Assembly: GCA_016214955.1 (NCBI GenBank)
Contig: JACRMN010000002.1
Coordinates: 62,001-126,000 of the forward strand
Source: Deltaproteobacteria bacterium
GTDB taxonomy: Bacteria; Myxococcota; Myxococcia; Myxococcales; Anaeromyxobacteraceae
DNA: 64,000 nucleotides
Direction: 5' to 3'
Below are positions 1 through 64,000 of this stretch, piece after piece (position 1 is the first letter of the stretch; the number at the start of each line of letters is the position of its first letter). The translations under genes and the position numbers were made by a program. The notes beneath the pieces are model-generated. The model was not told the DNA's origin. It was given only the letters and a program-made list of their open reading frames with translations, and made no database searches.

Positions 1-13
1 CGAGAGCCGGCAA

Positions 14-769
14 ATGACCCCACCCGGGAACACCTTCGCACGCGGCTCGGCTGCCTATGCGCTGGCGAGGCCTCGCTACCCCCGGGCCCTCATCGACTGG
101 CTCCTCGACCACACCAGCGAGCGCCGGGCAGCCTGGGACTGCGCCACGGGGAACGGCCAGGCGGCAGTGGACCTGGCGCCCCACTTCGACCTCGTCCACG
201 CGACCGACATCAGCCGCGAGCAGGTCATGCGGGGCACGGAGCTCCACAACGTGCGCTACTCGGTGCAGCCGGCGGAGTGCACTTCCTTCGGCCCCGGCTC
301 CTTCGACCTGGTCACGGTTGCCCAGGCGCTGCACTGGTTCGACTTGCCGCGGTTCTGGACCGAGGTGAAGAGGGTGGCGCGGCCCGGGGCCTTCTTCTGC
401 GCCTGGGGTTACGCGTGGCTGGAGGGGCCGGCGGAACTGGAGGTGGAGCTGGTCTCTCCGGTTCGAGAGCTCGTCGCGCCGTACTGGGCGCCGCAGCTCA
501 GGATGCTGTGGCAGGGGTACCGGGCCGACGACCTCGCGTTTCCCTTCGAGCCGGTTCCCGCTCCCGATCTGGCCATCCGCGTCCGCTGGACGGTCGCCCA
601 GCTCATCGACTACCTGCGCACCTGGTCGGCCCACCAGCGCGGTCTGGAGGACCCCGCCGTGGGGCGGTCGCTGGGCGAGGTGGAGACGCGCGCGCTGCGC
701 CGCCTCGAGGCGCGAGGCGAGATGGAGCTGACGATGCCGCTCGCCGTCGTCGCCGGCCGGGTCTGGTAG
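14..769 (+). CDS. Class I SAM-dependent methyltransferase, TMT1/Crg1-like
   Basis: A 251-residue cytosolic protein with the Rossmann methyltransferase fold. The SAM-binding glycine motif reads WDCATGNGQA at residues 41-50, followed by an acidic HATD segment near residue 62. The sequence ALHWFD at about 105-110, ahead of an F-W-x-E-x-x-R stretch, is typical of the trans-aconitate/Crg1-like methyltransferase group, which methylates small carboxylic acids. The substrate cannot be read from sequence. The ATG at 14 is the first start available in this window and an upstream extension cannot be excluded. It is followed 54 nt later by a second, unrelated methyltransferase on the same strand. Confidence 0.85.
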   Translation: MTPPGNTFARGSAAYALARPRYPRALIDWLLDHTSERRAAWDCATGNGQAAVDLAPHFDLVHATDISREQVMRGTELHNVRYSVQPAECTSFGPGSFDLVTVAQALHWFDLPRFWTEVKRVARPGAFFCAWGYAWLEGPAELEVELVSPVRELVAPYWAPQLRMLWQGYRADDLAFPFEPVPAPDLAIRVRWTVAQLIDYLRTWSAHQRGLEDPAVGRSLGEVETRALRRLEARGEMELTMPLAVVAGRVW

Positions 770-823
770 GGGCGGTGGCTTGAGCCCCGCCCTCACCCGT
801 GGCAAGACAGCGGCCCGTCTCGC

Positions 824-1660
824 ATGCCCGCCCCGTACCGCCGCCGCTCCAGCCCGTCCCCGCGCCCGCGCGCGAAGCATCCGCGCGTGGACCGCCACCG
901 CCTCTACGAGGACGCGGTGCAGAGCGCCGACGCCGAGCTCGACGTGGTGGAGCGGGTGCTGCGGCGCGCCGGCCGTCCTGCCCGGGCCCTGCGCGAGGAC
1001 TTCTGCGGCACCGCGCTCCTGGCCGCCACCTGGGTGGGCCGCGGGCCGCGCCGGGTCGCCGCGGCCGTGGACCTCGACGCGGGCGTGCTCGCCTGGGCCC
1101 GCCGACACCGGCTGCCGGCGCTGGGCGCGGCTGCCGGCCGGCTCGCGCTCCGGCAGGCCGACGTGCGGCGCGGGCCGCGGGGCCCCTTCGACGCCATCCT
1201 GGCGCTCAACTTCTCCTGGCAGGTCTTCACCACCCGCGCGGCGCTCCGCGGCTACCTCGCCTCGGCGCGGCGGGCGCTCCGGCCGGGCGGCGCGCTGGTG
1301 CTCGACGCCTTCGGCGGCTGGGAGGCGCTGCGGCCGCTGCGGGAGAAGCGGCCGCTCGGCGGCGGCGCCTTCTACGAGTGGGAGCAGGTGTCGTTCGACC
1401 CCATCACCCACCGGCTGCGCTGCGCCATCCACTTCCGGCTGCCCGGCGGGCGCCGGCTGGACCGCGCCTTCGCCTACGACTGGCGGCTCTGGAGCCTGCC
1501 GGAGATCACCGAGCTCATGGCCGAGGCCGGCCTCACCGCGGTGGAGGTGCTCTGGGATCCCACGCCGGAGGGGGCCGAGCCGGCGTACCGGCCGCGCCGC
1601 TCCGCCGAGAGCCAGGCCGGCTGGCTGGCCTACGTGGTCGGGCGGAGGCCGCGAGGGTGA
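824..1660 (+). CDS. Class I SAM-dependent methyltransferase
   Basis: 278 residues. After a basic, proline/arginine-rich N terminus (about 25 residues) comes a methyltransferase core. The motif I region reads EDFCGTALLAATW at residues 58-70, followed by AVDLD as the acidic ribose-binding strand. The post-motif FDAILALNFSWQ and LRPGGALVLD are also typical of family members in which the glycine loop begins DFCGT. The substrate is unknown. The ATG at 824 has no strong Shine-Dalgarno sequence, so the true start could be slightly downstream, after the arginine-rich leader. The downstream gene ispG starts 77 nt later on the same strand. Confidence 0.8.
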   Translation: MPAPYRRRSSPSPRPRAKHPRVDRHRLYEDAVQSADAELDVVERVLRRAGRPARALREDFCGTALLAATWVGRGPRRVAAAVDLDAGVLAWARRHRLPALGAAAGRLALRQADVRRGPRGPFDAILALNFSWQVFTTRAALRGYLASARRALRPGGALVLDAFGGWEALRPLREKRPLGGGAFYEWEQVSFDPITHRLRCAIHFRLPGGRRLDRAFAYDWRLWSLPEITELMAEAGLTAVEVLWDPTPEGAEPAYRPRRSAESQAGWLAYVVGRRPRG

Positions 1661-1737
1661 GCCGGCCCGCCGCCCCCGCCTCGCCTGGCGCGCGGCCCCG
1701 GGTTCCGCTAGATCGTGCGCACCCTCCGGGAGAACAC

Positions 1738-2853
1738 ATGGGCGCCTACGACCACCAGCCGCTCACCGCCATCGCCCCGCGCCGCCAGACCCGCCAGCTG
1801 CGGGTCGGGCCGGTGCCGGTGGGAGGCGGCGCGCCCATCAGCGTCCAGTCGATGACCACCACCCAGACCCCCGACGTCCAGGGGACGCTGGCGCAGATCA
1901 GGGCGCTGGCCGAGGCCGGCGCCGACATCGTCCGCCTGGCGGTGCCCGACGACGAGGCGGCCGCGGCGCTGGCGACCATCGTCCGCGGCTCACCGGTGCC
2001 GCTGGTGGCCGACATCCACTTCGACTACCGGCTGGCCCTCAAGGCCCTCGACGCCGGCATGGCCTGCATCCGGCTCAACCCCGGCAACATCGGCAGCGCC
2101 GCCCGGGTGCGCGAGGTGGTGAAGGCCGCCAGCGCGCGGAAGGTGCCCATCCGCATCGGCGTCAACGCCGGCTCGCTGGAGGAGGACATCGTCCAGAAGC
2201 ACGGCTGGCCCACCGCCGAGGGCATGGTGGAGAGCGCCGAGCGCCACATCCGCATCCTCGAGGAGCTGGACTACCGGGAGATCAAGGTCTCGCTCAAGGC
2301 CCACGACGTGGCCATGACCGTGCAGGCCAACAGGCTCTTCTCCTCCCGCTTCGACTACCCGCTGCACCTCGGCGTCACCGAGGCCGGGACGCTGCTGGCG
2401 GGCGCGGTGAAGAGCGCCGCCGGCCTCGGCATCCTGCTCGACGGCGGCATCGGCGACACGGTGCGCATCTCGCTGGCCGCCGACCCGGTGGAGGAGGTGC
2501 GGGTGGCCCGCATGCTCCTCAAGGCCATGGGGCTCAAGTTCGGCGGCGCCACCCTGACCGCCTGCCCCACCTGCGGCCGCTGCTCGGTGGCCATGATCCC
2601 CATCGCCGAGCGGGTGGAGCAGCGGCTCTCGCACCTCAAGGGCGAGGTCAACGTGGCGGTGATGGGCTGCGAGGTCAACGGGCCGGGCGAGGCCCGGGCC
2701 GCCGACGTCGGGGTGGCCTACGGCCACCAGGGTGTGGGGCTGCTCTTCCGGAACGGCGAGATCGTCAAGCGCATGAAGGCCGAGGAGCTGGAGGACGCGG
2801 TGGTGGCAGAGGCCACCCGCATCGCCGAGGAGCGCGCCAAGAAGGCGAGCTGA
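1738..2853 (+). CDS. ispG: 4-hydroxy-3-methylbut-2-enyl diphosphate synthase (flavodoxin/ferredoxin)
   Basis: Penultimate step of the MEP isoprenoid pathway: reductive ring opening of methylerythritol cyclodiphosphate to HMBPP by a [4Fe-4S] enzyme. The 371-residue protein has an N-terminal TIM barrel (PISVQSMTTT near 33-42, ADIHFD near 91-96, RLNPGNIG near 112-119). The C-terminal cluster domain carries CPTCGRC (C276, C279) and GCEVNGPGEA (C311, E318), matching the three Cys and one Glu ligands known for IspG. Length is normal for the short bacterial form. The ATG at 1738 is chosen because GGGAGA lies just upstream and the reading frame before it has no family similarity. The organism therefore makes isoprenoids by the MEP route. 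Confidence 0.97.
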   Translation: MGAYDHQPLTAIAPRRQTRQLRVGPVPVGGGAPISVQSMTTTQTPDVQGTLAQIRALAEAGADIVRLAVPDDEAAAALATIVRGSPVPLVADIHFDYRLALKALDAGMACIRLNPGNIGSAARVREVVKAASARKVPIRIGVNAGSLEEDIVQKHGWPTAEGMVESAERHIRILEELDYREIKVSLKAHDVAMTVQANRLFSSRFDYPLHLGVTEAGTLLAGAVKSAAGLGILLDGGIGDTVRISLAADPVEEVRVARMLLKAMGLKFGGATLTACPTCGRCSVAMIPIAERVEQRLSHLKGEVNVAVMGCEVNGPGEARAADVGVAYGHQGVGLLFRNGEIVKRMKAEELEDAVVAEATRIAEERAKKAS

Positions 2854-2886
2854 GGCCCGGGACCTCCCGCGACCCCGCGGCCGCCC

Positions 2887-2905
2887 GAGGCGGAGGAGCC
2901 GCCTC
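2887..2905. terminator. Hairpin between convergent ispG and membrane gene
   Basis: Perfect 7-bp inverted repeat (GAGGCGG / CCGCCTC) with a 5-nt loop, 34 nt after the ispG stop and touching the stop codon of the convergent gene. There is no T-tract, as is common in very GC-rich genomes, so a bidirectional terminator role is inferred from position and stem only. Confidence 0.4.
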
Positions 2906-3308
2906 AGGCGATCGGCCGCCGGAGCACCTGGACCACCACCGCCATGAGCAGGCCGGCGGCCGCCAGGTGGGCCAGCAGCAGGCCGGCGACGCGCCGCGGC
3001 CGTGGGCGCCGGTGGGCCGTCCAGGCGAGGCGCATGGCCGACCCGAGCACCAGGAGCAGCAGCACCAGGGCTGCCGTTCCCGGGCCGTCGCCGCCGAAGA
3101 GTCGCTGCCCGCGCGCCAGCGGCACGAAGCCCAGCACCCAGGAGCCGGCGATGATCTCACCGAGGATGAGCAGCCCCAGCCAACCGGTTCGGCGCGCGAA
3201 GGGGCCGCCCTGGCCCCGCTCGGCGCCGGCTGCCGCGGCCCAGGCGAGGAAGGCGACCGCGACGGCGGCGGCGGCCAGCGCCAGGTGGAAGGCCAGGGCG
3301 ATCCGCAC
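2904..3308 (-). CDS. Small four-helix integral membrane protein
   Basis: 134 residues with about four hydrophobic segments (roughly residues 4-26, 42-62, 78-93 and 107-128) separated by short arginine-rich loops. No named family is recognised. It begins with GTG one base after the stop codon of the c-type cytochrome gene at 3310, so the two are translationally coupled and probably work together. Histidines lie inside the first helix (near residue 8) and the last helix (HLAAAG), compatible with a heme-b or quinone site, but this is only a suggestion. It converges on ispG and ends inside the hairpin at 2887-2905. Confidence 0.65.
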   Translation of the reverse strand: MRIALAFHLALAAAAVAVAFLAWAAAAGAERGQGGPFARRTGWLGLLILGEIIAGSWVLGFVPLARGQRLFGGDGPGTAALVLLLLVLGSAMRLAWTAHRRPRPRRVAGLLLAHLAAAGLLMAVVVQVLRRPIA

Positions 3309-3309
3309 G

Positions 3310-3678
3310 CTACCGCTCCTTGCCCAGGCGCTCGAGCACCAGCGCCAGGGCGCGGCGCTCCTCGTCGGTGCCGCTGAAGTTCACGAGCATGGCCGAGGAG
3401 AGCTCGTCGAGCCGCGCCACGTTCCGGTAGGCCTGATCCCGGGTCCAGCCCCGCACCTTGGGCGCCAGCGGGTTCACCTCGGGTGAACCATCCAGCGTGT
3501 GGCAGGCGAGGCAGAAGTGCTGGAGCTGCTGGCGGCCGAGCCGCAGCTCGGGGTCGTCGCCGCCGATCCGCTCGGCGGCGGAGGGCAGGCGCAGGCCGGT
3601 GCTCCAGAGGTGGGCGGCGCCGCCGAGGGCCAGGGCGACGCCCAGGACGGCCAGCACGGGACGCCAGGACCGGGGCAC
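3310..3678 (-). CDS. Membrane-anchored monoheme c-type cytochrome
   Basis: 122 residues. An N-terminal hydrophobic segment (about residues 7-24) acts as a signal or anchor, followed by a single CLACH heme site (C56, C59, H60). A possible distal methionine is in SSAMLVN (M97). Size and layout fit a small class I cytochrome c domain exposed to the periplasm, carrying electrons. The GTG at 3678 is chosen because AGAGGAG precedes it by about five bases and it places the hydrophobic segment at the N terminus. The next gene in the operon (2904-3308) is a small membrane protein starting one base after this stop. The operon diverges from proS. Confidence 0.85.
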
Positions 3679-3777
3679 GGCTCCTCTGTACTCCGGCGGC
3701 GCGGCCGGGGCCAGGGCCGCCCGAAGCGAGGCGGGGGCTCTCGCCCCCCGGGGAGGCTGCGGTATAACCCGCGCACC

Positions 3778-5514
3778 ATGAACGCCGCCCGCCGCTCGCA
3801 GCTCTTCATCCCCACGCTCAAGGAGGCCCCGGCCGACGCCCAGGTGGCCTCGCACCGGCTCCTGGTCCGCGCCGGCTTCGTGCGCCAGCTCGGCGCCGGC
3901 ATCTACGACTACCTGCCGCTGGCCAAGCGCACCCTCGCCAAGGTGGAGCAGATCATCCGCGAGGAGATGGACGCCATCGGCGCCCAGGAGTTCTACCTCC
4001 CCGCCCTCCACCCGGCCGAGATCTGGAAGGAGAGCGGCCGCTGGGAGGTGATGGGCGACAACATGTTCCGGCTGAAGGACCGCAAGGGCGGCGACTACTG
4101 CCTGGGCATGACCCACGAGGAGATCTTCACCGCCATCGCCCGCGACGAGCTGCGCAGCTACCGGCAGCTTCCGCAGGTCTGGTACCAGATCCAGACCAAG
4201 TTCCGCGACGAGCCGCGGCCCAAGTCGGGCCTGCTGCGCGTGCGGCAGTTCACCATGAAGGACGCCTACTCCTTCGACGTGGACGCGGCCGGCCTCGACA
4301 AGAGCTACGAGGACCAGCGGGTGGCCTACGAGAAGGTCTTCACCCGCTGCGGCCTCCGCTTCGTGGGCGTGCAGGCCCACTCCGGCGCCATGGGCGGCAG
4401 CGCCTCGCAGGAGTTCATGGTCCGCACCGACGCCGGCGAGGACGACGTGGCAGCCTGCCCCGCCTGCAGCTACGCCGCCAACACCGAGACCGCCCGGAGC
4501 AAGGGGCCGCTGGCCCCGGTGCGCTCCGGCGAGCGGCTCGACGCCCCCCGCCGCTTCCCCACGCCGGGCGTGCGCACCATCGACGCCCTGGCCCAGCCGC
4601 CCCACGGCCGCCCCGGCGCCATGCAGCTCAAGTCGCTCATCTACGTCGCCGACGAGAAGCCGGTGGTGGCGGTGGTGCGTGGCGACGACGACCTCAACGA
4701 GGCCAAGCTCCAGACCGCCTGCGGCGCCACCATGCTGCGGCCGGCCCACCCCGAGGAGATCCGCCCGCTGCTGGGCGCCGACGCCGGCTCGCTGGGCGCG
4801 GTCGGCTTCACCGGGGCGCCGGTCTTCGTGGACGAGTCGCTCCGGGGCGCGGCCGGCATGGTCACCGGTGCCAACCAGGACGACTTCCACCTCGAGGGCG
4901 TGGACGTGGACCGCGATCTCCTCCGGCACGGCAAGCTCGCCGACCTGCGCTCGGTGCGCGCCGGCGAGGGCTGCCCGCGCTGCGGCGCTGCCCTCGACCT
5001 CTTCAAGGCGCTGGAGGTGGGCCACATCTTCAAGCTCGGCACCAAGTACTCGGTGTCGATGAAGGCCAGCGTCCTCAAGGCCGACGGCGCCGAGACCCCC
5101 ATCGTCATGGGCAGCTACGGCATCGGCGTCGAGCGCATCATGGCCGCGGCCATCGAGCTGCACCACGACCAGGACGGCATCGTCTGGCCGCTCTCCATCG
5201 CCCCCTTCCAGGCGACGGTGCTCACCCTGGGCGCCGAGCCGGCCCTGGCCCAGGCCGCCGAGCAGGTGGTGAAGGAGCTCTCGGCCGCGGGCGTGGAGGT
5301 GCTCTACGACGACCGCGACGAGCGCGCCGGCGTGAAGTTCAAGGACGCCGACCTGCTCGGCATCCCCATCCGCATCGCCGTGGGGAAGAGGGGGCTCGCC
5401 GAGGGCAAGGCGGAGTGGAAGCTGCGGCGCGGCAAGGAGGTCGAGCTCGTGCCCCTGGGGGCGGTGGCCCAGAAGGCCCGCGCCCTGGTGGACGCGGAGA
5501 CCCGGCGCAGCTGA
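3778..5514 (+). CDS. proS: Prolyl-tRNA synthetase (bacterial type with editing domain)
   Basis: Charges tRNA-Pro with proline in the cytosol. 578 residues, the usual size for the bacterial-type enzyme that carries an inserted deacylase editing domain. Class II motifs are visible: [11 protein letters not shown] early, then [14 protein letters not shown] and [10 protein letters not shown] (motif 2 region). The INS editing domain occupies roughly residues 220-400. Motif 3 is [14 protein letters not shown]-terminal HGTP anticodon-binding domain follows (about 475-578, including [16 protein letters not shown]). The ATG at 3778 matches the family N terminus ([18 protein letters not shown]). A DUF4388 gene follows 18 nt downstream on the same strand. 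Confidence 0.97.
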
Positions 5515-5532
5515 GCCGGCAGGAGATCCCCG

Positions 5533-6696
5533 GTGCGTCTCAAGCTGGTCGCGGGCAAGGACGGGGAGGTCGCGCTCCCGGCGCCGGAGCTGGCCGGTGC
5601 CGGGCTCCGCGGCGCCGAGGTCGAGTGGTCGGCACTGCCCGGGCTCGGGCTCCTGGCCCCCGCCGGTGCCGCCGGCGCCTGGTTCGCCGGCAGCCTGGCG
5701 GCGGCCTCCTTCGCCGAGGTGGCGCAGCTCGTCTGCGGCTCGCTCAAGACCGGCGTGCTCCACCTCTCCCTGGCCGACGGCGCCGTCCGGCACCGCAAGG
5801 CCATCCAGATCCGCGACGGTCAGGTCGTCTTCGCCTCCTCCAGCGACCCGCGCGACAGGCTCGGGCCGGTGCTGGTGCGCACCGGCATGGTGGACGAGGC
5901 GGTGGTGGAGCGCTGCGGCAAGCTGGTGGCCGCGGGGCGCCCGCTGGGCCAGGTGCTGGTGGAGGAGAAGATCCTCTCCGCCGGGCAGCTCTACGAGGCC
6001 ATCGGCGCGCAGGTGCGGGAGATCTTCCTCTCGGCCTTCGAGGCCCCGGGCGGCGAGTTCCTCTTCCGCGAGGAGCCGCTCGACGAGAGGAGCGCCGTGC
6101 GCCTGGCCGAGCGCTCCCGCGATCTCATCCTGGCCGGCCTGAAGCGGGCCGACGCCGCCGAGCGGGCCCGCGGCGTGACCCCGCTGCCCGGCCCGGAGCA
6201 CTCCCCGGCGCTGCCGGCCGTCCCTTCGATGGCCGCCCCGCCAGCCTCCCCGCAGCCCGCCTGGCCCGAGCCGCCCCGCGCCTCCGCACCGGCGCAGGCC
6301 GCCGCCCCCGAGGCGAAGCGCACCAGCTCCAGCGACATCCGGCCCGGCGGGCCCTTCGAGGCCTACAAGAAGCTCTTCCGCGCCGTCTTCACCGCCGCGG
6401 CGCGCGCCTCCTCCGAGGCCGGGCGCCAGCTCGACAGCTGGTTCGACCGCGTGCCGCCCTCGCGGCGCGCCCTCTTCGACGGCGTCACCTTCGGCCCCCA
6501 GGGCGAGGTGGACGTGGCGCGGGTGCTGGAGAACGCGCGGGCCTCCGGCCTCTCCGGTGCGGCCGCCCGCGCCAGGGCCCTCGAGGCCCTGGAGGCGCTC
6601 CTCACCTTCGCCCTCTTCGAGGCGCGCAACCGGCTCTCCCGCGACGAGGCCGAGGCGCTGCGCCGCGAGGTGGGCCGCATCCAGATGGGCGGGTAG
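5533..6696 (+). CDS. DUF4388 (PATAN) domain protein
   Basis: 387 residues. The first two thirds carry a PATAN/DUF4388-type domain: GAWFAGSLAAASFAEVAQLV, then LKTGVLHLSLADG and KAIQIRDGQVVFASSSDPRDRLG. In this family the domain occurs in myxobacterial and deltaproteobacterial signalling and adaptor proteins. A proline/alanine-rich linker (about residues 215-265) leads to a C-terminal helical region without recognised family. The GTG at 5533 is preceded by AGGAGA at 5521-5526. It lies between proS and an EamA transporter, with gaps of 18 and 6 nt, so all three may be cotranscribed. The partner is unknown; a role in regulating motility or gene expression is only what the family suggests. Confidence 0.8.
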   Translation: MRLKLVAGKDGEVALPAPELAGAGLRGAEVEWSALPGLGLLAPAGAAGAWFAGSLAAASFAEVAQLVCGSLKTGVLHLSLADGAVRHRKAIQIRDGQVVFASSSDPRDRLGPVLVRTGMVDEAVVERCGKLVAAGRPLGQVLVEEKILSAGQLYEAIGAQVREIFLSAFEAPGGEFLFREEPLDERSAVRLAERSRDLILAGLKRADAAERARGVTPLPGPEHSPALPAVPSMAAPPASPQPAWPEPPRASAPAQAAAPEAKRTSSSDIRPGGPFEAYKKLFRAVFTAAARASSEAGRQLDSWFDRVPPSRRALFDGVTFGPQGEVDVARVLENARASGLSGAAARARALEALEALLTFALFEARNRLSRDEAEALRREVGRIQMGG

Positions 6697-6702
6697 CAGG
6701 CT

Positions 6703-7590
6703 GTGACGGCAGGACCCGGCGTGCGGCGCGTGGCGCCCGTGGCCGCCATCCTCTCGGCCGCGGCCCTCTTCGGGACCACCGGCACCGCCCAGGCGCTCGG
6801 GCCACCCGGCGCCACGCCCCTCGGAATCGGCGCGGTGCGGCTCCTCGTCGGCGCGGCGGCTCTCCTCGCCATCGCCGGGCTGCGCCGCTCCGCGGGTGGC
6901 GGCCGCTGGCGCGAGCACGCCGGCGCGCTCCTCCTCGGCGGCGCGGCGGTGGCCGTGTACCAGCTGGGCTGGTTCGCCGGGTTGCGGCGCACCGGCGTGG
7001 CGCTGGGCACGGTGGTGGGGATCGGCAGCGGGCCGGTGATGGCCGGCGTCGTCCACCTGCTGCGCCGCCGCCAGCGGCTCTCGCGCGCCTGGCTCCTGGG
7101 GACGGCCGTCACCGTGGCCGGGGCCAGCTTGCTGGCGCTGCGCGGCGCGGCCGAGAGCGCCGCCGACCCGCTGGGCCTGCTCCTCGTCCTCACCGCGGTG
7201 GCCGGCTACGTGGCCTACGTCGAGGTGGCCCGGCACGCCATCCAGCGCGGCCTCGACTCGACGGCGGCCATGGCCGGGATGTTCGGCGCCGGCGCGGTGC
7301 TGCTCCTGCCGCTCCTGTGGCTGGAGCCGCTGGGCTGGCTGGCCACCGGGCGTGGGCTGGCGATGGCGCTGCACCTGGGGCTCCTCACCATCGGGCTCGC
7401 CTACACGCTCTACGGGTGGGGGCTGCGCTTCCTGCCCGTGGCCACTGCGGTGACCCTGACGCTCGGCGAGCCGCTCACCGCCGCGGGGCTGGGGACGCTC
7501 CTGCTCGGGGAGCGGCTCGGCGTGCTGGGGTGGGTGGGGGCGGGGCTGGTGGGAGTGGGGCTGGTGGTGGCGGGGAGGGGAGAGGGGTAG
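6703..7590 (+). CDS. EamA-family (DMT superfamily) transporter
   Basis: 295 residues with ten predicted transmembrane helices arranged as two five-helix EamA repeats (about residues 8-145 and 155-293). It is a member of the drug/metabolite transporter superfamily of the inner membrane, usually proton-driven exporters of amino acids or other small metabolites. Family signatures include the first-helix ALFGTTGTAQALGP and the final-helix pair LGEPLTAAGLGTLLLGERLG. GTG start, 6 nt after the stop of the DUF4388 gene. The substrate cannot be assigned. Its 3' end faces the hybrid kinase gene at 7611, with a 20-nt GC-repeat between them. Confidence 0.85.
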   Translation: MTAGPGVRRVAPVAAILSAAALFGTTGTAQALGPPGATPLGIGAVRLLVGAAALLAIAGLRRSAGGGRWREHAGALLLGGAAVAVYQLGWFAGLRRTGVALGTVVGIGSGPVMAGVVHLLRRRQRLSRAWLLGTAVTVAGASLLALRGAAESAADPLGLLLVLTAVAGYVAYVEVARHAIQRGLDSTAAMAGMFGAGAVLLLPLLWLEPLGWLATGRGLAMALHLGLLTIGLAYTLYGWGLRFLPVATAVTLTLGEPLTAAGLGTLLLGERLGVLGWVGAGLVGVGLVVAGRGEG

Positions 7591-7610
7591 CGACCCTCGA
7601 CCCCGACCCC
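7591..7610. repeat. Intergenic GGTCG-type repeat, copy a
   Basis: The 20-nt gap between two convergent genes consists entirely of CGACCCTCGACCCCGACCCC, a member of the GGGTCGGGGTCGGG-like repeats seen at five other places in this window, always outside recognised genes. Confidence 0.5.
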
Positions 7611-9569
7611 TCAGGACGGCCGGGTCCTGGGGCTGGCATCCGGCGGTGCCGGCGGCGCCGGAGCGTCCGGGCCCCTGGGCCGCGCCGCCAGCCGCTCCCG
7701 CACGGCGCGCGCCAGGTCTGCGGCGCTGAAGGGCTTCTGCAGGAACGCCACCGCCTGCGCGTCCAGCCCCTCCGAGTGGCGCGCCTCACCTGCGTAGCCG
7801 CTGAGGAAGAGCACGGGCACGTCGCCCCGCTGGGCGCGGAGCAGCACCGCCATGGGGATTCCCCCCAGGCGCGGCATCACCAGATCGCTCACCACCAGGT
7901 CGAGGCGCGGCGCTCGCGCCGCCACCTCCAGCGCCTCCTCCCCGTCCACCGCCTCCAGCACCGTGTAGCCGGCGCGGCGCAGAACCTGGGCGGTGGTGGA
8001 CCGCACCCGCGGCTCGTCCTCGACCAGCAGGATGGTCTCGCCCCCCGGGGCGGCCCCGGCCGCGTCCGCCGGGGCCTCCTCCTCTTCCTCCTCCTCCGCT
8101 GCCGTCTCGGCCCGGGGGAAGAGGACCTCGAAGCAGGTGCCCTCGCCCGGCGCGCTGTCCACGCGGACGTCCCCGCCCGCCTGCTTCACGATCCCGTAGA
8201 CCGTGGCCAGCCCCAGCCCCGTGCCCCGCCCCCCCAGCTTGGTGGTGAAGAAGGGCTCGAAGAGGTGGGCCCGGACCTCGTCCGACATCCCGACGCCGCA
8301 GTCGCGCACCGCGAGCCGCACCCGCTCCCCGGCACCGCCCTCGCCCGGGGGCACGTTGCCGGTGGCGACGCGGATGCGCCCGCCCTCCGGCATGGCGTCG
8401 CGGGCGTTGACCACCAGGTTGAGCACCACCTGCTCGAGCTGGCCCGGGTCGGCGCGCACCGGCCACAGCCCCGGGATGCGCTCCACCTCCAGCTCCACGT
8501 CCTCGCCGATGAGGCGCCGCAACATCTTCTCCATGCCGGCCACCACCTCGCCCAGGTCCACCGGCACCGGCCGCGAGGGCTGGCGGCGCCCGAAGGCCAG
8601 GAGCTGCTGGGTGAGGCGGGCGGCCCGGCGCCCGGCCTCCAGGATCTCGTCGGCTTCCTGGCGCCGCGGGTCGCCGGGAGGGAGGTCCTCCTGCAGGAAC
8701 TCGGCGGCGGAGAGGATCACCGTCAGCAGGTTGTTGAAGTCGTGGGCCACGCCGCCGGCCAGGCGCCCGAGCGCCTCCAGCTTCAGGGCCTGGCGAGACC
8801 GCTCCTGCGCCTCCCGCAGCACCTGCTCGGTCTGGCGCCGCTCGGAGAGGTCGTACATGGTGCTGCGGCTCATGACGAAGTTGCCCTCGGCGTCGCGCAC
8901 CGCGGTGGCGCTCCCCAGCACCGGCAGGCGCGACCCGTCCTTGCGGATCAGCGTGAGCTCGACGTTGTCGACCGAGCCCTGGTCCCGGACGGCGCGGAAG
9001 GCGGCCAGGAAGCTCTCCCGGCACTCCGGCGCCATCAGGTCGGCGAGCTGCACCCTGCCCACCAGCTCGTCGCGGGTGTAGCCGAGCCAGCGCAGCTCGG
9101 TGTCGTTGACGCGGACGATGAGGCCGGCGGCGTCGACGGAGTGGTAGGCGCACGGCGCCAGCTGGTACAGGTCCTCGCTCACCGCCAGCGCCTGGCGCAG
9201 CTCGGCGGTGCGCGCCTCCACCGCGGCGTCGAGCCGGGCGTTCTCGGTGGCGAGCCGCTCGGCGCGGGCGATGTTCTCCAGCACCACCGCCAGCATCCGG
9301 GTGGCGTTGCGGTAGCGGGCCCTGTCGCGCTCCGAGAACAGGCCGGGCGGCGCCTCCAGCAGCAGGCGGCCGAAGCGGGCCTCGGGGGTGGCGATCTCCA
9401 CCTCCTCGCCCCCCTCCGGGCAGGCCTCGCCCTCGGCGAGCAGGCGCACCCGCAGCTCCGGCCGCGCCGCCGCCAGGGCCTCCACGAAGAGCCGGAGGAT
9501 CTGCGCCCTGTCCCGCATCCGGGACAGGTTGAGCATCAGCAGCAGGAGGTCGTGGCCGAGGGCATCCAT
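7611..9569 (-). CDS. Hybrid sensor histidine kinase with C-terminal receiver
   Basis: 652 residues, cytosolic, with no transmembrane segment. Order: an N-terminal sensory region of about 110 residues resembling a GAF-like fold, then a coiled coil (about 105-130). A PAS domain (about 130-245) is followed by HisKA with VAHDFNN (phospho-accepting H276). HATPase_c has DARDAMPEGG, DCGVGM and GRGTGLGLATVYG. An acidic linker (a run of seven Glu) precedes a receiver with LVVSDLVMPRL (D562). The HisKA form VAHDFNNLL belongs to the NtrB-like group often ending in a receiver. It starts 7 nt after the MEDS-domain gene (9577-10221). Sensing by that protein and phosphorelay by this one is the likely arrangement, inferred from the operon. 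Confidence 0.9.
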   Translation of the reverse strand: MDALGHDLLLLMLNLSRMRDRAQILRLFVEALAAARPELRVRLLAEGEACPEGGEEVEIATPEARFGRLLLEAPPGLFSERDRARYRNATRMLAVVLENIARAERLATENARLDAAVEARTAELRQALAVSEDLYQLAPCAYHSVDAAGLIVRVNDTELRWLGYTRDELVGRVQLADLMAPECRESFLAAFRAVRDQGSVDNVELTLIRKDGSRLPVLGSATAVRDAEGNFVMSRSTMYDLSERRQTEQVLREAQERSRQALKLEALGRLAGGVAHDFNNLLTVILSAAEFLQEDLPPGDPRRQEADEILEAGRRAARLTQQLLAFGRRQPSRPVPVDLGEVVAGMEKMLRRLIGEDVELEVERIPGLWPVRADPGQLEQVVLNLVVNARDAMPEGGRIRVATGNVPPGEGGAGERVRLAVRDCGVGMSDEVRAHLFEPFFTTKLGGRGTGLGLATVYGIVKQAGGDVRVDSAPGEGTCFEVLFPRAETAAEEEEEEEAPADAAGAAPGGETILLVEDEPRVRSTTAQVLRRAGYTVLEAVDGEEALEVAARAPRLDLVVSDLVMPRLGGIPMAVLLRAQRGDVPVLFLSGYAGEARHSEGLDAQAVAFLQKPFSAADLARAVRERLAARPRGPDAPAPPAPPDASPRTRPS

Positions 9570-9576
9570 GCCCTGC

Positions 9577-10221
9577 TCACAGCAGCGGCGGCCACCCCAG
9601 CCCGCTCTCGGCCAGGATCCTCTCCGGGTCGTAGTACGGGTTCTCGACGATCATCCCGCGGCTGATGGAGAAGCGGTGGGTGCGCAGCACGCCCATGATG
9701 GTGGAGCCGGAGAACCTGCGCAGGTCGTAGATGCAGATCATCAGGGCCGGCACACCGTCGAAGAGGTTGTTGAGCCGGGCCTCGTAGGGGAGCAGGTACT
9801 CGGTGCCGGGGACGCCCTGTAGCGCCCAGTCCATCTCGCCGACCCCGCGGATGCCGGGGCCGCCGGCCGCCTGCTCGCGGAAGGCGCGGAGCTTGGGGTC
9901 CTGGGCGAGCGGCTCGAACCGGCCGGTGGGGTAGCAGCGCTGCTCGGAGGAGAGGAGCGTGAAGCGGCCCGGATCGTCGGGGTGGCTGGCCTCGGCCGGG
10001 AAGCGGCGCGCGTACTCGCGCTTGAAGCGGTCCGGGGTCGGGTCGGCGTGGTAGTAGCGGATCTTCTCCCCGTCCACGTCGCCCTGGTGCAGGTAGCTGT
10101 AGACGAGGTCGTCGCGCTCGGCGTCCGAGTCGTACAGCCCGCACATGTGGACGCCCCAGTTGCAGGTGTAGCCACCGAAGCCCAGGGACAGGCGCCCCTG
10201 GCTCGAGGTGTGGACGTGCAT
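9577..10221 (-). CDS. Stand-alone MEDS-domain sensory protein
   Basis: 214 residues made almost entirely of a MEDS (methanogen/methylotroph DcmR sensory) domain. It contains WGVHMCGLYDSDAERDDLV near the N terminus and RTHRFSISRGMIVENPYYDPERIL at the C terminus. These correspond to the domain's opening H-x-C-x-LYDS and closing NP-Y-P-x-x-x-L signatures. In DcmR the domain detects dichloromethane or a related small ligand; the ligand here is unknown. It contains several Cys, including TCNWGVHMC near the start. The ATG at 10221 is preceded by GGAGGG. The hybrid kinase at 7611-9569 follows 7 nt downstream. It diverges from a diheme peroxidase gene. A second MEDS domain, fused to a kinase, is encoded at 42628. 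Confidence 0.75.
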   Translation of the reverse strand: MHVHTSSQGRLSLGFGGYTCNWGVHMCGLYDSDAERDDLVYSYLHQGDVDGEKIRYYHADPTPDRFKREYARRFPAEASHPDDPGRFTLLSSEQRCYPTGRFEPLAQDPKLRAFREQAAGGPGIRGVGEMDWALQGVPGTEYLLPYEARLNNLFDGVPALMICIYDLRRFSGSTIMGVLRTHRFSISRGMIVENPYYDPERILAESGLGWPPLL

Positions 10222-10354
10222 GGCGCCCTCCGCGCTCCCCCCGCGCGGCCATGGTAACGCAGGCCGCCAGCACGCTTGGTACGAAACGAGGCCGGGCTGC
10301 TGCAGCTTGTCGCACAAAAGCCACGGGCGCCGGAGCGGCCGGCTTGCTAGACGT

Positions 10355-10370
10355 GTGGTCCCCAGACCAC
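10355..10370 (+). promoter_or_regulatory. Hairpin/dyad abutting the ribosome-binding site of the peroxidase gene
   Basis: Perfect inverted repeat GTGGTC-CCCA-GACCAC ends one base before the Shine-Dalgarno GGAGGT (10371-10376) of the diheme peroxidase gene. As RNA it would stack directly on the ribosome-binding site; as DNA it could be a half-site pair for a regulator. Function is inferred from position only. Confidence 0.35.
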
Positions 10371-10384
10371 GGAGGTCGACCCCG

Positions 10385-11605
10385 ATGCCCTGGACCGCGC
10401 CCCTGGCGCTGATCGCGCTCCTCTCCCTGCCCGCCACGGCTGCTGCCGCTCCGCCCCGCGCGCTCTCCGCCCAGGAGAAGCTCGGCAAGCGGCTCTTCTT
10501 CGATGAGGACCTCTCCGCCAACCGCAACCAGAGCTGCGCCTCCTGCCACGCGCCCGCGTTCGGCACCACCGGCGACGCGAGCGCCGTCAACGCCACCGGC
10601 GCCGTCTACGAGGGCTCGGTCCCGGGCCGCTTCGGCAACCGCAAGCCGCCCTCGGCCGCCTACGCCGGCGCCAGCCCCAGGCTCCACCTGGACGAGGAGA
10701 AGCAATGGGTCGGCGGCATGTTCTGGGACGGGAGGGCCACCGGCGACACCCTGGGCGACCCGCTGGCCGAGCAGGCCCAGGGCCCGTTCCTCAACCCGCT
10801 CGAGCACGCCCTCCCCGACGCCGCCGAGCTGGTGAAGCGGGTCTGCGCCGCGAGCTACGGCCCCGCCTTCCGCGCCGCCTGGGGAAAGCAGGCCTGCAGC
10901 GGCGACGCGCAGGCCGACTACGCGCGCATCGGCCGCTCCATCGCCGCCTACGAGCGCTCCGCCGAGCTCTCCCCCTTCAGCTCCAAGTACGACGCGGTGC
11001 TGGCCGGCAAGGCCGAGCTCACGCCCCGGGAGGCCTCGGGTCTGGCGCTCTTCGTCGGCGCGGGCAAGTGCGCCGAGTGCCACCCGGCCACCCCCGGGCC
11101 CAAGGGAGAGCCGCCGCTCTTCACCGACTTCACCTACGACAACCTGGGCATGCCGCGGAACCCGCTCAACCCGTTCGCCTTCCAGGCCGAGGCCAACCCG
11201 GCCGGCACCGCCTGGGTGGACGAGGGGCTGGGCGGCGCGCTGCGGGAGCGCGGCCTGCCGGCGGCGGTGCACGAGCCGGAGCTGGGCAAGTTCAAGGTGC
11301 CCACGCTGCGCAACGTGGACCTGCGCCCCCGCTCGAAGAAGGCCCCCGCCGGCGAGCCCTCCAAGGCCTATGGCCACAACGGCTACTTCAAGTCCCTGCG
11401 CGAGGTGGTCCACTTCTACAACACCCGCGACTCCCTCCCCGCCTGTCCCCCCGGCTCCAAGGGCGAGAAGGTCACCTGCTGGCCCGCGCCCGAAATGTCA
11501 CGAAACGTGAACAAGGAGGAGATGGGCAACCTGGGGCTGACGCCGGCGCAGGAGGAGGACATCGTCGCCTTCCTGCGCACGCTGAGCGACGGCTGGAGGA
11601 ACTGA
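10385..11605 (+). CDS. Diheme cytochrome c peroxidase / MauG family protein
   Basis: 406 residues with a cleavable Sec signal (about residues 1-22, ending AAAA). Two covalent heme sites are visible: CASCH (C51, C54, H55) and CAECH (C229, C232, H233), the spacing of bacterial diheme cytochrome c peroxidases. The conserved peroxidase segments RLFFDEDLSANRNQSCASCH, GMFWDGRA, NPLEH and LRNVDLR are also present. It reduces hydrogen peroxide in the periplasm with electrons from small cytochromes, although some members are MauG-like oxidases. Excellent Shine-Dalgarno (GGAGGT, spacing 8). Divergent from the MEDS sensor/hybrid-kinase operon, which may control it. The catalytic preference within the family cannot be decided by eye. 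Confidence 0.92.
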   Translation: MPWTAPLALIALLSLPATAAAAPPRALSAQEKLGKRLFFDEDLSANRNQSCASCHAPAFGTTGDASAVNATGAVYEGSVPGRFGNRKPPSAAYAGASPRLHLDEEKQWVGGMFWDGRATGDTLGDPLAEQAQGPFLNPLEHALPDAAELVKRVCAASYGPAFRAAWGKQACSGDAQADYARIGRSIAAYERSAELSPFSSKYDAVLAGKAELTPREASGLALFVGAGKCAECHPATPGPKGEPPLFTDFTYDNLGMPRNPLNPFAFQAEANPAGTAWVDEGLGGALRERGLPAAVHEPELGKFKVPTLRNVDLRPRSKKAPAGEPSKAYGHNGYFKSLREVVHFYNTRDSLPACPPGSKGEKVTCWPAPEMSRNVNKEEMGNLGLTPAQEEDIVAFLRTLSDGWRN

Positions 11606-11622
11606 GGGGGTCGGGGTCGGGC
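11606..11622. repeat. Intergenic GGTCG-type repeat, copy b
   Basis: Tandem GGGGTCGGGGTCGGG begins directly after the peroxidase stop codon. It belongs to the same repeat family as copies at 7591, 19881, 33351, 33401 and 40219. Confidence 0.5.
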
Positions 11623-11745
11623 GCGAAGGTCACGGCGGGTCACGCGGGCCGGCCGTGAGCCAACCGCCACTGGAACTGCCCGGCGGGCTGGCGCCGCGGG
11701 CGCGAAACGGTGTCTCCTCTCCGGGACGCCACCAGGAGCCCCCCC

Positions 11746-12714
11746 ATGACGAGAGCCGCCCTCGCCTTTTCCCGATGGACCGCCGCCCTGGCGGCCGCCG
11801 CACTTGCCCTCTCCGCACAGGCCAGCGCCGCCGCGCCGGCCACCGGCGAGGCGCGCGGGCGCGCCTTCTGGGAGGCGCTCGCCCGGGACTGCGCCGTGCC
11901 CCCGGGAGAGACCACCTTCGGCCTCGCCCGGGAAGCGGCCGGGTTCGTGGGCTCGCCCGACGCCTTCTGGCGCGACGAGGTCCCCTACGGCGTCTTCGTC
12001 GCCTGCGCCTACCGGAGGCGCGCCCTCGCGCCCGCAGAGCGGCGGGCGCTCGTCGCCGAGCTCTCCGCGGGGCTGCACGAGGGCCGCGCCGAGGGCGCTC
12101 CGGACGGCGTGCTGCGCCGCTCCTACTCCGCCCTGCTCCTCTCCATCCTGGCGGCCGTCGAGGGGGTCGACCCGGCGCTCGACGGCCCGGCCTACCGCCG
12201 GCTGCTCGACGGTGCGCTGGCGTTCCTGCGAGAGGAGCGCGACCTCCGGGGCTTCGACCCGCGGGTGGGCTGGGTCCACGCGGCGGCCCACGGCGCCGAC
12301 CTCCTCAAGTTCCTCGCCCGGGATCCGCGCTTCGAGCGCGGGGACGTGGCGCGCCTGCTCGACGCCGCCCTCCGCCGGATGACTGCAGCCGGGACGCCGG
12401 TGTTCACGGCTGGTGAGCCCGAGCGGCTGGCCATGGCCCTGGAGGTGGCGCTGCGGCGCGCCGACCTCGACCTGACCGCGCTCGACGCCTGGCTGGCGCG
12501 CTTCCCGGCGCTGGAGAAGGAGGCCTTCGCGCCGCCCCTCTCCCCGGAGAAGCTGGCCGCCGCCGAGAACGCGCGGGCGCTCCTGCGCGCCCTCTTCGTG
12601 GAGCTCTCGCTCCCGCGGCGCGCGCCGCCGGGGAGCGCGGCGCCGCCTGCGTCGCCGGGCACGATGGCGGCCCGCGAGCGGGTACTGGGCGCGCTGCAGG
12701 CGATCCGGCGCTAG
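11746..12714 (+). CDS. DUF2785 family exported protein
   Basis: 322 residues. The N terminus (about residues 1-30, ending QASAAAP) looks like a Sec signal peptide. The body is an all-helical protein resembling the DUF2785 family: FWRDEVPYGVFVACAYRRRAL, LRRSYSALLLSIL, DPRVGWVHAAAHGADLLKFLARDP and a trailing helical repeat. Family members have no established biochemical role. An export signal is notable if the family is usually cytosolic. The ATG at 11746 is preceded by AGGAG at 11734-11738. It converges with the PhzF-like gene downstream. The 96-nt gap between them contains no convincing gene. Confidence 0.7.
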   Translation: MTRAALAFSRWTAALAAAALALSAQASAAAPATGEARGRAFWEALARDCAVPPGETTFGLAREAAGFVGSPDAFWRDEVPYGVFVACAYRRRALAPAERRALVAELSAGLHEGRAEGAPDGVLRRSYSALLLSILAAVEGVDPALDGPAYRRLLDGALAFLREERDLRGFDPRVGWVHAAAHGADLLKFLARDPRFERGDVARLLDAALRRMTAAGTPVFTAGEPERLAMALEVALRRADLDLTALDAWLARFPALEKEAFAPPLSPEKLAAAENARALLRALFVELSLPRRAPPGSAAPPASPGTMAARERVLGALQAIRR

Positions 12715-12810
12715 AGATCGATTCGGGCCAGCTCGCCGAAGTCGGAGGGAGAAAGCTCCGGGATGACCAGCATGGCCTCGTTCCCGTGGCTCCGGCGAGC
12801 CGGCGCGAGG

Positions 12811-13695
12811 CTACAGCACCACCTCGCCCCGAAGGACCTCCACCGCATGCCCGCCCACGCGCACGCCGTGGACCCGCTCGCCGGTGCGGGAGGCGCGGAC
12901 GAAGATGCGGCTCGGCCGGCCGACCTCCAGCCCTTGCTCGATGAGCACGCGCTCCTCGGGCCGGGCAACGCCGTGGGCCACCATCCAGGCGGCGGCGCAG
13001 CCCGAGGCGGAGCCGGTGGCCGGGTCCTCGCCGCCCTCGAAGATCATCCGCGCGTGGAGCCGGGCGGCGGGATCCACCACCTCGCGCGCCACCAGGAAGA
13101 AGTGGCGACCGCCGCGCGCGCCGAGCCAGGCCTCGGCCCGGGCCAGGTCGAGCCGGAACCGTTGCAGGACCGCCAGCGAGCGGAAGGGGACGATGAGGTA
13201 GGGGAGCCCGGTGGAGACCAGCTGGACGGGGAGCGAGGGGTCCAGCTCCTCCGCGGGGAGGGCGAGCGCCGCGGCCACGGCGGCGCCGTCGAACACCGGG
13301 CCCATGGTGGGGTCGATCTGGGTCATCTCCCCGAAGGCCGGCTCCCCGGTCCGGTCCTCGAACCGCACCGGCACTCGCCCCACGCCGAGCTCGAGGGCGA
13401 TCTCGGCCGCGCCGCTGGCGCCCCGCAGGCAGGTGGCGGTGCCCAGCGTGGGGTGGCCGGCGAAGGGCATCTCCTCCGCGACCGAGAAGATGCGCACCCG
13501 CACGCCCCGCTCCCGCTCCACCGCCGCCTCCCGCGGCAGCACGAAGGTGGTCTCGGAGAGGTTCATCTCCCGGGCGAGCGCCTGCATCTCCTCGCCGGAG
13601 AGCCCGCGGCCGTCGGTGAAGACCGCGAGAGGATTCCCGGCGAGGGGCCTGTCGGCGAAGACATCGAGCTGGACGAAGGGGAAGCGGCGGGGCAT
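12811..13695 (-). CDS. PhzF family phenazine biosynthesis-like isomerase/epimerase
   Basis: 294 residues with the two-lobed diaminopimelate-epimerase-like PhzF fold. Conserved segments include LDVFADRPLAGNPLAVF near the N terminus, EMNLSETTFVLP with the catalytic-type Glu at about residue 46, EEMPFAGHPTLGTA and GGEDPATGSASGCAAAW in the C-terminal lobe. Length is as expected for the family. PhzF isomerises dihydro-hydroxyanthranilate in phenazine producers, but most members outside phenazine clusters have unknown substrates, and there is no phenazine cluster here. ATG start at 13695. It diverges from a lipoprotein alpha/beta hydrolase (13816) and is probably monocistronic. Confidence 0.88.
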   Translation of the reverse strand: MPRRFPFVQLDVFADRPLAGNPLAVFTDGRGLSGEEMQALAREMNLSETTFVLPREAAVERERGVRVRIFSVAEEMPFAGHPTLGTATCLRGASGAAEIALELGVGRVPVRFEDRTGEPAFGEMTQIDPTMGPVFDGAAVAAALALPAEELDPSLPVQLVSTGLPYLIVPFRSLAVLQRFRLDLARAEAWLGARGGRHFFLVAREVVDPAARLHARMIFEGGEDPATGSASGCAAAWMVAHGVARPEERVLIEQGLEVGRPSRIFVRASRTGERVHGVRVGGHAVEVLRGEVVL

Positions 13696-13815
13696 GCAGG
13701 GAGGATAGCGCCCTCGCGCCACTCCGGGTGCGCGCGCCAGCAGGGCGAAGCACTCCCGCCGGGTGCAGGCCCACCGGCCCGGCGCCGGCTTCCACGCTCC
13801 GTGGTATGGGGCGCC

Positions 13816-14691
13816 ATGACCCGGATCCCGCTGCCGCTCGCGCTCCTCGCCCTCGTCGCCTGCGCCTCCGGCCCCGCGCCCCGGCCGGCCTCCTCCCCGG
13901 CGGGCGAGCGCATCGCCTGGGTGGACGGCACCGCGGGCCGCCTGCGCTTCTCCGACGGCGGCGCCGGCGGGCCGCCGGTGGTCTTCCTGCACGGCCTGGG
14001 CGGCGACCTGGAGGTGTGGCGAGCACAGCTCGACCACCTGCGCGCCCGCCGCCGCGCCGTGGCCTACGACCAGCGCGGCCACGGGCAGTCGGACCCCGCC
14101 GGCGACGGCGTCTACACGCTGGAGGCGCTGGCCGACGACCTGGAGGCGCTGCGCCGTGGCCTCGGGCTCGAGCGCATGGTGCTGGTGGCCCACAGCATGT
14201 CGGGCGGGGTCGCAACCACCTACGCCGGCCGCCACCCGCAGCGGGTCGCCGGCCTCCTCTACCTCGACGCGGTGGGCGACTTCTCCGTCCACGCGCCGGA
14301 GCAGCTCCGCCCCCACGTGGAGAAGGCCCTGGCCGCGGGGCCGACGGCCGAGGGCCGGCGGGCCCAGTTCGCCCCGGACCTCCAGGCGCCGGCGCTCCCG
14401 TCCACGCGGGAGCGCGTGCTCGCCTCCGTCGACCGCATGGCCCCCGCCGCGTTCGGTCCGCTCTTCTCCTCCATGCTCGGGCTGCGCGACGGGCGCGCGC
14501 GCCTCGCCCCCTACCGCGGCCCGGCGGCGGCGGTGGAGGTTGCCGAGAAGCCGGAGCCCGAGCTGGCCGCGTCGGCGCTGGGGCTGCCGCGCAGGGTGGT
14601 GCCGGGCGTCTCGCACTGGCTGCACCTCGACGCCCCGGGGGCGGTGAACCGGGAGCTCGACGCCTTCCTGGCCTCGCCGCCAGGCCGCTGA
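13816..14691 (+). CDS. Alpha/beta hydrolase, predicted lipoprotein
   Basis: 291 residues. The N terminus (PLALLALVAC) is a lipoprotein signal with the lipidated Cys at about residue 16, so the enzyme is anchored in the envelope. An alpha/beta-hydrolase fold follows: oxyanion region FLHGLGGD, the RGHGQSDPAG loop, the nucleophile elbow VAHSMSGG with Ser127, and the catalytic His267 in VSHWLHLD. The family covers esterases, lipases and related hydrolases. The substrate is unknown. Divergent from the PhzF-like gene, and 10 nt from the convergent LysR gene downstream. Confidence 0.85.
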   Translation: MTRIPLPLALLALVACASGPAPRPASSPAGERIAWVDGTAGRLRFSDGGAGGPPVVFLHGLGGDLEVWRAQLDHLRARRRAVAYDQRGHGQSDPAGDGVYTLEALADDLEALRRGLGLERMVLVAHSMSGGVATTYAGRHPQRVAGLLYLDAVGDFSVHAPEQLRPHVEKALAAGPTAEGRRAQFAPDLQAPALPSTRERVLASVDRMAPAAFGPLFSSMLGLRDGRARLAPYRGPAAAVEVAEKPEPELAASALGLPRRVVPGVSHWLHLDAPGAVNRELDAFLASPPGR

Positions 14692-14701
14692 GGCGAGGCG
14701 C

Positions 14702-15646
14702 TCAGCCGCGCCGCCCGGGGCGGGGCCTGGCGGCCTGCCCCGCGGACCAGGTGGCGCGCTCCGCCAGGAAGCCGCCGAGGAAGTCCACCAGCGCGCGCAC
14801 CTTGGCCGTCAGGTTCCGGGGAAAGGGGTAGACGGCGTAGACGTTGGCCTCCGGGGCCCGGTACCCCTCCAGCACCGGGACGAGCTTCCCGCGCCGGACG
14901 AGGTCGGCCACGTCCCACCAGGAGCGCAGGATCAGGCCGCCCCCCGCCAGCGCCCAGTCGCGGACCACCTCGCCGTCGTTGCAGGCCAGCGGCCCGCGCA
15001 CCCGGACGGTCTCGGTGCGCCCGCCGCCGGTGAGGCGCCAGAGCGCGTAGTCGGCGTCCTCCTGGCGGAGGATCAGGCAGTCGTGATCGGCCAGGTCGCG
15101 GGGTGCCTGCGGCCGCCCGCGCCGGCGCAGGTAGGCCGGCGAGCCGCAGACCACCCGGTGGTTGTCGGCCAGCTTGCGCGCCGCCAGCGCCGTGTCGCCC
15201 GGGCTGCCGAAGACGATGCCCAGGTCGTACCCCTCCTCCACCAGGTTCAGCGGCCGGTCGGAGAGGGTGAGCTGGACCTGCACCTCGGGGAAGCGGCGCA
15301 GGTACTCCTGCAGCGCCGGCCCGACGTGGCGCCGCCCGAAGCCGAAGGTGCAGTTGACCCGCACCAGCCCGCGGGGTGTGGCCCGACGGCTCCCCACCCG
15401 CCGCTCCAGGTCGCCGATCTCCGCCAGGATCCGGGTGGCGCCCTGCAGGTAGACCTCGCCCTCGTCGGTGAGCGCCAGGCGCCGGGTGGTGCGGTGGAGC
15501 AGGCGCACCCCCAGGTGCTGCTCCAGGCGGGCCAGCCGCTTGCTCACCGCCGAGGTGGAGATCCCCAGCTCGCGGGCGGCCGCGGAGAGGCTCCCCTTGC
15601 CCACCACCAGCTGGAAGAGCCCCATGGGCGTGTCGGTCTCGGCCAC
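14702..15646 (-). CDS. LysR-family transcriptional regulator
   Basis: 314 residues. The winged helix-turn-helix at residues 5-65 includes GSLSAAARELGISTSAVSKR and LEQHLGVRLLHRTTRRLALT. It is followed by the LysR substrate-binding domain (about 95-295). The GTG at 15646 is selected because GAGGAGG lies just upstream and it gives the standard LysR N terminus. It is transcribed divergently from the tartrate/D-malate dehydrogenase and tctCBA operon, the classical arrangement for a LysR protein activating that operon in response to its substrate. The shared 121-bp intergenic region contains an 8-bp palindrome (15682-15689). The inducer is probably the dicarboxylate imported by the operon (inference). 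Confidence 0.92.
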   Translation of the reverse strand: MAETDTPMGLFQLVVGKGSLSAAARELGISTSAVSKRLARLEQHLGVRLLHRTTRRLALTDEGEVYLQGATRILAEIGDLERRVGSRRATPRGLVRVNCTFGFGRRHVGPALQEYLRRFPEVQVQLTLSDRPLNLVEEGYDLGIVFGSPGDTALAARKLADNHRVVCGSPAYLRRRGRPQAPRDLADHDCLILRQEDADYALWRLTGGGRTETVRVRGPLACNDGEVVRDWALAGGGLILRSWWDVADLVRRGKLVPVLEGYRAPEANVYAVYPFPRNLTAKVRALVDFLGGFLAERATWSAGQAARPRPGRRG

Positions 15647-15681
15647 GCGGCCTCCTCGCTCTTTCCTCCAGGGAACAACGA

Positions 15682-15689
15682 GGTTAACC
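15682..15689. promoter_or_regulatory. Palindrome in the LysR/ttuC divergent intergenic region
   Basis: GGTTAACC is a perfect 8-bp palindrome with an AT core in otherwise GC-rich DNA, about midway between the LysR start (15646) and the dehydrogenase start (15768). A wider inverted pair, CTTTCCT at 15661-15667 and AGGAAAG at 15704-15710, flanks it. LysR proteins bind dyads in such positions, so this is a candidate operator. Confidence 0.4.
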
Positions 15690-15767
15690 GTCTCTTGCCT
15701 TGCAGGAAAGGGACCCGCGGGGGCATGCTGCCGCGACATTCGCCATCCGGCGGGAAAGGGCTCCTCC

Positions 15768-16838
15768 ATGAAGACCCATCGCATCGCGGTCATCGCCGGC
15801 GACGGCATCGGCAAGGAGGTGGTGCCCGAGGGCATGCGGGTGCTGGAGGCGGTGGGCCGCCGCCACGACATCGCCTTCCGCTGGGACGAGTTCCCGTGGA
15901 GCTGCGAGACCTACGCCAGGACGGGCCGGATGATGCCCGAGGACGGCATCGACCAGATCCGCAGCCACGAGGCGATCTTCCTGGGCGCGGTGGGCTACCC
16001 GGGCGTGCCCGACCACGTCTCGCTCTGGGGGCTGCTCATCCCCATCCGCCGCCGCTTCGAGCAGTACGTCAACCTGCGGCCGGTGAGGCTCATGGAGGGC
16101 ATCGCCTCGCCGCTGGCCGGGCGCAAGCCGGGCGACGTCGAGTTCTGGGTGGTGCGGGAGAACAACGAGGGCGAGTACTCCTCCATCGGCGGCCGCATCT
16201 TCGAGGGCACCGAGCAGGAGACGGTCATCCAGCAGAACGTCTTCACCCGGCGCGGCGTGGACCGGATCCTGCGCCACGCCTTCGAGCTGGCCCGGGCGCG
16301 GCCCAAGAAGCACCTCACCTCGGCCACCAAGTCGAACGGGATCGTCCACACCATGCCGTTCTGGGACGAGCGCGTCGAGGCCATGGCCAAGGAGTACCCC
16401 GACGTCCGGGTGGACAAGTTCCACGTGGACATCCTCACCGCCCACTTCGTGCAGCACCCCGACTGGTTCGACGTGGTGGTGGGCTCGAACCTCTTCGGCG
16501 ACATCCTCTCGGATCTCGGCCCGGCGGTGTGCGGCACCATCGGCATCGCCCCCTCGGCCAACATCAACCCGGAGCGGACCCACCCCTCCATGTTCGAGCC
16601 GGTGCACGGCTCGGCGCCCGACATCGCCGGCAAGCGCATCGCCAACCCCATCGGCCAGATCTGGTCGGGCGCCATGATGCTCGAGCACCTGGGCCACCCC
16701 CGGGCCGCCGCCGACGTCCTCCGCGCCATCGAGACCGTGGTGAAGGAGGGGCCGCGCACCCGCGACCTGGGGGGCACGGCGAGCACCGAGGAGGTCGGCA
16801 AGGCGATCGCGGAGGCGCTTCCGTCCCCGAAGAAGTAG
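15768..16838 (+). CDS. ttuC: Tartrate dehydrogenase / D-malate dehydrogenase (decarboxylating)
   Basis: 356 residues of the isocitrate/isopropylmalate dehydrogenase superfamily. Visible features: IAVIAGDGIGKEVVPEGMRVL at the N terminus, the LWGLLIPIRRRFEQYVNLRP substrate loop, the catalytic region ATKSNGI with its Lys, the DILTAHFVQ segment, the metal-binding SNLFGDILSDLGPAV and the NAD-binding MFEPVHGSAPDIAGK. The loop and length match TtuC/DmlA, which oxidises tartrate or D-malate with NAD and Mn2+, giving D-glycerate or pyruvate. It lies directly upstream of a full tripartite tricarboxylate transporter and divergent from a LysR gene, so it probably degrades the acid that transporter brings in. 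TtuC and DmlA cannot be separated by sequence alone. Confidence 0.88.
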   Translation: MKTHRIAVIAGDGIGKEVVPEGMRVLEAVGRRHDIAFRWDEFPWSCETYARTGRMMPEDGIDQIRSHEAIFLGAVGYPGVPDHVSLWGLLIPIRRRFEQYVNLRPVRLMEGIASPLAGRKPGDVEFWVVRENNEGEYSSIGGRIFEGTEQETVIQQNVFTRRGVDRILRHAFELARARPKKHLTSATKSNGIVHTMPFWDERVEAMAKEYPDVRVDKFHVDILTAHFVQHPDWFDVVVGSNLFGDILSDLGPAVCGTIGIAPSANINPERTHPSMFEPVHGSAPDIAGKRIANPIGQIWSGAMMLEHLGHPRAAADVLRAIETVVKEGPRTRDLGGTASTEEVGKAIAEALPSPKK

Positions 16839-16889
16839 GCTTTTCCATCCGCCCGCGCCGCGGGCCACGGACCGCAAGGGAGGCACACC

Positions 16890-17846
16890 ATGAGGGCAGG
16901 AAATCTCGCTCGGATCGCGCTGGGGCTGGCCGCTGCGCTGGCGTGGGTGAGCCCGGCGGCCGCCGGCTACCCGGAGAAGCCGGTGCAGTACATCATCCCG
17001 TTCAACGCCGGCGGCGAGTCGGACGTGGCCGCCCGCCTGCAGGCGCCGCTCTTCAAGGCCAAGTACGGCCAGGACATGATCGTCATCAACAAGCCCGGCG
17101 CCGGCGGCGCCCTGGCCTGGTCGCAGCTCAACGGGTACGCGGGCGACGGCTACACGATCATGGGGACCAACGTGCCGCACATCATCCTGCAGCCGCTCGA
17201 GGCCAGCACCCCCTACAAGACCGACGACATCACCCCCATCTACTTCTTCCACTTCACGCCGGACGCCATCGTGGTCCCGGCCACCAGCCCGCACAAGACC
17301 TACGCCGACCTGCTCAAGGCGGCCCGGGAGAACCCGGGCAAGGTCACCTTCGCCGGGTCGGCCCACTTCTCCGCCAACCACATGGCGCACGAGCGGTTCA
17401 AGCGCGTCGCCAAGGTGAACACCACCTACGTGCCGTTCAAGGGCACCGGCGACCTGGTGGCCTCGCTGCTCGGCGGCCACGTCACCGCCGCCATGACCTA
17501 CCTCCCCCTCGCCATCCAGCAGAAGGAGAAGGTCCGCCTCCTCGCCGTCGCCTCCGACAAGCGCGCCCCCATGTACCCGGACGTCCCCACCTTCAAGGAG
17601 GTGGGGCTCAACTGGAGCGGCGGCGCGTACCGCGGCATCGCCGTCCCCAAGTCCACTCCGGCGGCGCTCCGGAAGCAGATCTCCGACATGTTCCTGGTCA
17701 TCAACAAGGACCCGGAGTACGTGAAGCGGATGACCGAGGGCGGGTTCGAGCAGGTGGACATCCCGCTCGACCAGATCCCGGGCTTCCTGGCCGCGCAGGC
17801 CAAGGACTCGATGGAGGACGCCAGGGCGGCGGGGCTCGCCAAGTGA
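16890..17846 (+). CDS. tctC: Tripartite tricarboxylate transporter substrate-binding protein (Bug/TctC)
   Basis: 318 residues with a Sec signal (about residues 1-26, ending AAAG). The mature protein opens YPEKPVQYIIPFNAGGESDVAAR, the hallmark start of Bug-type receptors. It contains NKPGAGGALAWSQL and the FKGTGDLVASLLGGH ligand loop. It binds a carboxylate in the periplasm and delivers it to the TctAB membrane pair encoded immediately downstream. GGGAGG precedes the ATG. Its stop codon overlaps the GTG of tctB by four bases. With ttuC upstream, the likely ligand is tartrate, D-malate or a similar hydroxy-dicarboxylate (inference). Confidence 0.93.
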   Translation: MRAGNLARIALGLAAALAWVSPAAAGYPEKPVQYIIPFNAGGESDVAARLQAPLFKAKYGQDMIVINKPGAGGALAWSQLNGYAGDGYTIMGTNVPHIILQPLEASTPYKTDDITPIYFFHFTPDAIVVPATSPHKTYADLLKAARENPGKVTFAGSAHFSANHMAHERFKRVAKVNTTYVPFKGTGDLVASLLGGHVTAAMTYLPLAIQQKEKVRLLAVASDKRAPMYPDVPTFKEVGLNWSGGAYRGIAVPKSTPAALRKQISDMFLVINKDPEYVKRMTEGGFEQVDIPLDQIPGFLAAQAKDSMEDARAAGLAK

Positions 17847-18358
17847 GCTCGGCGACGCCCGGCCCGTCGTCCGGCGAGCCGCGGGCCCGGCGGCTGGGCG
17901 CCATCCGCGACGCCAAGGACTTCTGGTCGGGCGTCATGTGCATGGGCTTCGCGCTCGCGGCCATCGTGCTGGGGCGCGGCTACCCGCTGGGGAGCCCGGC
18001 GTCCATGGGGCCGGGGATGTTCCCCATGATCCTGGGCGGCTGCCTCGGGCTCCTCGGGCTCGTCTGCTCGCTCCGGGCGATGCGGCCGCGCAAGCCGGTG
18101 GCGCACATCGCCCGGATCCAGCCTCGCCCGGTGCTGCTGGTGCTGGCCTCCGTGGTCGCCTACGGCGTCACCCTCCCGAAGGCGGGGCTGGTGGTCGCCA
18201 GCATGCTGCTGGTGATCATCAGCCGCCTGGCCGCGCCGGGCTTCCGCTGGCTCGAGGTCACGGTCTTCGGCGCCATCCTCACCCTGGGCTGCGTGCTGGT
18301 CTTCGTCGTCGGGCTGAAGATGCCCGTGCCCATCTGGCCGCTGTTCCTGGGGGGGTGA
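17843..18358 (+). CDS. tctB: Tripartite tricarboxylate transporter small membrane subunit
   Basis: 171 residues with four predicted transmembrane helices: about 30-50, 60-80, 95-120 and 140-165. A glycine-rich GSPASMGPGMFPMILGGCLG segment is typical of TctB. Starts with GTG overlapping the tctC stop by four bases (GTGA) and ends two bases before tctA, so the three subunits are translationally coupled. TctB is the small inner-membrane component of this sodium- or proton-driven secondary transporter. The family is short and poorly conserved, so the assignment rests partly on position. Confidence 0.9.
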   Translation: MSSATPGPSSGEPRARRLGAIRDAKDFWSGVMCMGFALAAIVLGRGYPLGSPASMGPGMFPMILGGCLGLLGLVCSLRAMRPRKPVAHIARIQPRPVLLVLASVVAYGVTLPKAGLVVASMLLVIISRLAAPGFRWLEVTVFGAILTLGCVLVFVVGLKMPVPIWPLFLGG

Positions 18359-18360
18359 CC

Positions 18361-19869
18361 GTGGAGCTCGTCGCCAACCTCTCCCTCGGGTTCCATACCG
18401 CGCTGACGCTCGGCAACCTGGGGTGGTGCTTCCTCGGCGTGCTCCTCGGGACGCTCATCGGCGTGCTCCCCGGGCTGGGGCCGGTCCCCACCATCGCCAT
18501 GCTGCTGCCCATCACCTACACGCTGCCGCCGGTGTCGGCGCTCATCATGCTGGCCGGCATCTTCTACGGCGCGCAGTACGGCGGCTCGACCACCTCCATC
18601 CTGGTGAACCTCCCCGGCGAGGCCTCGTCGGTGGTGACCTGCCTCGACGGGCACCAGATGGCCAAGCAGGGCCGCGCCGGCGTGGCGCTCTCCATCGCCG
18701 CCCTCGGCTCCTTCTTCGCCGGCACCGTCTCCACCCTGGTCCTGGCGGCCTCCGGCCCCTGGCTGGGCGAGCTGGCCATCACCTTCGGCCCCACCGAGTA
18801 CTTCTCCCTCATGGTCCTGGGGCTCGCCGGGGCCACCGTGCTCTCCCACGGCTCGCTCCTGAAGTCGGTGGCCATGGTCTTCCTGGGGCTGCTCCTCGGG
18901 CTGGTGGGGACCGACATCAACTCCGGGGCGCTGCGCTACACCTTCGGCGTCCCCGAGCTCGGCGACGGCATCGGCTTCGTGATCATCGCCATGGGGGTCT
19001 TCGGCTTCGCCGAGATCATCATCAACCTGACCGGCGGCGGCACCGAGCGCGAGGTGGTGACGAACGAGATCACCGGCCTGTGGCCCAGCAAGCAGGACTT
19101 CCGCGAGGCGGCCCCGGCGGTCCTGCGCGGGACCGTGCTCGGGTCGCTCCTGGGCGTCCTGCCCGGCGGCGGCGCGATGCTCTCTTCGTTCGCCTCGTAT
19201 GCCCTGGAGAAGAAGATCTCCCGGCACCCGGAGCGTTTCGGCAAGGGAGCCATCGAGGGGGTGGCCGGCCCCGAGTCGGCCAACAACGCCGGCGCCCAGA
19301 CCTCGTTCATCCCCATGCTGACCCTGGGGATCCCGGGCAACGCCACCATGGCCCTCATGGTCGGCGCGCTCATGATCCACAACATCCAGCCCGGCCCGCA
19401 GGTCATGACCGGCAACCCGGAGCTGTTCTGGGGGCTGGTCGCCAGCATGTGGATCGGCAACCTGATGCTGGTGGTGCTCAACCTGCCGCTCATCGGCATG
19501 TGGGTGAAGCTGCTGACCGTGCCCTACCGGTTCCTCTACCCGGCCATCCTGGTGTTCTGCGCCATCGGCATCTACAGCATCAGCAACAACACCTTCGACA
19601 TCTACCAGGCGGCCCTCTTCGGCCTCTTCGGCTACCTGCTCCACCTGCTGGAGTGCCCGCCGGCGCCGCTGCTCCTCGGCTCGATCCTCGGGCCCATGAT
19701 GGAGGAGAACCTCCGGCGCGCGCTGCTCATCTCGGGCGGCGACGCCTGGGTGTTCCTGCGCAGGCCCATCTCGCTCGGCCTGCTGGTCGCGGCCGGCGCG
19801 CTGGTCGTGATCCTGGCCCTGCCCGCCCTGCGCTCGAAGCGCGAGGAGGCGTTCCAGGAAGAGGTGTAG
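18361..19869 (+). CDS. tctA: Tripartite tricarboxylate transporter large permease subunit
   Basis: 502 residues and about eleven to twelve transmembrane helices, the usual size for TctA. Diagnostic segments: GTLIGVLPGLGPVPTIAMLLP near the N terminus, IFYGAQYGGSTTSILVNLPGEASSV, GVLPGGGAML, then GVAGPESANNAGAQTSFIPMLTLGIPGNATMAL. The two conserved glycine-rich GLGP and GIPG loops form the translocation path in this family. GTG start two bases after tctB. Downstream is a 40-nt gap containing a GGTCG-type repeat before an EamA gene, so the operon probably ends here. Confidence 0.95.
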   Translation: MELVANLSLGFHTALTLGNLGWCFLGVLLGTLIGVLPGLGPVPTIAMLLPITYTLPPVSALIMLAGIFYGAQYGGSTTSILVNLPGEASSVVTCLDGHQMAKQGRAGVALSIAALGSFFAGTVSTLVLAASGPWLGELAITFGPTEYFSLMVLGLAGATVLSHGSLLKSVAMVFLGLLLGLVGTDINSGALRYTFGVPELGDGIGFVIIAMGVFGFAEIIINLTGGGTEREVVTNEITGLWPSKQDFREAAPAVLRGTVLGSLLGVLPGGGAMLSSFASYALEKKISRHPERFGKGAIEGVAGPESANNAGAQTSFIPMLTLGIPGNATMALMVGALMIHNIQPGPQVMTGNPELFWGLVASMWIGNLMLVVLNLPLIGMWVKLLTVPYRFLYPAILVFCAIGIYSISNNTFDIYQAALFGLFGYLLHLLECPPAPLLLGSILGPMMEENLRRALLISGGDAWVFLRRPISLGLLVAAGALVVILALPALRSKREEAFQEEV

Positions 19870-19880
19870 GCGAGAGGCTG

Positions 19881-19906
19881 CGGCCGCGGTCGCGGTCGCG
19901 TTCGGG
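19881..19906. repeat. Intergenic GGTCG-type repeat, copy c
   Basis: CGGCCGCGGTCGCGGTCGCG followed by TTCGGG lies between the tctA stop and the EamA gene. Tandem GGTCGC units, related to the copies at 7591, 11606, 33351, 33401 and 40219. Confidence 0.5.
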
Positions 19907-19909
19907 AGT

Positions 19910-20844
19910 ATGATGCGCGCCCTTCCCCCTCCCGCGCGCATGTCCGACTGGCTCCTCTTCCTGCTCCCCTCCTTCATCTGGGGCACCACCTGGCTGGTGA
20001 TCAAGTTCCAGCTCGGCCTGGTGGCGCCCGAGCTGTCGGTGGCCTGGCGCTTCGGGCTGGCGGCCCTCCTGCTGCTGGGCTGGAGCCTCCTGCGCGGGGT
20101 CCGGCTGCGCTTCGACGCCCGCACCCACCTCGCCTTCGCCTTCCAGGGCCTGCTCCAGTTCGGCCTCAACTACGTGCTCGTCTACCTGGCCGAGCAGCAC
20201 CTCACCTCGGGCCTGGTGGCGGTGCTCTTCGTGCTCATGGTCTTCTGGAACCTGCTCGGCGCTCGCCTCTTCTTCGGCACGCCCGCCTCCGGGGTGGTGA
20301 TCGCCGGCTCGGTGCTGGGGCTCCTGGGGGTGGCGCTGGTCTTCCTGCCCGAGCTCCGCGCCCTGCGGGCCCAGCCCGACCTCGGCCTGGGCGTGGCGCT
20401 GGCGGTGGCCGGCACCCTGGTGGCCTCGGCGGCCAACCTCTGGGCCCAGCGGCTCTACCGGCGCGGCATCGAGGTGGTGCCCAGCACCGCCTGGGCCATG
20501 CTCTACGCCTCGCTGCAGGTGCTGGCCTGGTGCGCGCTCACCGGCATCCCCTTCTCCTTCGACCCGCGGCCGGCCTACGTGATCTCGCTCGCCTACCTGG
20601 CGGTCTTCGGCTCGGTGGTGGCCTTCGTCACCTACCTCACGCTGCTGCGCCGCATCGGCGTGGGGCGGGCCGGCTACACCGCCGCCGTCATCCCGGTGCT
20701 GGCCATGCTCACCTCCACGCTCTTCGAGGGGTACCGCTGGACCGCGGTGGCGCTCCTGGGCATGGGGCTGGTGCTGGCTGGCAACCTGCTGGTGATGCGG
20801 GCCAAGGCGGCCACCGCCGAGATCCCCGCGGCGGGGAAGGCGGC

Positions 20845-20848
<4 letters not shown>
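19910..20848 (+). CDS. EamA-family (DMT superfamily) transporter
   Basis: 312 residues with ten transmembrane helices in two EamA repeats. The opening LLFLLPSFIWGTTWLVIKFQL, with its aromatic GTTW motif, and RRIGVGRAGYTAAVIPVLAML near the end are characteristic. It is an inner-membrane metabolite exporter of unknown substrate. The start is uncertain among three in-frame ATGs at 19910, 19913 and 19940; GGAG at 19905-19908 best fits the second. The third would remove an unusual ten-residue leader. Its stop overlaps the GTG of the ABC-F gene by four bases, so the two are cotranscribed. Confidence 0.85.
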
Positions 20849-22800
<1,952 letters not shown>

Positions 22801-22821
22801 GGGCGGTCCGACCTCTCGACG

Positions 22822-23166
22822 CTACGACCCGGAGGTCCGAGAGCCGGAGGCCTGGTCGTCGTCGCCCTCGTGGCTCGGCGCCGCTGCCGCCCATCCAGAG
22901 GAGTCGACCTCCAGGCCGAGGTACCGCAGCAGCCTGCAGTCCTGCCGGCGCAGGCCCAGGATGCGGATGGAGACCGACTGGCAACGCGCCCTGAGGTGAT
23001 TCGCCAGCTGGGCCAGGAGCACGGCCTGCAGCTCGTCCGACCTGGTGAGGTCGACCAGGGGGTCTTCGCCGTTCCGCAGGGAGCGGAGCGCGCCGGCGAG
23101 CCGTTCGGGCGCATCGACAGCAGGGGCTCCGTCCACCACCAGGGTGCTCCTGCCGAGCGCGCGCAT
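22822..23166 (-). CDS. Small STAS-like protein with degenerate phosphorylation loop
   Basis: 114 residues from the ATG at 23166, which has GGAG six bases upstream. A longer TTG start at 23298 is possible but adds a non-conserved leader. The pattern STLVVDGAPAVDAPERL, then PLVDLTRSDELQAVLLAQL and IRILGLRRQDCRLLRYLGLEVD resembles the anti-anti-sigma STAS fold. It parallels the STAS protein encoded at 32069-32362 (RGLRLHQVNLLRHLGVD at the same place). The loop that normally carries the D-S-S/G phosphorylation site is absent. A serine-rich acidic tail follows. It converges with the ABC-F gene 21 nt away. Function unknown; classification is by eye and tentative. Confidence 0.55.
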   Translation of the reverse strand: MRALGRSTLVVDGAPAVDAPERLAGALRSLRNGEDPLVDLTRSDELQAVLLAQLANHLRARCQSVSIRILGLRRQDCRLLRYLGLEVDSSGWAAAAPSHEGDDDQASGSRTSGS

Positions 23167-23413
23167 CTGCATCTCCGCGGCGGTGCGAGGTGGCTGGGCG
23201 GGCCACGCGGCCCGGTGGGCGACCTCGCCGGAATTCCGAAGAAAGGCAGCAAGAGCAATGGGTATGCCACCTGGTGCGACCACCTGTTCCTCGGCCAATC
23301 GAGGGGGGCGCAGGCAGGCGACCGCTGGAAGGATCGCTTGCGAACGTTCGTGAACGCTCCGCGGTCTCGCGCGACGCCAGGACGTCGCCGAAAGTGCAGG
23401 CCGGGGCCGCCTC

Positions 23414-24805
23414 TCACTCGAACAGCGCGACGCTGGCGACCGGGAAGCCGCCGGAGTTCTCGCCCCCGAACACCAGCACCTTCCCGCCCGCCAGGGGCGT
23501 CACGGTGGCGCCTGCCCAGGCGGGGTCGAGCACCGGCCCCGCGGACCAGGTGGTGGCTCCGGGGTCGAAGATCTCGGTCGGTGCCCGGGCCGCGAAGGTG
23601 GAGGGGTCCACCCCGCCCACCACCAGGACGCGCCCGTCGGTGAGCGGGACCGCGGCGTGGGAGCGCCGCGGGGCCGCCAGGTCGCCGGCGGGCGCGAACG
23701 CGCCGGTGGCGGGGTCCCAGATCTCCGCCCCCAGCGGCGGCGCAGCGGGGTCGTTCCCCACGCCGCCGGTCACCAGCACGCGCCCGTCGCCCAGGAGCGC
23801 GGCGGCGTGCGAGCCGCGCGCGGCCCGGAGCGAGCCGGTCTGCGTGAACGAGCCCAGCACCGGGTCGTGGATCTCGGCCGCTGCCGTGTAGGTCTCGGCC
23901 ACGCCGCCGGGCACGTTCTCGCAGCAGACGATGCCACCCACCAGCAGCACGCGGCCGTCCGGCAGCAGCGTGGCGGTATGCTCGAAGCGCGGGAAGAGGA
24001 GGCTCCCGGCGGCGCGCCACTCCCCGGTCGCCGCGTCGAAGCGCTCGGCCGAGGCGACCGGGGGCAGGCCGGCGCCCCCGGTGAGCAGGGCCCCGCCGTC
24101 CAGCAGGGGAGTGGCCCGGCCGCCGACGCGCCGGGTGCCCGCGCTCCCCGCGGGCGCGAACCGCTGCCCGGTCGCGTCGAGCAGCTGCGCGGCCAGCGAG
24201 CCGCCCGCACCGGCGTTCACGCCGCCGCCGGCGATGAGCACCTCCCCGCCCGAGAGCTCGGTGGCGGTGGTGAAGAAGCCGGCCAGGGCCGTGAAGAGCA
24301 GCGGCGGCCCGGGCGCGAGGGTCTCGGTGGCCGGGTCGAAGATCTCGCTGGTGTCCGAGTCTGGCACGAGCACGGAGTCCGAGGCGTTGCCGCCCAGGAG
24401 CACGGCTCGCCCGTCGCCGAGCGCGGCGGCGAGATGGGCGGTGCGGCCCACGGGCGCGTCCGCGAGCGCCCGGAACCGGTCGCGGTAGCGCGCCTGCACC
24501 ACCGCCTGCGCCTCGATCTCCTCCGTCCCGCGCCGCACCACCAGCCGGAACGTCGTCGTCCGCGCCAGCGGCGGCGTCTCGACGGCCGCGCCGCTCTGCA
24601 CGGCGCCGAGCCCGTCGATGGTGGCGCCGTCGCCGTCGAACACCGCGGTGAGGCGCGCCCGCTCGCCGACGAAGACAGCAGGCGCCGCCGGCTCGAAGGC
24701 GGTGATCCGGGGGCCGGGCGGACCGGCGGGCGGGGCCGGCGGGGTACGCGACTCGCAACCAGCGGCCGCCAGGCACACGGCGGCCGCCACGCACAGGGAT
24801 CTCAT
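23414..24805 (-). CDS. Kelch-repeat lipoprotein
   Basis: 463 residues. A lipobox (CLAAAGC, lipidated Cys17) anchors it to the envelope. Residues about 30-105 form an Ig-like beta domain (ITAFEPAAPAVFVGE... TTTFRLVV). From about 115 to the end come six or so Kelch-type blades, each with the pattern H-(S/T)-A-x-x-L-x-D-G-x-V-L-(L/V)-x-GG followed by A-E-I/F-x-D-P-A-T-x-x-(F/W). This is a secreted beta-propeller. Such proteins are expanded in myxobacteria and are assumed to bind surfaces or other proteins; no enzymatic residues are evident. It diverges from the large hybrid kinase across a 389-bp intergenic region. Confidence 0.85.
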   Translation of the reverse strand: MRSLCVAAAVCLAAAGCESRTPPAPPAGPPGPRITAFEPAAPAVFVGERARLTAVFDGDGATIDGLGAVQSGAAVETPPLARTTTFRLVVRRGTEEIEAQAVVQARYRDRFRALADAPVGRTAHLAAALGDGRAVLLGGNASDSVLVPDSDTSEIFDPATETLAPGPPLLFTALAGFFTTATELSGGEVLIAGGGVNAGAGGSLAAQLLDATGQRFAPAGSAGTRRVGGRATPLLDGGALLTGGAGLPPVASAERFDAATGEWRAAGSLLFPRFEHTATLLPDGRVLLVGGIVCCENVPGGVAETYTAAAEIHDPVLGSFTQTGSLRAARGSHAAALLGDGRVLVTGGVGNDPAAPPLGAEIWDPATGAFAPAGDLAAPRRSHAAVPLTDGRVLVVGGVDPSTFAARAPTEIFDPGATTWSAGPVLDPAWAGATVTPLAGGKVLVFGGENSGGFPVASVALFE

Positions 24806-25194
24806 CGGGTGCTCCGGAGTCCGTGGCGGGCCTGCGGCCGGCTTCCGCGGCCGAGCCGATTCGGCTCACCGCGGCGCGGCGCCCACCGTGTTCCTGGGCT
24901 CCGAAGCTAGGGGCGGCGCGCCCGCGGAGCACGTCACACAGGGGGTACGGGTGGCGCGAGCGAGGAGCGGCGCCCACCAGCCCCTCCTCCGCCTCGAGCT
25001 GCGCCCCGCCGGCCACCCGCGGGCGCCTCTCGCACTGGCGGGCCCGGCCCCGCGCCCCCGGAGCGGCTCGGCGTTTTCGGCATCGCGACCCCGGTTGGCT
25101 TCGTCGCCCCGGTCTGCGAGCATCGACGGACCGGACGTCTTCGCATCGACCGGGAAGGCCGGGAGGGAGCGTCGCCGGAGGGCGATCCGCACCC
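24806..25194. other. Divergent intergenic region without a visible gene
   Basis: 389 bp between the Kelch lipoprotein gene (left) and the hybrid kinase gene (right). It must hold two outward promoters, but I see no convincing -35/-10 pair, dyad or small gene. GGAGGG at 25177-25182 serves the kinase start at 25195. An in-frame upstream ATG at 24823 would extend the kinase by 124 arginine/alanine-rich residues with no domain character and is considered unlikely. Confidence 0.5.
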
Positions 25195-27888
25195 ATGCAC
25201 TCGAACGAGGGCTCGATCGACGGGCTGGCCCGCGAGATCTTCGAGGGCTACCCAGCTCCCACGCTGATCGTGGACGCCGAGGCCCGCCTGCTCCTGGCGA
25301 ACCGGGCGGCGCGCGTGCTCTTCGACGCGGACGAGCCCGGCGCCCCGCTGCCGCCGAGCACCTGCGACGGGCTGCACTGCCTCCACGCCACCCCGGCGGG
25401 CGGCGGCGCCCAGGAGGCGTGCCGCCGCTGCGTGATCCGCGCCGCGGTGGCGTCCGCGGTGGGTTCGGGCGCGGTGCACCGGGTGCGCACGCAGGTGCCG
25501 GTGAGGCGCGTGACAGGGCCGGCCGAGTTCCGCCTGCTGGTCAGCACCTCGGCCATCCGGCACCAGGGGCAGACCCGCGTGGTCCTCACGCTGGAGGACG
25601 TGGGTGACGCCGAGCTCGAGGCCCAGGTCCTCCGGGCCGAGGACGCCCTGCGCAAAGCCCACGAGCGGGCCACCTCGCTGGCTCGCTTCCCCGAGGCCAA
25701 CCCCGATCCGGTGCTGCGGATCTCCGGCGGCCTGACGCTCTCCTACGCCAACGCCGCCGCGCTGTCGGAGCTCGCCGAGATGGGGCTGCGCCTGGGCGAG
25801 AGGGTGCCACCGGCCCTGGCCGCGGCGGCAACGCAGGCCCTGGCGGCCGGGCGGCGGAGCTGGGCGGAGGTGTGCGCCGGAGGCCGCACCTTCAGCCTGT
25901 CGCTCCTTCCCCTGGGAACGGAGGTCAACGTCTACGGGCAGGACGTGACCGACCGCAAGGGGGCCATGCTCCAGCTCGCGGCGGAGAAGGAGCGGCTGGC
26001 CGTGACGCTGGCCAGCATCGGCGACGCCGTCGTCGCCACCGACGAGCAGGGCCGCGTCACCCTGATGAACGGCGTGGCCGAGGAGCTCACCGGCTGGACG
26101 GCGGGGGAGTGCGCGGGAAGGGACGTCCACGAGATCTTCCGGATCGTCAGCGAGGAGACGCAGCGGCCGGTGGACAGCCCCGTCCGCATCGCCCTGCGCG
26201 AGGGGCGGGTCGTCGGGCTCGCCAACCACACCGCCCTGGTCCGCAAGGACGGCTCCCGGCGGCCCATCGCCGACAGCGCCGCCCCCATCCGCGGCGCCGA
26301 CGGCCGCGTCGGGGGCGTGGTGCTGGTCTTCCGGGACCAGACCGAGGAGCGGCGGGCGGAGCGCGCGCTCCGGGAGAGCGAGGCGCAGCTCAAGACCATC
26401 ATCGAGAACATGGCCGAGGGGCTGGTGGTCTCCAGCCTGGACGGGCAGCTCCTGCACTGGAATCGCGCCGCCCTTGCCATGCACGGGTTCACCAGCCTGG
26501 AGGAGTGCCGCCGCAACCTGGCCGAGTTCCCGGCCCGGTTCGAGCTCGCGGACACGGCCGGGAACCCGCTGCCGCTCGAGCAGTGGCCCATGTCGCGGGT
26601 GCTGCGCGGCGAGACCATCCGCGACCTCGAGGTCCGCGTCCGGCGCCGCGGGGAGGCGCGGAGCCGCACCTACGGCTACGGGGGCTCGCTGGTCCGGGAC
26701 CCGGAGGGGGTGCCGCTGCTGGGCGTGGTCACCATCCGCGACAACACCGAGCGCCTCCTGGCCGAGGAGGCGCTGCGGGAGGCAGACCGGCACAAGAACG
26801 AGTTCCTGGGCGTCCTCTCGCACGAGCTGCGGAACCCGCTGGCGGTGATCCGGGCCAACCTCGACCTGCTCCGCGGGGCCGCCCCCGCGAGCGAGGCCGC
26901 GGCGCACGCCACGGCGGTGCTCGACCGCCAGACCAGCCACCTGGGGCGGCTCATCGACGACCTGCTGGACGTCACCCGCATCTCCCACGGCAAGATCACC
27001 CTCTCGCGCGCGGTGGTCGACGTCCGGGTCATCGCCGAGCAGGCCTGCCAGGACCGGCAGTCCATCTTCCGGGAGCGCGAGATCCACCTGGCGGTGGAGC
27101 TCCCCGCCGAGCCCGCCTGGATCGACGCCGACCCCACCCGCCTGGCCCAGGTGATCGACAACCTGCTCCAGAACGCGGCCAAGTTCACGCCCCGCGGCTG
27201 CACCGCCTCGGTGGCGGTCGCGCTCGAGGAGGGCCAGGTCGCGATCCGGGTCCGGGACCAGGGCATCGGCATGGATCCGGGGGCCATCGCCCACATGTTC
27301 GAGCCGTTCGCCCAGGCGGAGCGCAGCCTGGCCCGGACCCAGGGCGGGCTCGGGCTCGGGCTCTCCCTGGTGAAGGGGCTGGTGGAGCTGCACGGCGGCA
27401 CCGTCGAGGGGCGGAGCCAGGGGCCGGGCAGCGGCTCGGAGTTCGTCGTCCTGCTCCCGAGGGTGGGGGCTCCGGCCGAGGCTCCCGCGCCCCGGACCCC
27501 CCGCGCGGCGCCGGCGGCCTCGCCTGCCCCCCGCACGGTGCTGGTCATCGAGGACAACCCCGACGCCCGCCAGGCCCTCGCAGACCTGCTGTGCCTCCGC
27601 GGCCACCGCGTCGAGGTCGCCGCCGACGGCAACTCCGGCATCGCCCGGGCGCGGGAGACGAGGCCCGAGGTGGTCATCTGCGACATCGGCCTTCCCGACA
27701 TGGACGGTTGCGAGATCGCCAGGACGCTCCGCGCCGACGCCTCCCTGCGAGGCACGCTCCTGGTGGCGCTCAGCGGGTACGCCCAGGGGCAGGACCGCGC
27801 CCGCGCCCTGGAGGCCGGCTTCGACGCACACCTGCCGAAGCCCGCTCCCATCGAGGAGCTGCTGGCGGTCCTGGGGAGCCGGGGCTAG
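25195..27888 (+). CDS. Multi-PAS hybrid sensor histidine kinase with receiver
   Basis: 897 residues, no transmembrane segment. Order: PAS-like domain 1 (about 10-125) carrying four cysteines (C57, C62, C76, C79), a degenerate PAS (about 155-255), PAS 3 (about 260-385; DAVVATDEQGRVTLMNGVAEELTGW), and PAS 4 (about 390-520; AEGLVVSSLDGQLLHWNRAAL). Then HisKA with VLSHELRNPL (H543), HATPase_c with NLLQNAAKFTPRG, DQGIGMD and GGLGLGLSLVKG, and a receiver with VVICDIGLPDMDG (D830). A full intracellular phosphorelay sensor; the cysteine-bearing PAS suggests a metal or redox input. Its stop codon shares the palindrome CTAG with the stop of the convergent reductase gene. Confidence 0.92.
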   Translation: MHSNEGSIDGLAREIFEGYPAPTLIVDAEARLLLANRAARVLFDADEPGAPLPPSTCDGLHCLHATPAGGGAQEACRRCVIRAAVASAVGSGAVHRVRTQVPVRRVTGPAEFRLLVSTSAIRHQGQTRVVLTLEDVGDAELEAQVLRAEDALRKAHERATSLARFPEANPDPVLRISGGLTLSYANAAALSELAEMGLRLGERVPPALAAAATQALAAGRRSWAEVCAGGRTFSLSLLPLGTEVNVYGQDVTDRKGAMLQLAAEKERLAVTLASIGDAVVATDEQGRVTLMNGVAEELTGWTAGECAGRDVHEIFRIVSEETQRPVDSPVRIALREGRVVGLANHTALVRKDGSRRPIADSAAPIRGADGRVGGVVLVFRDQTEERRAERALRESEAQLKTIIENMAEGLVVSSLDGQLLHWNRAALAMHGFTSLEECRRNLAEFPARFELADTAGNPLPLEQWPMSRVLRGETIRDLEVRVRRRGEARSRTYGYGGSLVRDPEGVPLLGVVTIRDNTERLLAEEALREADRHKNEFLGVLSHELRNPLAVIRANLDLLRGAAPASEAAAHATAVLDRQTSHLGRLIDDLLDVTRISHGKITLSRAVVDVRVIAEQACQDRQSIFREREIHLAVELPAEPAWIDADPTRLAQVIDNLLQNAAKFTPRGCTASVAVALEEGQVAIRVRDQGIGMDPGAIAHMFEPFAQAERSLARTQGGLGLGLSLVKGLVELHGGTVEGRSQGPGSGSEFVVLLPRVGAPAEAPAPRTPRAAPAASPAPRTVLVIEDNPDARQALADLLCLRGHRVEVAADGNSGIARARETRPEVVICDIGLPDMDGCEIARTLRADASLRGTLLVALSGYAQGQDRARALEAGFDAHLPKPAPIEELLAVLGSRG

Positions 27889-28628
27889 CGATCGCCGGGC
27901 GGAGGGGCCGGGATGCCGAGCTTCTCGCGCAGCTCCCTTGCCGTGAGGAGGCGCACGTACACCGGCGTGCCCCAGTCGAAGAGCCGAGCCCTGGCGAGCG
28001 GGCCCACCACCACCGGGTCGAAGCCGGCGTCCTTCACCAGGCGCGAGGCCACCTCCAGCGCCCCGGCGTCGTCGCCGGCGATGGGGATGCCCACCTTCTC
28101 GCCGGCCCGGTTCGACTCGCTCCCCAGGCTCTTCCAGCTGATGGCGTTGAAGGCCCGCACCAGCCTCACGCCGGGGAGGTACTCGGCCGAGGCCGCGCCG
28201 GTGCCGCGCTGGCGGTCCCTCTCCGCCATCTCGCCGTCTCGCTCCGGGTAGGGGTTGCCGGTGTCGAGCACCACCTTGCCGGCCCAGGCCTTCTCCAGCT
28301 CCTTCCCCACCTGCGGCGTCGCCCCGTAGGGCACCGAGAGCAGCACCGCCTCGCCGAAGGCCGCGGCCTCGGCCGGCGTCCCCACGCGGCAGCGCGGCCC
28401 CAGCTCCCGGCAGAGCGGCTGGAGCTTCTCGGGGTGGCGCGAGGAGACGAGCACCTCGTGGCCGGCCTTCACCCAGAGCGTCGCCAGGGTGCCGCCGATG
28501 CGGCCGGCGCCGACGATGCCGATCTTCATGGGTGCCGCGGCCTGGGCCCGGGTCGCAGGCGCGAGGAGCGCGGCGCAGAGCGCCAGGGCGGCGACGGGAG
28601 CGAGGGAGCGCGAGGTGGCGGACCGCAT
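27885..28628 (-). CDS. NADP-binding F420-dependent-oxidoreductase-like protein with signal peptide
   Basis: 247 residues. Residues 34 onward form a Rossmann domain: [26 protein letters not shown] with the GxGxxG nucleotide motif, SSRHPEKL as the likely NADP-phosphate pocket, [19 protein letters not shown] and AFNAISW. This matches the family of F420H2:NADP oxidoreductase-like reductases. The first 33 residues look like a Sec signal peptide ending RAQAAAP, which is odd for a nucleotide-dependent enzyme. This start (ATG at 28628) has GGGAGGT at ideal spacing. The internal ATG at 28529, which would give the cytosolic form, has no Shine-Dalgarno. Electron donor and substrate are unknown. Confidence 0.8.
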
Positions 28629-28759
28629 GGTGACCTCCCGGGGCGGCGTGCCCCGCCAACATGGCGCCGGCCCGGCGGTGGCGCAACCCGAACCCTCCCG
28701 CCCCTCGACCGGGCGCGCCCCGGCGTGCTACGAAGCGCCCCCTTCCCCGGCAGGCCCAC

Positions 28760-30391
<1,632 letters not shown>

Positions 30392-30492
30392 AGGTGTGTG
30401 TCGGCGCGGGTAGGCAGGGCCACCCACCGGGTCGAGCGTCACCAGACCTCGGTATCGTTGCCCGCGCCTGCCGCGGTAATGTGGGGTACCGA

Positions 30493-31188
30493 ATGGACCC
30501 GCAGGACCGCATCTGCGCCGCTCTCGACTTCGCCACCTGGCCCGAGGCCTCCGCCTTCGCCCGGGCGGTGGCGCCGGCCGTGGGCATGCTCAAGGTGGGC
30601 CTGGAGCTCTTCGCAGCCGAGGGGCCACCGGCGGTGAGGGCCGCCGCCGCCCTGGGCCGGCCGGTGTTCCTGGATCTCAAGCTCCACGACATCCCCAACA
30701 CCGTCGAGGGGGCGGCCCGGAGCGCCGCCGCCTCGGGCGCCGCGCTGCTCACCGTGCACGCCAGCGGCGGCCCGCGCATGGTGGAGGCGGCGGTGCGGGG
30801 CGCCGGCGCCAGGGTCCGCATCCTGGCGGTGACGGTGCTCACCAGCCTCGACGAGCCCCAGCTCCAGCGCATCGGCCTGGCCGGCCCGGCCGAGCAGGCG
30901 GTGGTGCGGCTGGCCCGGCTGGCGGTGGAGGCCGGGGCCGGCGGGCTGGTCTGCTCGCCGCTGGAGGTGGCGGCGGTGCGGGCCGCCGTGGGCCCGGGAC
31001 CGCTGCTGGTGGTGCCGGGCGTGCGGCCGGCAGGGGCCGCGCGGGGCGACCAGCAGCGCGTGGCCACGCCGGCCGAGGCCGTCCGGGCCGGCGCCGACGT
31101 GCTGGTGCTGGGCCGTCCCCTCCGCGACGCAGCGGACCCCGTCGCCGCCGCCCGCGCCGTGGCCGCGGAGATCGCGGGGGTCCGGTGA
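30493..31188 (+). CDS. pyrF: Orotidine 5'-phosphate decarboxylase
   Basis: Last step of de novo UMP synthesis. 231 residues, TIM barrel. The N terminus reads [14 protein letters not shown] with the first active-site Asp. KVGLELF provides the Lys, and [18 protein letters not shown] is the D-x-K-x-x-D catalytic signature, near residues 60-70. It ends with VVPGVRPAG and the phosphate-gripping [12 protein letters not shown]. Length is typical for the bacterial short form. ATG at 30493 with GGGG six bases upstream. A 6-bp inverted repeat (TCGGTA at 30449 and TACCGA at 30487) ends next to the start codon. The stop overlaps the GTG of the diguanylate cyclase gene by four bases. Confidence 0.95.
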
Positions 31189-32072
31189 GCCGGCGCCCGC
31201 CCCGCCGCGCCGGCGCCGAGCCGGTGCCCTCCCTCTCCTCGGGCGAGACACTGCGCGAGCTGGTGCAGAACCTCCGCGAGGGCGTCTACATCACCCGCCA
31301 GGACGGCCGCATCCTCGACGCCAACCCGGCGATGCTGGAGCTCTTCGGCGTGCGCTCGGTGGAGGAGCTGGCGGCGCGGCGGGTGCAGCAGTGGCTCGAT
31401 CCGCGGGAGCGGGCCAAGGAGCTCGCCATCCTGCGGCGCGAGGGGGTGGTGCGGGACTTCGAGTTCACCATGCGCCGCCCCGGCGGCGAGAGCCGCACCC
31501 TCATCGACACCGCCTTCATGCGCCGCGACGCGCGCGGGCGGGCCCTCTACTACGGCATCCTCATCGACATCACCGAGCGCAAGCGGCTCGAGCGCCAGCT
31601 CCTCGACATGGGGCTGCGCGACCCGCTCACCGGGTGCTTCAACAGGCGCTACCTGACCACCTTCGAGCAGACGCGCCGGAGCCGGAGCTGGGCCTGCATC
31701 GTCCTCGATGTGGACGACTTCAAGGGCTACAACGACCGCTACGGCCACGAGCGCGGAGACCAGGTGCTGGTGCGCATGGCCCGCTTCCTCTCCGGGCTGT
31801 GCCGCGCCGAGGACGCGGTGGTGCGCCTGGGCGGCGACGAGTTCGTCATCCTCTTCGCGGGCGTGGGCGCGCGGGGCATCGACACCATGGCCCACCGGCT
31901 GCGCCGGCGGGCCCGGCGCAGCGGCCCCGTCCCCTTCTCCATGGGCTGGGCGGCGCGCTGGCGGGGCGAGCGGCTGGAGAGCACCATCGCCCGCGCCGAC
32001 GAGCGGCTGGTGGGCGTGCGGGTGGACGCCAACGCCTTCCGCGGCGAGCAGCGCCGGGCGCGCCGGCGCTAG
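31185..32072 (+). CDS. PAS-GGDEF diguanylate cyclase
   Basis: 295 residues, cytosolic. PAS domain at about 20-135 ([27 protein letters not shown] and the closing DITERKR). GGDEF domain at about 140-290 with intact active site RLGGDEF (216-220) and an intact inhibitory I-site RAED (207-210) at the standard five-residue distance. Conserved [12 protein letters not shown] opens the domain and [14 protein letters not shown] follows. It should therefore make cyclic di-GMP and be product-inhibited. The GTG overlaps the pyrF stop by four bases, so second-messenger synthesis is coupled to a pyrimidine gene. The convergent STAS gene shares the stop palindrome CTAG. Confidence 0.92.
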
Positions 32073-32362
32073 CTCTCCGCCTGCGCCCCGGCCGCCGGCC
32101 GCCCGTCCACCCCGAGGTGGCGCAGCAGGTTGACCTGGTGCAGCCGGAGCCCGCGCAGCACGATGTGCACGGCGTGGTTGCTCTGCCGGACCGTCCGCGC
32201 CAGGGCGCCCACCCCCAGGTCCTGGAACTCCACCACCTTGGTGAGGTCGATGGCCAGCACGCCCCCGGCGCGCACCAGGTTGAGCGCGTCCTGGACGCGC
32301 TGCGCCGCAACCAGATCGAACACGCCGTCGAGGGCCAGCACCAGCTCGTGCGTGAGAGCCAT
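32069..32362 (-). CDS. STAS-domain protein with substituted phosphorylation site
   Basis: 97 residues consisting of a single STAS (anti-sigma antagonist) domain. Beta strands VLALDGVFDL and VLAIDLTKVVEF lead to the loop FQDLGVGALAR at residues 46-56. In SpoIIAA-type proteins this position is D-S-S/T-G-L-G, with a phosphorylatable Ser; here it reads Q-D-L-G-V-G and has no Ser or Thr. The C-terminal helix (RGLRLHQVNLLRHLGVD) is shared with the protein at 22822-23166. The ATG at 32362 has GGAGGA at good spacing. It may bind a partner constitutively rather than by a phosphorylation switch (inference). It converges with the diguanylate cyclase gene. Confidence 0.75.
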   Translation of the reverse strand: MALTHELVLALDGVFDLVAAQRVQDALNLVRAGGVLAIDLTKVVEFQDLGVGALARTVRQSNHAVHIVLRGLRLHQVNLLRHLGVDGRPAAGAQAES

Positions 32363-32718
32363 GGCGAAATCCTCCGCACCGCGGCGTCCCGCACGCCGCC
32401 TCCGCACGCCCACGTCCCTGCGCTCGCGAGAGGCGCCGATGGTGCGCCTTCCGGTGCGGAGAAGGAAGCCGTCAAGGCGGGTTGCCTCGCCCGGGCGCGT
32501 CCAATCGCATAGGAGAAAAGGTGCGTGAATGTCGGCCCGGATGCCGGGCGGACCGGGCCCGGATCGGCTCCAGGCCGGGGACCGGAGGGGCCCGGATCGG
32601 GGACCCGGTCGAGGTCGGGGCGTCCCACGACCTCCCGATTGGCCGGTCACACCGGGTCCCGTAGGGTCTCGATCCCAGCGATTCCCTTGAACACTCGGAA
32701 GATCCACGGAGGGTAAAC
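32363..32718. other. 356-bp intergenic region with short GC repeats
   Basis: Lies between divergent starts of the STAS gene and the outer-membrane protein gene. It contains two exact copies of GGGCCCGGATCGG at 32555-32567 and 32588-32600, and a third partial copy (GGCCCGGAT) near 32534. No convincing small gene is seen. GGAGG at 32709-32713 is the ribosome-binding site of the barrel gene. The repeats could be regulator sites; nothing more can be said. Confidence 0.45.
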
Positions 32719-33339
32719 ATGCGGAAGCTCCTCGCGCTGCTCGCTCTGTCCGTCGTCGCGGCCCCGCTCGCAAGCGCCGATCAGTCCATCGCCATCAACG
32801 CCCGCGGCGGCGCCGCCAAGCCGTGGGGCGACTCGTCCAAGGGCTCCGCCATGACCGACTCGGTGGCCTGGGCCTTCCCGCTCCAGGGCGATCTGGCCTT
32901 CCGCTTCACCAAGAACATCGGCGTCGGCGCCTACATCCGCTACGCCCCCACCATGCTGGCCGACAACCTCGACAGCGCCTGCAAGGCCGCCGGCGGCTCC
33001 TGCAGCGCCACCGACCTCGGCTTCGGCGGCCTCGTCGAGTACCGGTTCGGCGAGCGGCTCGACGGCGGCGGCTGGCTGGGCCTGAGCCTCGGGTACGAGA
33101 TGGCCAAGACCAAGACCGCCGCCACCGGCGGGACCGCCACCGTCACGCTGAGCGGCTTCGAGGGAGGCGTGCAGGCCGGCTACGACTTCACCCTGGCGGC
33201 CCTCACCATCGGCCCCTTCGTGCACGCCAACGTCGGGCAGTTCAGCAAGCTCGAGGCTCCCGGCCAGAGCGGCAGCATCACCGACAAGGCGTTCCACGGC
33301 TTCTTCGGCCTGGGCATCCGCGTCGGCATCCTGCTCTAG
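32719..33339 (+). CDS. Outer-membrane beta-barrel protein
   Basis: 206 residues with a Sec signal (about residues 1-20, SVVAAPLASA). The mature part consists of alternating hydrophobic/polar strands with aromatic girdle residues (AFRFTKNIGVGAYIRYAP, LVEYRFGERLDGGGWLGLSLGYEM, GVQAGYDFTLAALTIGPFVHANVG). It ends in a hydrophobic strand FFGLGIRVGILL. The size suggests an eight-stranded barrel. Two Cys in a loop (CKAAGGSC) could form a disulfide. GGAGG precedes the ATG. The family is not recognised; role unknown. The gene is followed by a 267-nt stretch rich in GGTCG-type repeats. Confidence 0.72.
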   Translation: MRKLLALLALSVVAAPLASADQSIAINARGGAAKPWGDSSKGSAMTDSVAWAFPLQGDLAFRFTKNIGVGAYIRYAPTMLADNLDSACKAAGGSCSATDLGFGGLVEYRFGERLDGGGWLGLSLGYEMAKTKTAATGGTATVTLSGFEGGVQAGYDFTLAALTIGPFVHANVGQFSKLEAPGQSGSITDKAFHGFFGLGIRVGILL

Positions 33340-33350
33340 TCACCACCCTT

Positions 33351-33364
33351 CGGTCGCGGTCGGG
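33351..33364. repeat. Intergenic GGTCG-type repeat, copy d
   Basis: CGGTCGCGGTCGGG just after the barrel gene, followed by a small hairpin (CGCCCT-TCGCTC-AGGGCG, 33368-33385). Same family as the copies at 7591, 11606, 19881, 33401 and 40219. Confidence 0.45.
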
Positions 33365-33400
33365 TGGCGCCCTTCGCTCAGGGCGAGCGGAGAACGCGCG

Positions 33401-33425
33401 GCCGGGGTCGGGGTCGGGTTCGCCC
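33401..33425. repeat. Intergenic GGTCG-type repeat, copy e
   Basis: GCCGGGGTCGGGGTCGGGTT, followed by CGCCC, 37 nt after copy d in the same intergenic stretch. Matches copy b (11606) over GGGGTCGGGGTCGGG. Confidence 0.5.
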
Positions 33426-33480
33426 CCGCTCCGGCCTCGCCGCTTTCGGGGCCTGTGGCCCGCCGGTGCGCGCCCCTGGA

Positions 33481-33597
33481 GTGCGCTTCGAGAGCCTGGT
33501 CCGGGGCGGCCGCACCTACCGCTGCGCCCTCTGCCTACCGCGACCCGGACCTGCCGCGCTGGCTGCTGGCGCGGCGCCGGGGAGGGCGGTAGCCGCC
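33481..33597 (+). pseudogene. Possible decayed small zinc-ribbon-like gene
   Basis: One frame from 33481 reads VRFESLVRGGRTYRCALC; a +1 shift at about 33535 continues YRDPDLPRWLLARRRGGR and reaches a TAG. Joined, they would give a plausible basic C-x-x-C protein tail, but no intact start or frame exists, and the DNA upstream is GGTCG-type repeat. It may be a remnant broken by the repeat, or chance. Low confidence. Confidence 0.25.
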
Positions 33598-33606
33598 CGA
33601 GGGCGC

Positions 33607-34290
33607 TCAGCGCCCGGCGCGCCGCAGCAGCACGTAGAGCGCCCCGGCGCCGCCGTCCTGGGGGCGGGCGGTGGCGAAGGCCAGCACGTGCCGTCCGAAG
33701 CGGGCGGTGGCCAGCCAGGTGCGCAGCGCCTCCTTCAGCACCGGTACCTGGTCGCGGGAGTGCATGCCGCGGCCGTGGACCACCAGCACGCAGCGCTTCC
33801 CCTCGGACCGGGCTGACTTGAGGAACCGGTCCACCGCCTGCTTGGCCTCCTCGCGCGTGAGGCCGTGCAGGTCGACGTGGCCCTGCACCGCGTACTCCCC
33901 CTTGCGCAGCTTGCGGGCGATGCCGGCGTCGAGGCCCGCGGCGCGCCCCTCGATGAACTCGTCGGTGTCGGCGATGTCGAAGGGCGCCTCGCCGCTCACC
34001 AGCGCCCGGAGTTGATCGAGCGCCTCCAGGTCGGGGTGCCAGACCTCGCCGCTGCCCGGCCGGGGCGGCTGCGGCGCGGCCACCCCCATGCCCGGGTCCA
34101 TGCGCCGCACCCCGCTGGTCGCCTGGGCCCACAGGTCCGCTTCCGTGGCCGGGGCGGCAGGAATCGCCACTTCGTCCCGGGCCGGCCGGGGCGGGCCCTC
34201 GCCCGGGGCAGGGGTCGCGGTCGGCTTCTCCCGCTCCGCGAGCTTCTTCTTCAGCTCACCGAACGGATTGTGGAAGGGCTTCCGGGCCAC
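33607..34290 (-). CDS. Smr-domain protein
   Basis: 227 residues. The N-terminal 110 residues are proline/alanine-rich and probably disordered, after a short conserved-looking NPFGELKKKLAERE helix. The C-terminal Smr (small MutS-related) domain, about 140-225, has the hallmark DLHGLTREEAKQAVDRFL and VVHGRGMHS segments. It is followed by VLKEALRTWL and HVLAFATARPQDGGAGALYVLLRR. Smr domains are nucleases acting on DNA or stalled-ribosome mRNA; the DLHG and HGRG motifs are intact. The GTG at 34290 is preferred because the alternative ATG at 34317 would overlap the divergent CPXCG gene. No strong Shine-Dalgarno is seen. Confidence 0.85.
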   Translation of the reverse strand: MARKPFHNPFGELKKKLAEREKPTATPAPGEGPPRPARDEVAIPAAPATEADLWAQATSGVRRMDPGMGVAAPQPPRPGSGEVWHPDLEALDQLRALVSGEAPFDIADTDEFIEGRAAGLDAGIARKLRKGEYAVQGHVDLHGLTREEAKQAVDRFLKSARSEGKRCVLVVHGRGMHSRDQVPVLKEALRTWLATARFGRHVLAFATARPQDGGAGALYVLLRRAGR

Positions 34291-34315
34291 CTGCCGACTA
34301 TATCCAAGGCCCGAC

Positions 34316-34498
34316 ATGGACACCGAGATCCAGTGCCCGTACTGCGGCGAGTGGGTCACCATCTTCATCGACCCGGGCGGCGGGGAGCGCCAGACCTACG
34401 AGGAGGACTGCCCGGTGTGCTGCCGGCCCTGGGTGATCCACGCCGTCGAGGAGGAGCCGGGGGGCTTCGCCGTGGCGGTGGGGCGGGAGGACGCGTGA
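34316..34498 (+). CDS. CPXCG-motif small cysteine-rich protein
   Basis: 60 residues. It opens IQCPYCGEW (CPXCG motif), continues through a conserved TIFIDPGGGERQTYEEDC, and closes CPVCCRPWVIH. The two Cys pairs form a probable zinc ribbon. This matches the small Cys-rich CPXCG family found in many proteobacteria, which has no established function. It starts 25 bp from the divergent Smr gene, and AAGG lies upstream of the ATG. Probably a single-gene transcript. Confidence 0.85.
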   Translation: MDTEIQCPYCGEWVTIFIDPGGGERQTYEEDCPVCCRPWVIHAVEEEPGGFAVAVGREDA

Positions 34499-34619
34499 GC
34501 CGGCAGCTCGCAACGCTTCTTCACGCCCGCGTCGCAGCGCCGCAGCCCGGGCCGGGGAGAGTGGCGGACGACCGGCCCCGAGGTGCCCGTGGTCCCCCGG
34601 ACGTCCCCCTCCGTTCCTC

Positions 34620-34648
34620 TTGACAGATATATCGGCAAGATATATCTG
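34620..34648 (+). promoter_or_regulatory. Promoter overlapped by AT-rich PadR-type operator
   Basis: A consensus -35 TTGACA (34620-34625) is followed by a perfect 10-bp inverted repeat, CAGATATATC (34624-34633) and GATATATCTG (34639-34648), with a 5-bp spacer GGCAA. The right arm supplies TATATC (34641-34646) as a -10 at 15-bp spacing. This is a striking AT-rich patch in GC-rich DNA. Repressor binding would cover both promoter elements. The PadR gene begins 9 bp after the dyad, so autoregulation of the whole operon is the natural reading. The transcript would have almost no leader. Confidence 0.75.
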
Positions 34649-34656
34649 GGAGCGCC

Positions 34657-35304
34657 ATGGCGATCGCCCGGCTCCCCCGCGTCCGCGAGAACCGCACCCG
34701 CTACGTGGTGCTGGGCATGCTCTCCACCGGGGGCCCCATGACCGGCTACGGGCTGCGCAACAGCATCGCCGGCAGCGTCGGCAACTTCTGGCAGGAGAGC
34801 TACGGCCAGCTCTACCCGGCGCTGCGCGGCCTGGCGGCCGAGGGGCTGGTCACCAGCAAGACCTCGCCGGGCGCGCCCGGCCGCGAGGCCCGCATCTGGA
34901 GCATCACCGCCCGCGGCCGCGCCGAGCTGGCCCGCTGGCTCGAGCTGCCGCCGGCCATGGAGCCGGCCCGCAACGAGCTGCTCCTCAAGATCTACTTCGC
35001 CGGCGCCGTGGCGCCCGAGGTGACGCTCGCCAACCTGACCCGGGTCGAGAGCGCCGTCCGCGGCATGCTGGCCGGCTACCAGCAGCTCGACGCCCACTGG
35101 GAGGCCGAGACCGCCGGCCACCCCGACGCGCCCTACTGGCGCCTCACCCTCGACTTCGGCATGACCTTCGCGCGCACCGCCCTGGAGTGGATCGAGCGGG
35201 CCCGGGGCGTCGTGCGCGAACGCGGAAAGGCGCGCGCCGCGTCCCCGACCCGCAGCAAGCCCCAGGGGGCGAAGGCCGCCGCCCGCCCCGGAGGAACCCG
35301 ATGA
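34657..35304 (+). CDS. PadR-family transcriptional regulator
   Basis: 215 residues. The N-terminal winged helix (about 10-95) has RYVVLGMLSTGGPMTGYGLRN and FWQESYGQLYPALRGLAAEGLV, the PadR hallmark Y-x-x-L-x-x-L. APGREARIWSITARGRAELARWL forms the wing. The C-terminal helical dimerisation domain spans about 100-190, and a basic tail follows. PadR proteins sense phenolics or drugs and usually repress adjacent export genes. ATG at 34657 with GGGAG four bases upstream. Its stop overlaps the ATG of the ABC ATPase gene (ATGA), so regulator and transporter form one operon. The dyad at 34624-34648 is its probable binding site. Confidence 0.92.
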   Translation: MAIARLPRVRENRTRYVVLGMLSTGGPMTGYGLRNSIAGSVGNFWQESYGQLYPALRGLAAEGLVTSKTSPGAPGREARIWSITARGRAELARWLELPPAMEPARNELLLKIYFAGAVAPEVTLANLTRVESAVRGMLAGYQQLDAHWEAETAGHPDAPYWRLTLDFGMTFARTALEWIERARGVVRERGKARAASPTRSKPQGAKAAARPGGTR

Positions 35305-36002
35305 GCGCCATCGTCTCCGTCACCAACGTCAGCAAGATCTACAAGCTCGGCAAGACCGAGGTCCCGGCCCTGCGCGGCGTCTCCCTGGAGATCGACCAGG
35401 GCGAGTTCCTCTCGGTCGCAGGCCCGTCGGGCAGCGGCAAGACCACGCTGCTCAACCTGGTGGGCTGCGTGGACACGCCCACCTCCGGCTCGGTGGTGGT
35501 GGACGGCAAGGACACCACCGCCCTCTCGGAGCGGGCGCTGACGTCGCTGCGGCTCGACAGCATCGGGTTCATCTTCCAGTCCTTCAACCTGGTGGCGGTG
35601 CTCTCGGTGTTCCAGAACGTCGAGTTCCCGCTGCTGCTCCAGGGGCGCCTGGGGAAGAAGGAGCGGGCCGACCGCGTCAACGGGCTGCTCGAGGCGGTGG
35701 GCCTCGGAGACCACGCCCGCCACCGGCCCAGCGAGCTCTCCGGCGGCCAGCGGCAGCGCGTCGCGGTGGCCCGGGCGCTGGTGGGCCGGCCCAAGCTGGT
35801 GCTGGCCGACGAGCCCACCGCCAACCTCGACTCCCAGACGGGCGCCAACATCATCGACCTGATGCGGGACATGAACCGGAAGGACGGCACCACCTTCCTC
35901 TTCTCCACCCACGACCAGAAGGTGCTCTCCCACGCCAACGCGGTGATCCGCATCGCCGACGGCCAGCTGCTCGGGCGCGAGACCGTCGCCCGGGCCGGGT
36001 AG
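35301..36002 (+). CDS. ABC transporter ATP-binding protein, LolD/MacB type
   Basis: 233 residues. Walker A AGPSGSGKTT, Q-loop FIFQSFNLVAVLSVFQNV, signature LSGGQRQRVAVARAL, Walker B LVLADEPTANLD and the H-loop STHDQKV. The FQSFNLxxxLxxxxNV and ADEPTANLD forms are those of the LolD/MacB/FtsE group, which powers FtsX-fold permeases rather than classical importers. It is a cytosolic subunit at the inner membrane. The ATG overlaps the PadR stop, and the first permease gene begins 9 nt after its own stop. Confidence 0.93.
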   Translation: MSAIVSVTNVSKIYKLGKTEVPALRGVSLEIDQGEFLSVAGPSGSGKTTLLNLVGCVDTPTSGSVVVDGKDTTALSERALTSLRLDSIGFIFQSFNLVAVLSVFQNVEFPLLLQGRLGKKERADRVNGLLEAVGLGDHARHRPSELSGGQRQRVAVARALVGRPKLVLADEPTANLDSQTGANIIDLMRDMNRKDGTTFLFSTHDQKVLSHANAVIRIADGQLLGRETVARAG

Positions 36003-36011
36003 GGGAACGCC

Positions 36012-38135
36012 ATGGCCTCCCCCGTCGGGAAGATCCGCATCCTGCTGGGCATCGCCGGCCGCAACCTCTTCGCCAGCCGCGCCCGCACCGCCATCATCGG
36101 CGCCATCCTGCTGCTGGGCACCGCCCTGGTGGTGGCCGGCTCCTCGCTGGTGGAGAGCGTCGACCGCGGCATGCGCTCCTCCATCCAGGGCAGCCTGGGC
36201 GGACACCTGCAGGTCTACAGCGCCGCCTCCAAGGACGAGCTGGCGCTCTACGGCGGCATGGGGCGCGAGCCGCTGCTCGAGCCCATCGTCGACTTCGCCC
36301 GCGTGAAGGAGGCGCTCTCCCGGGTGCCCAACGTGAAGCGGGTGGTGCCCATGGGCATCGACCAGGCGCTGGTGGCCGGAGGCAACCAGCTCGACATCGG
36401 CCTGGAGAAGCTGCGCGCCGACGTGCGCTTCCTGGAGGGCGGCGACCGGAGCGCGGAGCTCCTGCGCCGCTACGAGGCCCACAAGAGCCACCTGCGCCGG
36501 ATGATCAGCCTGCTCTGGGACGAGCTGCAGGCCTCCCGGGCGCTGGCCGACGACCAGCTCATCCGCGACCGCAAGCAGGCCAACGAGGATCTGGCCCGCG
36601 CCTCCAGCCCCGCCTTCTGGGACGGCTTCGAGAAGGACCGGCTCGGCAGCCTGGAGTTCCTGGAGAACCGCGTCGCCCCCCAGGCCATGGAGGGCACCAC
36701 CACCTTCGTGCGCTACGTGGGCACCGACATCGACGCCTTCATGGAGGCCTTCGACCGCGCCTACGTCGTCGAGGGAGAGCGGGTCCCGAAGGGGCAGCGC
36801 GGCATCCTCCTGGGCAAGTGGTACGCCGAGGAGTACCTCAAGCTGAAGAGCGCCCGGCGCCTCGACAAGCTCAAGGACGCCCGCGACTACCAGCGGCGCA
36901 CCATCGCCGCCGACGCGGAGCTGCAGCGCTGGGTGAAGGAGAACCAGAGCCAGCTCAACGAGATCCAGATGCAGCTCGACCCCCTCCAGGCCGAGGAGGC
37001 GGTGGCCCGCCTGCAGAAGGGGCTGGGCTCTTCGGAGAAGGAGCTCGGCAAGCTGCTCTCCGAGCTGCTGCGCACCAGCGACGCCGACTTCGACCACAAG
37101 TACCGGCTCTACTACGAGCAGCTGGCGCCGCTGCTGCAGCTCTATTCCATCCGGGTGGGCGACACCATCACCATCAAGGCCGCCTCCCGCTCCGGCTTCA
37201 TCAACTCGGTGAACGTGAAGGTGTACGGCTTCGTGCACTTCCGCGGCCTGGAGAAGTCGCGCCTGGCCGGGGTGATGAGCCTCCTCGACCTCATGACCTG
37301 GCGCGACCTCTACGGCTACCTCTCCCGGGAGCAGAGCGAGGAGATGACCGCCCTGCGGGCCGCGGCCGGGACCCGGCAGGTCTCGCGGGAGAACGCCGAG
37401 GCCGAGCTGTTCGGCGGCGGTGGCGGCGTCGAGGCGGTGAGCCAGAAGGCCGCGCGCATCGACGAGGCGGCGGTGCTGGCCGACATCGGCGGCCGCAAGA
37501 AGAGCGACGACCTCTTCGACCGGGTCTACACGCAGGAGGAGCGCGACAGGGGCGTGGCCCTCAACGCCGCCATCCTGCTCCGGGACCCCTCGCGGCTGCG
37601 GCAGACCCAGGCCGAGCTGGAGAAGGCGGCACCCGGGCTGGGCCTCAAGGTGGTGGACTGGCAGAAGGCCTCGGGCCTGGTGGGCCAGAGCGTCTCGCTC
37701 TTCCGCATGGTGCTCTACACCGCGGTGCTCATCATCTTCGCGGTGGCCCTGGTCATCATCAACAACGCCATGGTGATGGCCACGCTGCAGCGGGTGCGGG
37801 AGATCGGCACCATGCGGGCCATCGGCGCGCAGCGCCGCTTCGTCACCGCCATGCTGCTCGTCGAGACCGCCGCGGTCTCGCTGCTCTTCGGCGCCGGCGG
37901 CGCCGGCCTGGGGGCCTTCGCCGTCTGGCTCATCCGCGCGCTGGGCGGCATCCCCGCCGGCAACGACCAGCTCTACTTCTTCTTCTCCGGCCCGGCGCTC
38001 CTGCCCACCCTCGGCACCACCAGCGTGGCCATCTCGATGGCGCTGGTGCTGGTGGTCAGCCTCATCTCCGGCTTCTACCCGGCGCTCATCGCCATGAAGG
38101 TCTCGCCCGTCGAGGCGATGGCCTCGGACGACTGA
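36012..38135 (+). CDS. FtsX-like ABC permease with very large periplasmic domain
   Basis: 707 residues. One transmembrane helix near residues 27-48, then about 510 residues outside the membrane, then three helices (about 565-590, 610-645 and 670-700) that form the FtsX/MacB core. The core includes ALVIINNAMVMATLQRVREIGTMRAIGAQRRFV. Typical family members of this topology have 200-250 extracytoplasmic residues. Here two charged helical stretches (about 145-205 and 290-360) predict coiled coils, reminiscent of the MacB stalk. It is the first of two different permeases in the operon and could form a heterodimer like LolC/LolE. Two bases separate its stop from the next gene. Confidence 0.88.
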   Translation: MASPVGKIRILLGIAGRNLFASRARTAIIGAILLLGTALVVAGSSLVESVDRGMRSSIQGSLGGHLQVYSAASKDELALYGGMGREPLLEPIVDFARVKEALSRVPNVKRVVPMGIDQALVAGGNQLDIGLEKLRADVRFLEGGDRSAELLRRYEAHKSHLRRMISLLWDELQASRALADDQLIRDRKQANEDLARASSPAFWDGFEKDRLGSLEFLENRVAPQAMEGTTTFVRYVGTDIDAFMEAFDRAYVVEGERVPKGQRGILLGKWYAEEYLKLKSARRLDKLKDARDYQRRTIAADAELQRWVKENQSQLNEIQMQLDPLQAEEAVARLQKGLGSSEKELGKLLSELLRTSDADFDHKYRLYYEQLAPLLQLYSIRVGDTITIKAASRSGFINSVNVKVYGFVHFRGLEKSRLAGVMSLLDLMTWRDLYGYLSREQSEEMTALRAAAGTRQVSRENAEAELFGGGGGVEAVSQKAARIDEAAVLADIGGRKKSDDLFDRVYTQEERDRGVALNAAILLRDPSRLRQTQAELEKAAPGLGLKVVDWQKASGLVGQSVSLFRMVLYTAVLIIFAVALVIINNAMVMATLQRVREIGTMRAIGAQRRFVTAMLLVETAAVSLLFGAGGAGLGAFAVWLIRALGGIPAGNDQLYFFFSGPALLPTLGTTSVAISMALVLVVSLISGFYPALIAMKVSPVEAMASDD

Positions 38136-38136
38136 C

Positions 38137-39444
38137 ATGATCCTCGTCGACCTGCAGATCGCGACCCGCAACCTGCTGCAGCACACCCGGCGCAACCTCT
38201 TCCTGGGCGGCGCGCTGGCGGCCACCACCGGCCTCCTCATCCTGCTCTCCGGCCTCTCCGGCGGCATGAAGGAGGGGCTGCTGCAGTCGGCCACGGTGCT
38301 GGCCAGCGGCCACGTCAACGTCGGCGGCTTCTACAAGGTGACCAGCAGCACCGCCGCGCCGCTGGTGACCGACTACGAGAAGGTGCTGGCCGAGACCAAG
38401 AAGCACGTGCCCGAGCTCCAGGACTACACCGTTCGCGTCCGCGGCTACGCCAAGGCGGTCTCGGAGCGCTCCTCCACCGACCTGGTGCTGGCCGGGGTGG
38501 AGGTGGCGCGCGAGAAGAAGATGCGCGACGTGCTCCAGCTCACCGCCGGCAAGCTCGAGGACCTGGGCAAGCCCGGGACCCTGCTGCTCTTCGAGGAGCA
38601 GGCCAAGCGGCTCGAGGTGGGGGTGGGCGACGTCATCACCCTCTCGGCCCCCACCACCCGCGGCCAGAGCAACACCGCCGACGTCCGGGTGGTGGCGGTG
38701 GCGCGGAGCATCGGCCTGATGTCGAGCTTCAGCGCCTTCATGCACGACGGCACTCTGCGCAAGCTCTACAACCTGCGCGAGGGCAACACCGGGGTCATCC
38801 AGCTCTACCTCCGGGACCACCGCCAGGCACCGCTGGTGGCGGCGCGGCTCCGCGACGCGCTGGCCGCCGCCGGCTGGCGGGTGATGGACTCCAACCCGCA
38901 GCCCTACTGGATGAAGCTCTTCCAGACCATCCCCAGCGAGGACTGGACCGGCCAGAAGCTCGACATGACCACCTGGGAGGACGAGATGAGCTTCCTCTCC
39001 TGGATCTTCACGGCGGTGAGCGTGCTCACCGGCATCCTCACCATCGTGCTCATGGTCATCGTCATCATCGGCATCCTCAACACCCTGGCCATCGCCATCC
39101 GCGAGCGCACCCGCGAGATCGGCACCCTGCGGGCCATCGGCATGCAGCGCAGCAAGGTGCGCTGGCTGCTGCTCCTGGAGGCCGGGCTGCTGGGCGTGGC
39201 CGCCACCGGGGCGGGCGCGCTCCTGGCCGGCCTCCTCGCCCGCCTGCTCAACGGCGCCCACATCGAGATCCCGCCGGCGATGCAGATGTTCCTCATGCAG
39301 CAGAACCTGCGCCTCGTCATCGAGCCGGGCCGGGCGGTGGCCTACGCGGCGCTGCTGGCCCTGGTGACCACGGTCGCCTCCCTCCTCCCCGCCACCCTGG
39401 CGGCCCGGCTCAAGCCGGTGACCGCCATGCACCACATCGGATGA
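38137..39444 (+). CDS. FtsX-like ABC permease, LolC/LolE type
   Basis: 435 residues with the standard four-helix layout: helix 1 about 20-42, a periplasmic domain of about 225 residues, and helices 2-4 about 285-315, 340-370 and 395-425. The conserved IVIIGILNTLAIAIRERTREIGTLRAIGMQRSKV after helix 2 is the coupling helix contacting the ATPase. Size and topology match LolC/LolE, which extract lipoproteins from the inner membrane. It starts two bases after the larger permease, and its stop overlaps the ATG of the LolA-fold gene (ATGA). Confidence 0.9.
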   Translation: MILVDLQIATRNLLQHTRRNLFLGGALAATTGLLILLSGLSGGMKEGLLQSATVLASGHVNVGGFYKVTSSTAAPLVTDYEKVLAETKKHVPELQDYTVRVRGYAKAVSERSSTDLVLAGVEVAREKKMRDVLQLTAGKLEDLGKPGTLLLFEEQAKRLEVGVGDVITLSAPTTRGQSNTADVRVVAVARSIGLMSSFSAFMHDGTLRKLYNLREGNTGVIQLYLRDHRQAPLVAARLRDALAAAGWRVMDSNPQPYWMKLFQTIPSEDWTGQKLDMTTWEDEMSFLSWIFTAVSVLTGILTIVLMVIVIIGILNTLAIAIRERTREIGTLRAIGMQRSKVRWLLLLEAGLLGVAATGAGALLAGLLARLLNGAHIEIPPAMQMFLMQQNLRLVIEPGRAVAYAALLALVTTVASLLPATLAARLKPVTAMHHIG

Positions 39445-40217
39445 TCGCCATGAAGAAGACCGCCCTCGCCCTGCTCCTCGCCCTGGCCGCCCCCCCGGCG
39501 CTCGCGCTCTCGCAGAAGGAGGCCTTCGACCTCGTCGAGCGCTTCGACGAGCGCCAGCGCAACAGCGGCGACTTCACCGGCCTCTGCTACCTGGAGCAGA
39601 AGGAGAAGGACAAGAGCGACGTGGTGCGGGAGCTGGTCTACTACCGGCGCAGCGAGGGGCAGCGGCTGCTCATGCTCTTCACCAAGCCCAAGGCCGAGGC
39701 CGGCAAGGGCTACCTGCGCATCGAGAAGAACCTCTGGCTCTACGACCCGGCCACCGGCAAGTGGGAGCGGCGCACCGAGCGGGAGCGCATCGGCGGCTCC
39801 GACTCGCGCCGCGGCGACTTCGACGAGCCGCGCCTCACCGAGGAGTTCGACGTCAAGTGGGAGGCCGACGAGAAGCTGGGGGCCTACGGCGCCCACAAGC
39901 TCCTGCTGACCGCCAAGGAGGGGGTGGACGTGGCCTACCCCACCGCCCGCATCTGGTACGACTCCGCCACCGGCAACATGCTGAAGCGCCAGGACCTGGC
40001 CCTCTCCGGCCGCCTGATGCGCACCGCCCTCTACCCGCGCTGGAAGAAGGTGTACTCCGAGTCGAAGAAGGGCGAGGTCTGGTACCCGGAGCAGATCCAC
40101 ATCTACGACGAGATCGAGAAGGCCAACTCCACCACGGTGGTCATCAAGCAGGTGGACCTGCGGCCCCTCACCGCCAACATGTTCACCAAGGCGTGGCTGG
40201 AGGCGAAGAGTCGGTAG
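39441..40217 (+). CDS. LolA-fold outer-membrane lipoprotein-sorting protein
   Basis: 258 residues with a Sec signal (KKTALALLLALAAPPALA, about residues 4-23). The mature protein is a beta-rich LolA/LppX-like sheet protein of the outer-membrane lipoprotein-sorting family. Features include YYRRSEGQRLLMLFTKPKAEAGKGYLRIEKNLWLYDP near the middle, IGGSDSRRGDFDEPRL, ARIWYDSATGNMLKRQDLALSGRLMRT and the closing PLTANMFTKAWLE. Relatives sit beside ABC or RND exporters and are thought to carry lipid-like cargo across the periplasm. Starts at ATG 39441 overlapping the permease stop; the MKK at 39450 is an alternative. With ATPase, two permeases and a barrel it forms a full envelope-spanning set. Confidence 0.88.
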   Translation: MIAMKKTALALLLALAAPPALALSQKEAFDLVERFDERQRNSGDFTGLCYLEQKEKDKSDVVRELVYYRRSEGQRLLMLFTKPKAEAGKGYLRIEKNLWLYDPATGKWERRTERERIGGSDSRRGDFDEPRLTEEFDVKWEADEKLGAYGAHKLLLTAKEGVDVAYPTARIWYDSATGNMLKRQDLALSGRLMRTALYPRWKKVYSESKKGEVWYPEQIHIYDEIEKANSTTVVIKQVDLRPLTANMFTKAWLEAKSR

Positions 40218-40218
40218 G

Positions 40219-40292
40219 GCGCTCGCCCCGACCTCGACCCCGACCGTGACCTGGACCTGGACCACGACCTCGACCTGGACCGCGATCGCCGC
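40219..40292. repeat. Intergenic GGTCG-type repeat, copy f, overlapping a gene start
   Basis: A long run of CGACC(T/C)(C/G) units (for example GACCTCGACCCCGACC, then GACCTGGACCTGGACC) begins just after the LolA-like stop and continues about 45 nt into the barrel gene. There it encodes threonine/tryptophan repeats. It is the longest copy of the repeat family and the only one running into a gene. Confidence 0.55.
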
Positions 40293-41841
40293 GGCGCTGC
40301 TGCTGGCCCAGCCCGCCGCTGCGCAGGAGCGGCCGAAGGAGGAGGAGCTCTTCGGTCCGTCCTCGCCCGAAGCGAAGGCGGAGGCGCGGCCGGAGGCCGG
40401 GGAGGGGGAGCGGCCCACCGACGCCGAGGTGTTCGGCAACGCACCGGGGGCGAGCGGCGAGGCCGCCGGCCGCCCCGACGCCGAGGGGCGGCTCCGGGAC
40501 GAGCTCACGCGCACCGACAACCCGCTGCAGGTGGGCGGGCTCCTCTACCTGCGCAGCGCCGCCACGGCGCTCCAGAGCACGCCCCCCTCGAGATGGACCT
40601 TCTCGGCGCCGTCGCTGGCCGACGTCTTCCTCGACGCGCGGCCCGGCGACCGGGTGCGCGGTTTCGGGCTGGTGCGGACCTTCTACGACTCGACCGCCGG
40701 AGGCGCCACCGGCCTCGCGGCCCTGGGGCCGAGCCAGTCGGGCACGCTCACCTCCTCGAGCGCGCTGCAGGGCAAGCTCGACCAGCTCTGGGTGCGCTTC
40801 GACGCCGCCCGCACCGTCTTCTTCACCGCCGGGCGCCAGCACGTCAAGTGGGGCGTGGGCCGCTTCTGGAGCCCCACCGACTTCCTCCACGCCAACCGGC
40901 GCAACCCGCTCGCCGGCTTCGACGACCGCACCGGCACCACCATGCTGAAGGCCCACCTGCCCTGGGAGAAGAACGGGTCCAACTTCTACGCCATGCTCGT
41001 CGCCGACAGGCTGGTGACCCCGCCCTCCTCGGTCTTCTACGCGCCGCCGGCGCAGGCGCAGAACCAGGTGGGCGCCGTGGGCGGCGCCGCCCGGGCCGAG
41101 GTTGTGCTGGGGAGCTGGGAGCTGGGGATCGACGGCGTAGCCCAGCGCGGGATGGAGCCCCGCGCCGGCTTCGACTTCTCCACCGCCATCTGGGAGCTGG
41201 ACGTGCGCGGCGAGATCTCGGTGCGCCGCGGCTCGGACGGGCCTCGCTGGCGGCCGCTCACCGATCTCACCGCGCTCATCGACCCCGGCAGCTTGCGCTA
41301 CCAGCCGCGGGGCCTGCGGACGGCCGCGGTGCTGGCCGCCGACTGGCAGCACAAGTACTCCGACGAGGACACCTTCACCATTGGCGCCGAGTACTTCTGG
41401 AACGAGAACGGCTACTCCGATCCGCACGTCTACCCGGTGCTGCTCTTCACGAACTCCTTCACCCCCTTCTACCTGGGGCAGCACTACGCCGGGCTCTACC
41501 TCTCCTTCCCCCGGCCCGGGAGCTGGGACCTCCACACCTTCACGCTCTCCGGCCTCGCCAACCTCTCCGACCGCTCGATGGTGGCCCGGCTCGACTGGAG
41601 CTACACGCTGCTCACCTGGCTGACGCTGGAGACCTACGTGGCCGGCCACGCCGGCGCCAGGGGCGGGGAGTTCCGCTTCGGGCTCGACGTCCTCGACTCC
41701 TACCGGGTGAGCCTGCCGCGCACCGCCTGCACCGCCATCGGCGGCAGCGCCAACGCCGCCGGCACCGAGTGCTCCACCCCCGCCATCCGCTTCGCCGCCC
41801 CGGTGGTCGACGTGGGCGTGGCGCTCCGGATGGCGCTCTGA
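40246..41841 (+). CDS. Outer-membrane beta-barrel, terminal gene of the ABC operon
   Basis: 531 residues. The signal peptide is unusual. The n-region MTWTWTTTSTWT has no Lys or Arg and is encoded by the GGTCG-type repeat, followed by a normal core AIAAALLLAQPAAAQ. After a charged, proline-rich segment (about 30-85) comes a large barrel with amphipathic strands. These include GRQHVKWGVGRFWSPTDFLHA, a W-G-x-G-x-x-x-x-PTD pattern typical of large outer-membrane porin-like barrels, DWQHKYSDEDTFTIGAEYFW, and a final strand VDVGVALRMAL. Two Cys near the end may form a disulfide. GTG start without Shine-Dalgarno. Probably the outer-membrane exit or acceptor for the ABC/LolA-like proteins; this is inference from operon position. 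Confidence 0.78.
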   Translation: MTWTWTTTSTWTAIAAALLLAQPAAAQERPKEEELFGPSSPEAKAEARPEAGEGERPTDAEVFGNAPGASGEAAGRPDAEGRLRDELTRTDNPLQVGGLLYLRSAATALQSTPPSRWTFSAPSLADVFLDARPGDRVRGFGLVRTFYDSTAGGATGLAALGPSQSGTLTSSSALQGKLDQLWVRFDAARTVFFTAGRQHVKWGVGRFWSPTDFLHANRRNPLAGFDDRTGTTMLKAHLPWEKNGSNFYAMLVADRLVTPPSSVFYAPPAQAQNQVGAVGGAARAEVVLGSWELGIDGVAQRGMEPRAGFDFSTAIWELDVRGEISVRRGSDGPRWRPLTDLTALIDPGSLRYQPRGLRTAAVLAADWQHKYSDEDTFTIGAEYFWNENGYSDPHVYPVLLFTNSFTPFYLGQHYAGLYLSFPRPGSWDLHTFTLSGLANLSDRSMVARLDWSYTLLTWLTLETYVAGHAGARGGEFRFGLDVLDSYRVSLPRTACTAIGGSANAAGTECSTPAIRFAAPVVDVGVALRMAL

Positions 41842-42014
41842 ACGGCCGAGCACGAACCGGGAACGGAGGAAAAGAGGTCGTTCCCCGGGGGCGGGGCCGC
41901 AGGCCCCCCCCCAAAAAACATCGGCGCGGCGAGGTGCCCCTGGCCCCGGGGAGGGGGCGGGCGCATCCTTTGGGCGGCCGCAGGCTCCCACCTGGCGAGC
42001 CCCCAGGAGGACCC

Positions 42015-42404
42015 ATGGCAGACATCGGAATCCAGAAGAAGACCGCGCTGACGTACGACGACGCCCTGGCGCGCCTGCCCGACCTCCTCAAGGCCGAGGG
42101 CTTCGGCGTGCTCACCCGGATCGACGTGAAGGAGACCCTCAAGGCCAAGATCGGCGTCGACTTCCGCCGCTACCAGATCCTGGGCGCATGCAACCCCCAG
42201 CTCGCGCACCAGGCGCTCTCGCGGATCGCCGAGATCGGCGTGATGCTCCCCTGCAACGTGGTGGTCTACGAGGCGGACGACGGGAAGGCGACGGTGATCG
42301 CCGTCGACCCCATGCAGACCCTGGCCGCGGCGCGGCCCGAGCTCGCCTCCATCGCCGCCGAGGTCCAGGGACGGCTGCGGCGGGTCGTGGAGAAGCTGCC
42401 TTGA
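42015..42404 (+). CDS. DUF302 domain protein
   Basis: 129 residues covering one DUF302 domain. Segments ALARLPDLLKAEGFGVLTRIDVKETL, then YQILGACNPQLAHQAL and VMLPCNVVVYE, ending VIAVDPM, are the family hallmarks, including the two conserved Cys (GACNP and LPCNV). The fold is known, but the function is not; members are often linked to thiol or redox stress loci. Excellent Shine-Dalgarno AGGAGG at 42005-42010. Its stop overlaps a TTG-started 30-codon frame (TTGA), suggesting a coupled small membrane protein. Confidence 0.9.
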   Translation: MADIGIQKKTALTYDDALARLPDLLKAEGFGVLTRIDVKETLKAKIGVDFRRYQILGACNPQLAHQALSRIAEIGVMLPCNVVVYEADDGKATVIAVDPMQTLAAARPELASIAAEVQGRLRRVVEKLP

Positions 42405-42493
42405 GCGCGGAGATCCTCGGCGTCCTGGCCTTCTACGGCGCCTGGTTCGCCCTCAACCGCTGGGTCCTCCCGCGGATGGGGATCGGCACCTGA
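42401..42493 (+). CDS. 30-residue membrane peptide coupled to DUF302
   Basis: Starts with TTG overlapping the DUF302 stop by four bases and encodes 30 residues. A single hydrophobic helix (EILGVLAFYGAWFALNRWVL) is followed by the short charged end PRMGIGT. The pattern helix-N-R-W-V-L-P-R-x-G-x-x-T looks purposeful rather than random. It resembles small proteins I recall next to redox or metal genes, but I cannot name a family. A hairpin (42507-42523) follows its stop, as expected for the end of an operon. Confidence 0.5.
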   Translation: MSAEILGVLAFYGAWFALNRWVLPRMGIGT

Positions 42494-42506
42494 ATGGCCC
42501 CTCCGC

Positions 42507-42523
42507 GCTCCCGGGACGGGAGC
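42507..42523 (+). terminator. Stem-loop after the DUF302 operon
   Basis: Perfect 7-bp stem GCTCCCG / CGGGAGC with a 3-nt loop, 14 nt after the small-peptide stop. No T-tract. Placed to end the DUF302 transcript before the MEDS kinase gene. Confidence 0.45.
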
Positions 42524-42627
42524 AAGGGCACGCCTCCCCCAGGCTGCTGACGATTCCGCGGGCCCTGCGGCCCGATGCCCCGCCGGATCGGCGGCCCGAC
42601 CGGTAGGATCGGGCGCCGGAGGGGAGC

Positions 42628-44403
42628 ATGCAGCGGATCCCGCTCGCCGGGCAGCTCGGCGGCCTGCAGCCGCACGACCACCTCTGCCTGCTGCACGGCA
42701 GCGAGGCCGAGCGGCTGGCGGCGCTGGTCCCGTTCGTGCGGGCCGGGCTCGAGGCCGGGGAGAGCTGCCTGTGCACGGCCAGCCCGGTGGACCTCGAGGC
42801 GCTGCGGCAGGCCCTGGCCTCGTCCGGGGTGGACGTGGCGGCGGCCATCGCCGCCGGCGGGCTGCTGCTCCGGGCCGATCGCGACCTCCACCCGACAGCG
42901 GGAAGGCTCGATCCGGACGCGGCCGGCCCATCTCTCGAGGAGCCGCTGCGCCAGGCGCTGGCCGCCGGCCGGCCCGGCCTGCGGCTCGCGGGCGACGTCG
43001 CCTGGGCCATGGGAGGGGACCCCGGCCCCGAGGCGCTCCTCGCCACCGAGACCCGCCTGCAGGAGCAGGCGGCGCGCCATCCGCTCAAGGTCCTGTGCCT
43101 CGTCGACGGGGGCCGCCTCTCGGCGGCCTCCCGGCTCGCCGCGGTGCGCTCCCACCCGCTCCTCGTCGAGGGCGGGCGGCTCTCGCGCAACCCCTACTTC
43201 GAGCCGCCCGAGGAGGCCCTGGCCCCCGACCACGACGAGCGGCGCCTCCGCCGGATGCTGCGCCAGGCCCGCGCATGCGGGGAGGAGGCGGAGCGCGTCC
43301 GCCACGACGTCGCCACCCTGCGCCTGCTGGCCGACAGGGCCACCGACCTCATCTACCGCTACCGGCTCGGCCCCGAGCCGGGCTTCGAGTACGTGAGCCC
43401 GTCGGCGCTGCGCCTGACGGGCTACACGCCCGAGGAGCACTACGCCGACCCGCTGCTGGGCCAGAAGCTGGTGCACCCCGAGGACAGGGAGAAGCTGGCG
43501 GCGGTCGCGGCGCACTCCCCCGACACCTCCACCCTGGTGCTTCGCTGGATCCGCAAGGACGGCAGCGAGGTGGTCACCGAGCAGCGCAACGTGCTGGTGC
43601 GCGACGCCGAGGGCCGGCCAGTGGCCCTGGAGGGCGTGGCCCGCGACGTCACCGAGTCGGAGCGCGCCCGCAGGCGGCTGTTCGACGCCCAGCGGCTGGC
43701 GGCGGCGGGCACGGTGGCCGGGGCGCTGGCGCACGAGATCAACGGCCCGCTGGCGTGGATCGGGACCAACCTCGGGGTGCTGCGCGAGGCGCTCGACAAG
43801 CTGCCGCCCGAGGCGGTGGGAGGCGCGGCCGCGCTGGAGGAGCTGCGCGCCTGCCTGGGCGACGCCCTCGACGGCACGGCCCGGGTGAAGGACGTCATCG
43901 CCGGCCTGCGGGCCCTGCGCCAGGTGAACGGCGCGCCCGACGGCGCCCCGGCCGACGTGGCCGCCGAGGTGGCGCTGGCGCTGGAGACGGTGCGGCCCCA
44001 GGCCGAGTCGCGAGCTGCCCTGGAAGCCGACCTGCCCCACGACCTGCCCCACGTGGCCATGCCTGCCTTCCAGCTCAGCCAGGTGCTGATGAACCTGCTC
44101 TTCGAGGTGCTGCAGCGCATCCCCGAGGGCCGGCCCGGCGAGCACTGGATCCGCGTCTCCGCCGCCCCGGAGCCGGGCAAGGTGCGGATCGATCTCGCCG
44201 ACAGCGGCCCGGCCATGGGGCCCGAGCTGCAGCGCCGCCTCTTCGAGCCGCTCTTCGGCGCGCGGGCCGAGCCGCAGGGGCTCAGGCTGGCCCTGTGCCA
44301 CCTGCTCGTCAGCTCCGCCGGGGGCAGCATCGAGGCCGAGAGCGGCCAGGACGGCGGCACGCGGCTGCGCCTGCACCTGCCGGTGGCCCGGGCCGCACCC
44401 TGA
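42628..44403 (+). CDS. MEDS-PAS histidine kinase with degenerate ATP-binding domain
   Basis: 591 residues, soluble. MEDS domain (about 5-195) opens PHDHLCLLHGSEAERLAALVPF and closes VRSHPLLVEGGRLSRNPYFEPPEEAL. A coiled linker leads to a PAS domain (about 230-345; TDLIYRYRLGPEPGFEYVSPSALRLTGY). HisKA has LAHEINGPLAWIG (H369). The HATPase_c region is altered in all three nucleotide motifs: the N-box is NLLFEVLQRI instead of N-L-x-x-N-A, the G1 box is DSGPAMG, and the G2 box is PQGLRLALC instead of G-x-G-L-G-L. It may bind ATP poorly or work as a sensor without kinase output. Related to the separate MEDS protein and kinase at 7611-10221. Confidence 0.85.
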   Translation: MQRIPLAGQLGGLQPHDHLCLLHGSEAERLAALVPFVRAGLEAGESCLCTASPVDLEALRQALASSGVDVAAAIAAGGLLLRADRDLHPTAGRLDPDAAGPSLEEPLRQALAAGRPGLRLAGDVAWAMGGDPGPEALLATETRLQEQAARHPLKVLCLVDGGRLSAASRLAAVRSHPLLVEGGRLSRNPYFEPPEEALAPDHDERRLRRMLRQARACGEEAERVRHDVATLRLLADRATDLIYRYRLGPEPGFEYVSPSALRLTGYTPEEHYADPLLGQKLVHPEDREKLAAVAAHSPDTSTLVLRWIRKDGSEVVTEQRNVLVRDAEGRPVALEGVARDVTESERARRRLFDAQRLAAAGTVAGALAHEINGPLAWIGTNLGVLREALDKLPPEAVGGAAALEELRACLGDALDGTARVKDVIAGLRALRQVNGAPDGAPADVAAEVALALETVRPQAESRAALEADLPHDLPHVAMPAFQLSQVLMNLLFEVLQRIPEGRPGEHWIRVSAAPEPGKVRIDLADSGPAMGPELQRRLFEPLFGARAEPQGLRLALCHLLVSSAGGSIEAESGQDGGTRLRLHLPVARAAP

Positions 44404-44414
44404 CCCCGGAGACG

Positions 44415-44443
44415 GCTCCGCCCCCGGGGTGCGGGGGCGGAGC
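44415..44443. terminator. Bidirectional terminator between MEDS kinase and maeB
   Basis: Perfect 12-bp inverted repeat GCTCCGCCCCCG / CGGGGGCGGAGC with a 5-nt loop. It lies in the 64-bp gap between two convergent genes, 11 nt after one stop and 24 nt before the other. Very stable; no T-tract on either side. Confidence 0.6.
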
Positions 44444-44467
44444 GGTGCAGCCGGCCGGCGGGGTGGG

Positions 44468-46777
<2,310 letters not shown>

Positions 46778-46815
46778 GTGCGGTCCTCTGCTTTCGCTGT
46801 TGTCGGGGAGCGCCG

Positions 46816-46844
46816 ACCAAACCGCAGTAGGCAGGGCCTGTCAA
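46816..46844 (-). promoter_or_regulatory. Candidate maeB promoter
   Basis: On the minus strand a perfect TTGACA (46844-46839) is followed after 17 bp by TTTGGT (46821-46816), a weak -10. Transcription would start about 30 nt before the maeB ATG at 46777. Just upstream of the -35 lies a small inverted repeat, GCAAA-9 nt-TTTGC, which could be a regulator site. The -35 and spacing are good; the -10 is poor. Confidence 0.45.
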
Positions 46845-46947
46845 GCAAAGGTACGAAGTTTGCATTGACGCCCAGCGCCATCGGGCCGCGGGCAGTGCCG
46901 AGCGGGAAACCACGCGCAGGAGCGGTTTTCCGAAGGGGCCGCCGGCG

Positions 46948-47934
46948 CTAGCTGCGTCGCCGGCGACGCAGGTCCGCCACGCCCGCTTCGCGCTTGCCGC
47001 CCTTGGCCACTGGCTCCACCGCCGGGCGCAGCCCCAGCGCCGGGTTCCGCTCCAGCTCCTCCAGCGTGCGCGGCCAGTCCTCGCGGAGCAGGCGGGCCAG
47101 CGAGCGGTCGGAGAGGATCTGGCCGCCGGTCTGGCAGCCCGGGCAGTAGTTGCACTCGCTCTCGGCGCGCACGATGCGCTGCACCGGGGCGCCGCACGCC
47201 GGGCAGGGCTGGCGGTGGCGGCCGTGCACCGCGAAGCCCTCGCGGAAGGCGGTGACCTTCTCGGGGAAGCCGCCGCGGGCCTCGGCCAGCAGCCTGTCGC
47301 GCCACTCGCCCAGCACCGCGCGGGTGGCCCCGGCCAGGGTCCGCACCTCGGCCGCGTCGAGCTGGCGCGAGAGCCGGAAGGGGGAGAGCCGGGCGCGGTG
47401 CAGGATCTCGTCGGAGTAGGCGTTGCCGATGCCGGAGAAGAGGCGCGGATCGGTGAGGGCGCGCTTCAGGGTGTGGCTCTCGCGGGTGAGCGCCGCGGCG
47501 AAGGCGGCGTCGTCGGTGAGCAGCGGCTCGATGCCGCCGCGGTCGAGGGCCCGCAGCGCCTCCTCGCCCCGCAGGAGGTGGAGCGCAGCCCGCCGCCGGG
47601 TGCCGGCCTCGGTGAGCACCAGCGTGCCTCCCGGGAACTCCAGCTCGCAGAGCGGCTTCCCGGCCCGCGGCAGCTTCCCGCCCGGCTCGCGCCAGTGGAG
47701 CCGCCCGGCGATCATCAGGTGGATGGAGAGGAAGAGCCCTCCCTCCAGCGCCAGCACCACCCGCTTGCCGAGCCGCCGGACCTCCCGCACCCGCTTGCCC
47801 TCGGCCTCGGCCAGGGGCGGCTCGGCGGTGCGCACCAGGAAGGGCGTGGCCACCCGGATCCGCAGGAGCGGCGCGCCGCGGACGCGGGCCGCGACCGCCG
47901 CCACGTAGGCCTCGACGTCGGGGAGCTCGGGCAC
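46948..47934 (-). CDS. mutM: Fpg/Nei-family DNA glycosylase
   Basis: 328 residues. Begins M-PELPDVE: the N-terminal Pro and following Glu are the catalytic pair that removes oxidised bases and cuts the strand by beta/delta elimination. The helix-two-turn-helix core (about 130-225) includes LSGIGNAYSDEIL-like DPRLFSGIGNAYSDEILH. A C-terminal zinc finger is present: CPACGAPVQRI and CNYCPGCQTGG. A basic tail of about 40 residues extends beyond the finger, longer than in E. coli MutM (269 residues). GTG start at 47934. It lies 82 nt downstream of hypB and upstream of maeB, all on the minus strand. Formamidopyrimidine versus endonuclease VIII specificity is not decidable by eye. Confidence 0.88.
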   Translation of the reverse strand: MPELPDVEAYVAAVAARVRGAPLLRIRVATPFLVRTAEPPLAEAEGKRVREVRRLGKRVVLALEGGLFLSIHLMIAGRLHWREPGGKLPRAGKPLCELEFPGGTLVLTEAGTRRRAALHLLRGEEALRALDRGGIEPLLTDDAAFAAALTRESHTLKRALTDPRLFSGIGNAYSDEILHRARLSPFRLSRQLDAAEVRTLAGATRAVLGEWRDRLLAEARGGFPEKVTAFREGFAVHGRHRQPCPACGAPVQRIVRAESECNYCPGCQTGGQILSDRSLARLLREDWPRTLEELERNPALGLRPAVEPVAKGGKREAGVADLRRRRRS

Positions 47935-48016
47935 GGGCCATTCTAGTGCTGCGCCCGGGCCGTTTCGAGCCGGGGGCGACGTCGGAGCGCCTCGGGGGGA
48001 GCGAAGCCCGGCCTGA

Positions 48017-48979
48017 TCAGCGGCCCCGGCCGCGCTTCTGCTTCGCGGCCGCTCCCCGCGCCGCCTTCCGGGGGGCGCCCTTCTTCCCGGCCGCCTTCTT
48101 CGCGGTGCGCCACCTCACCGCGGCCGGCGCCGTTGGGGCGGCGTCGCGCGTGTGCCCGTGGTGGTGGGCGTGGCCGTGATCGTGCGCGTGCGGATGGTCG
48201 TGGCCGTGCCCGTGATCGTGCTCGTGAGGGTGGTCGTGGGTATGGGCGGGATCGTGGCCGTGGGAGTGGTGGTGGGCGGCGAGCGGCGCCGTCCCGGCGC
48301 GCCGAGGCCGCCGCCCGTCGATCCAGGCCTTCCACTCGCCCATGCCCAGGCCGCTCCGGGCCGAGACCAGGATCATCCGGGGCTCGGGCATCACCCGCGC
48401 CAGGTTCTGGCGGATGGCAGCCACGTCGACGTCGAGGTGGGGCACCAGGTCGGCCTTGGTCACCAGCACCAGGTCGGCCTTCTGGAACATCACCGGGTAC
48501 TTGAGCGGCTTGTCCTCGCCCTCGGTGACCGAGAGCACCACCACGCTGGCGGCCTGGCCCAGGTCGTAGATGGCCGGGCACACCAGGTTGCCGACGTTCT
48601 CGATGAAGAAGAGGTCGAGGGCCGACCAGTCGAACCCGTGGAGGCTGGCGTGCACCAGCTCGGCGTCGAGGTGGCACGCCTGGCCGGTGGTGATGGCCTG
48701 CGAGGGGATGCCGGCGCGGGTGAGGCGGCGGGCGTCGTTGTCGGTGGCCAGGTCGGCCGAGACAGCGGCCATGCGCACGCCGGGCAGGAGCGCGGCGGTG
48801 GCCTCGAGCACCGCGGTCTTGCCGGAGCCTGGTGAGCCCATGAGGTTGAGCGCCAGCACGCCCGCCTCGCCGAAGTGGGCCCGGTTGTGGGCGGCGGTGC
48901 GGTCGTTGCCGGCCAGGATCTTCTCGTGCAGCTCGACCGGGACCAGCTCCGGGTCGCCGCAGCCGCAGGTGGTGCACAT
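48017..48979 (-). CDS. hypB: Hydrogenase nickel incorporation GTPase HypB with C-terminal His-rich tail
   Basis: 320 residues. Starts MCTTCGCG, the high-affinity nickel site of HypB. The GTPase core has Walker A GSPGSGKT (48-55), the metal site ACHLD (C102, H103) with C134, ENVGNLVCP, and the guanine-specific VTKADL. GTP hydrolysis drives nickel delivery to [NiFe]-hydrogenase. Unusually, the histidine-rich nickel-storage stretch (22 His between residues 236 and 276) lies at the C terminus, followed by a Lys/Arg/Ala-rich tail (289-320). In most His-rich HypB proteins it sits near the N terminus. The ATG shares one base with the hypA stop. Confidence 0.95.
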   Translation of the reverse strand: MCTTCGCGDPELVPVELHEKILAGNDRTAAHNRAHFGEAGVLALNLMGSPGSGKTAVLEATAALLPGVRMAAVSADLATDNDARRLTRAGIPSQAITTGQACHLDAELVHASLHGFDWSALDLFFIENVGNLVCPAIYDLGQAASVVVLSVTEGEDKPLKYPVMFQKADLVLVTKADLVPHLDVDVAAIRQNLARVMPEPRMILVSARSGLGMGEWKAWIDGRRPRRAGTAPLAAHHHSHGHDPAHTHDHPHEHDHGHGHDHPHAHDHGHAHHHGHTRDAAPTAPAAVRWRTAKKAAGKKGAPRKAARGAAAKQKRGRGR

Positions 48980-49323
48980 CAGGGGACCTCCAGGTCGATG
49001 GACTCGAGCATGAGGGCGTCGGCCTTCTCGGCCAGGCGGGCCGGCAGGCCGCAGGCCGGGCACCGGAGGGCGGAGCCGCGGGCGATCTCGCCCTGGCAGC
49101 GCGGGCAGCTCCAGCGGGCGGCGAAGACGGTGAGGGTGAGCGGCGTCCCGGCGCAGAGGGTGCCGGCGCGGAAGGTCTCGTAGGCGGTGCGGAAGAGCTC
49201 CGGGTCCACGCCCGAGAGCTCGCCCAGGCTCACGGTCAGGCCGTGGACGGCGGTGGCCTTCCGCCGCCGCGCCTCCTCCTCCACCCGGCGCACCAGCGCC
49301 TCCACCAGCGAGTACTCGTGCAT
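48979..49323 (-). CDS. hypA: Hydrogenase maturation nickel metallochaperone HypA
   Basis: 114 residues. MHEYS at the N terminus gives the nickel-binding His2. The zinc-ribbon CPRCQ and CPACG near residues 73-92 is the structural site, and the size is standard. HypA docks on HypB and inserts Ni into the hydrogenase large subunit. The gene lies between hypE (1-nt gap) and hypB (1-nt overlap) in the operon. Confidence 0.95.
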   Translation of the reverse strand: MHEYSLVEALVRRVEEEARRRKATAVHGLTVSLGELSGVDPELFRTAYETFRAGTLCAGTPLTLTVFAARWSCPRCQGEIARGSALRCPACGLPARLAEKADALMLESIDLEVP

Positions 49324-49324
49324 G

Positions 49325-50356
49325 TCAGCAGATCCGCGGCAGCGGGTCGCCGTCGGTCTCGGCCAGGATGCGCTTGCCGAAGCCGGTGTCGAGGATCACC
49401 TGGCCGGGCCGCTCGGCGATGGCGGTGGCCACCACGGCGGCGTCGCGCCCCAGCGGGTGGGCCCGCAGCGCCGCCAGCACCCGGTCGGCAGCCTCGGGGC
49501 GCACGCCGATGACCGCCTTGCCCTCGTTGGCCACCACCAGCGGGTCGATGCCCAGCACCTCGGCGGCGGCGGCTGTCTCGGCCCGCATCGGCACCGAGGG
49601 GCCGTGGAGCAGCAGGCCCACCCGCGCCTTCTGGGCGAACTCGTGGAGCACCGAGGCCAGCCCGCCGCGGGTCGGGTCCTTCATGGCCGAGACGGCGTCG
49701 CCGCCGGCGGCCAGGGCGGCGCGCACCAGGCCGTTGAGCGGGGCCACGTCGCTCCGGAGGTCGCCCTCGAGCCGCAGGTCGCGCCGGGCGGTGAGCACGG
49801 CGATGCCGTGGTCGGCCACGGTGCCGGTGACGATCACCTTGTCGCCCACCCGCAGCCCGTCGTCGCGCACCAGGCGCGTGGCGATGCCCACGCCGGTGGT
49901 GTTGAGCACCAGACCGTCCACCTCGCCCTTGCCCATCACCTTGGTGTCGCCGGTGACCACGGTGACGCCGGCCTCCTGGCAGGCGGCCCTCATCGAGTCG
50001 CGGACCCGGAGCAGCAGGTCGCGCGGGTAGCCTTCCTCGACCACCACCGCGCAGGTGAGCCCCAGCGGCTCGGTGCAGCCCATCATCGCCAGGTCGTTGA
50101 CCGTGCCGCAGATGGAGAGCCGGCCGATGTCGCCGCCGGGGAAGAAGGCCGGCTGCACCACGTGGGAGTCGGTGGTCACCACCAGCCAGCCACCCCCGGG
50201 GAGGCGCAGCGCCGCGCCGTCGTCCATGGCCGAGAGGCCGACGCCGTCCACCGGACCGCCCAGGGGCAGGAAGACCTCCTCGATGAGGGCGCGCATGGCG
50301 CGGCCCCCGGCGCCGTGCTTGAGGCCCACCCGCTCGCTGCCGGGACCGCCGCTCAC
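49325..50356 (-). CDS. hypE: Hydrogenase maturation carbamoyl dehydratase HypE
   Basis: 343 residues of the PurM-like fold. ATP-dependent dehydration of the carbamoyl group on its own C-terminal Cys makes the cyanide ligand of the [NiFe] site. The C terminus is exactly DPLPRIC, with the acceptor Cys343 last. Other marks are LSAMDDGAAL, VTTDSHVVQPAFFPGGDIG, DLAMMGCTEPLGLTC, VVTGDTKVMGKGE and KDPTRGGLASVLHE. The GTG start overlaps the hypD stop (GTGA), giving tight coupling with its partner genes. Confidence 0.96.
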   Translation of the reverse strand: MSGGPGSERVGLKHGAGGRAMRALIEEVFLPLGGPVDGVGLSAMDDGAALRLPGGGWLVVTTDSHVVQPAFFPGGDIGRLSICGTVNDLAMMGCTEPLGLTCAVVVEEGYPRDLLLRVRDSMRAACQEAGVTVVTGDTKVMGKGEVDGLVLNTTGVGIATRLVRDDGLRVGDKVIVTGTVADHGIAVLTARRDLRLEGDLRSDVAPLNGLVRAALAAGGDAVSAMKDPTRGGLASVLHEFAQKARVGLLLHGPSVPMRAETAAAAEVLGIDPLVVANEGKAVIGVRPEAADRVLAALRAHPLGRDAAVVATAIAERPGQVILDTGFGKRILAETDGDPLPRIC

Positions 50357-51498
50357 GTGCCCACCCCGCGCAGGTCCGGCACGCCGCCGTAGGTGTGCCA
50401 GATGCGGCAGCTCCCCTCGGAGGAGACCATGCAGGCCCCCACCGGCGCCTCGGGGGTGCACTCCTTGCCGTACAGGGTGCAGTCGGTGGGCACCTTCTGG
50501 CCCGACATGATGAGGCCGCAGATGCAGAGGGCGGCCTCCTGCCGCGGCGCCTGCCCGGAGAGCCGGCCGAGGTCGATGGCGAAGCGGCGCCGGGCGTCCA
50601 CCGCGGCGTACTCGTCCCGGAGCCGCAAGTTGCCGTCGGGGATGTGGGCGATGCCGCGCCAGCGGCCGCCGTCCATCTGGAAGACCCGCTGCAGCATCGC
50701 CAGCGCCGGCCGGTTGCCGTCGCGGGTGACGACCCGCGGGTACATGTTCACCACCTCGGGCCGCCTCTCCTTCACCAGCTCCACCAGCTTCACCAGGGCG
50801 GCGAGGACGTCGAGCGGCTCGAAGCCGGCCACCACGATGGGCAGCCGGTGGCGCGCCGCCATGGGCTCGAAGATCGCCCAGCCGGTGATGGCGGCGGCGT
50901 GGCCGGCGGCCAGGAAGCCCTCCACCTTCGAGTCGGGCATGCCGGCCACCACCTCCATCGCCGGCGGCACGTACTTGTGGGCCGAGAGCACCGAGAGGTT
51001 GGGCGGCAGGCCCTGGAGGATGGCGGCGGCGGTGGTGACGGCGGTGGTCTCGAAGCCGGTGGCGAAGAACACCACCTCCTCGCCCGGGTGCTTCCGGGCC
51101 AGCTCCATCGCCTGGGTGGGGCTGTAGATCACCTCCACCTTGCCGCCCTCGGCCTGGGCGTCGCCGAGCGAGCGGGCGGTGCCGGGCACCTTGAGCATGT
51201 CGCCGTAGGTGCAGACCCGCTTGCCGTCGAGGCACAGCGCCACCGCCTCGTCCACCTCGGGCATGTCGGTGATGCACACCGGGCAGCCGGGCCCCATGAT
51301 GACGTGGAGGTCGGGCGGGAAGGCGGCCCGCAGGCCGAAGCGGGCAATGGCCTGCTCATGGGTGCCGCACACGTGCATGAGCTGCACCGGGGCACGTCCG
51401 ATGGCGGCCACCTCGCGGCGCAGCGCCTCGGCGAGGGCCCGGGCCCGCTCCGGGTCCCGGAACTTGAGCTCGCGGGCCAGCGCCTCAGGGCTCTGCAT
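50353..51498 (-). CDS. hypD: Hydrogenase maturation iron-sulfur protein HypD
   Basis: 381 residues. Carries the [4Fe-4S] cluster and the scaffold on which Fe(CN)2CO is assembled with HypC. Conserved Cys motifs are present: MHVCGTHEQAI, MGPGCPVCIT, and a C-terminal set TDCTLYGKEC, VGACMVSSEGSCRIW. The segment FFATGFETTAVTTA is a further signature. Length is normal. The hypC stop lies inside the first codons of hypD (14-nt overlap). Confidence 0.96.
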   Translation of the reverse strand: MQSPEALARELKFRDPERARALAEALRREVAAIGRAPVQLMHVCGTHEQAIARFGLRAAFPPDLHVIMGPGCPVCITDMPEVDEAVALCLDGKRVCTYGDMLKVPGTARSLGDAQAEGGKVEVIYSPTQAMELARKHPGEEVVFFATGFETTAVTTAAAILQGLPPNLSVLSAHKYVPPAMEVVAGMPDSKVEGFLAAGHAAAITGWAIFEPMAARHRLPIVVAGFEPLDVLAALVKLVELVKERRPEVVNMYPRVVTRDGNRPALAMLQRVFQMDGGRWRGIAHIPDGNLRLRDEYAAVDARRRFAIDLGRLSGQAPRQEAALCICGLIMSGQKVPTDCTLYGKECTPEAPVGACMVSSEGSCRIWHTYGGVPDLRGVGT

Positions 51499-51781
51499 CG
51501 GGGGCCTCCCGCGTCGCGGCGATCTCGCCGCGGACGTCGGCCGCCAGGAGGTCGCCGGCGCCGGCGTCGCGCAGCACGATCTCGAAGAGCGCCAGCGTCT
51601 CCTGCACCTCGGAGGGCGGGATGCGGCGGATGGCGAAGCCCACGTGGTTGAGCACGTAGTCGCCCACCGACACCGGCTCGTCCACGATGTCGAGGCGCAG
51701 CATGCGCTTCACGCCGAAGAAGTCGACGGTGGCCTCCAGGCCGTTCACCTCCAGCACCTTCCCCGGTACGCCCAGGCACAT
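51485..51781 (-). CDS. hypC: Hydrogenase assembly chaperone HypC
   Basis: 98 residues. Starts MCLGVPGKV with the essential Cys2 that holds the iron center with HypD. DYVLNHVGFAI is the second family motif. The C-terminal extension (about 75-98) is slightly longer than average. Overlaps hypD by 14 nt and starts 18 nt after hypF. Confidence 0.95.
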   Translation of the reverse strand: MCLGVPGKVLEVNGLEATVDFFGVKRMLRLDIVDEPVSVGDYVLNHVGFAIRRIPPSEVQETLALFEIVLRDAGAGDLLAADVRGEIAATREAPDAEP

Positions 51782-51799
51782 GACGCCGCTCCTTCTGCG

Positions 51800-54115
51800 C
51801 TAGCCCCTCAGGATCGCATCCGCCACCAGCGCCTGGCCCAGCGCCAGCCCGCCGTCCCCCGCCGGCACCAGCGAGTGGCCGTGCACCTCGTGCCGCCCGG
51901 CCAGCCGGGCGGCCACTGCCTGGGAGAGCCTGGCATTCTGGAACACTCCGCCCGTCAGTACCACTGGGAGCCGCCCCTCGCCGGCGCACCGGGCCAGGAG
52001 CCCGGCCGCCCCCTCGGCCAGGGTGGCGTGGAAGCGGGCGGCGATCCGGCCCGCGGCGGCGCCCTCCAGGAGGTCGGCCACCGCGGCGCGCGCCATGGGC
52101 CGAAGGTCCAGCTCCGGAACCGGGGCGCTGCGGTCCACCTCCCAGGGGTAGGGCTCCGCCGGCCCGTCGTCCGCGGCGGCGTCGAGGGCCACGGCCACCT
52201 GCCCCTCGTAGCGGGAGCGCGGCCTGCCGAGCACCAGCGCCCCTACCGCGTCGAACCAGCGGCCGGCGCCGTGGGCAGGCGGGGCGTTCACGCCGGCGGA
52301 GAGCATGCGGCGCACCACCTCGACCTCGCCGGGCAGGACCGAGCGGAAGAGCGGCAGCCGGGAGAGGGAGAGGCCGGCCAGCTCGGGCCCGAGGGCGTCG
52401 GCGAGCAGCGCCAGCGCCAGGCGCCAGGGCTGGCGCACCGCCAGATCGCCGCCGGCGAGCCGCAGCGGGCGCAGCGTCGCCAGCCGCTCGAAGCCGCCGG
52501 CGGTGCAGCGCAGCAGCTCGCCGCCCCAGGGCCGGCCGTCGGTGCCGAGCCCGGTGCCGTCCCAGGCCAGCCCCAGCACCGGCCCCTCGAGGCCGCGCTC
52601 GGCCATGGCCGCCACCACGTGGGCGTGGTGGTGCTGCACCGCCACCGCCGGCAGCCCCTCGGCCCGGGCCCGGTCGAGCGCGTAGCGGGTGGAGAGCATC
52701 TCGGGGTGGAGGTCGTGGGCCAGCGCCTCGGGCCGGAGCCGGAGGAAGCGCTCCATCCTTGCCACCGCGCCCTCGAAGGACTCCATGGTGGCCAGGTTCT
52801 CGAGGTCGCCGATGTGCGGCCCGAGGAAGGCCTCGCCCCCCGAGGCCAGGCAGAAGGCGTTCTTGAGGAGCGCGCCGCAGGCCAGCACCGGGCGGGCCAC
52901 GGGGCGGGGCAGCCGCAGCGGGCCGGGGACGTAGCCGCGGGAGCGGCGCAGCAGGAGCGTCCGGCCGCCGACCACCCGGGCCACCGAGTCGTCGGCGCGG
53001 GTCTCGATCTCGCGGTCGTGGAGGAGGAAGTGGTCGGCGATGCCGGCGAGCCGCTCCAGGGCCTCGGCGTTGCCGCGGGCGATGGGCTCCTCGGAGAGGT
53101 TGCCGGAGGTCATCACCAGCGGGCGCCCGGCGTCGGCGAGGAGCAGGTGGTGGAGCGGAGAGCAGGGGAGGAGGAGGCCGAGGAGCGGCGTGTCGGGCGC
53201 GACCTCGGGCGCGAGGGCCGCGTCCGGCCGGCGGCGCAGGAGCACGATGGGACGCTCCGGCCCGCAGAGCAGCGCCCCCTCCTCCGGCGACACCACGGCC
53301 AGCGCCCCGGCGGCGGCGAGATCGAGCACCATCACCGCCAGCGGCTTCTCCTCGCGCCGCTTGCGCTCCCGCAGCGCCCGCACCGCCGCGGAGGAGGTGG
53401 CGTCGCAAGCCAGGTGGAAACCGCCGATGCCCCGCAGCGCCAGGATGCGCCCCTCCCGCAGCAGCGCGGCCGCGGCGGCGACGGCCTCCCCGTCGAAGGG
53501 GGCGCGGCGCTCGCCGCCTTCCGGGCCGGTGAGCCAGGCGCGCGGGCCGCAGCGCGGGCAGGCGTTGGGCTCGGCGTGGAAGCGGCGGTCGGAGGGGTCG
53601 CCGTACTCGCGGGCGCAGTCGGCGCAGAGCGGGAAGGGCGCCATGGTGGTGGCGGCCCGGTCGTAGGGCACGTCGCGGGCGATGGTGAAGCGCGGGCCGC
53701 AGGCGGTGCAGTTGGTGAAGGGGTAGCGGTGGCGCCTGTCGGAGGGGTCGGCGAGCTCGCGCAGGCAGTCGGGGCAGGGGGCGAGGTCGGGCGGGATGGA
53801 GACGCGGCGCAGGCCGGCGGCGTCGCTGCCGGCGATGGCGAAGCCGCCGGGCGCGAGGCCGGCGAGCGGCTCGGTGTGCACCTCGTCGAGCCGCGCCGCC
53901 GCGGGCGCCTCGGCGCGGAGGCGGGCCAGGAAGCGCTCCAGCGCCGCCGGCGGGCCGAAGGCGTCGATGGTCACGCCGCGGGCGTCGTTCTGCACGCTGC
54001 CGACGAGCCCCTCGGCGCGGGCCACCCGGTAGACGAACGGCCGCATGCCCACGCCCTGGACCGTTCCCTGGATCCGGATGCGCAGGCCGGGAGCGGGTGG
54101 ATCGCCGGCGGCCAT
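51800..54115 (-). CDS. hypF: Carbamoyltransferase HypF
   Basis: 771 residues, first gene of the operon. Makes thiocarbamate on HypE from carbamoyl phosphate. Domains in order: acylphosphatase (about 5-95; RIQGTVQGVGMRPFVYR), two zinc fingers (about 105-185; CPDCLRELADPSDRRHRYPFTNC and CADCAREYGDPSDRRF repeats), YrdC-like (about 205-385; ALRGIGGFHLACDA) and a Kae1-like kinase domain (about 395-770; HDLHPEMLSTRYAL, HHHAHVVAAMAE, GLAWDGTGLGTDG, LTGGVFQNARL). All catalytic signatures appear intact. ATG at 54115. A 379-bp non-coding region with 39-bp direct repeats precedes it. Confidence 0.96.
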   Translation of the reverse strand: MAAGDPPAPGLRIRIQGTVQGVGMRPFVYRVARAEGLVGSVQNDARGVTIDAFGPPAALERFLARLRAEAPAAARLDEVHTEPLAGLAPGGFAIAGSDAAGLRRVSIPPDLAPCPDCLRELADPSDRRHRYPFTNCTACGPRFTIARDVPYDRAATTMAPFPLCADCAREYGDPSDRRFHAEPNACPRCGPRAWLTGPEGGERRAPFDGEAVAAAAALLREGRILALRGIGGFHLACDATSSAAVRALRERKRREEKPLAVMVLDLAAAGALAVVSPEEGALLCGPERPIVLLRRRPDAALAPEVAPDTPLLGLLLPCSPLHHLLLADAGRPLVMTSGNLSEEPIARGNAEALERLAGIADHFLLHDREIETRADDSVARVVGGRTLLLRRSRGYVPGPLRLPRPVARPVLACGALLKNAFCLASGGEAFLGPHIGDLENLATMESFEGAVARMERFLRLRPEALAHDLHPEMLSTRYALDRARAEGLPAVAVQHHHAHVVAAMAERGLEGPVLGLAWDGTGLGTDGRPWGGELLRCTAGGFERLATLRPLRLAGGDLAVRQPWRLALALLADALGPELAGLSLSRLPLFRSVLPGEVEVVRRMLSAGVNAPPAHGAGRWFDAVGALVLGRPRSRYEGQVAVALDAAADDGPAEPYPWEVDRSAPVPELDLRPMARAAVADLLEGAAAGRIAARFHATLAEGAAGLLARCAGEGRLPVVLTGGVFQNARLSQAVAARLAGRHEVHGHSLVPAGDGGLALGQALVADAILRG

Positions 54116-54494
54116 GGGGGGAGCTTACGGGAAGGGGGTGGGCGCGTGCATCCGGGGGGCGCGACGGCCGGGCCTCGGTCCTCCGGCGCCCCTCGGCGGG
54201 CCGAGGCCGCGCGTGGCGGCCGGGCCTCGGTCCTCCGACGCCCCTCGGCGGGCCGGGTCTCTACGGGCGCCGTACTGCGACCGGGCGCCGTCCGCAGACC
54301 CCGTGCAACGCAACGCGCCGCGCGCCGCCCCGCCACCCCAGCCTTCAACGCGCGGCGCCGGCGTTGCATCGGCTCATGGGGGCGGCGGGCATTTCCCGAA
54401 CGCCCTTACCCCGCCTCGGGGCGCGGAGGACCGGGCCCTGTGTTCACTGTGGGCCGGCGCGTCCGGCGGAGCGGCGAACCAGCGAGCGGCGCCC
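54116..54494. other. Intergenic region upstream of hypF
   Basis: 379 bp between hypF (start 54115) and the HIT gene (stop 54495), both on the minus strand, so the hypF promoter must be here. The left part holds two 39-bp direct repeats (54165-54255). The rest is GC-rich without a convincing gene. An arginine/proline-rich open frame in the repeats is compositional. Confidence 0.5.
54165..54255. repeat. Two 39-bp direct repeats with internal dyads, upstream of hypF
   Basis: Copies at 54165-54203 and 54217-54255 differ at one base (G versus A at the 22nd position). They share CGGCCGGGCCTCGGTCCTCC and CGCCCCTCGGCGGGCCG. The first copy can fold GGCCTCGG (54171-54178) on CCGAGGCC (54201-54208). 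They lie 50-140 bp upstream of the hypF start, where operator sites would be expected. Either a palindromic extragenic element or tandem regulator sites. Confidence 0.7.
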
Positions 54495-54893
54495 TCAGCG
54501 CTCCTTCCAGTGCGGCGCCCGCGCCCGGATGACCCAGCGCACGCCGCCGCGCGGATCCTCCACGTCGCCGGGGTAGCGCGGGATGACGTGCACGTGCGCG
54601 TGCCAGACCGTCTGCCCTCCGGCCGCGCCCACGTTGACGCCCACGTTGTAGCCGGCCGGCGCGCGCTCGCGGTCGAGCCCGCGCTTCACCTCGGCGCAGA
54701 GCGCCCAGAGCGCCGCCTGCTCCTCGGGGCCGAGCGCGAAGTAGTCGGCCACGTGGCGGCGCGGCACCACCAGCGCGTGGCCCGGGCTCACCGGGAAGCC
54801 GTCGGCGAAGGCGGCCGCGAGCGCGTTCTGGGCGAGGAGCGTCTCGCCGGAGGCGAGCCGGGCGCAGAAGGGGCAGGGCGCGAGGGGATCCAC
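54495..54893 (-). CDS. HIT-family protein
   Basis: 132 residues. The histidine triad reads HAHVHVIPRY at about residues 100-109 (catalytic His in the middle). GYNVGVNVGAAGGQTVWHAH precedes it. The N-terminal CPFC with VVPRRHV is typical of bacterial HIT hydrolases. The family cleaves dinucleoside polyphosphates or aminoacyl-nucleotides. The N-terminal C-x-x-C may bind zinc with a His. GTG start at 54893; divergent from the MOSC gene 95 bp away. Confidence 0.92.
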   Translation of the reverse strand: MDPLAPCPFCARLASGETLLAQNALAAAFADGFPVSPGHALVVPRRHVADYFALGPEEQAALWALCAEVKRGLDRERAPAGYNVGVNVGAAGGQTVWHAHVHVIPRYPGDVEDPRGGVRWVIRARAPHWKER

Positions 54894-54988
54894 CGCGGGA
54901 TCATCGCTCCGGCGGTGCGGATCGTCCAGCCGGGGCGGCCCCGGGTGAGGTGTTGCGCCCCGCGCCGCGGCGGAGGAAGAAGATCGCC

Positions 54989-55474
54989 ATGGCGCGCACC
55001 GGCCGGCTCGACTCCATCCAGCTCTCCGACGGGGGCGTTCCCAAGCGGCCGGTGGCGGAGGCGGCGGTGGGCGCGGGCGGCCTCGCCGGCGATCGGCAGC
55101 GCGACCTGCGCTACCACGGTGGCCCGCTGCGCGCGGTCTGCCTCTTCTCCGCCGAGGTCATCACCGCGCTCCGGGCCGAGGGCCACCCCATCCTTCCCGG
55201 CGGCACCGGCGAGAACCTCACCGTCTCCGGCCTGCCCTGGGGCGAGGTGGTCCCGGGCGCGGAGCTCGCCGTGGGCCCGGTGCTCCTGCGCGTCGAGTCC
55301 TACGCGGCGCCCTGCCAGAACATCTCCGGCTCCTTCGCCGGGCGCGCCTCCGCCCGCATCTCGCAGAAGCTCCACCCGGGCTGGAGCCGGGTCTACGCCA
55401 GCGTGGTCGCGCCGGGCGCGGTGCGGGTGGGCGACGCGGTGGTGCTCCGGCCGCCCGCCCCCGCCGGCCGCTAG
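54989..55474 (+). CDS. MOSC domain protein
   Basis: 161 residues, one MOSC domain (molybdenum cofactor sulfurase C-terminal). Conserved QRDLRYHGGPLRAVCLFS, the GGTGENLTVSGLPW motif and the key Cys in YAAPCQNISG match the YiiM-like group. Such proteins bind Moco and transfer sulfur or reduce N-hydroxylated compounds. The ATG at 54989 has GGAGGA 11 bases upstream; an earlier in-frame start at 54950 adds a basic leader without similarity. The DUF4336 gene follows 10 nt downstream. Confidence 0.87.
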   Translation: MARTGRLDSIQLSDGGVPKRPVAEAAVGAGGLAGDRQRDLRYHGGPLRAVCLFSAEVITALRAEGHPILPGGTGENLTVSGLPWGEVVPGAELAVGPVLLRVESYAAPCQNISGSFAGRASARISQKLHPGWSRVYASVVAPGAVRVGDAVVLRPPAPAGR

Positions 55475-55484
55475 GGAGGAACGC

Positions 55485-56198
55485 GTGGCCGCACCCCGCC
55501 CCTGGACCGTCCTGCCCCACGGGCCGCTCGAGCCCCTGGAGGAGAACCTCCGGGCCGTGACCGGCTCGCTGCCGGGCAGCCCCATGGCGCGCCGCATGGC
55601 GGTGGTTCGGCTGGGCGACCGGCGGCTGGTGTTCCACAACGCCATCCCGCTCGACGAGCCCGCCATGCAGGCGCTGGCCGCCTGGGGCCGCCCCGCGTTC
55701 CTGGTGGTGCCCAACCGCTTCCACCGCCTCGACGTCCACGCCTTCCGCGAGCGCCACCCGGGCCTGGCGGTCTTGTGCCCGGCGGCGGCGCGCCCCCACG
55801 TGGAGAAGGTGGTCCGCGTGGATGGCGGCCTCGATCTCCTGCCGCGCGACCCGGGGCTGGAGGCGGTGCCGCTCGAGGGCGCGCGCGCGGGCGAGGCGGC
55901 GCTGCTGGTGCGCAGCCCCGGCGGGCGGGCCACCCTGGCCTTCGGCGACGCGGTGATGAACGTCGCCCATCGCCCCGGGCTCATGGGCCTGCTGCTCCGC
56001 CTGCTCGGCACCTCGGGCGGGCCGAAGGTGACGCCGGTCTTCCGCCGCCTGGCCGTCTCCGACAGGCGGGCGCTGGCCGGGCACCTGTCGCGCCTGGCCG
56101 CGACCCCGGGCCTGTCGCGCCTCCTGGTCTCGCACGGCGAGGACGTGACCAGCGCCGCCCCGGCGGTGCTGCAGGCGGTGGCGGCGGCGCTCCGGTAG
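55485..56198 (+). CDS. DUF4336 / metallo-beta-lactamase-like protein without metal site
   Basis: 237 residues. The layout MAVVRLGDRRLVFHNAIPLDEPAMQAL, then PAFLVVPNRFHRLDVHAFRERHP with AVLCPAA, resembles DUF4336. This family has a metallo-beta-lactamase-like sandwich but lacks the H-x-H-x-D-H metal motif. A later LAFGDAVMNVAH and LLVSHGEDV keep the positions of distal MBL loops. Function unknown. The GTG at 55485 has GGGAGGA immediately upstream, right after the MOSC stop, so the two are cotranscribed. Confidence 0.75.
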   Translation: MAAPRPWTVLPHGPLEPLEENLRAVTGSLPGSPMARRMAVVRLGDRRLVFHNAIPLDEPAMQALAAWGRPAFLVVPNRFHRLDVHAFRERHPGLAVLCPAAARPHVEKVVRVDGGLDLLPRDPGLEAVPLEGARAGEAALLVRSPGGRATLAFGDAVMNVAHRPGLMGLLLRLLGTSGGPKVTPVFRRLAVSDRRALAGHLSRLAATPGLSRLLVSHGEDVTSAAPAVLQAVAAALR

Positions 56199-56323
56199 CC
56201 GGCGAGGGGTCCTCTGCGTCCCCGGCAAGGGCGGTCGGCATCTCAGTCCCAGCACCTGCGCGCGGCTCACCAGCTCCTTCAGCGACCCACCTCTCCCTTC
56301 ACCGGGTGGGCGAGTGCCACCGG

Positions 56324-56917
56324 CTAGCCGCGAGGCGCGGCGCCGCCGTCCCGGCCCACCACCACCAGCGCCGGGTGGCCCGCCGGGAGCCACTCGGCCT
56401 CCAGCTCGGACCAGCTGCGAACGCGCCAGCCGCTCCCCGGGTCGAGCGTGACGAACCGGTCCTCGACGGGATGCGCCGCCACCAGCACCTCGTAGTGCCG
56501 GAGCGCTCGCCCGGAGCCGGCCGGGACGTGGAGCCCGACGATCACCGGGCGGCCCGCGCCCAGCTCGTGGAGGAGGGTCTGGCGGTCGGCGGCGATGGCG
56601 AAGGCCTGGAGCCCCTGGGTGCGTGCCAGGTCGCGGAGATCGCCGAGGCGCGTGCCCTGCGGGGCGACCTCGGGCAGCGCCGCGGCGGCGTCGTCGAGCG
56701 AGAGCGGCACCTGCCAGCGGCCCGCGATCATGGCGAGCGCCGCGGCCCCGCAGTCCGACGCGCCCTGCTGGCGCACCGCCGGCGTCGGCGCCGCCTGGAC
56801 CCATCCCGGCTCGGCCTCGAGCCGGGTGGCGTCGAACGTTCGCGAACGGCCGCCCGCCGTGGCGCAGGCTGCCAGCCCGGCCAGCGCCAGCGCCGCGGCG
56901 GTGCTCCTCCCCGTCAC
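56324..56917 (-). CDS. C39-like cysteine peptidase lipoprotein (PA2778-like)
   Basis: 197 residues. Lipobox LAGLAAC anchors it to the envelope. The domain VRQQGASDCGAAALAMIAGRW carries the catalytic Cys at about 56, HYEVLVAAHP the His at about 141, and LDPGSG the Asp, the order of papain-like C39 peptidases. It resembles the PA2778 family of lipid-anchored C39-like proteins, but is shorter and lacks their C-terminal TPR repeats. GTG start overlaps the stop of the small membrane gene upstream, an arrangement also seen for PA2779-PA2778. Whether it cleaves proteins is unknown. Confidence 0.8.
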   Translation of the reverse strand: MTGRSTAAALALAGLAACATAGGRSRTFDATRLEAEPGWVQAAPTPAVRQQGASDCGAAALAMIAGRWQVPLSLDDAAAALPEVAPQGTRLGDLRDLARTQGLQAFAIAADRQTLLHELGAGRPVIVGLHVPAGSGRALRHYEVLVAAHPVEDRFVTLDPGSGWRVRSWSELEAEWLPAGHPALVVVGRDGGAAPRG

Positions 56918-57210
56918 AGCAGGACGATCAGGAGGACGACGAGCAGGACGATGGCGGCGGTGCTGCCCAGGATCAGCACCGAGTCGCCGCCCTTGAACTC
57001 GGCGGCGGCCGGATCCTGACCCTCGCGGGCGGCGTAGCGCTCGGCGTCGGTCCCAGGGGCCTCAGGAACCGCCGGGGCGGCTGGAGCGGCGGCTGGCTCG
57101 GTCGCGGGATCGGCAGGCTCCGCGCCAGGTCCAGCCAGGGCGGGCAGGGGTGAGGCGAACGACAGGGCAGCAGTGGCGACGAGAGCGGCGAGGCTTCCTG
57201 AGACGCGCAT
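56914..57210 (-). CDS. Small exported protein with C-terminal membrane anchor (PA2779-like)
   Basis: 98 residues. A signal peptide (about 1-26, ALSFASPLPALAG), then an alanine/proline/glutamate-rich linker (about 27-70). The C terminus reads GGDSVLILGSTAAIVLLVVL with the remaining hydrophobic residues forming one transmembrane helix. The layout (signal, short helix, GG, final helix) resembles PA2779-type partner proteins. The four-base overlap with the C39-like gene supports pairing. The short length and weak sequence similarity keep this tentative. Confidence 0.6.
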   Translation of the reverse strand: MRVSGSLAALVATAALSFASPLPALAGPGAEPADPATEPAAAPAAPAVPEAPGTDAERYAAREGQDPAAAEFKGGDSVLILGSTAAIVLLVVLLIVLL

Positions 57211-57346
57211 GGCGTACCTTTCCGGAACTGCCTGGACCCGGTCTCCCGTGTCCACGCCCACCAGGTACGCATCGGCCGGGCCAGACGGAGGGGCCAGCCG
57301 GCGCACCCGTTGCGGGTAGGCTCCTCCCCGTCCCCGGAAATCCGAA

Positions 57347-57373
57347 GGCCCCACCGGCTGTGCCGATGGGGCC
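57347..57373 (-). terminator. Terminator of the tRNA operon
   Basis: On the minus strand, 9 nt after the CCA of tRNA-Arg, a 12-bp stem (GGCCCCATCGGC / GCCGGTGGGGCC with one T-G pair) and a 3-nt loop are followed by TTCGGATTT. Position and stem quality fit an intrinsic terminator, although the T-tract is interrupted. Confidence 0.65.
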
Positions 57374-57382
57374 CTCTGCTGC

Positions 57383-57459
57383 TGGCGCGCCCTAGAGGAT
57401 TTGAACCTCTGGCCTTCGGATTCGTAGTCCGACGCTCTATCCAACTGAGCTAAGGGCGC
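57383..57459 (-). tRNA. tRNA-Arg (anticodon ACG)
   Basis: 77 nt including an encoded CCA. Acceptor stem GCGCCCT / AGGGCGC, D-arm GCTCAGTTGGATAGAGC, anticodon stem TCGGA/TCCGA with loop CTACGAA (ACG), T-arm AGAGGTTCAAATCCTCT, discriminator G. ACG is read as ICG and decodes CGN codons. Confidence 0.95.
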
Positions 57460-57493
57460 GAACCTCCATTCACTCGTCGTACATCCCTGCAAC

Positions 57494-57585
57494 TGGCGGA
57501 AAGGGAGGGATTCGAACCCTCGAACCAGGTTACCCCAGTTACTGGTTTAGCAAACCAGCGCCTTCGGCCTCTCGGCCACCTTTCC
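57494..57585 (-). tRNA. tRNA-Ser (anticodon GCT)
   Basis: 92 nt including CCA. Class II tRNA with a long variable arm (AACTGGGGTAACCTGGTT region). Acceptor GGAAAGG / CCTTTCC, anticodon stem CTGGT/ACCAG with loop TTGCTAA (GCT), T-arm GAGGGTTCGAATCCCTC, discriminator G. Decodes AGC/AGU. Confidence 0.95.
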
Positions 57586-57627
57586 CAAACCCCGTACCTG
57601 AATCCTGCTCCCTCCTGCCCTTCGTCC

Positions 57628-57717
57628 TGGCGGAGGAGGAAGGATTCGAACCTTCGGAGGGCGTGAACCCTCAGCGGTTTTCAAGACCGCCGCCTTAAGC
57701 CGCTCGGCCACTCCTCC
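57628..57717 (-). tRNA. tRNA-Ser (anticodon TGA)
   Basis: 90 nt including CCA. Acceptor GGAGGAG / CTCCTCC, anticodon stem GCGGT/ACCGC with loop CTTGAAA (TGA), long variable arm with the stem GAGGG/CCCTC, T-arm GAAGGTTCGAATCCTTC, discriminator G. Decodes UCA and related UCN codons. First gene of the three-tRNA operon. Confidence 0.95.
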
Positions 57718-57770
57718 GGAATCCGGCATCCCGACCCCCGGCGCCCGCCGGAAGGTTCAACGAGTTCGCC

Positions 57771-57799
57771 TGTATAGGACAGCGCCGCCCGGGGATCAA
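57771..57799 (-). promoter_or_regulatory. Promoter of the tRNA operon
   Basis: On the minus strand TTGATC (57799-57794) and TATACA (57776-57771) are separated by exactly 17 bp, a good housekeeping-type promoter. It would start transcription about 47 nt before tRNA-Ser(TGA). It lies in the 99-bp gap downstream of the hybrid kinase stop. Confidence 0.65.
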
Positions 57800-57816
57800 G
57801 GGCCTTCGCCCGGCGG

Positions 57817-60375
57817 TCAGGCCACCGGCTTCTCCGGCCGCCAGGGGCGCGGCGTCATCCGCGGCACGTGGACGTCGGGCTTGTTGCGCGCGGCCCAGTC
57901 CAAGGCCCGCCGGAGCTGCTCGGCGTCGAAGGGCTTGTCGAGGCACGGTCCGGCGACGCGCTGCAGGAACTCCATGGCCTCCTCGGTGAAGGCGCCGCCG
58001 GTGAGGAAGACGAATCGCCGGGCCAGCTGCGGATCGCGCGCCTCGACCCGGGCGTAGAGCTGGGCGCCGGTCATCTCCGGCATCATCACGTCGCAGAGCA
58101 CGGCGTCGAAGCGCTCGCCAGCGTCGAGCCGGGCCAGCGCCTCGGCCCCGGAGTGGGTGGCCACCACGTCGTGGGCGCCGCCCAGGGCCCGCACCACCGA
58201 GCGGGCCACCAGCGGATCGTCGTCCACCAGCAGCACCCGGCGCCGGGCGGGCGGCTCGGCGGCCGCCGCGGCGGCCCCGGCCTCCTGCGGCGCCTGGGGC
58301 GCGGGCGGCAGCAGCACCCGCACCACGGTCCCGCGGCCGACCTCGCTCTCCACCTGGATGCGCCCGCCGGCCCCGTCCACGATGCCGCGCGCGATCACCA
58401 TGCCCAGCCCCATGCCCTTTCCCTCGGGCTTGGTGGTGAAGAAGGGGTCGAAGAGCCGCCGCAGCACGTGGGGCGCCATGCCCACGCCGGTGTCCCGCAC
58501 CTCCACCCGCGCCCAGCCGCTCTGGTCGTCGGTGTCGGCCTCCACCGTGATGGTGTTCTCCTGGGCGCGCCCGGGAGGGATGGCGTGGGCGGCGTTGACG
58601 AGCAGGTTGACGAAGAGCTGCCCCAGCTCGTGGGGTCCGGCCAGCACCTGGGGCATCGGGCCGATGCGCTGGACCAGGCGCGCCCGGTGCCGGATCTCGT
58701 TCTGGGCGATGCGCATCGCCGCCGTGACCTCGGCGACCACGTCCACCGCCGCGCGCGGCCCGGCCCCGGGGCGCGAGAAGGTCCGCAGGCCCCGCACCAC
58801 GTCGCGCACCCGCTCGGCGCCGTCGCGGGCGTCGGCCAGCGCCTCGGCCTCGTCGGGCATCTGCTCGGACGTGACGCGGGAGGAGAGGAAGCCCAGGTTG
58901 GCGAGCACGTAGGCCAGCGGGTTGTTGATCTCGTGGGCCACCGCTGCCGCCAGCGAGCCCACGCTGGCGAGCCGCTCGGCCCGCTCCAGCTGGGCCTGCA
59001 TCTCGCGCCTGGCGGTGACGTCGGAGACGACGCCGGTCAGCCGGTGGGCCCGCCCGGAGGCGTCGCGCCGGCTGCCGCTGCCGCGCACGAAGTACCATCG
59101 CTCCGGCCCCTCGCCGCCCTGGGAGGAGCGGAACTCCACCGCCAGGCGCGGGGTCTCGCCGCGCAGGTGGGCCTCGACCCGCGCGCGGGTGGCCTCGCGG
59201 TCGTCGGGGTGGACGAGCTGGTCGCAGAGCGCGTCGAGGCTCCCCTGGAAGGAGCGCGGCGCGCCTGCGCTCGAGTCCTCCGACCACTGGCGCTCGAAGC
59301 GCAGCCGCCCGGCGTCGACGTCCCAGTCCCAGACGACGTGGCTCCCGGCCAGCGCCAGCTGGAACACCTCGCGGCTCTCGCGCAGCGCCTCGTCCACCCG
59401 GGCTCGCTCCGCCTCGTGGCGCCACCACACCCACAGGAAGACGCCCCCGCCGCCGAGGAGCGCCGCCAGCAGCCCCAGGATCACGAAGAAGGGCCGGCGC
59501 AGCGGGGCGTCGATCTCCTCCAGGTCCATCTTGCTGACCAGAACCCAGTCGCTGTCCGGCACGCTGCGCACGGCGGCCAGCACCGGGTGGCCCATGCTGT
59601 CCACCCCCTCGATCACGCCGCGCCGGCCCTGCAGCGCCTGGACCGCCGGCAGGCGGGTACCGGTCATGGGCACCAGCCGGTAGTTCTTCCCCTCCGGGAA
59701 GATGCCGGGGCCGCCGAAGATGAAGGCCTGGTCGCCCATGCGATGGACGAGGCCCGTCTCGCCGCTCCTCGAGGGCACCGGCCAGGCGTGGATGGCCTGG
59801 TCGTAGAGCCGGACCATGTCGGTGCACAGCACCACCACCAGCCGCGGCGCCGGACCGTCCACCGGGGCGGCCACCTGGATCATCATGTGGCTGCGGTCGG
59901 GGGTGGGGAGCAGCGACGAGGTGGCCCCCTGGGACTGGGCCCGGAGGAACAGCGCCGGGTCCACCGGATCGGCGCGGCCCGGGGTGGCGGACCAGGTGAG
60001 GATCTCGCGCCCGTCACCGCCCACCACCGTGGCCTGGTGGTGTCCCTGGGTGGCGGCCAGCTGGGCCAGCACCTCCGCCACGTGCGCCCGGGGCGCCGTC
60101 TCGGGCTTGCCGCGGGCGTAGGCCTGGGCCAGGGCGACCACCGAGGGGAACCCGGCGGCGGTCGCCGCGTCGCGCTGGTTCTCGGCGCGCCAGGCGGTGA
60201 GGAAGGTGACCTTGAGGGAGGCCACGGCGTCGAGCGTGGCGCCGGCCCGCTCCCGCCCGTCCCTCCACATCGAGCGGTAGAGGAACGCGGTGGCCGCGAC
60301 CACGGCCACCGCGATGCTCGCGACTGCGGCGAGCAGCGCGCGGCGGCTCGCCCGGACGGTGCCCGACCCGGCCAT
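57817..60375 (-). CDS. Membrane hybrid histidine kinase with periplasmic sensor and receiver
   Basis: 852 residues. Helix 1 (about 12-33), a periplasmic double-Cache-like domain (about 35-300), and helix 2 (about 308-330; PFFVILGLLAALLGGGGVFLWVWW). PAS (about 345-465), HisKA with AVAHEINNPLAYV (H481), HATPase_c (NLLVNAAHAIPPG, DTGVGMA, GKGMGLGMVIARG), and a receiver with AVLCDVMMPEMTG (D762). The DKPFD at the receiver end is complete. It senses a small ligand outside the membrane. It starts 110 nt after the FixJ-type regulator gene and may join the dicarboxylate regulon. AAGGGG precedes the ATG. Confidence 0.9.
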   Translation of the reverse strand: MAGSGTVRASRRALLAAVASIAVAVVAATAFLYRSMWRDGRERAGATLDAVASLKVTFLTAWRAENQRDAATAAGFPSVVALAQAYARGKPETAPRAHVAEVLAQLAATQGHHQATVVGGDGREILTWSATPGRADPVDPALFLRAQSQGATSSLLPTPDRSHMMIQVAAPVDGPAPRLVVVLCTDMVRLYDQAIHAWPVPSRSGETGLVHRMGDQAFIFGGPGIFPEGKNYRLVPMTGTRLPAVQALQGRRGVIEGVDSMGHPVLAAVRSVPDSDWVLVSKMDLEEIDAPLRRPFFVILGLLAALLGGGGVFLWVWWRHEAERARVDEALRESREVFQLALAGSHVVWDWDVDAGRLRFERQWSEDSSAGAPRSFQGSLDALCDQLVHPDDREATRARVEAHLRGETPRLAVEFRSSQGGEGPERWYFVRGSGSRRDASGRAHRLTGVVSDVTARREMQAQLERAERLASVGSLAAAVAHEINNPLAYVLANLGFLSSRVTSEQMPDEAEALADARDGAERVRDVVRGLRTFSRPGAGPRAAVDVVAEVTAAMRIAQNEIRHRARLVQRIGPMPQVLAGPHELGQLFVNLLVNAAHAIPPGRAQENTITVEADTDDQSGWARVEVRDTGVGMAPHVLRRLFDPFFTTKPEGKGMGLGMVIARGIVDGAGGRIQVESEVGRGTVVRVLLPPAPQAPQEAGAAAAAAEPPARRRVLLVDDDPLVARSVVRALGGAHDVVATHSGAEALARLDAGERFDAVLCDVMMPEMTGAQLYARVEARDPQLARRFVFLTGGAFTEEAMEFLQRVAGPCLDKPFDAEQLRRALDWAARNKPDVHVPRMTPRPWRPEKPVA

Positions 60376-60485
60376 TTGCCCCTTTTCCCGCCGGCTCGCC
60401 GGAAGGCACGCCGGATTCCCCGGAAAGGATACCCCAGCTCGGGCCCGCCGGGGTCCACCTCGGGTGGGGGCAAGGCCCTGCTCCG

Positions 60486-61097
60486 CTACCGGCCGATCTG
60501 GGCCAGCAGGCGGGCCAGCTCCACCGCCGAGCGCACGCCCATCTTCTCGAAGACCCGGGACCGGTGGACCTCCACCGTCCGCAGCGCGATGGCGAGCTCG
60601 TCGGCGATGGCCTTGTTGGGATCGCCGCGGGCCACCCGCTCCATCACCTCGCGCTCCCGCGCGGTGAGCTGGGCCAGGCGCGAGGCGATGCCGGCCTCGG
60701 CCTCGCGCTCCTGGCGCCGCGCGTCGTCCTGGCGCATGGCCTCCAGCACCCGGTCGACGAGCTGGTTGTCGTTGAAGGGCTTCTCCACGAAGTCGAAGGC
60801 CCCCTTCTTCAGCGCCGAGACCGCCAGCGGCACGTCGCCGTGGCCGGTGAGGAAGAGCACCGGCAGCCCCGAGCCCAGCGCCTGGAGCCTGTCGAAGAGC
60901 TCGATGCCGCTCATGCCGCCCATGCGCACGTCGAGCACCAGGCAGCCGCGCAGCTCCGGGCTCCAGCCGCCCAGGAAGGCCTCGGCCGAGTCCCAGGTGC
61001 GGGCGGCGACGCCGCGCGAGGCAAGCAGCCAGGCCAGCGCGTCGCGGATGGCGGCGTCGTCGTCGACCACGTGGACGGTGGGGCCGGCCGCGCTCAC
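60486..61097 (-). CDS. dctR: FixJ/DctR-type response regulator
   Basis: 203 residues. Receiver domain (about 6-120) with HVVDDDAAIRDAL, phospho-accepting D56 in CLVLDVRMGGMSG, the Thr of FLTGHGDVPLAV, and the Lys of FVEKPFNDNQL. LuxR-type helix-turn-helix (about 138-200): LTAREREVMERVARGDPNKAIADEL and RTVEVHRSRVFEKM. The residue after D-V-R-M is Gly instead of the usual Pro. The GTG overlaps the stop of the kinase gene, so this is its cognate regulator. Likely controls the divergent dctP transporter, as DctSR does in Rhodobacter (inference). Confidence 0.88.
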   Translation of the reverse strand: MSAAGPTVHVVDDDAAIRDALAWLLASRGVAARTWDSAEAFLGGWSPELRGCLVLDVRMGGMSGIELFDRLQALGSGLPVLFLTGHGDVPLAVSALKKGAFDFVEKPFNDNQLVDRVLEAMRQDDARRQEREAEAGIASRLAQLTAREREVMERVARGDPNKAIADELAIALRTVEVHRSRVFEKMGVRSAVELARLLAQIGR

Positions 61098-63076
61098 GCC
61101 CCCTCCACCGGCAGCGAGAACGAGAAGGTGGTGCCGCCGCCGGGGTTGGGCTCGGCCCAGACCCGGCCGCCATGGGTCTCCATGATGGAGCGGCAGATGT
61201 GCAGTCCCATGCCCATGCCGCCGGGCTTGGTGGTGAAGAAGGGCGAGAACATCTGCTGGGCCACGTCGGGCGGGATGCCGCAGCCGCGGTCGGCCACCGA
61301 GACGGTCACCGTCCCGTTCCGGCGCGCGGTGGCCACGTGCAGGTCCCGCTCCGGCTGCGGCGTGGCCGCCATCGCGTCCATGCCGTTGCGGATGAGGTTG
61401 AGCAGCACCTGCTGCAGCAGCACCGGGTCGGCCTGGAGCACCGGGTCGCCGCCGTCCAGCGCCAGGGTGAGCCGCACCTGGCGCTTGCGGGCCTCGGCCT
61501 CGGCGAAGCCCACCGCCTCCTCCACCGCGTCGTTGATGCGCACCGCGGTGCGGGTGGGGTCGCGCTTGCGCACGAACTCGTGGACGCGGCGGATGATCTG
61601 GCCGGCGCGCTGCGCCTGCTGCGCCGCCTTGTCGAGGGCGGTGCGCAGCTCGGCGTGGTCGGCGCTGCCCGACTCCAGCAGGTTCTTGCAGCCGGTGGTG
61701 TAGCTGGCGATGGCCGAGAGCGGCTGGTTGAGCTCATGGGCCAGCGCCGAGGCCATCTCGCCCATGGTCACCAGGCGGGCGGTGGCCTGGAGCTTCTCCT
61801 CCTGCTGGCGGGCCCGCTCCCGGGCCTCCTTGCGCTCGGTGATGTCGAGCATCGATCCCATCCAGCCGGTCTGCCGGCCGTCGGCGTCCACCAGCGGCGC
61901 CTCGTAGAGCAGGGCCTCGAAGCGCTCGCCCCCCTTGCGGCGGAGCCGCAGCTCGATGCCGGTGGGCGGGGCCCCCTGGGTGTGGGCCTCGTCGAGCGCC
62001 GCGGAGATGCGCGCCTCCTCCTCCGGCGGCCAGTAGGGCAGGGGGAAGGAGCGCCCCAGAAGCTCCTCGGCCTCGTACCCCACCATCTTGCAGAAGGCCG
62101 GGTTCACGTAGACCACCCGGCCCTCCATGTCGATGGCCCGCATGCCGGTGTGGAGCGAGTCCTCCATGCTCTTGCGGAAGGCGTGCTCGGCGCGCAGCTC
62201 GTGCTCGGTGCGCAGCCGCCCCTGGATGTGGCGCCGCAGCGCCCACAGGTTCCAGAGCATCGCGCCCGCCAGCCCCACCAGCGCCGCGGTGATCAGCGTC
62301 TGCAGGAGCCGCGTCTCCACCGGGTAGGAGGCCAGGTGGAGCACCAGGCCGTGGCCCGGCGGCTCCAGCACCACCTGGTGGGCGAGCTCGCCGGGCTCGT
62401 CCACCTCGACGTTGGACTTGGCGGCCAGCACGTTGCCGGAGGCGTCGCGCACCGTCACCCGGTGCCGCTCGGCGAGCCACCAGGGCACCAGCCCGGCCAG
62501 GAGCGCCTCGGCCGAGTAGACGCCCACCACCGCGCCCACCCGCTGCCCGCCGCGGTAGCGCGGCACGTAGACCTCGAAGCGGTGGACGCCGTCGGCGGCG
62601 TAGGGCACGCCCCAGGCCGCCTTGCCGGTGCCCATCGCCAGCCGGTAGGGCGTCTCGCCGTCGGCGCCGGTGAAGGGCCAGGCGGTCCCGGCCGCCTGCG
62701 GCACCGGGGCGCTGGCGGTGACCGCGCCCCACTCGTCGAGGAGCGCCACCTGGTAGAGGCCGGGGCTGGTGGGGAGCAGGTGGGCCACCTGCAGGTCGAG
62801 CGCCGCCTGGTCGATGGGCCGGCCGGCGGCGCGCCGCTCCAGCTCCCGGAACTGCTCGACGTCGCGGTGCAGCGCGAAGCGGATGTTCTGCTCCACCCAG
62901 AGGATGTCGCGGATCAGCGACTCGCGGGCCTCCTCGCTCTCCTGGCGGTGCTTGACCCAGAGGAGCCCCAGGAAGACGAGAACGAAGAGCGCGATGGAGA
63001 CCCGCGGCGCGTGCCAGAGCCAGTGGCTGCCGGGGCGCTCGCGGCGATCGCCGGGGGGTGGCGCGAGGGAGGTCAT
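61094..63076 (-). CDS. dctS: Sensor histidine kinase, DctS-type
   Basis: 660 residues. Helix 1 (about 25-43), a periplasmic sensor of about 225 residues, helix 2 (about 270-292). Then PAS (about 310-425; RAIDMEGRVVYVNPAFCKMVGY), HisKA with ALAHELNQPLSAIASY (H447) and HATPase_c (NLIRNGMDAM, DRGCGIPP, GMGMGLHICRSI). The HELNQPL form and the operon with a FixJ-type regulator are those of the DctS/DctB C4-dicarboxylate sensors. ATG at 63076. Divergent by 74 bp from the dctP gene whose transporter it presumably controls. Confidence 0.88.
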   Translation of the reverse strand: MTSLAPPPGDRRERPGSHWLWHAPRVSIALFVLVFLGLLWVKHRQESEEARESLIRDILWVEQNIRFALHRDVEQFRELERRAAGRPIDQAALDLQVAHLLPTSPGLYQVALLDEWGAVTASAPVPQAAGTAWPFTGADGETPYRLAMGTGKAAWGVPYAADGVHRFEVYVPRYRGGQRVGAVVGVYSAEALLAGLVPWWLAERHRVTVRDASGNVLAAKSNVEVDEPGELAHQVVLEPPGHGLVLHLASYPVETRLLQTLITAALVGLAGAMLWNLWALRRHIQGRLRTEHELRAEHAFRKSMEDSLHTGMRAIDMEGRVVYVNPAFCKMVGYEAEELLGRSFPLPYWPPEEEARISAALDEAHTQGAPPTGIELRLRRKGGERFEALLYEAPLVDADGRQTGWMGSMLDITERKEARERARQQEEKLQATARLVTMGEMASALAHELNQPLSAIASYTTGCKNLLESGSADHAELRTALDKAAQQAQRAGQIIRRVHEFVRKRDPTRTAVRINDAVEEAVGFAEAEARKRQVRLTLALDGGDPVLQADPVLLQQVLLNLIRNGMDAMAATPQPERDLHVATARRNGTVTVSVADRGCGIPPDVAQQMFSPFFTTKPGGMGMGLHICRSIMETHGGRVWAEPNPGGGTTFSFSLPVEGA

Positions 63077-63150
63077 GCGGCAGGGCCATCCTGCCGAGAG
63101 TGGGGCCGGGGGCGCAACCCCGCGCCCGCGGCTGCTATGCTCCCCGCCCC

Positions 63151-64000
63151 GTGCGCCGCCTCGCCCCGCTCCTGCTCGCCGCCCTGGCCCTGCCCGGCAC
63201 CGCCCGCGCCCAGCGCCCCATCGTGCTGCGCTTCAGCCACGTGGTGGCGCTGGACACGCCCAAGGGGCAGGCCGCCGAGCTCTTCCGGCGGCGCGCCGGG
63301 GAGCTGACGGGCGGCAAGGTGCGGGTGGAGGTGCACCCCGGCGGCCAGCTCTACAAGGACAACGAGGAGATCGAGGCGCTGCAGCTCGGGGCGGTGCAGA
63401 TGCTGGCCCCCTCGCTCTCCAAGTTCGGCGTGCTGGGGATGCGGGAGTTCGAGGCCTTCGACCTGCCGTTCCTCTTCGACGACTACGGCGAGCTGCGCCG
63501 GGTGGTGGACGGCCCGGTGGGACGGGCGCTGCTGCAGAAGCTGGAGCCGCGCGGCATCCTGGGCCTCGCCTACTGGGACAACGGCTTCAAGTCCTTCTCC
63601 GCCAACGTGCCGCTGCGCCGGCCCGAGGACTTCCGCGGCCTGCGGATGCGCATCCAGGCCTCGGGGGTGCTCGACGCCCAGATGCGGGCGCTGGGGGCGG
63701 TGCCGCAGGTGCTGCCCTTCCCCGACGTCTACGGCGCGCTGGCGGCCGGCGTGGTGGACGGCACCGAGAACCCCATCTCCAACCTCTACACCCAGCGGAT
63801 GCACGAGGTGCAGAAGCACCTCACCCTCACCCGCCACGGCTACCTGGGCTACGCCGTCATCGCCAACAAGCGCTTCTGGGAGGCGCTGCCGGCCGAGGTG
63901 CGCCGGGCGCTGCACCAGGCGCTGGCCGAGGCCACGCAGCACGCCAACCGCATCGCCCGCCAGGCCAACGACGAGGCGCTCCTGGCCGTGCGCCGCGCCG
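63151..64000 (+). CDS. dctP: TRAP transporter substrate-binding protein DctP (3' end beyond window)
   Basis: 283 residues visible, open at the window edge. Signal peptide (about 1-20, LLLAALALPGTARAQ). The mature TRAP receptor domain follows: IVLRFSHVVALDTPKGQAAELF, VHPGGQLYKDNEEIEALQLGAVQM, FDLPFLFDD, LAYWDNGFKSFSA, RGLRMRIQASGV with the conserved carboxylate-binding Arg, and GVVDGTENPISNLY. It captures C4-dicarboxylates in the periplasm for the DctQM permease, which should follow outside the window. GTG at 63151 is the only start giving a clean signal peptide, though no Shine-Dalgarno is seen. Divergent from dctSR. Confidence 0.93.
   Translation, partial: MRRLAPLLLAALALPGTARAQRPIVLRFSHVVALDTPKGQAAELFRRRAGELTGGKVRVEVHPGGQLYKDNEEIEALQLGAVQMLAPSLSKFGVLGMREFEAFDLPFLFDDYGELRRVVDGPVGRALLQKLEPRGILGLAYWDNGFKSFSANVPLRRPEDFRGLRMRIQASGVLDAQMRALGAVPQVLPFPDVYGALAAGVVDGTENPISNLYTQRMHEVQKHLTLTRHGYLGYAVIANKRFWEALPAEVRRALHQALAEATQHANRIARQANDEALLAVRRA

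Follow-up and report, generated by a model that had tools for sequence, protein, structure and literature searches.

A conserved five-gene Lol-type locus of Myxococcota with its own LolA-like carrier and outer-membrane barrel: a candidate second route for lipid-like molecules to the outer membrane

Results

Six genes form one operon behind a candidate operator

The window analyzed here is a stretch of 64,000 nucleotides from a member of the Anaeromyxobacteraceae (contig JACRMN010000002.1, positions 62,001 to 126,000), and all coordinates below are positions within it. ORF calls reveal six genes at 34,657–41,841, all on the forward strand, that constitute one tight operon. The first (34,657–35,304) encodes a PadR-family regulator with a Vir_act_alpha_C domain, and its domains exceed the Pfam gathering scores (PF03551, 54.4 bits; PF10400, 58.4 bits). 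It is followed by genes for a LolD/MacB-type ABC ATPase of 233 amino acids (35,301–36,002; PF00005), a 707-amino-acid LolC/LolE-type FtsX permease with an insert, termed permease A (36,012–38,135; PF02687), a predicted LolC/LolE-type FtsX permease of ordinary length, termed permease B (435 amino acids; 38,137–39,444; PF02687), a putative LolA-like periplasmic carrier of 258 amino acids (39,441–40,217; PF17131), and a protein of 531 amino acids without a Pfam family that is modeled by AlphaFold as an 18-stranded outer-membrane barrel (40,246–41,841). In gene order, the junctions are a 4-nt overlap, 9 nt, 1 nt, a 4-nt overlap and 28 nt. The original prediction had all six genes in place and assigned one part to each envelope layer, as is borne out by the ATPase, the two permeases, the LolA-like carrier and the barrel. 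Its description of junctions of 2–9 nt or overlaps was nearly right.

The same prediction began the locus at 34,620, which proves to be the TTG of a shadow ORF overlapping the PadR promoter rather than the start of PadR at 34,657. A candidate promoter/operator of the operon lies here on the forward strand (34,620–34,648), where TTGACA (34,620–34,625) runs into and overlaps a perfect inverted repeat, CAGATATATC-GGCAA-GATATATCTG, at 34,624–34,648. The pattern GATATATC-N5-GATATATC, with up to three mismatches permitted, occurs once in the 5.3-Mb genome, and the PadR of the operon is the only PF10400 protein of that genome. A simple promoter and terminator scan returned nothing useful and scored no consensus −35/−10 pair. 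It is plausible that PadR controls the operon in this species via the palindrome: the PadR gene comes first, shares 4 nt with the ATPase gene and has at its promoter this repeat, which is unique in the genome.

The ATPase and both permeases are Lol-like but score far from the Lol families

The ATPase shares 44% identity with LolD of E. coli, and its score of 233 bits does not reach the NCBIfam LolD equivalog cut-off of 307.75. In an ATPase tree with long branches outside the core clade, the core ATPases group separately from LolD, the genome's own LolD included, with moderate support (87/96). The two permeases score 61 and 67 bits against an NCBIfam LolCE equivalog score of 362; this cut-off is weak when taken alone, since the genome's own LolF also falls below it at 322, but the gap to 61 and 67 bits holds. 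The ATPase and the permeases are all encoded by separate genes, and an ATPase–permease fusion of the MacB kind is absent.

An AlphaFold model of permease A, built from 31 relatives (pLDDT 82.9, pTM 0.75), has as its closest solved structures LolE (Z 25.9) and LolC (Z 23.9), with the heme exporter HrtBA and MacB ranking next, and thus displays the LolC/LolE fold apart from an extra helical insert. This insert, which the original prediction did not mention, comprises about 250 residues (roughly 125–375) and is periplasmic, mostly helical and conserved. All full-length orthologues of permease A have 690–742 amino acids, and the insert is therefore a constant feature; a short relative of 435 amino acids that lacks it is found at a different type of locus (L060). 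The profile of permease B aligns with E. coli LolE across 321 columns and with the C-terminal domain of LolC, a similarity by which we assign it to the LolC/LolE type. When the LolC profile was compared for the hook that binds LolA, the C-terminal domain alone aligned.

The carrier belongs to the LolA superfamily

The LolA-like protein exceeds the PF17131 gathering cut-off of 30 with a score of 117.7 bits, and a sequence search matches it to the solved LolA-superfamily protein NE2245 (PDB 3buu, E 4e-9). No other PF17131 protein is encoded in the genome. Since the protein carries a signal peptide and lacks a lipobox cysteine, we read it as soluble and periplasmic. Orthologues of the LolA-like protein are found in most members of its own taxonomic family and, within the order, in several families.

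The barrel carries a recurrent motif in its N-terminal tail

Neither Pfam, NCBIfam nor PHROGs yielded a match for the last gene product, and no sequence match was found in the PDB. Its identity as a barrel, originally guessed from the sequence, agrees with an AlphaFold model made with 33 aligned relatives (pTM 0.76), in which 18 strands span residues 94–530 behind a disordered tail. The model aligns with OprD/Occ-family porins (Z 22–24, about 23) and AlgE (Z 20–22), at 3.3–4.5 Å over about 300–340 residues and with identities of about 7–11%. Judged from the model, the barrel and the OprD/Occ porins would have the fold alone in common.

Although the tail, which links the signal peptide to the barrel, is variable and of low complexity, it carries a short motif that was absent from the original prediction. 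Its consensus is R-P-S-E-x-E/D-L/M/I-F-G (RPSExELFG); it usually stands directly after the predicted cleavage site and is often present in 2–4 copies. The window barrel has two, ERPKEEELFG (residues 28–37) and RPTDAEVFG (residues 56–64), some 20 residues apart, and the barrel model places short helices on both (residues 32–36 and 60–63). Across the barrel tails there are 50 matches to a hydrophobic residue followed by F-G, compared to a mean of 2.2 in 500 shuffles (maximum 8). The acidic form of the motif is present in only 7 of 456 other proteins from the same loci, and at three places in the non-tail parts of all barrels. Among barrels outside the discovery set, which come from later-fetched loci, 18 of 19 have the exact motif ending in FG and the remaining one reads RPSEEELFSS. 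Two apparent exceptions (L084 and L055) result from wrongly chosen starts and do carry the motif, a third barrel (L051) has a weak form, and the exception L061 belongs to a different locus type. The simplest reading of the tail motif is a putative periplasmic docking peptide.

Five of the six genes are conserved as a unit

All five transport genes are present in order and on one strand at 29 of the 32 loci that have the core ATPase. The other three are without a full barrel gene: one locus ends at a contig end (L068), and at two the barrel is not detectable (L052 and L069). A set of 20 later-fetched loci, mostly from distant families and used in no alignment, has the ATPase, permease A, permease B and the LolA-like protein in order in every case, with a barrel in 19; at one distant locus (L109), no adjoining barrel is detectable. 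Dozens of genomes show the five genes in this same order, so the grouping of the transport genes is not due to chance. Of 146 sampled Myxococcota genomes, 88 have a homologue of permease A at E 1e-40 or better, though a few of the 88 may hold just a paralogue (permA', described below), and the five-gene unit also occurs in the Oligoflexaceae of the Bdellovibrionota (L053). Within its own family the unit lies downstream of a Smr-domain gene and upstream of a malic-enzyme gene and a DUF302-like gene, and these flanks suggest vertical inheritance.

The regulator does not share this conservation. A PadR-family gene is missing from the locus in all 33 relatives, among them the same-genus sister species, and we therefore reject PadR as a component that the system has in general. 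Thus, of six genes originally proposed to form one unit under PadR, the five transport genes do travel together and PadR does not, and "PadR-controlled" is plausible for this species while it finds no support as a feature of the system at large. In a same-genus relative the ATPase gene directly follows the Smr gene, several relatives have MarR-type genes upstream of the core, and in one MAG (L048) the locus holds a PadR gene from a different subfamily. Recruitment of PadR-type regulators to the core locus seems to have happened more than once. The PadR described here would probably repress its own operon from the promoter palindrome in this species only, with relatives using other regulators.

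The genome has a separate housekeeping Lol pathway

Outside some gamma-Proteobacteria, the usual lipoprotein pathway consists of lolF-lolD plus lolA (PMC11784454). The genome has a lolF-lolD pair on C13, between lysS and bamA (both identified by eye among the ORFs), and a housekeeping lolA on C14 that scores above the equivalog cut-off of TIGR00547. The locus in the window is hence not the sole Lol-type locus of the genome, and the five genes constitute a second Lol-type system. This separate set of genes supports the earlier proposal of a specialized rather than a housekeeping role. The core is Lol-like in its parts, yet by score and by role in the genome it falls outside the LolCDE/LolDF family.

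Paralogous loci adjoin biosynthetic genes

The neighbors of the core show family-level synteny alone across the loci, with no consistent biosynthetic partner, and consequently the locus does not name its cargo; we dropped the attempt to derive cargo from flanking genes. Biosynthetic links come instead from paralogues and more distant relatives, none of them from orthologues. In two genera of the Myxococcaceae (L058 and L059), a paralogue set, permA'-permB'-LolA', is located in an NRPS/PKS cluster between an AMP-ligase/ketoreductase/carrier-protein (KR/ACP) enzyme and an NRPS; permA' and LolA' are 33–37% identical to their core counterparts, and an ATPase and a barrel are absent nearby. In the more distant arrangement at L060, a TetR gene, both permeases, the LolA-like protein, the barrel and the ATPase adjoin Rieske and acyl-ligase genes.

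Discussion

It has long been asked how the outer membrane receives lipids other than LPS and lipoproteins. On balance, we think it probable that the five-gene unit is a dedicated, second Lol-type exporter that moves a lipid-like molecule from the inner to the outer membrane. We infer, with moderate confidence, that it carries a lipid or a small molecule linked to a lipid, and not a set of lipoproteins; the confidence stays moderate because the support consists of analogies and paralogues. One such analogy is provided by aryl-polyene clusters, for which a LolA-like protein, a LolB-like protein and an RND transporter have been proposed to move the APE-lipid to the outer membrane (PMC8253772). 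Another is the flexirubin transport family LolA2 that is present in NCBIfam (NF053544).

If the cargo were protein, the locus would be a second lipoprotein pathway, sorting one particular lipoprotein or a small set, with the barrel bringing it to the cell surface. Every inner-membrane and periplasmic part is Lol-like, as this explanation would expect. However, lipoprotein genes do not accompany the core, the paralogues adjoin NRPS/PKS or acyl-ligase genes, and the scores of both permeases and the ATPase lie far below the NCBIfam LolCE and LolD equivalog cut-offs. We consequently regard this alternative as unlikely, though not to be neglected.

The PadR gene at the head of the operon, with its dedicated operator-like site, and the distant relationship of the ATPase and permeases to MacB might indicate efflux of a drug or antibiotic, with PadR sensing the ligand and the barrel serving as the exit duct. 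However, PadR is not kept with the system in relatives, and the operon encodes neither an HlyD/MacA adaptor nor a TolC-type protein, the barrel model having an 18-stranded porin fold instead. Moreover, MacAB-TolC has no role for a LolA-like carrier. An efflux role is thus improbable, and the locus resembles Lol rather than a whole MacAB-TolC pump, as first proposed.

Retrograde or bidirectional traffic of the Mla kind, in which the barrel and LolA-like protein return an outer-membrane lipid to the ABC transporter, could be served by the same set of parts, and the Rieske-oxygenase and acyl-ligase genes at L060 could be catabolic, but the solved relatives of the permeases (LolCDE, MacB and HrtBA) are all exporters or extractors and Pfam finds no MCE-domain or MlaA-like proteins among the locus genes, making this possibility equally remote.

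For the preferred reading, export of a lipid-like molecule, the parts suggest the following order of events. An ATPase dimer would drive a heterodimer of permeases A and B that lifts an amphiphilic cargo from the outer leaflet of the inner membrane. Next, the LolA-like protein would carry the cargo across the periplasm to the barrel, which would either place it in the outer membrane or pass it through. More speculatively, the insert of permease A and the RPSExELFG tail of the barrel might dock the inner- and outer-membrane ends of this route to each other. The locus could then be a self-contained Lol-type conduit in which tandem N-terminal RPSExELFG motifs tether the barrel either to the carrier or to the inner-membrane part, the insert of permease A probably receiving them; we offer this arrangement only tentatively. 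Such a conduit would take lipid from the inner to the outer membrane by means of a short-peptide docking code that is not known to have been described, and on this point too we lean toward doubt. If the docking idea is true, it would explain how a pathway that uses a soluble carrier is directed to one outer-membrane acceptor.

A complete and conserved set of parts for a lipid route of this kind is rare. Most sampled Myxococcota have the five-gene unit, which brings its own carrier and barrel and offers a precise, testable sequence motif, while the NRPS/PKS-linked paralogue provides a handle for finding what such systems carry. A literature search returned no paper describing the five-gene system, although the coverage was incomplete and the result is accordingly weak.

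Among known systems, LolCDE/LolDF-LolA shares with the core a LolD-type ATPase, permeases of the LolC/LolE fold, a soluble carrier of the LolA superfamily and, in the case of LolC/LolE, the use of two unlike permeases. The core differs in its separation from the genome's own lolF-lolD and lolA, in the insert of about 250 residues in permease A, in the dedicated barrel of the operon and in its sub-cut-off scores. The aryl-polyene (ApeL/ApeM/ApeN) and flexirubin (LolA2) modules likewise employ a LolA-like carrier within a module devoted to a lipid-like product of the outer membrane (PMC8253772, NF053544), but the aryl-polyene module has an RND transporter and a LolB-like protein where the core has an ABC transporter and a barrel. 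MacAB-TolC is related through its ATPase and FtsX permease folds, whereas in the core operon the ATPase is unfused, the two permeases are different, and a soluble carrier replaces the adaptor and TolC. Finally, the 18-stranded barrels of OprD/Occ and AlgE resemble the predicted fold of the core barrel (Z 20–24 over about 300–340 residues), although the latter, at roughly 7–11% identity, has no Pfam family and bears a disordered N-terminal tail with RPSExELFG repeats.

Variant and paralogous loci

A paralogous set of permease A', permease B' and a LolA-like protein occurs in two Myxococcaceae genera (L058:2239-19901 and L059:1-18116), flanked by an AMP-ligase/KR/ACP enzyme on one side and an NRPS on the other. 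ATPase and barrel are absent from the vicinity of this set, which may borrow those of the core locus.

Within a divergent gene arrangement (L060:6112-15899), a TetR gene comes first, followed by a short permease A, permease B, the LolA-like protein, the barrel and the ATPase, and then by Rieske oxygenase, acyl-ligase and hydrolase genes. This permease A lacks the helical insert, and the barrel lacks the N-terminal LFG tail. The barrel was not found at the core locus of the relative G010 (L069:9638-12979), a genome that carries a second permease A copy away from this locus (G010:C136:60566-62764; match split in two pieces). Upstream of the ATPase gene, L069 has a gene similar to the small CPXCG cysteine-rich protein gene (PF14255) located directly upstream of PadR in the window (34313-34498). 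Type III secretion-kind genes (YscJ/FliF family, PF01514) lie near the core locus in Myxococcaceae (L045, L050, L078 and L085).

PadR is absent in the sister species (L043). An imperfect palindrome, GCGGA...TCCGC, lies directly upstream of its ATPase gene (L043:290-370) and is perhaps the site of another regulator.

The housekeeping LolF ORF (L063:9650-11758) is listed at 702 aa, and its N-terminus is longer than those of E. coli LolC and LolE, reflecting either additional membrane segments or a misassigned start.
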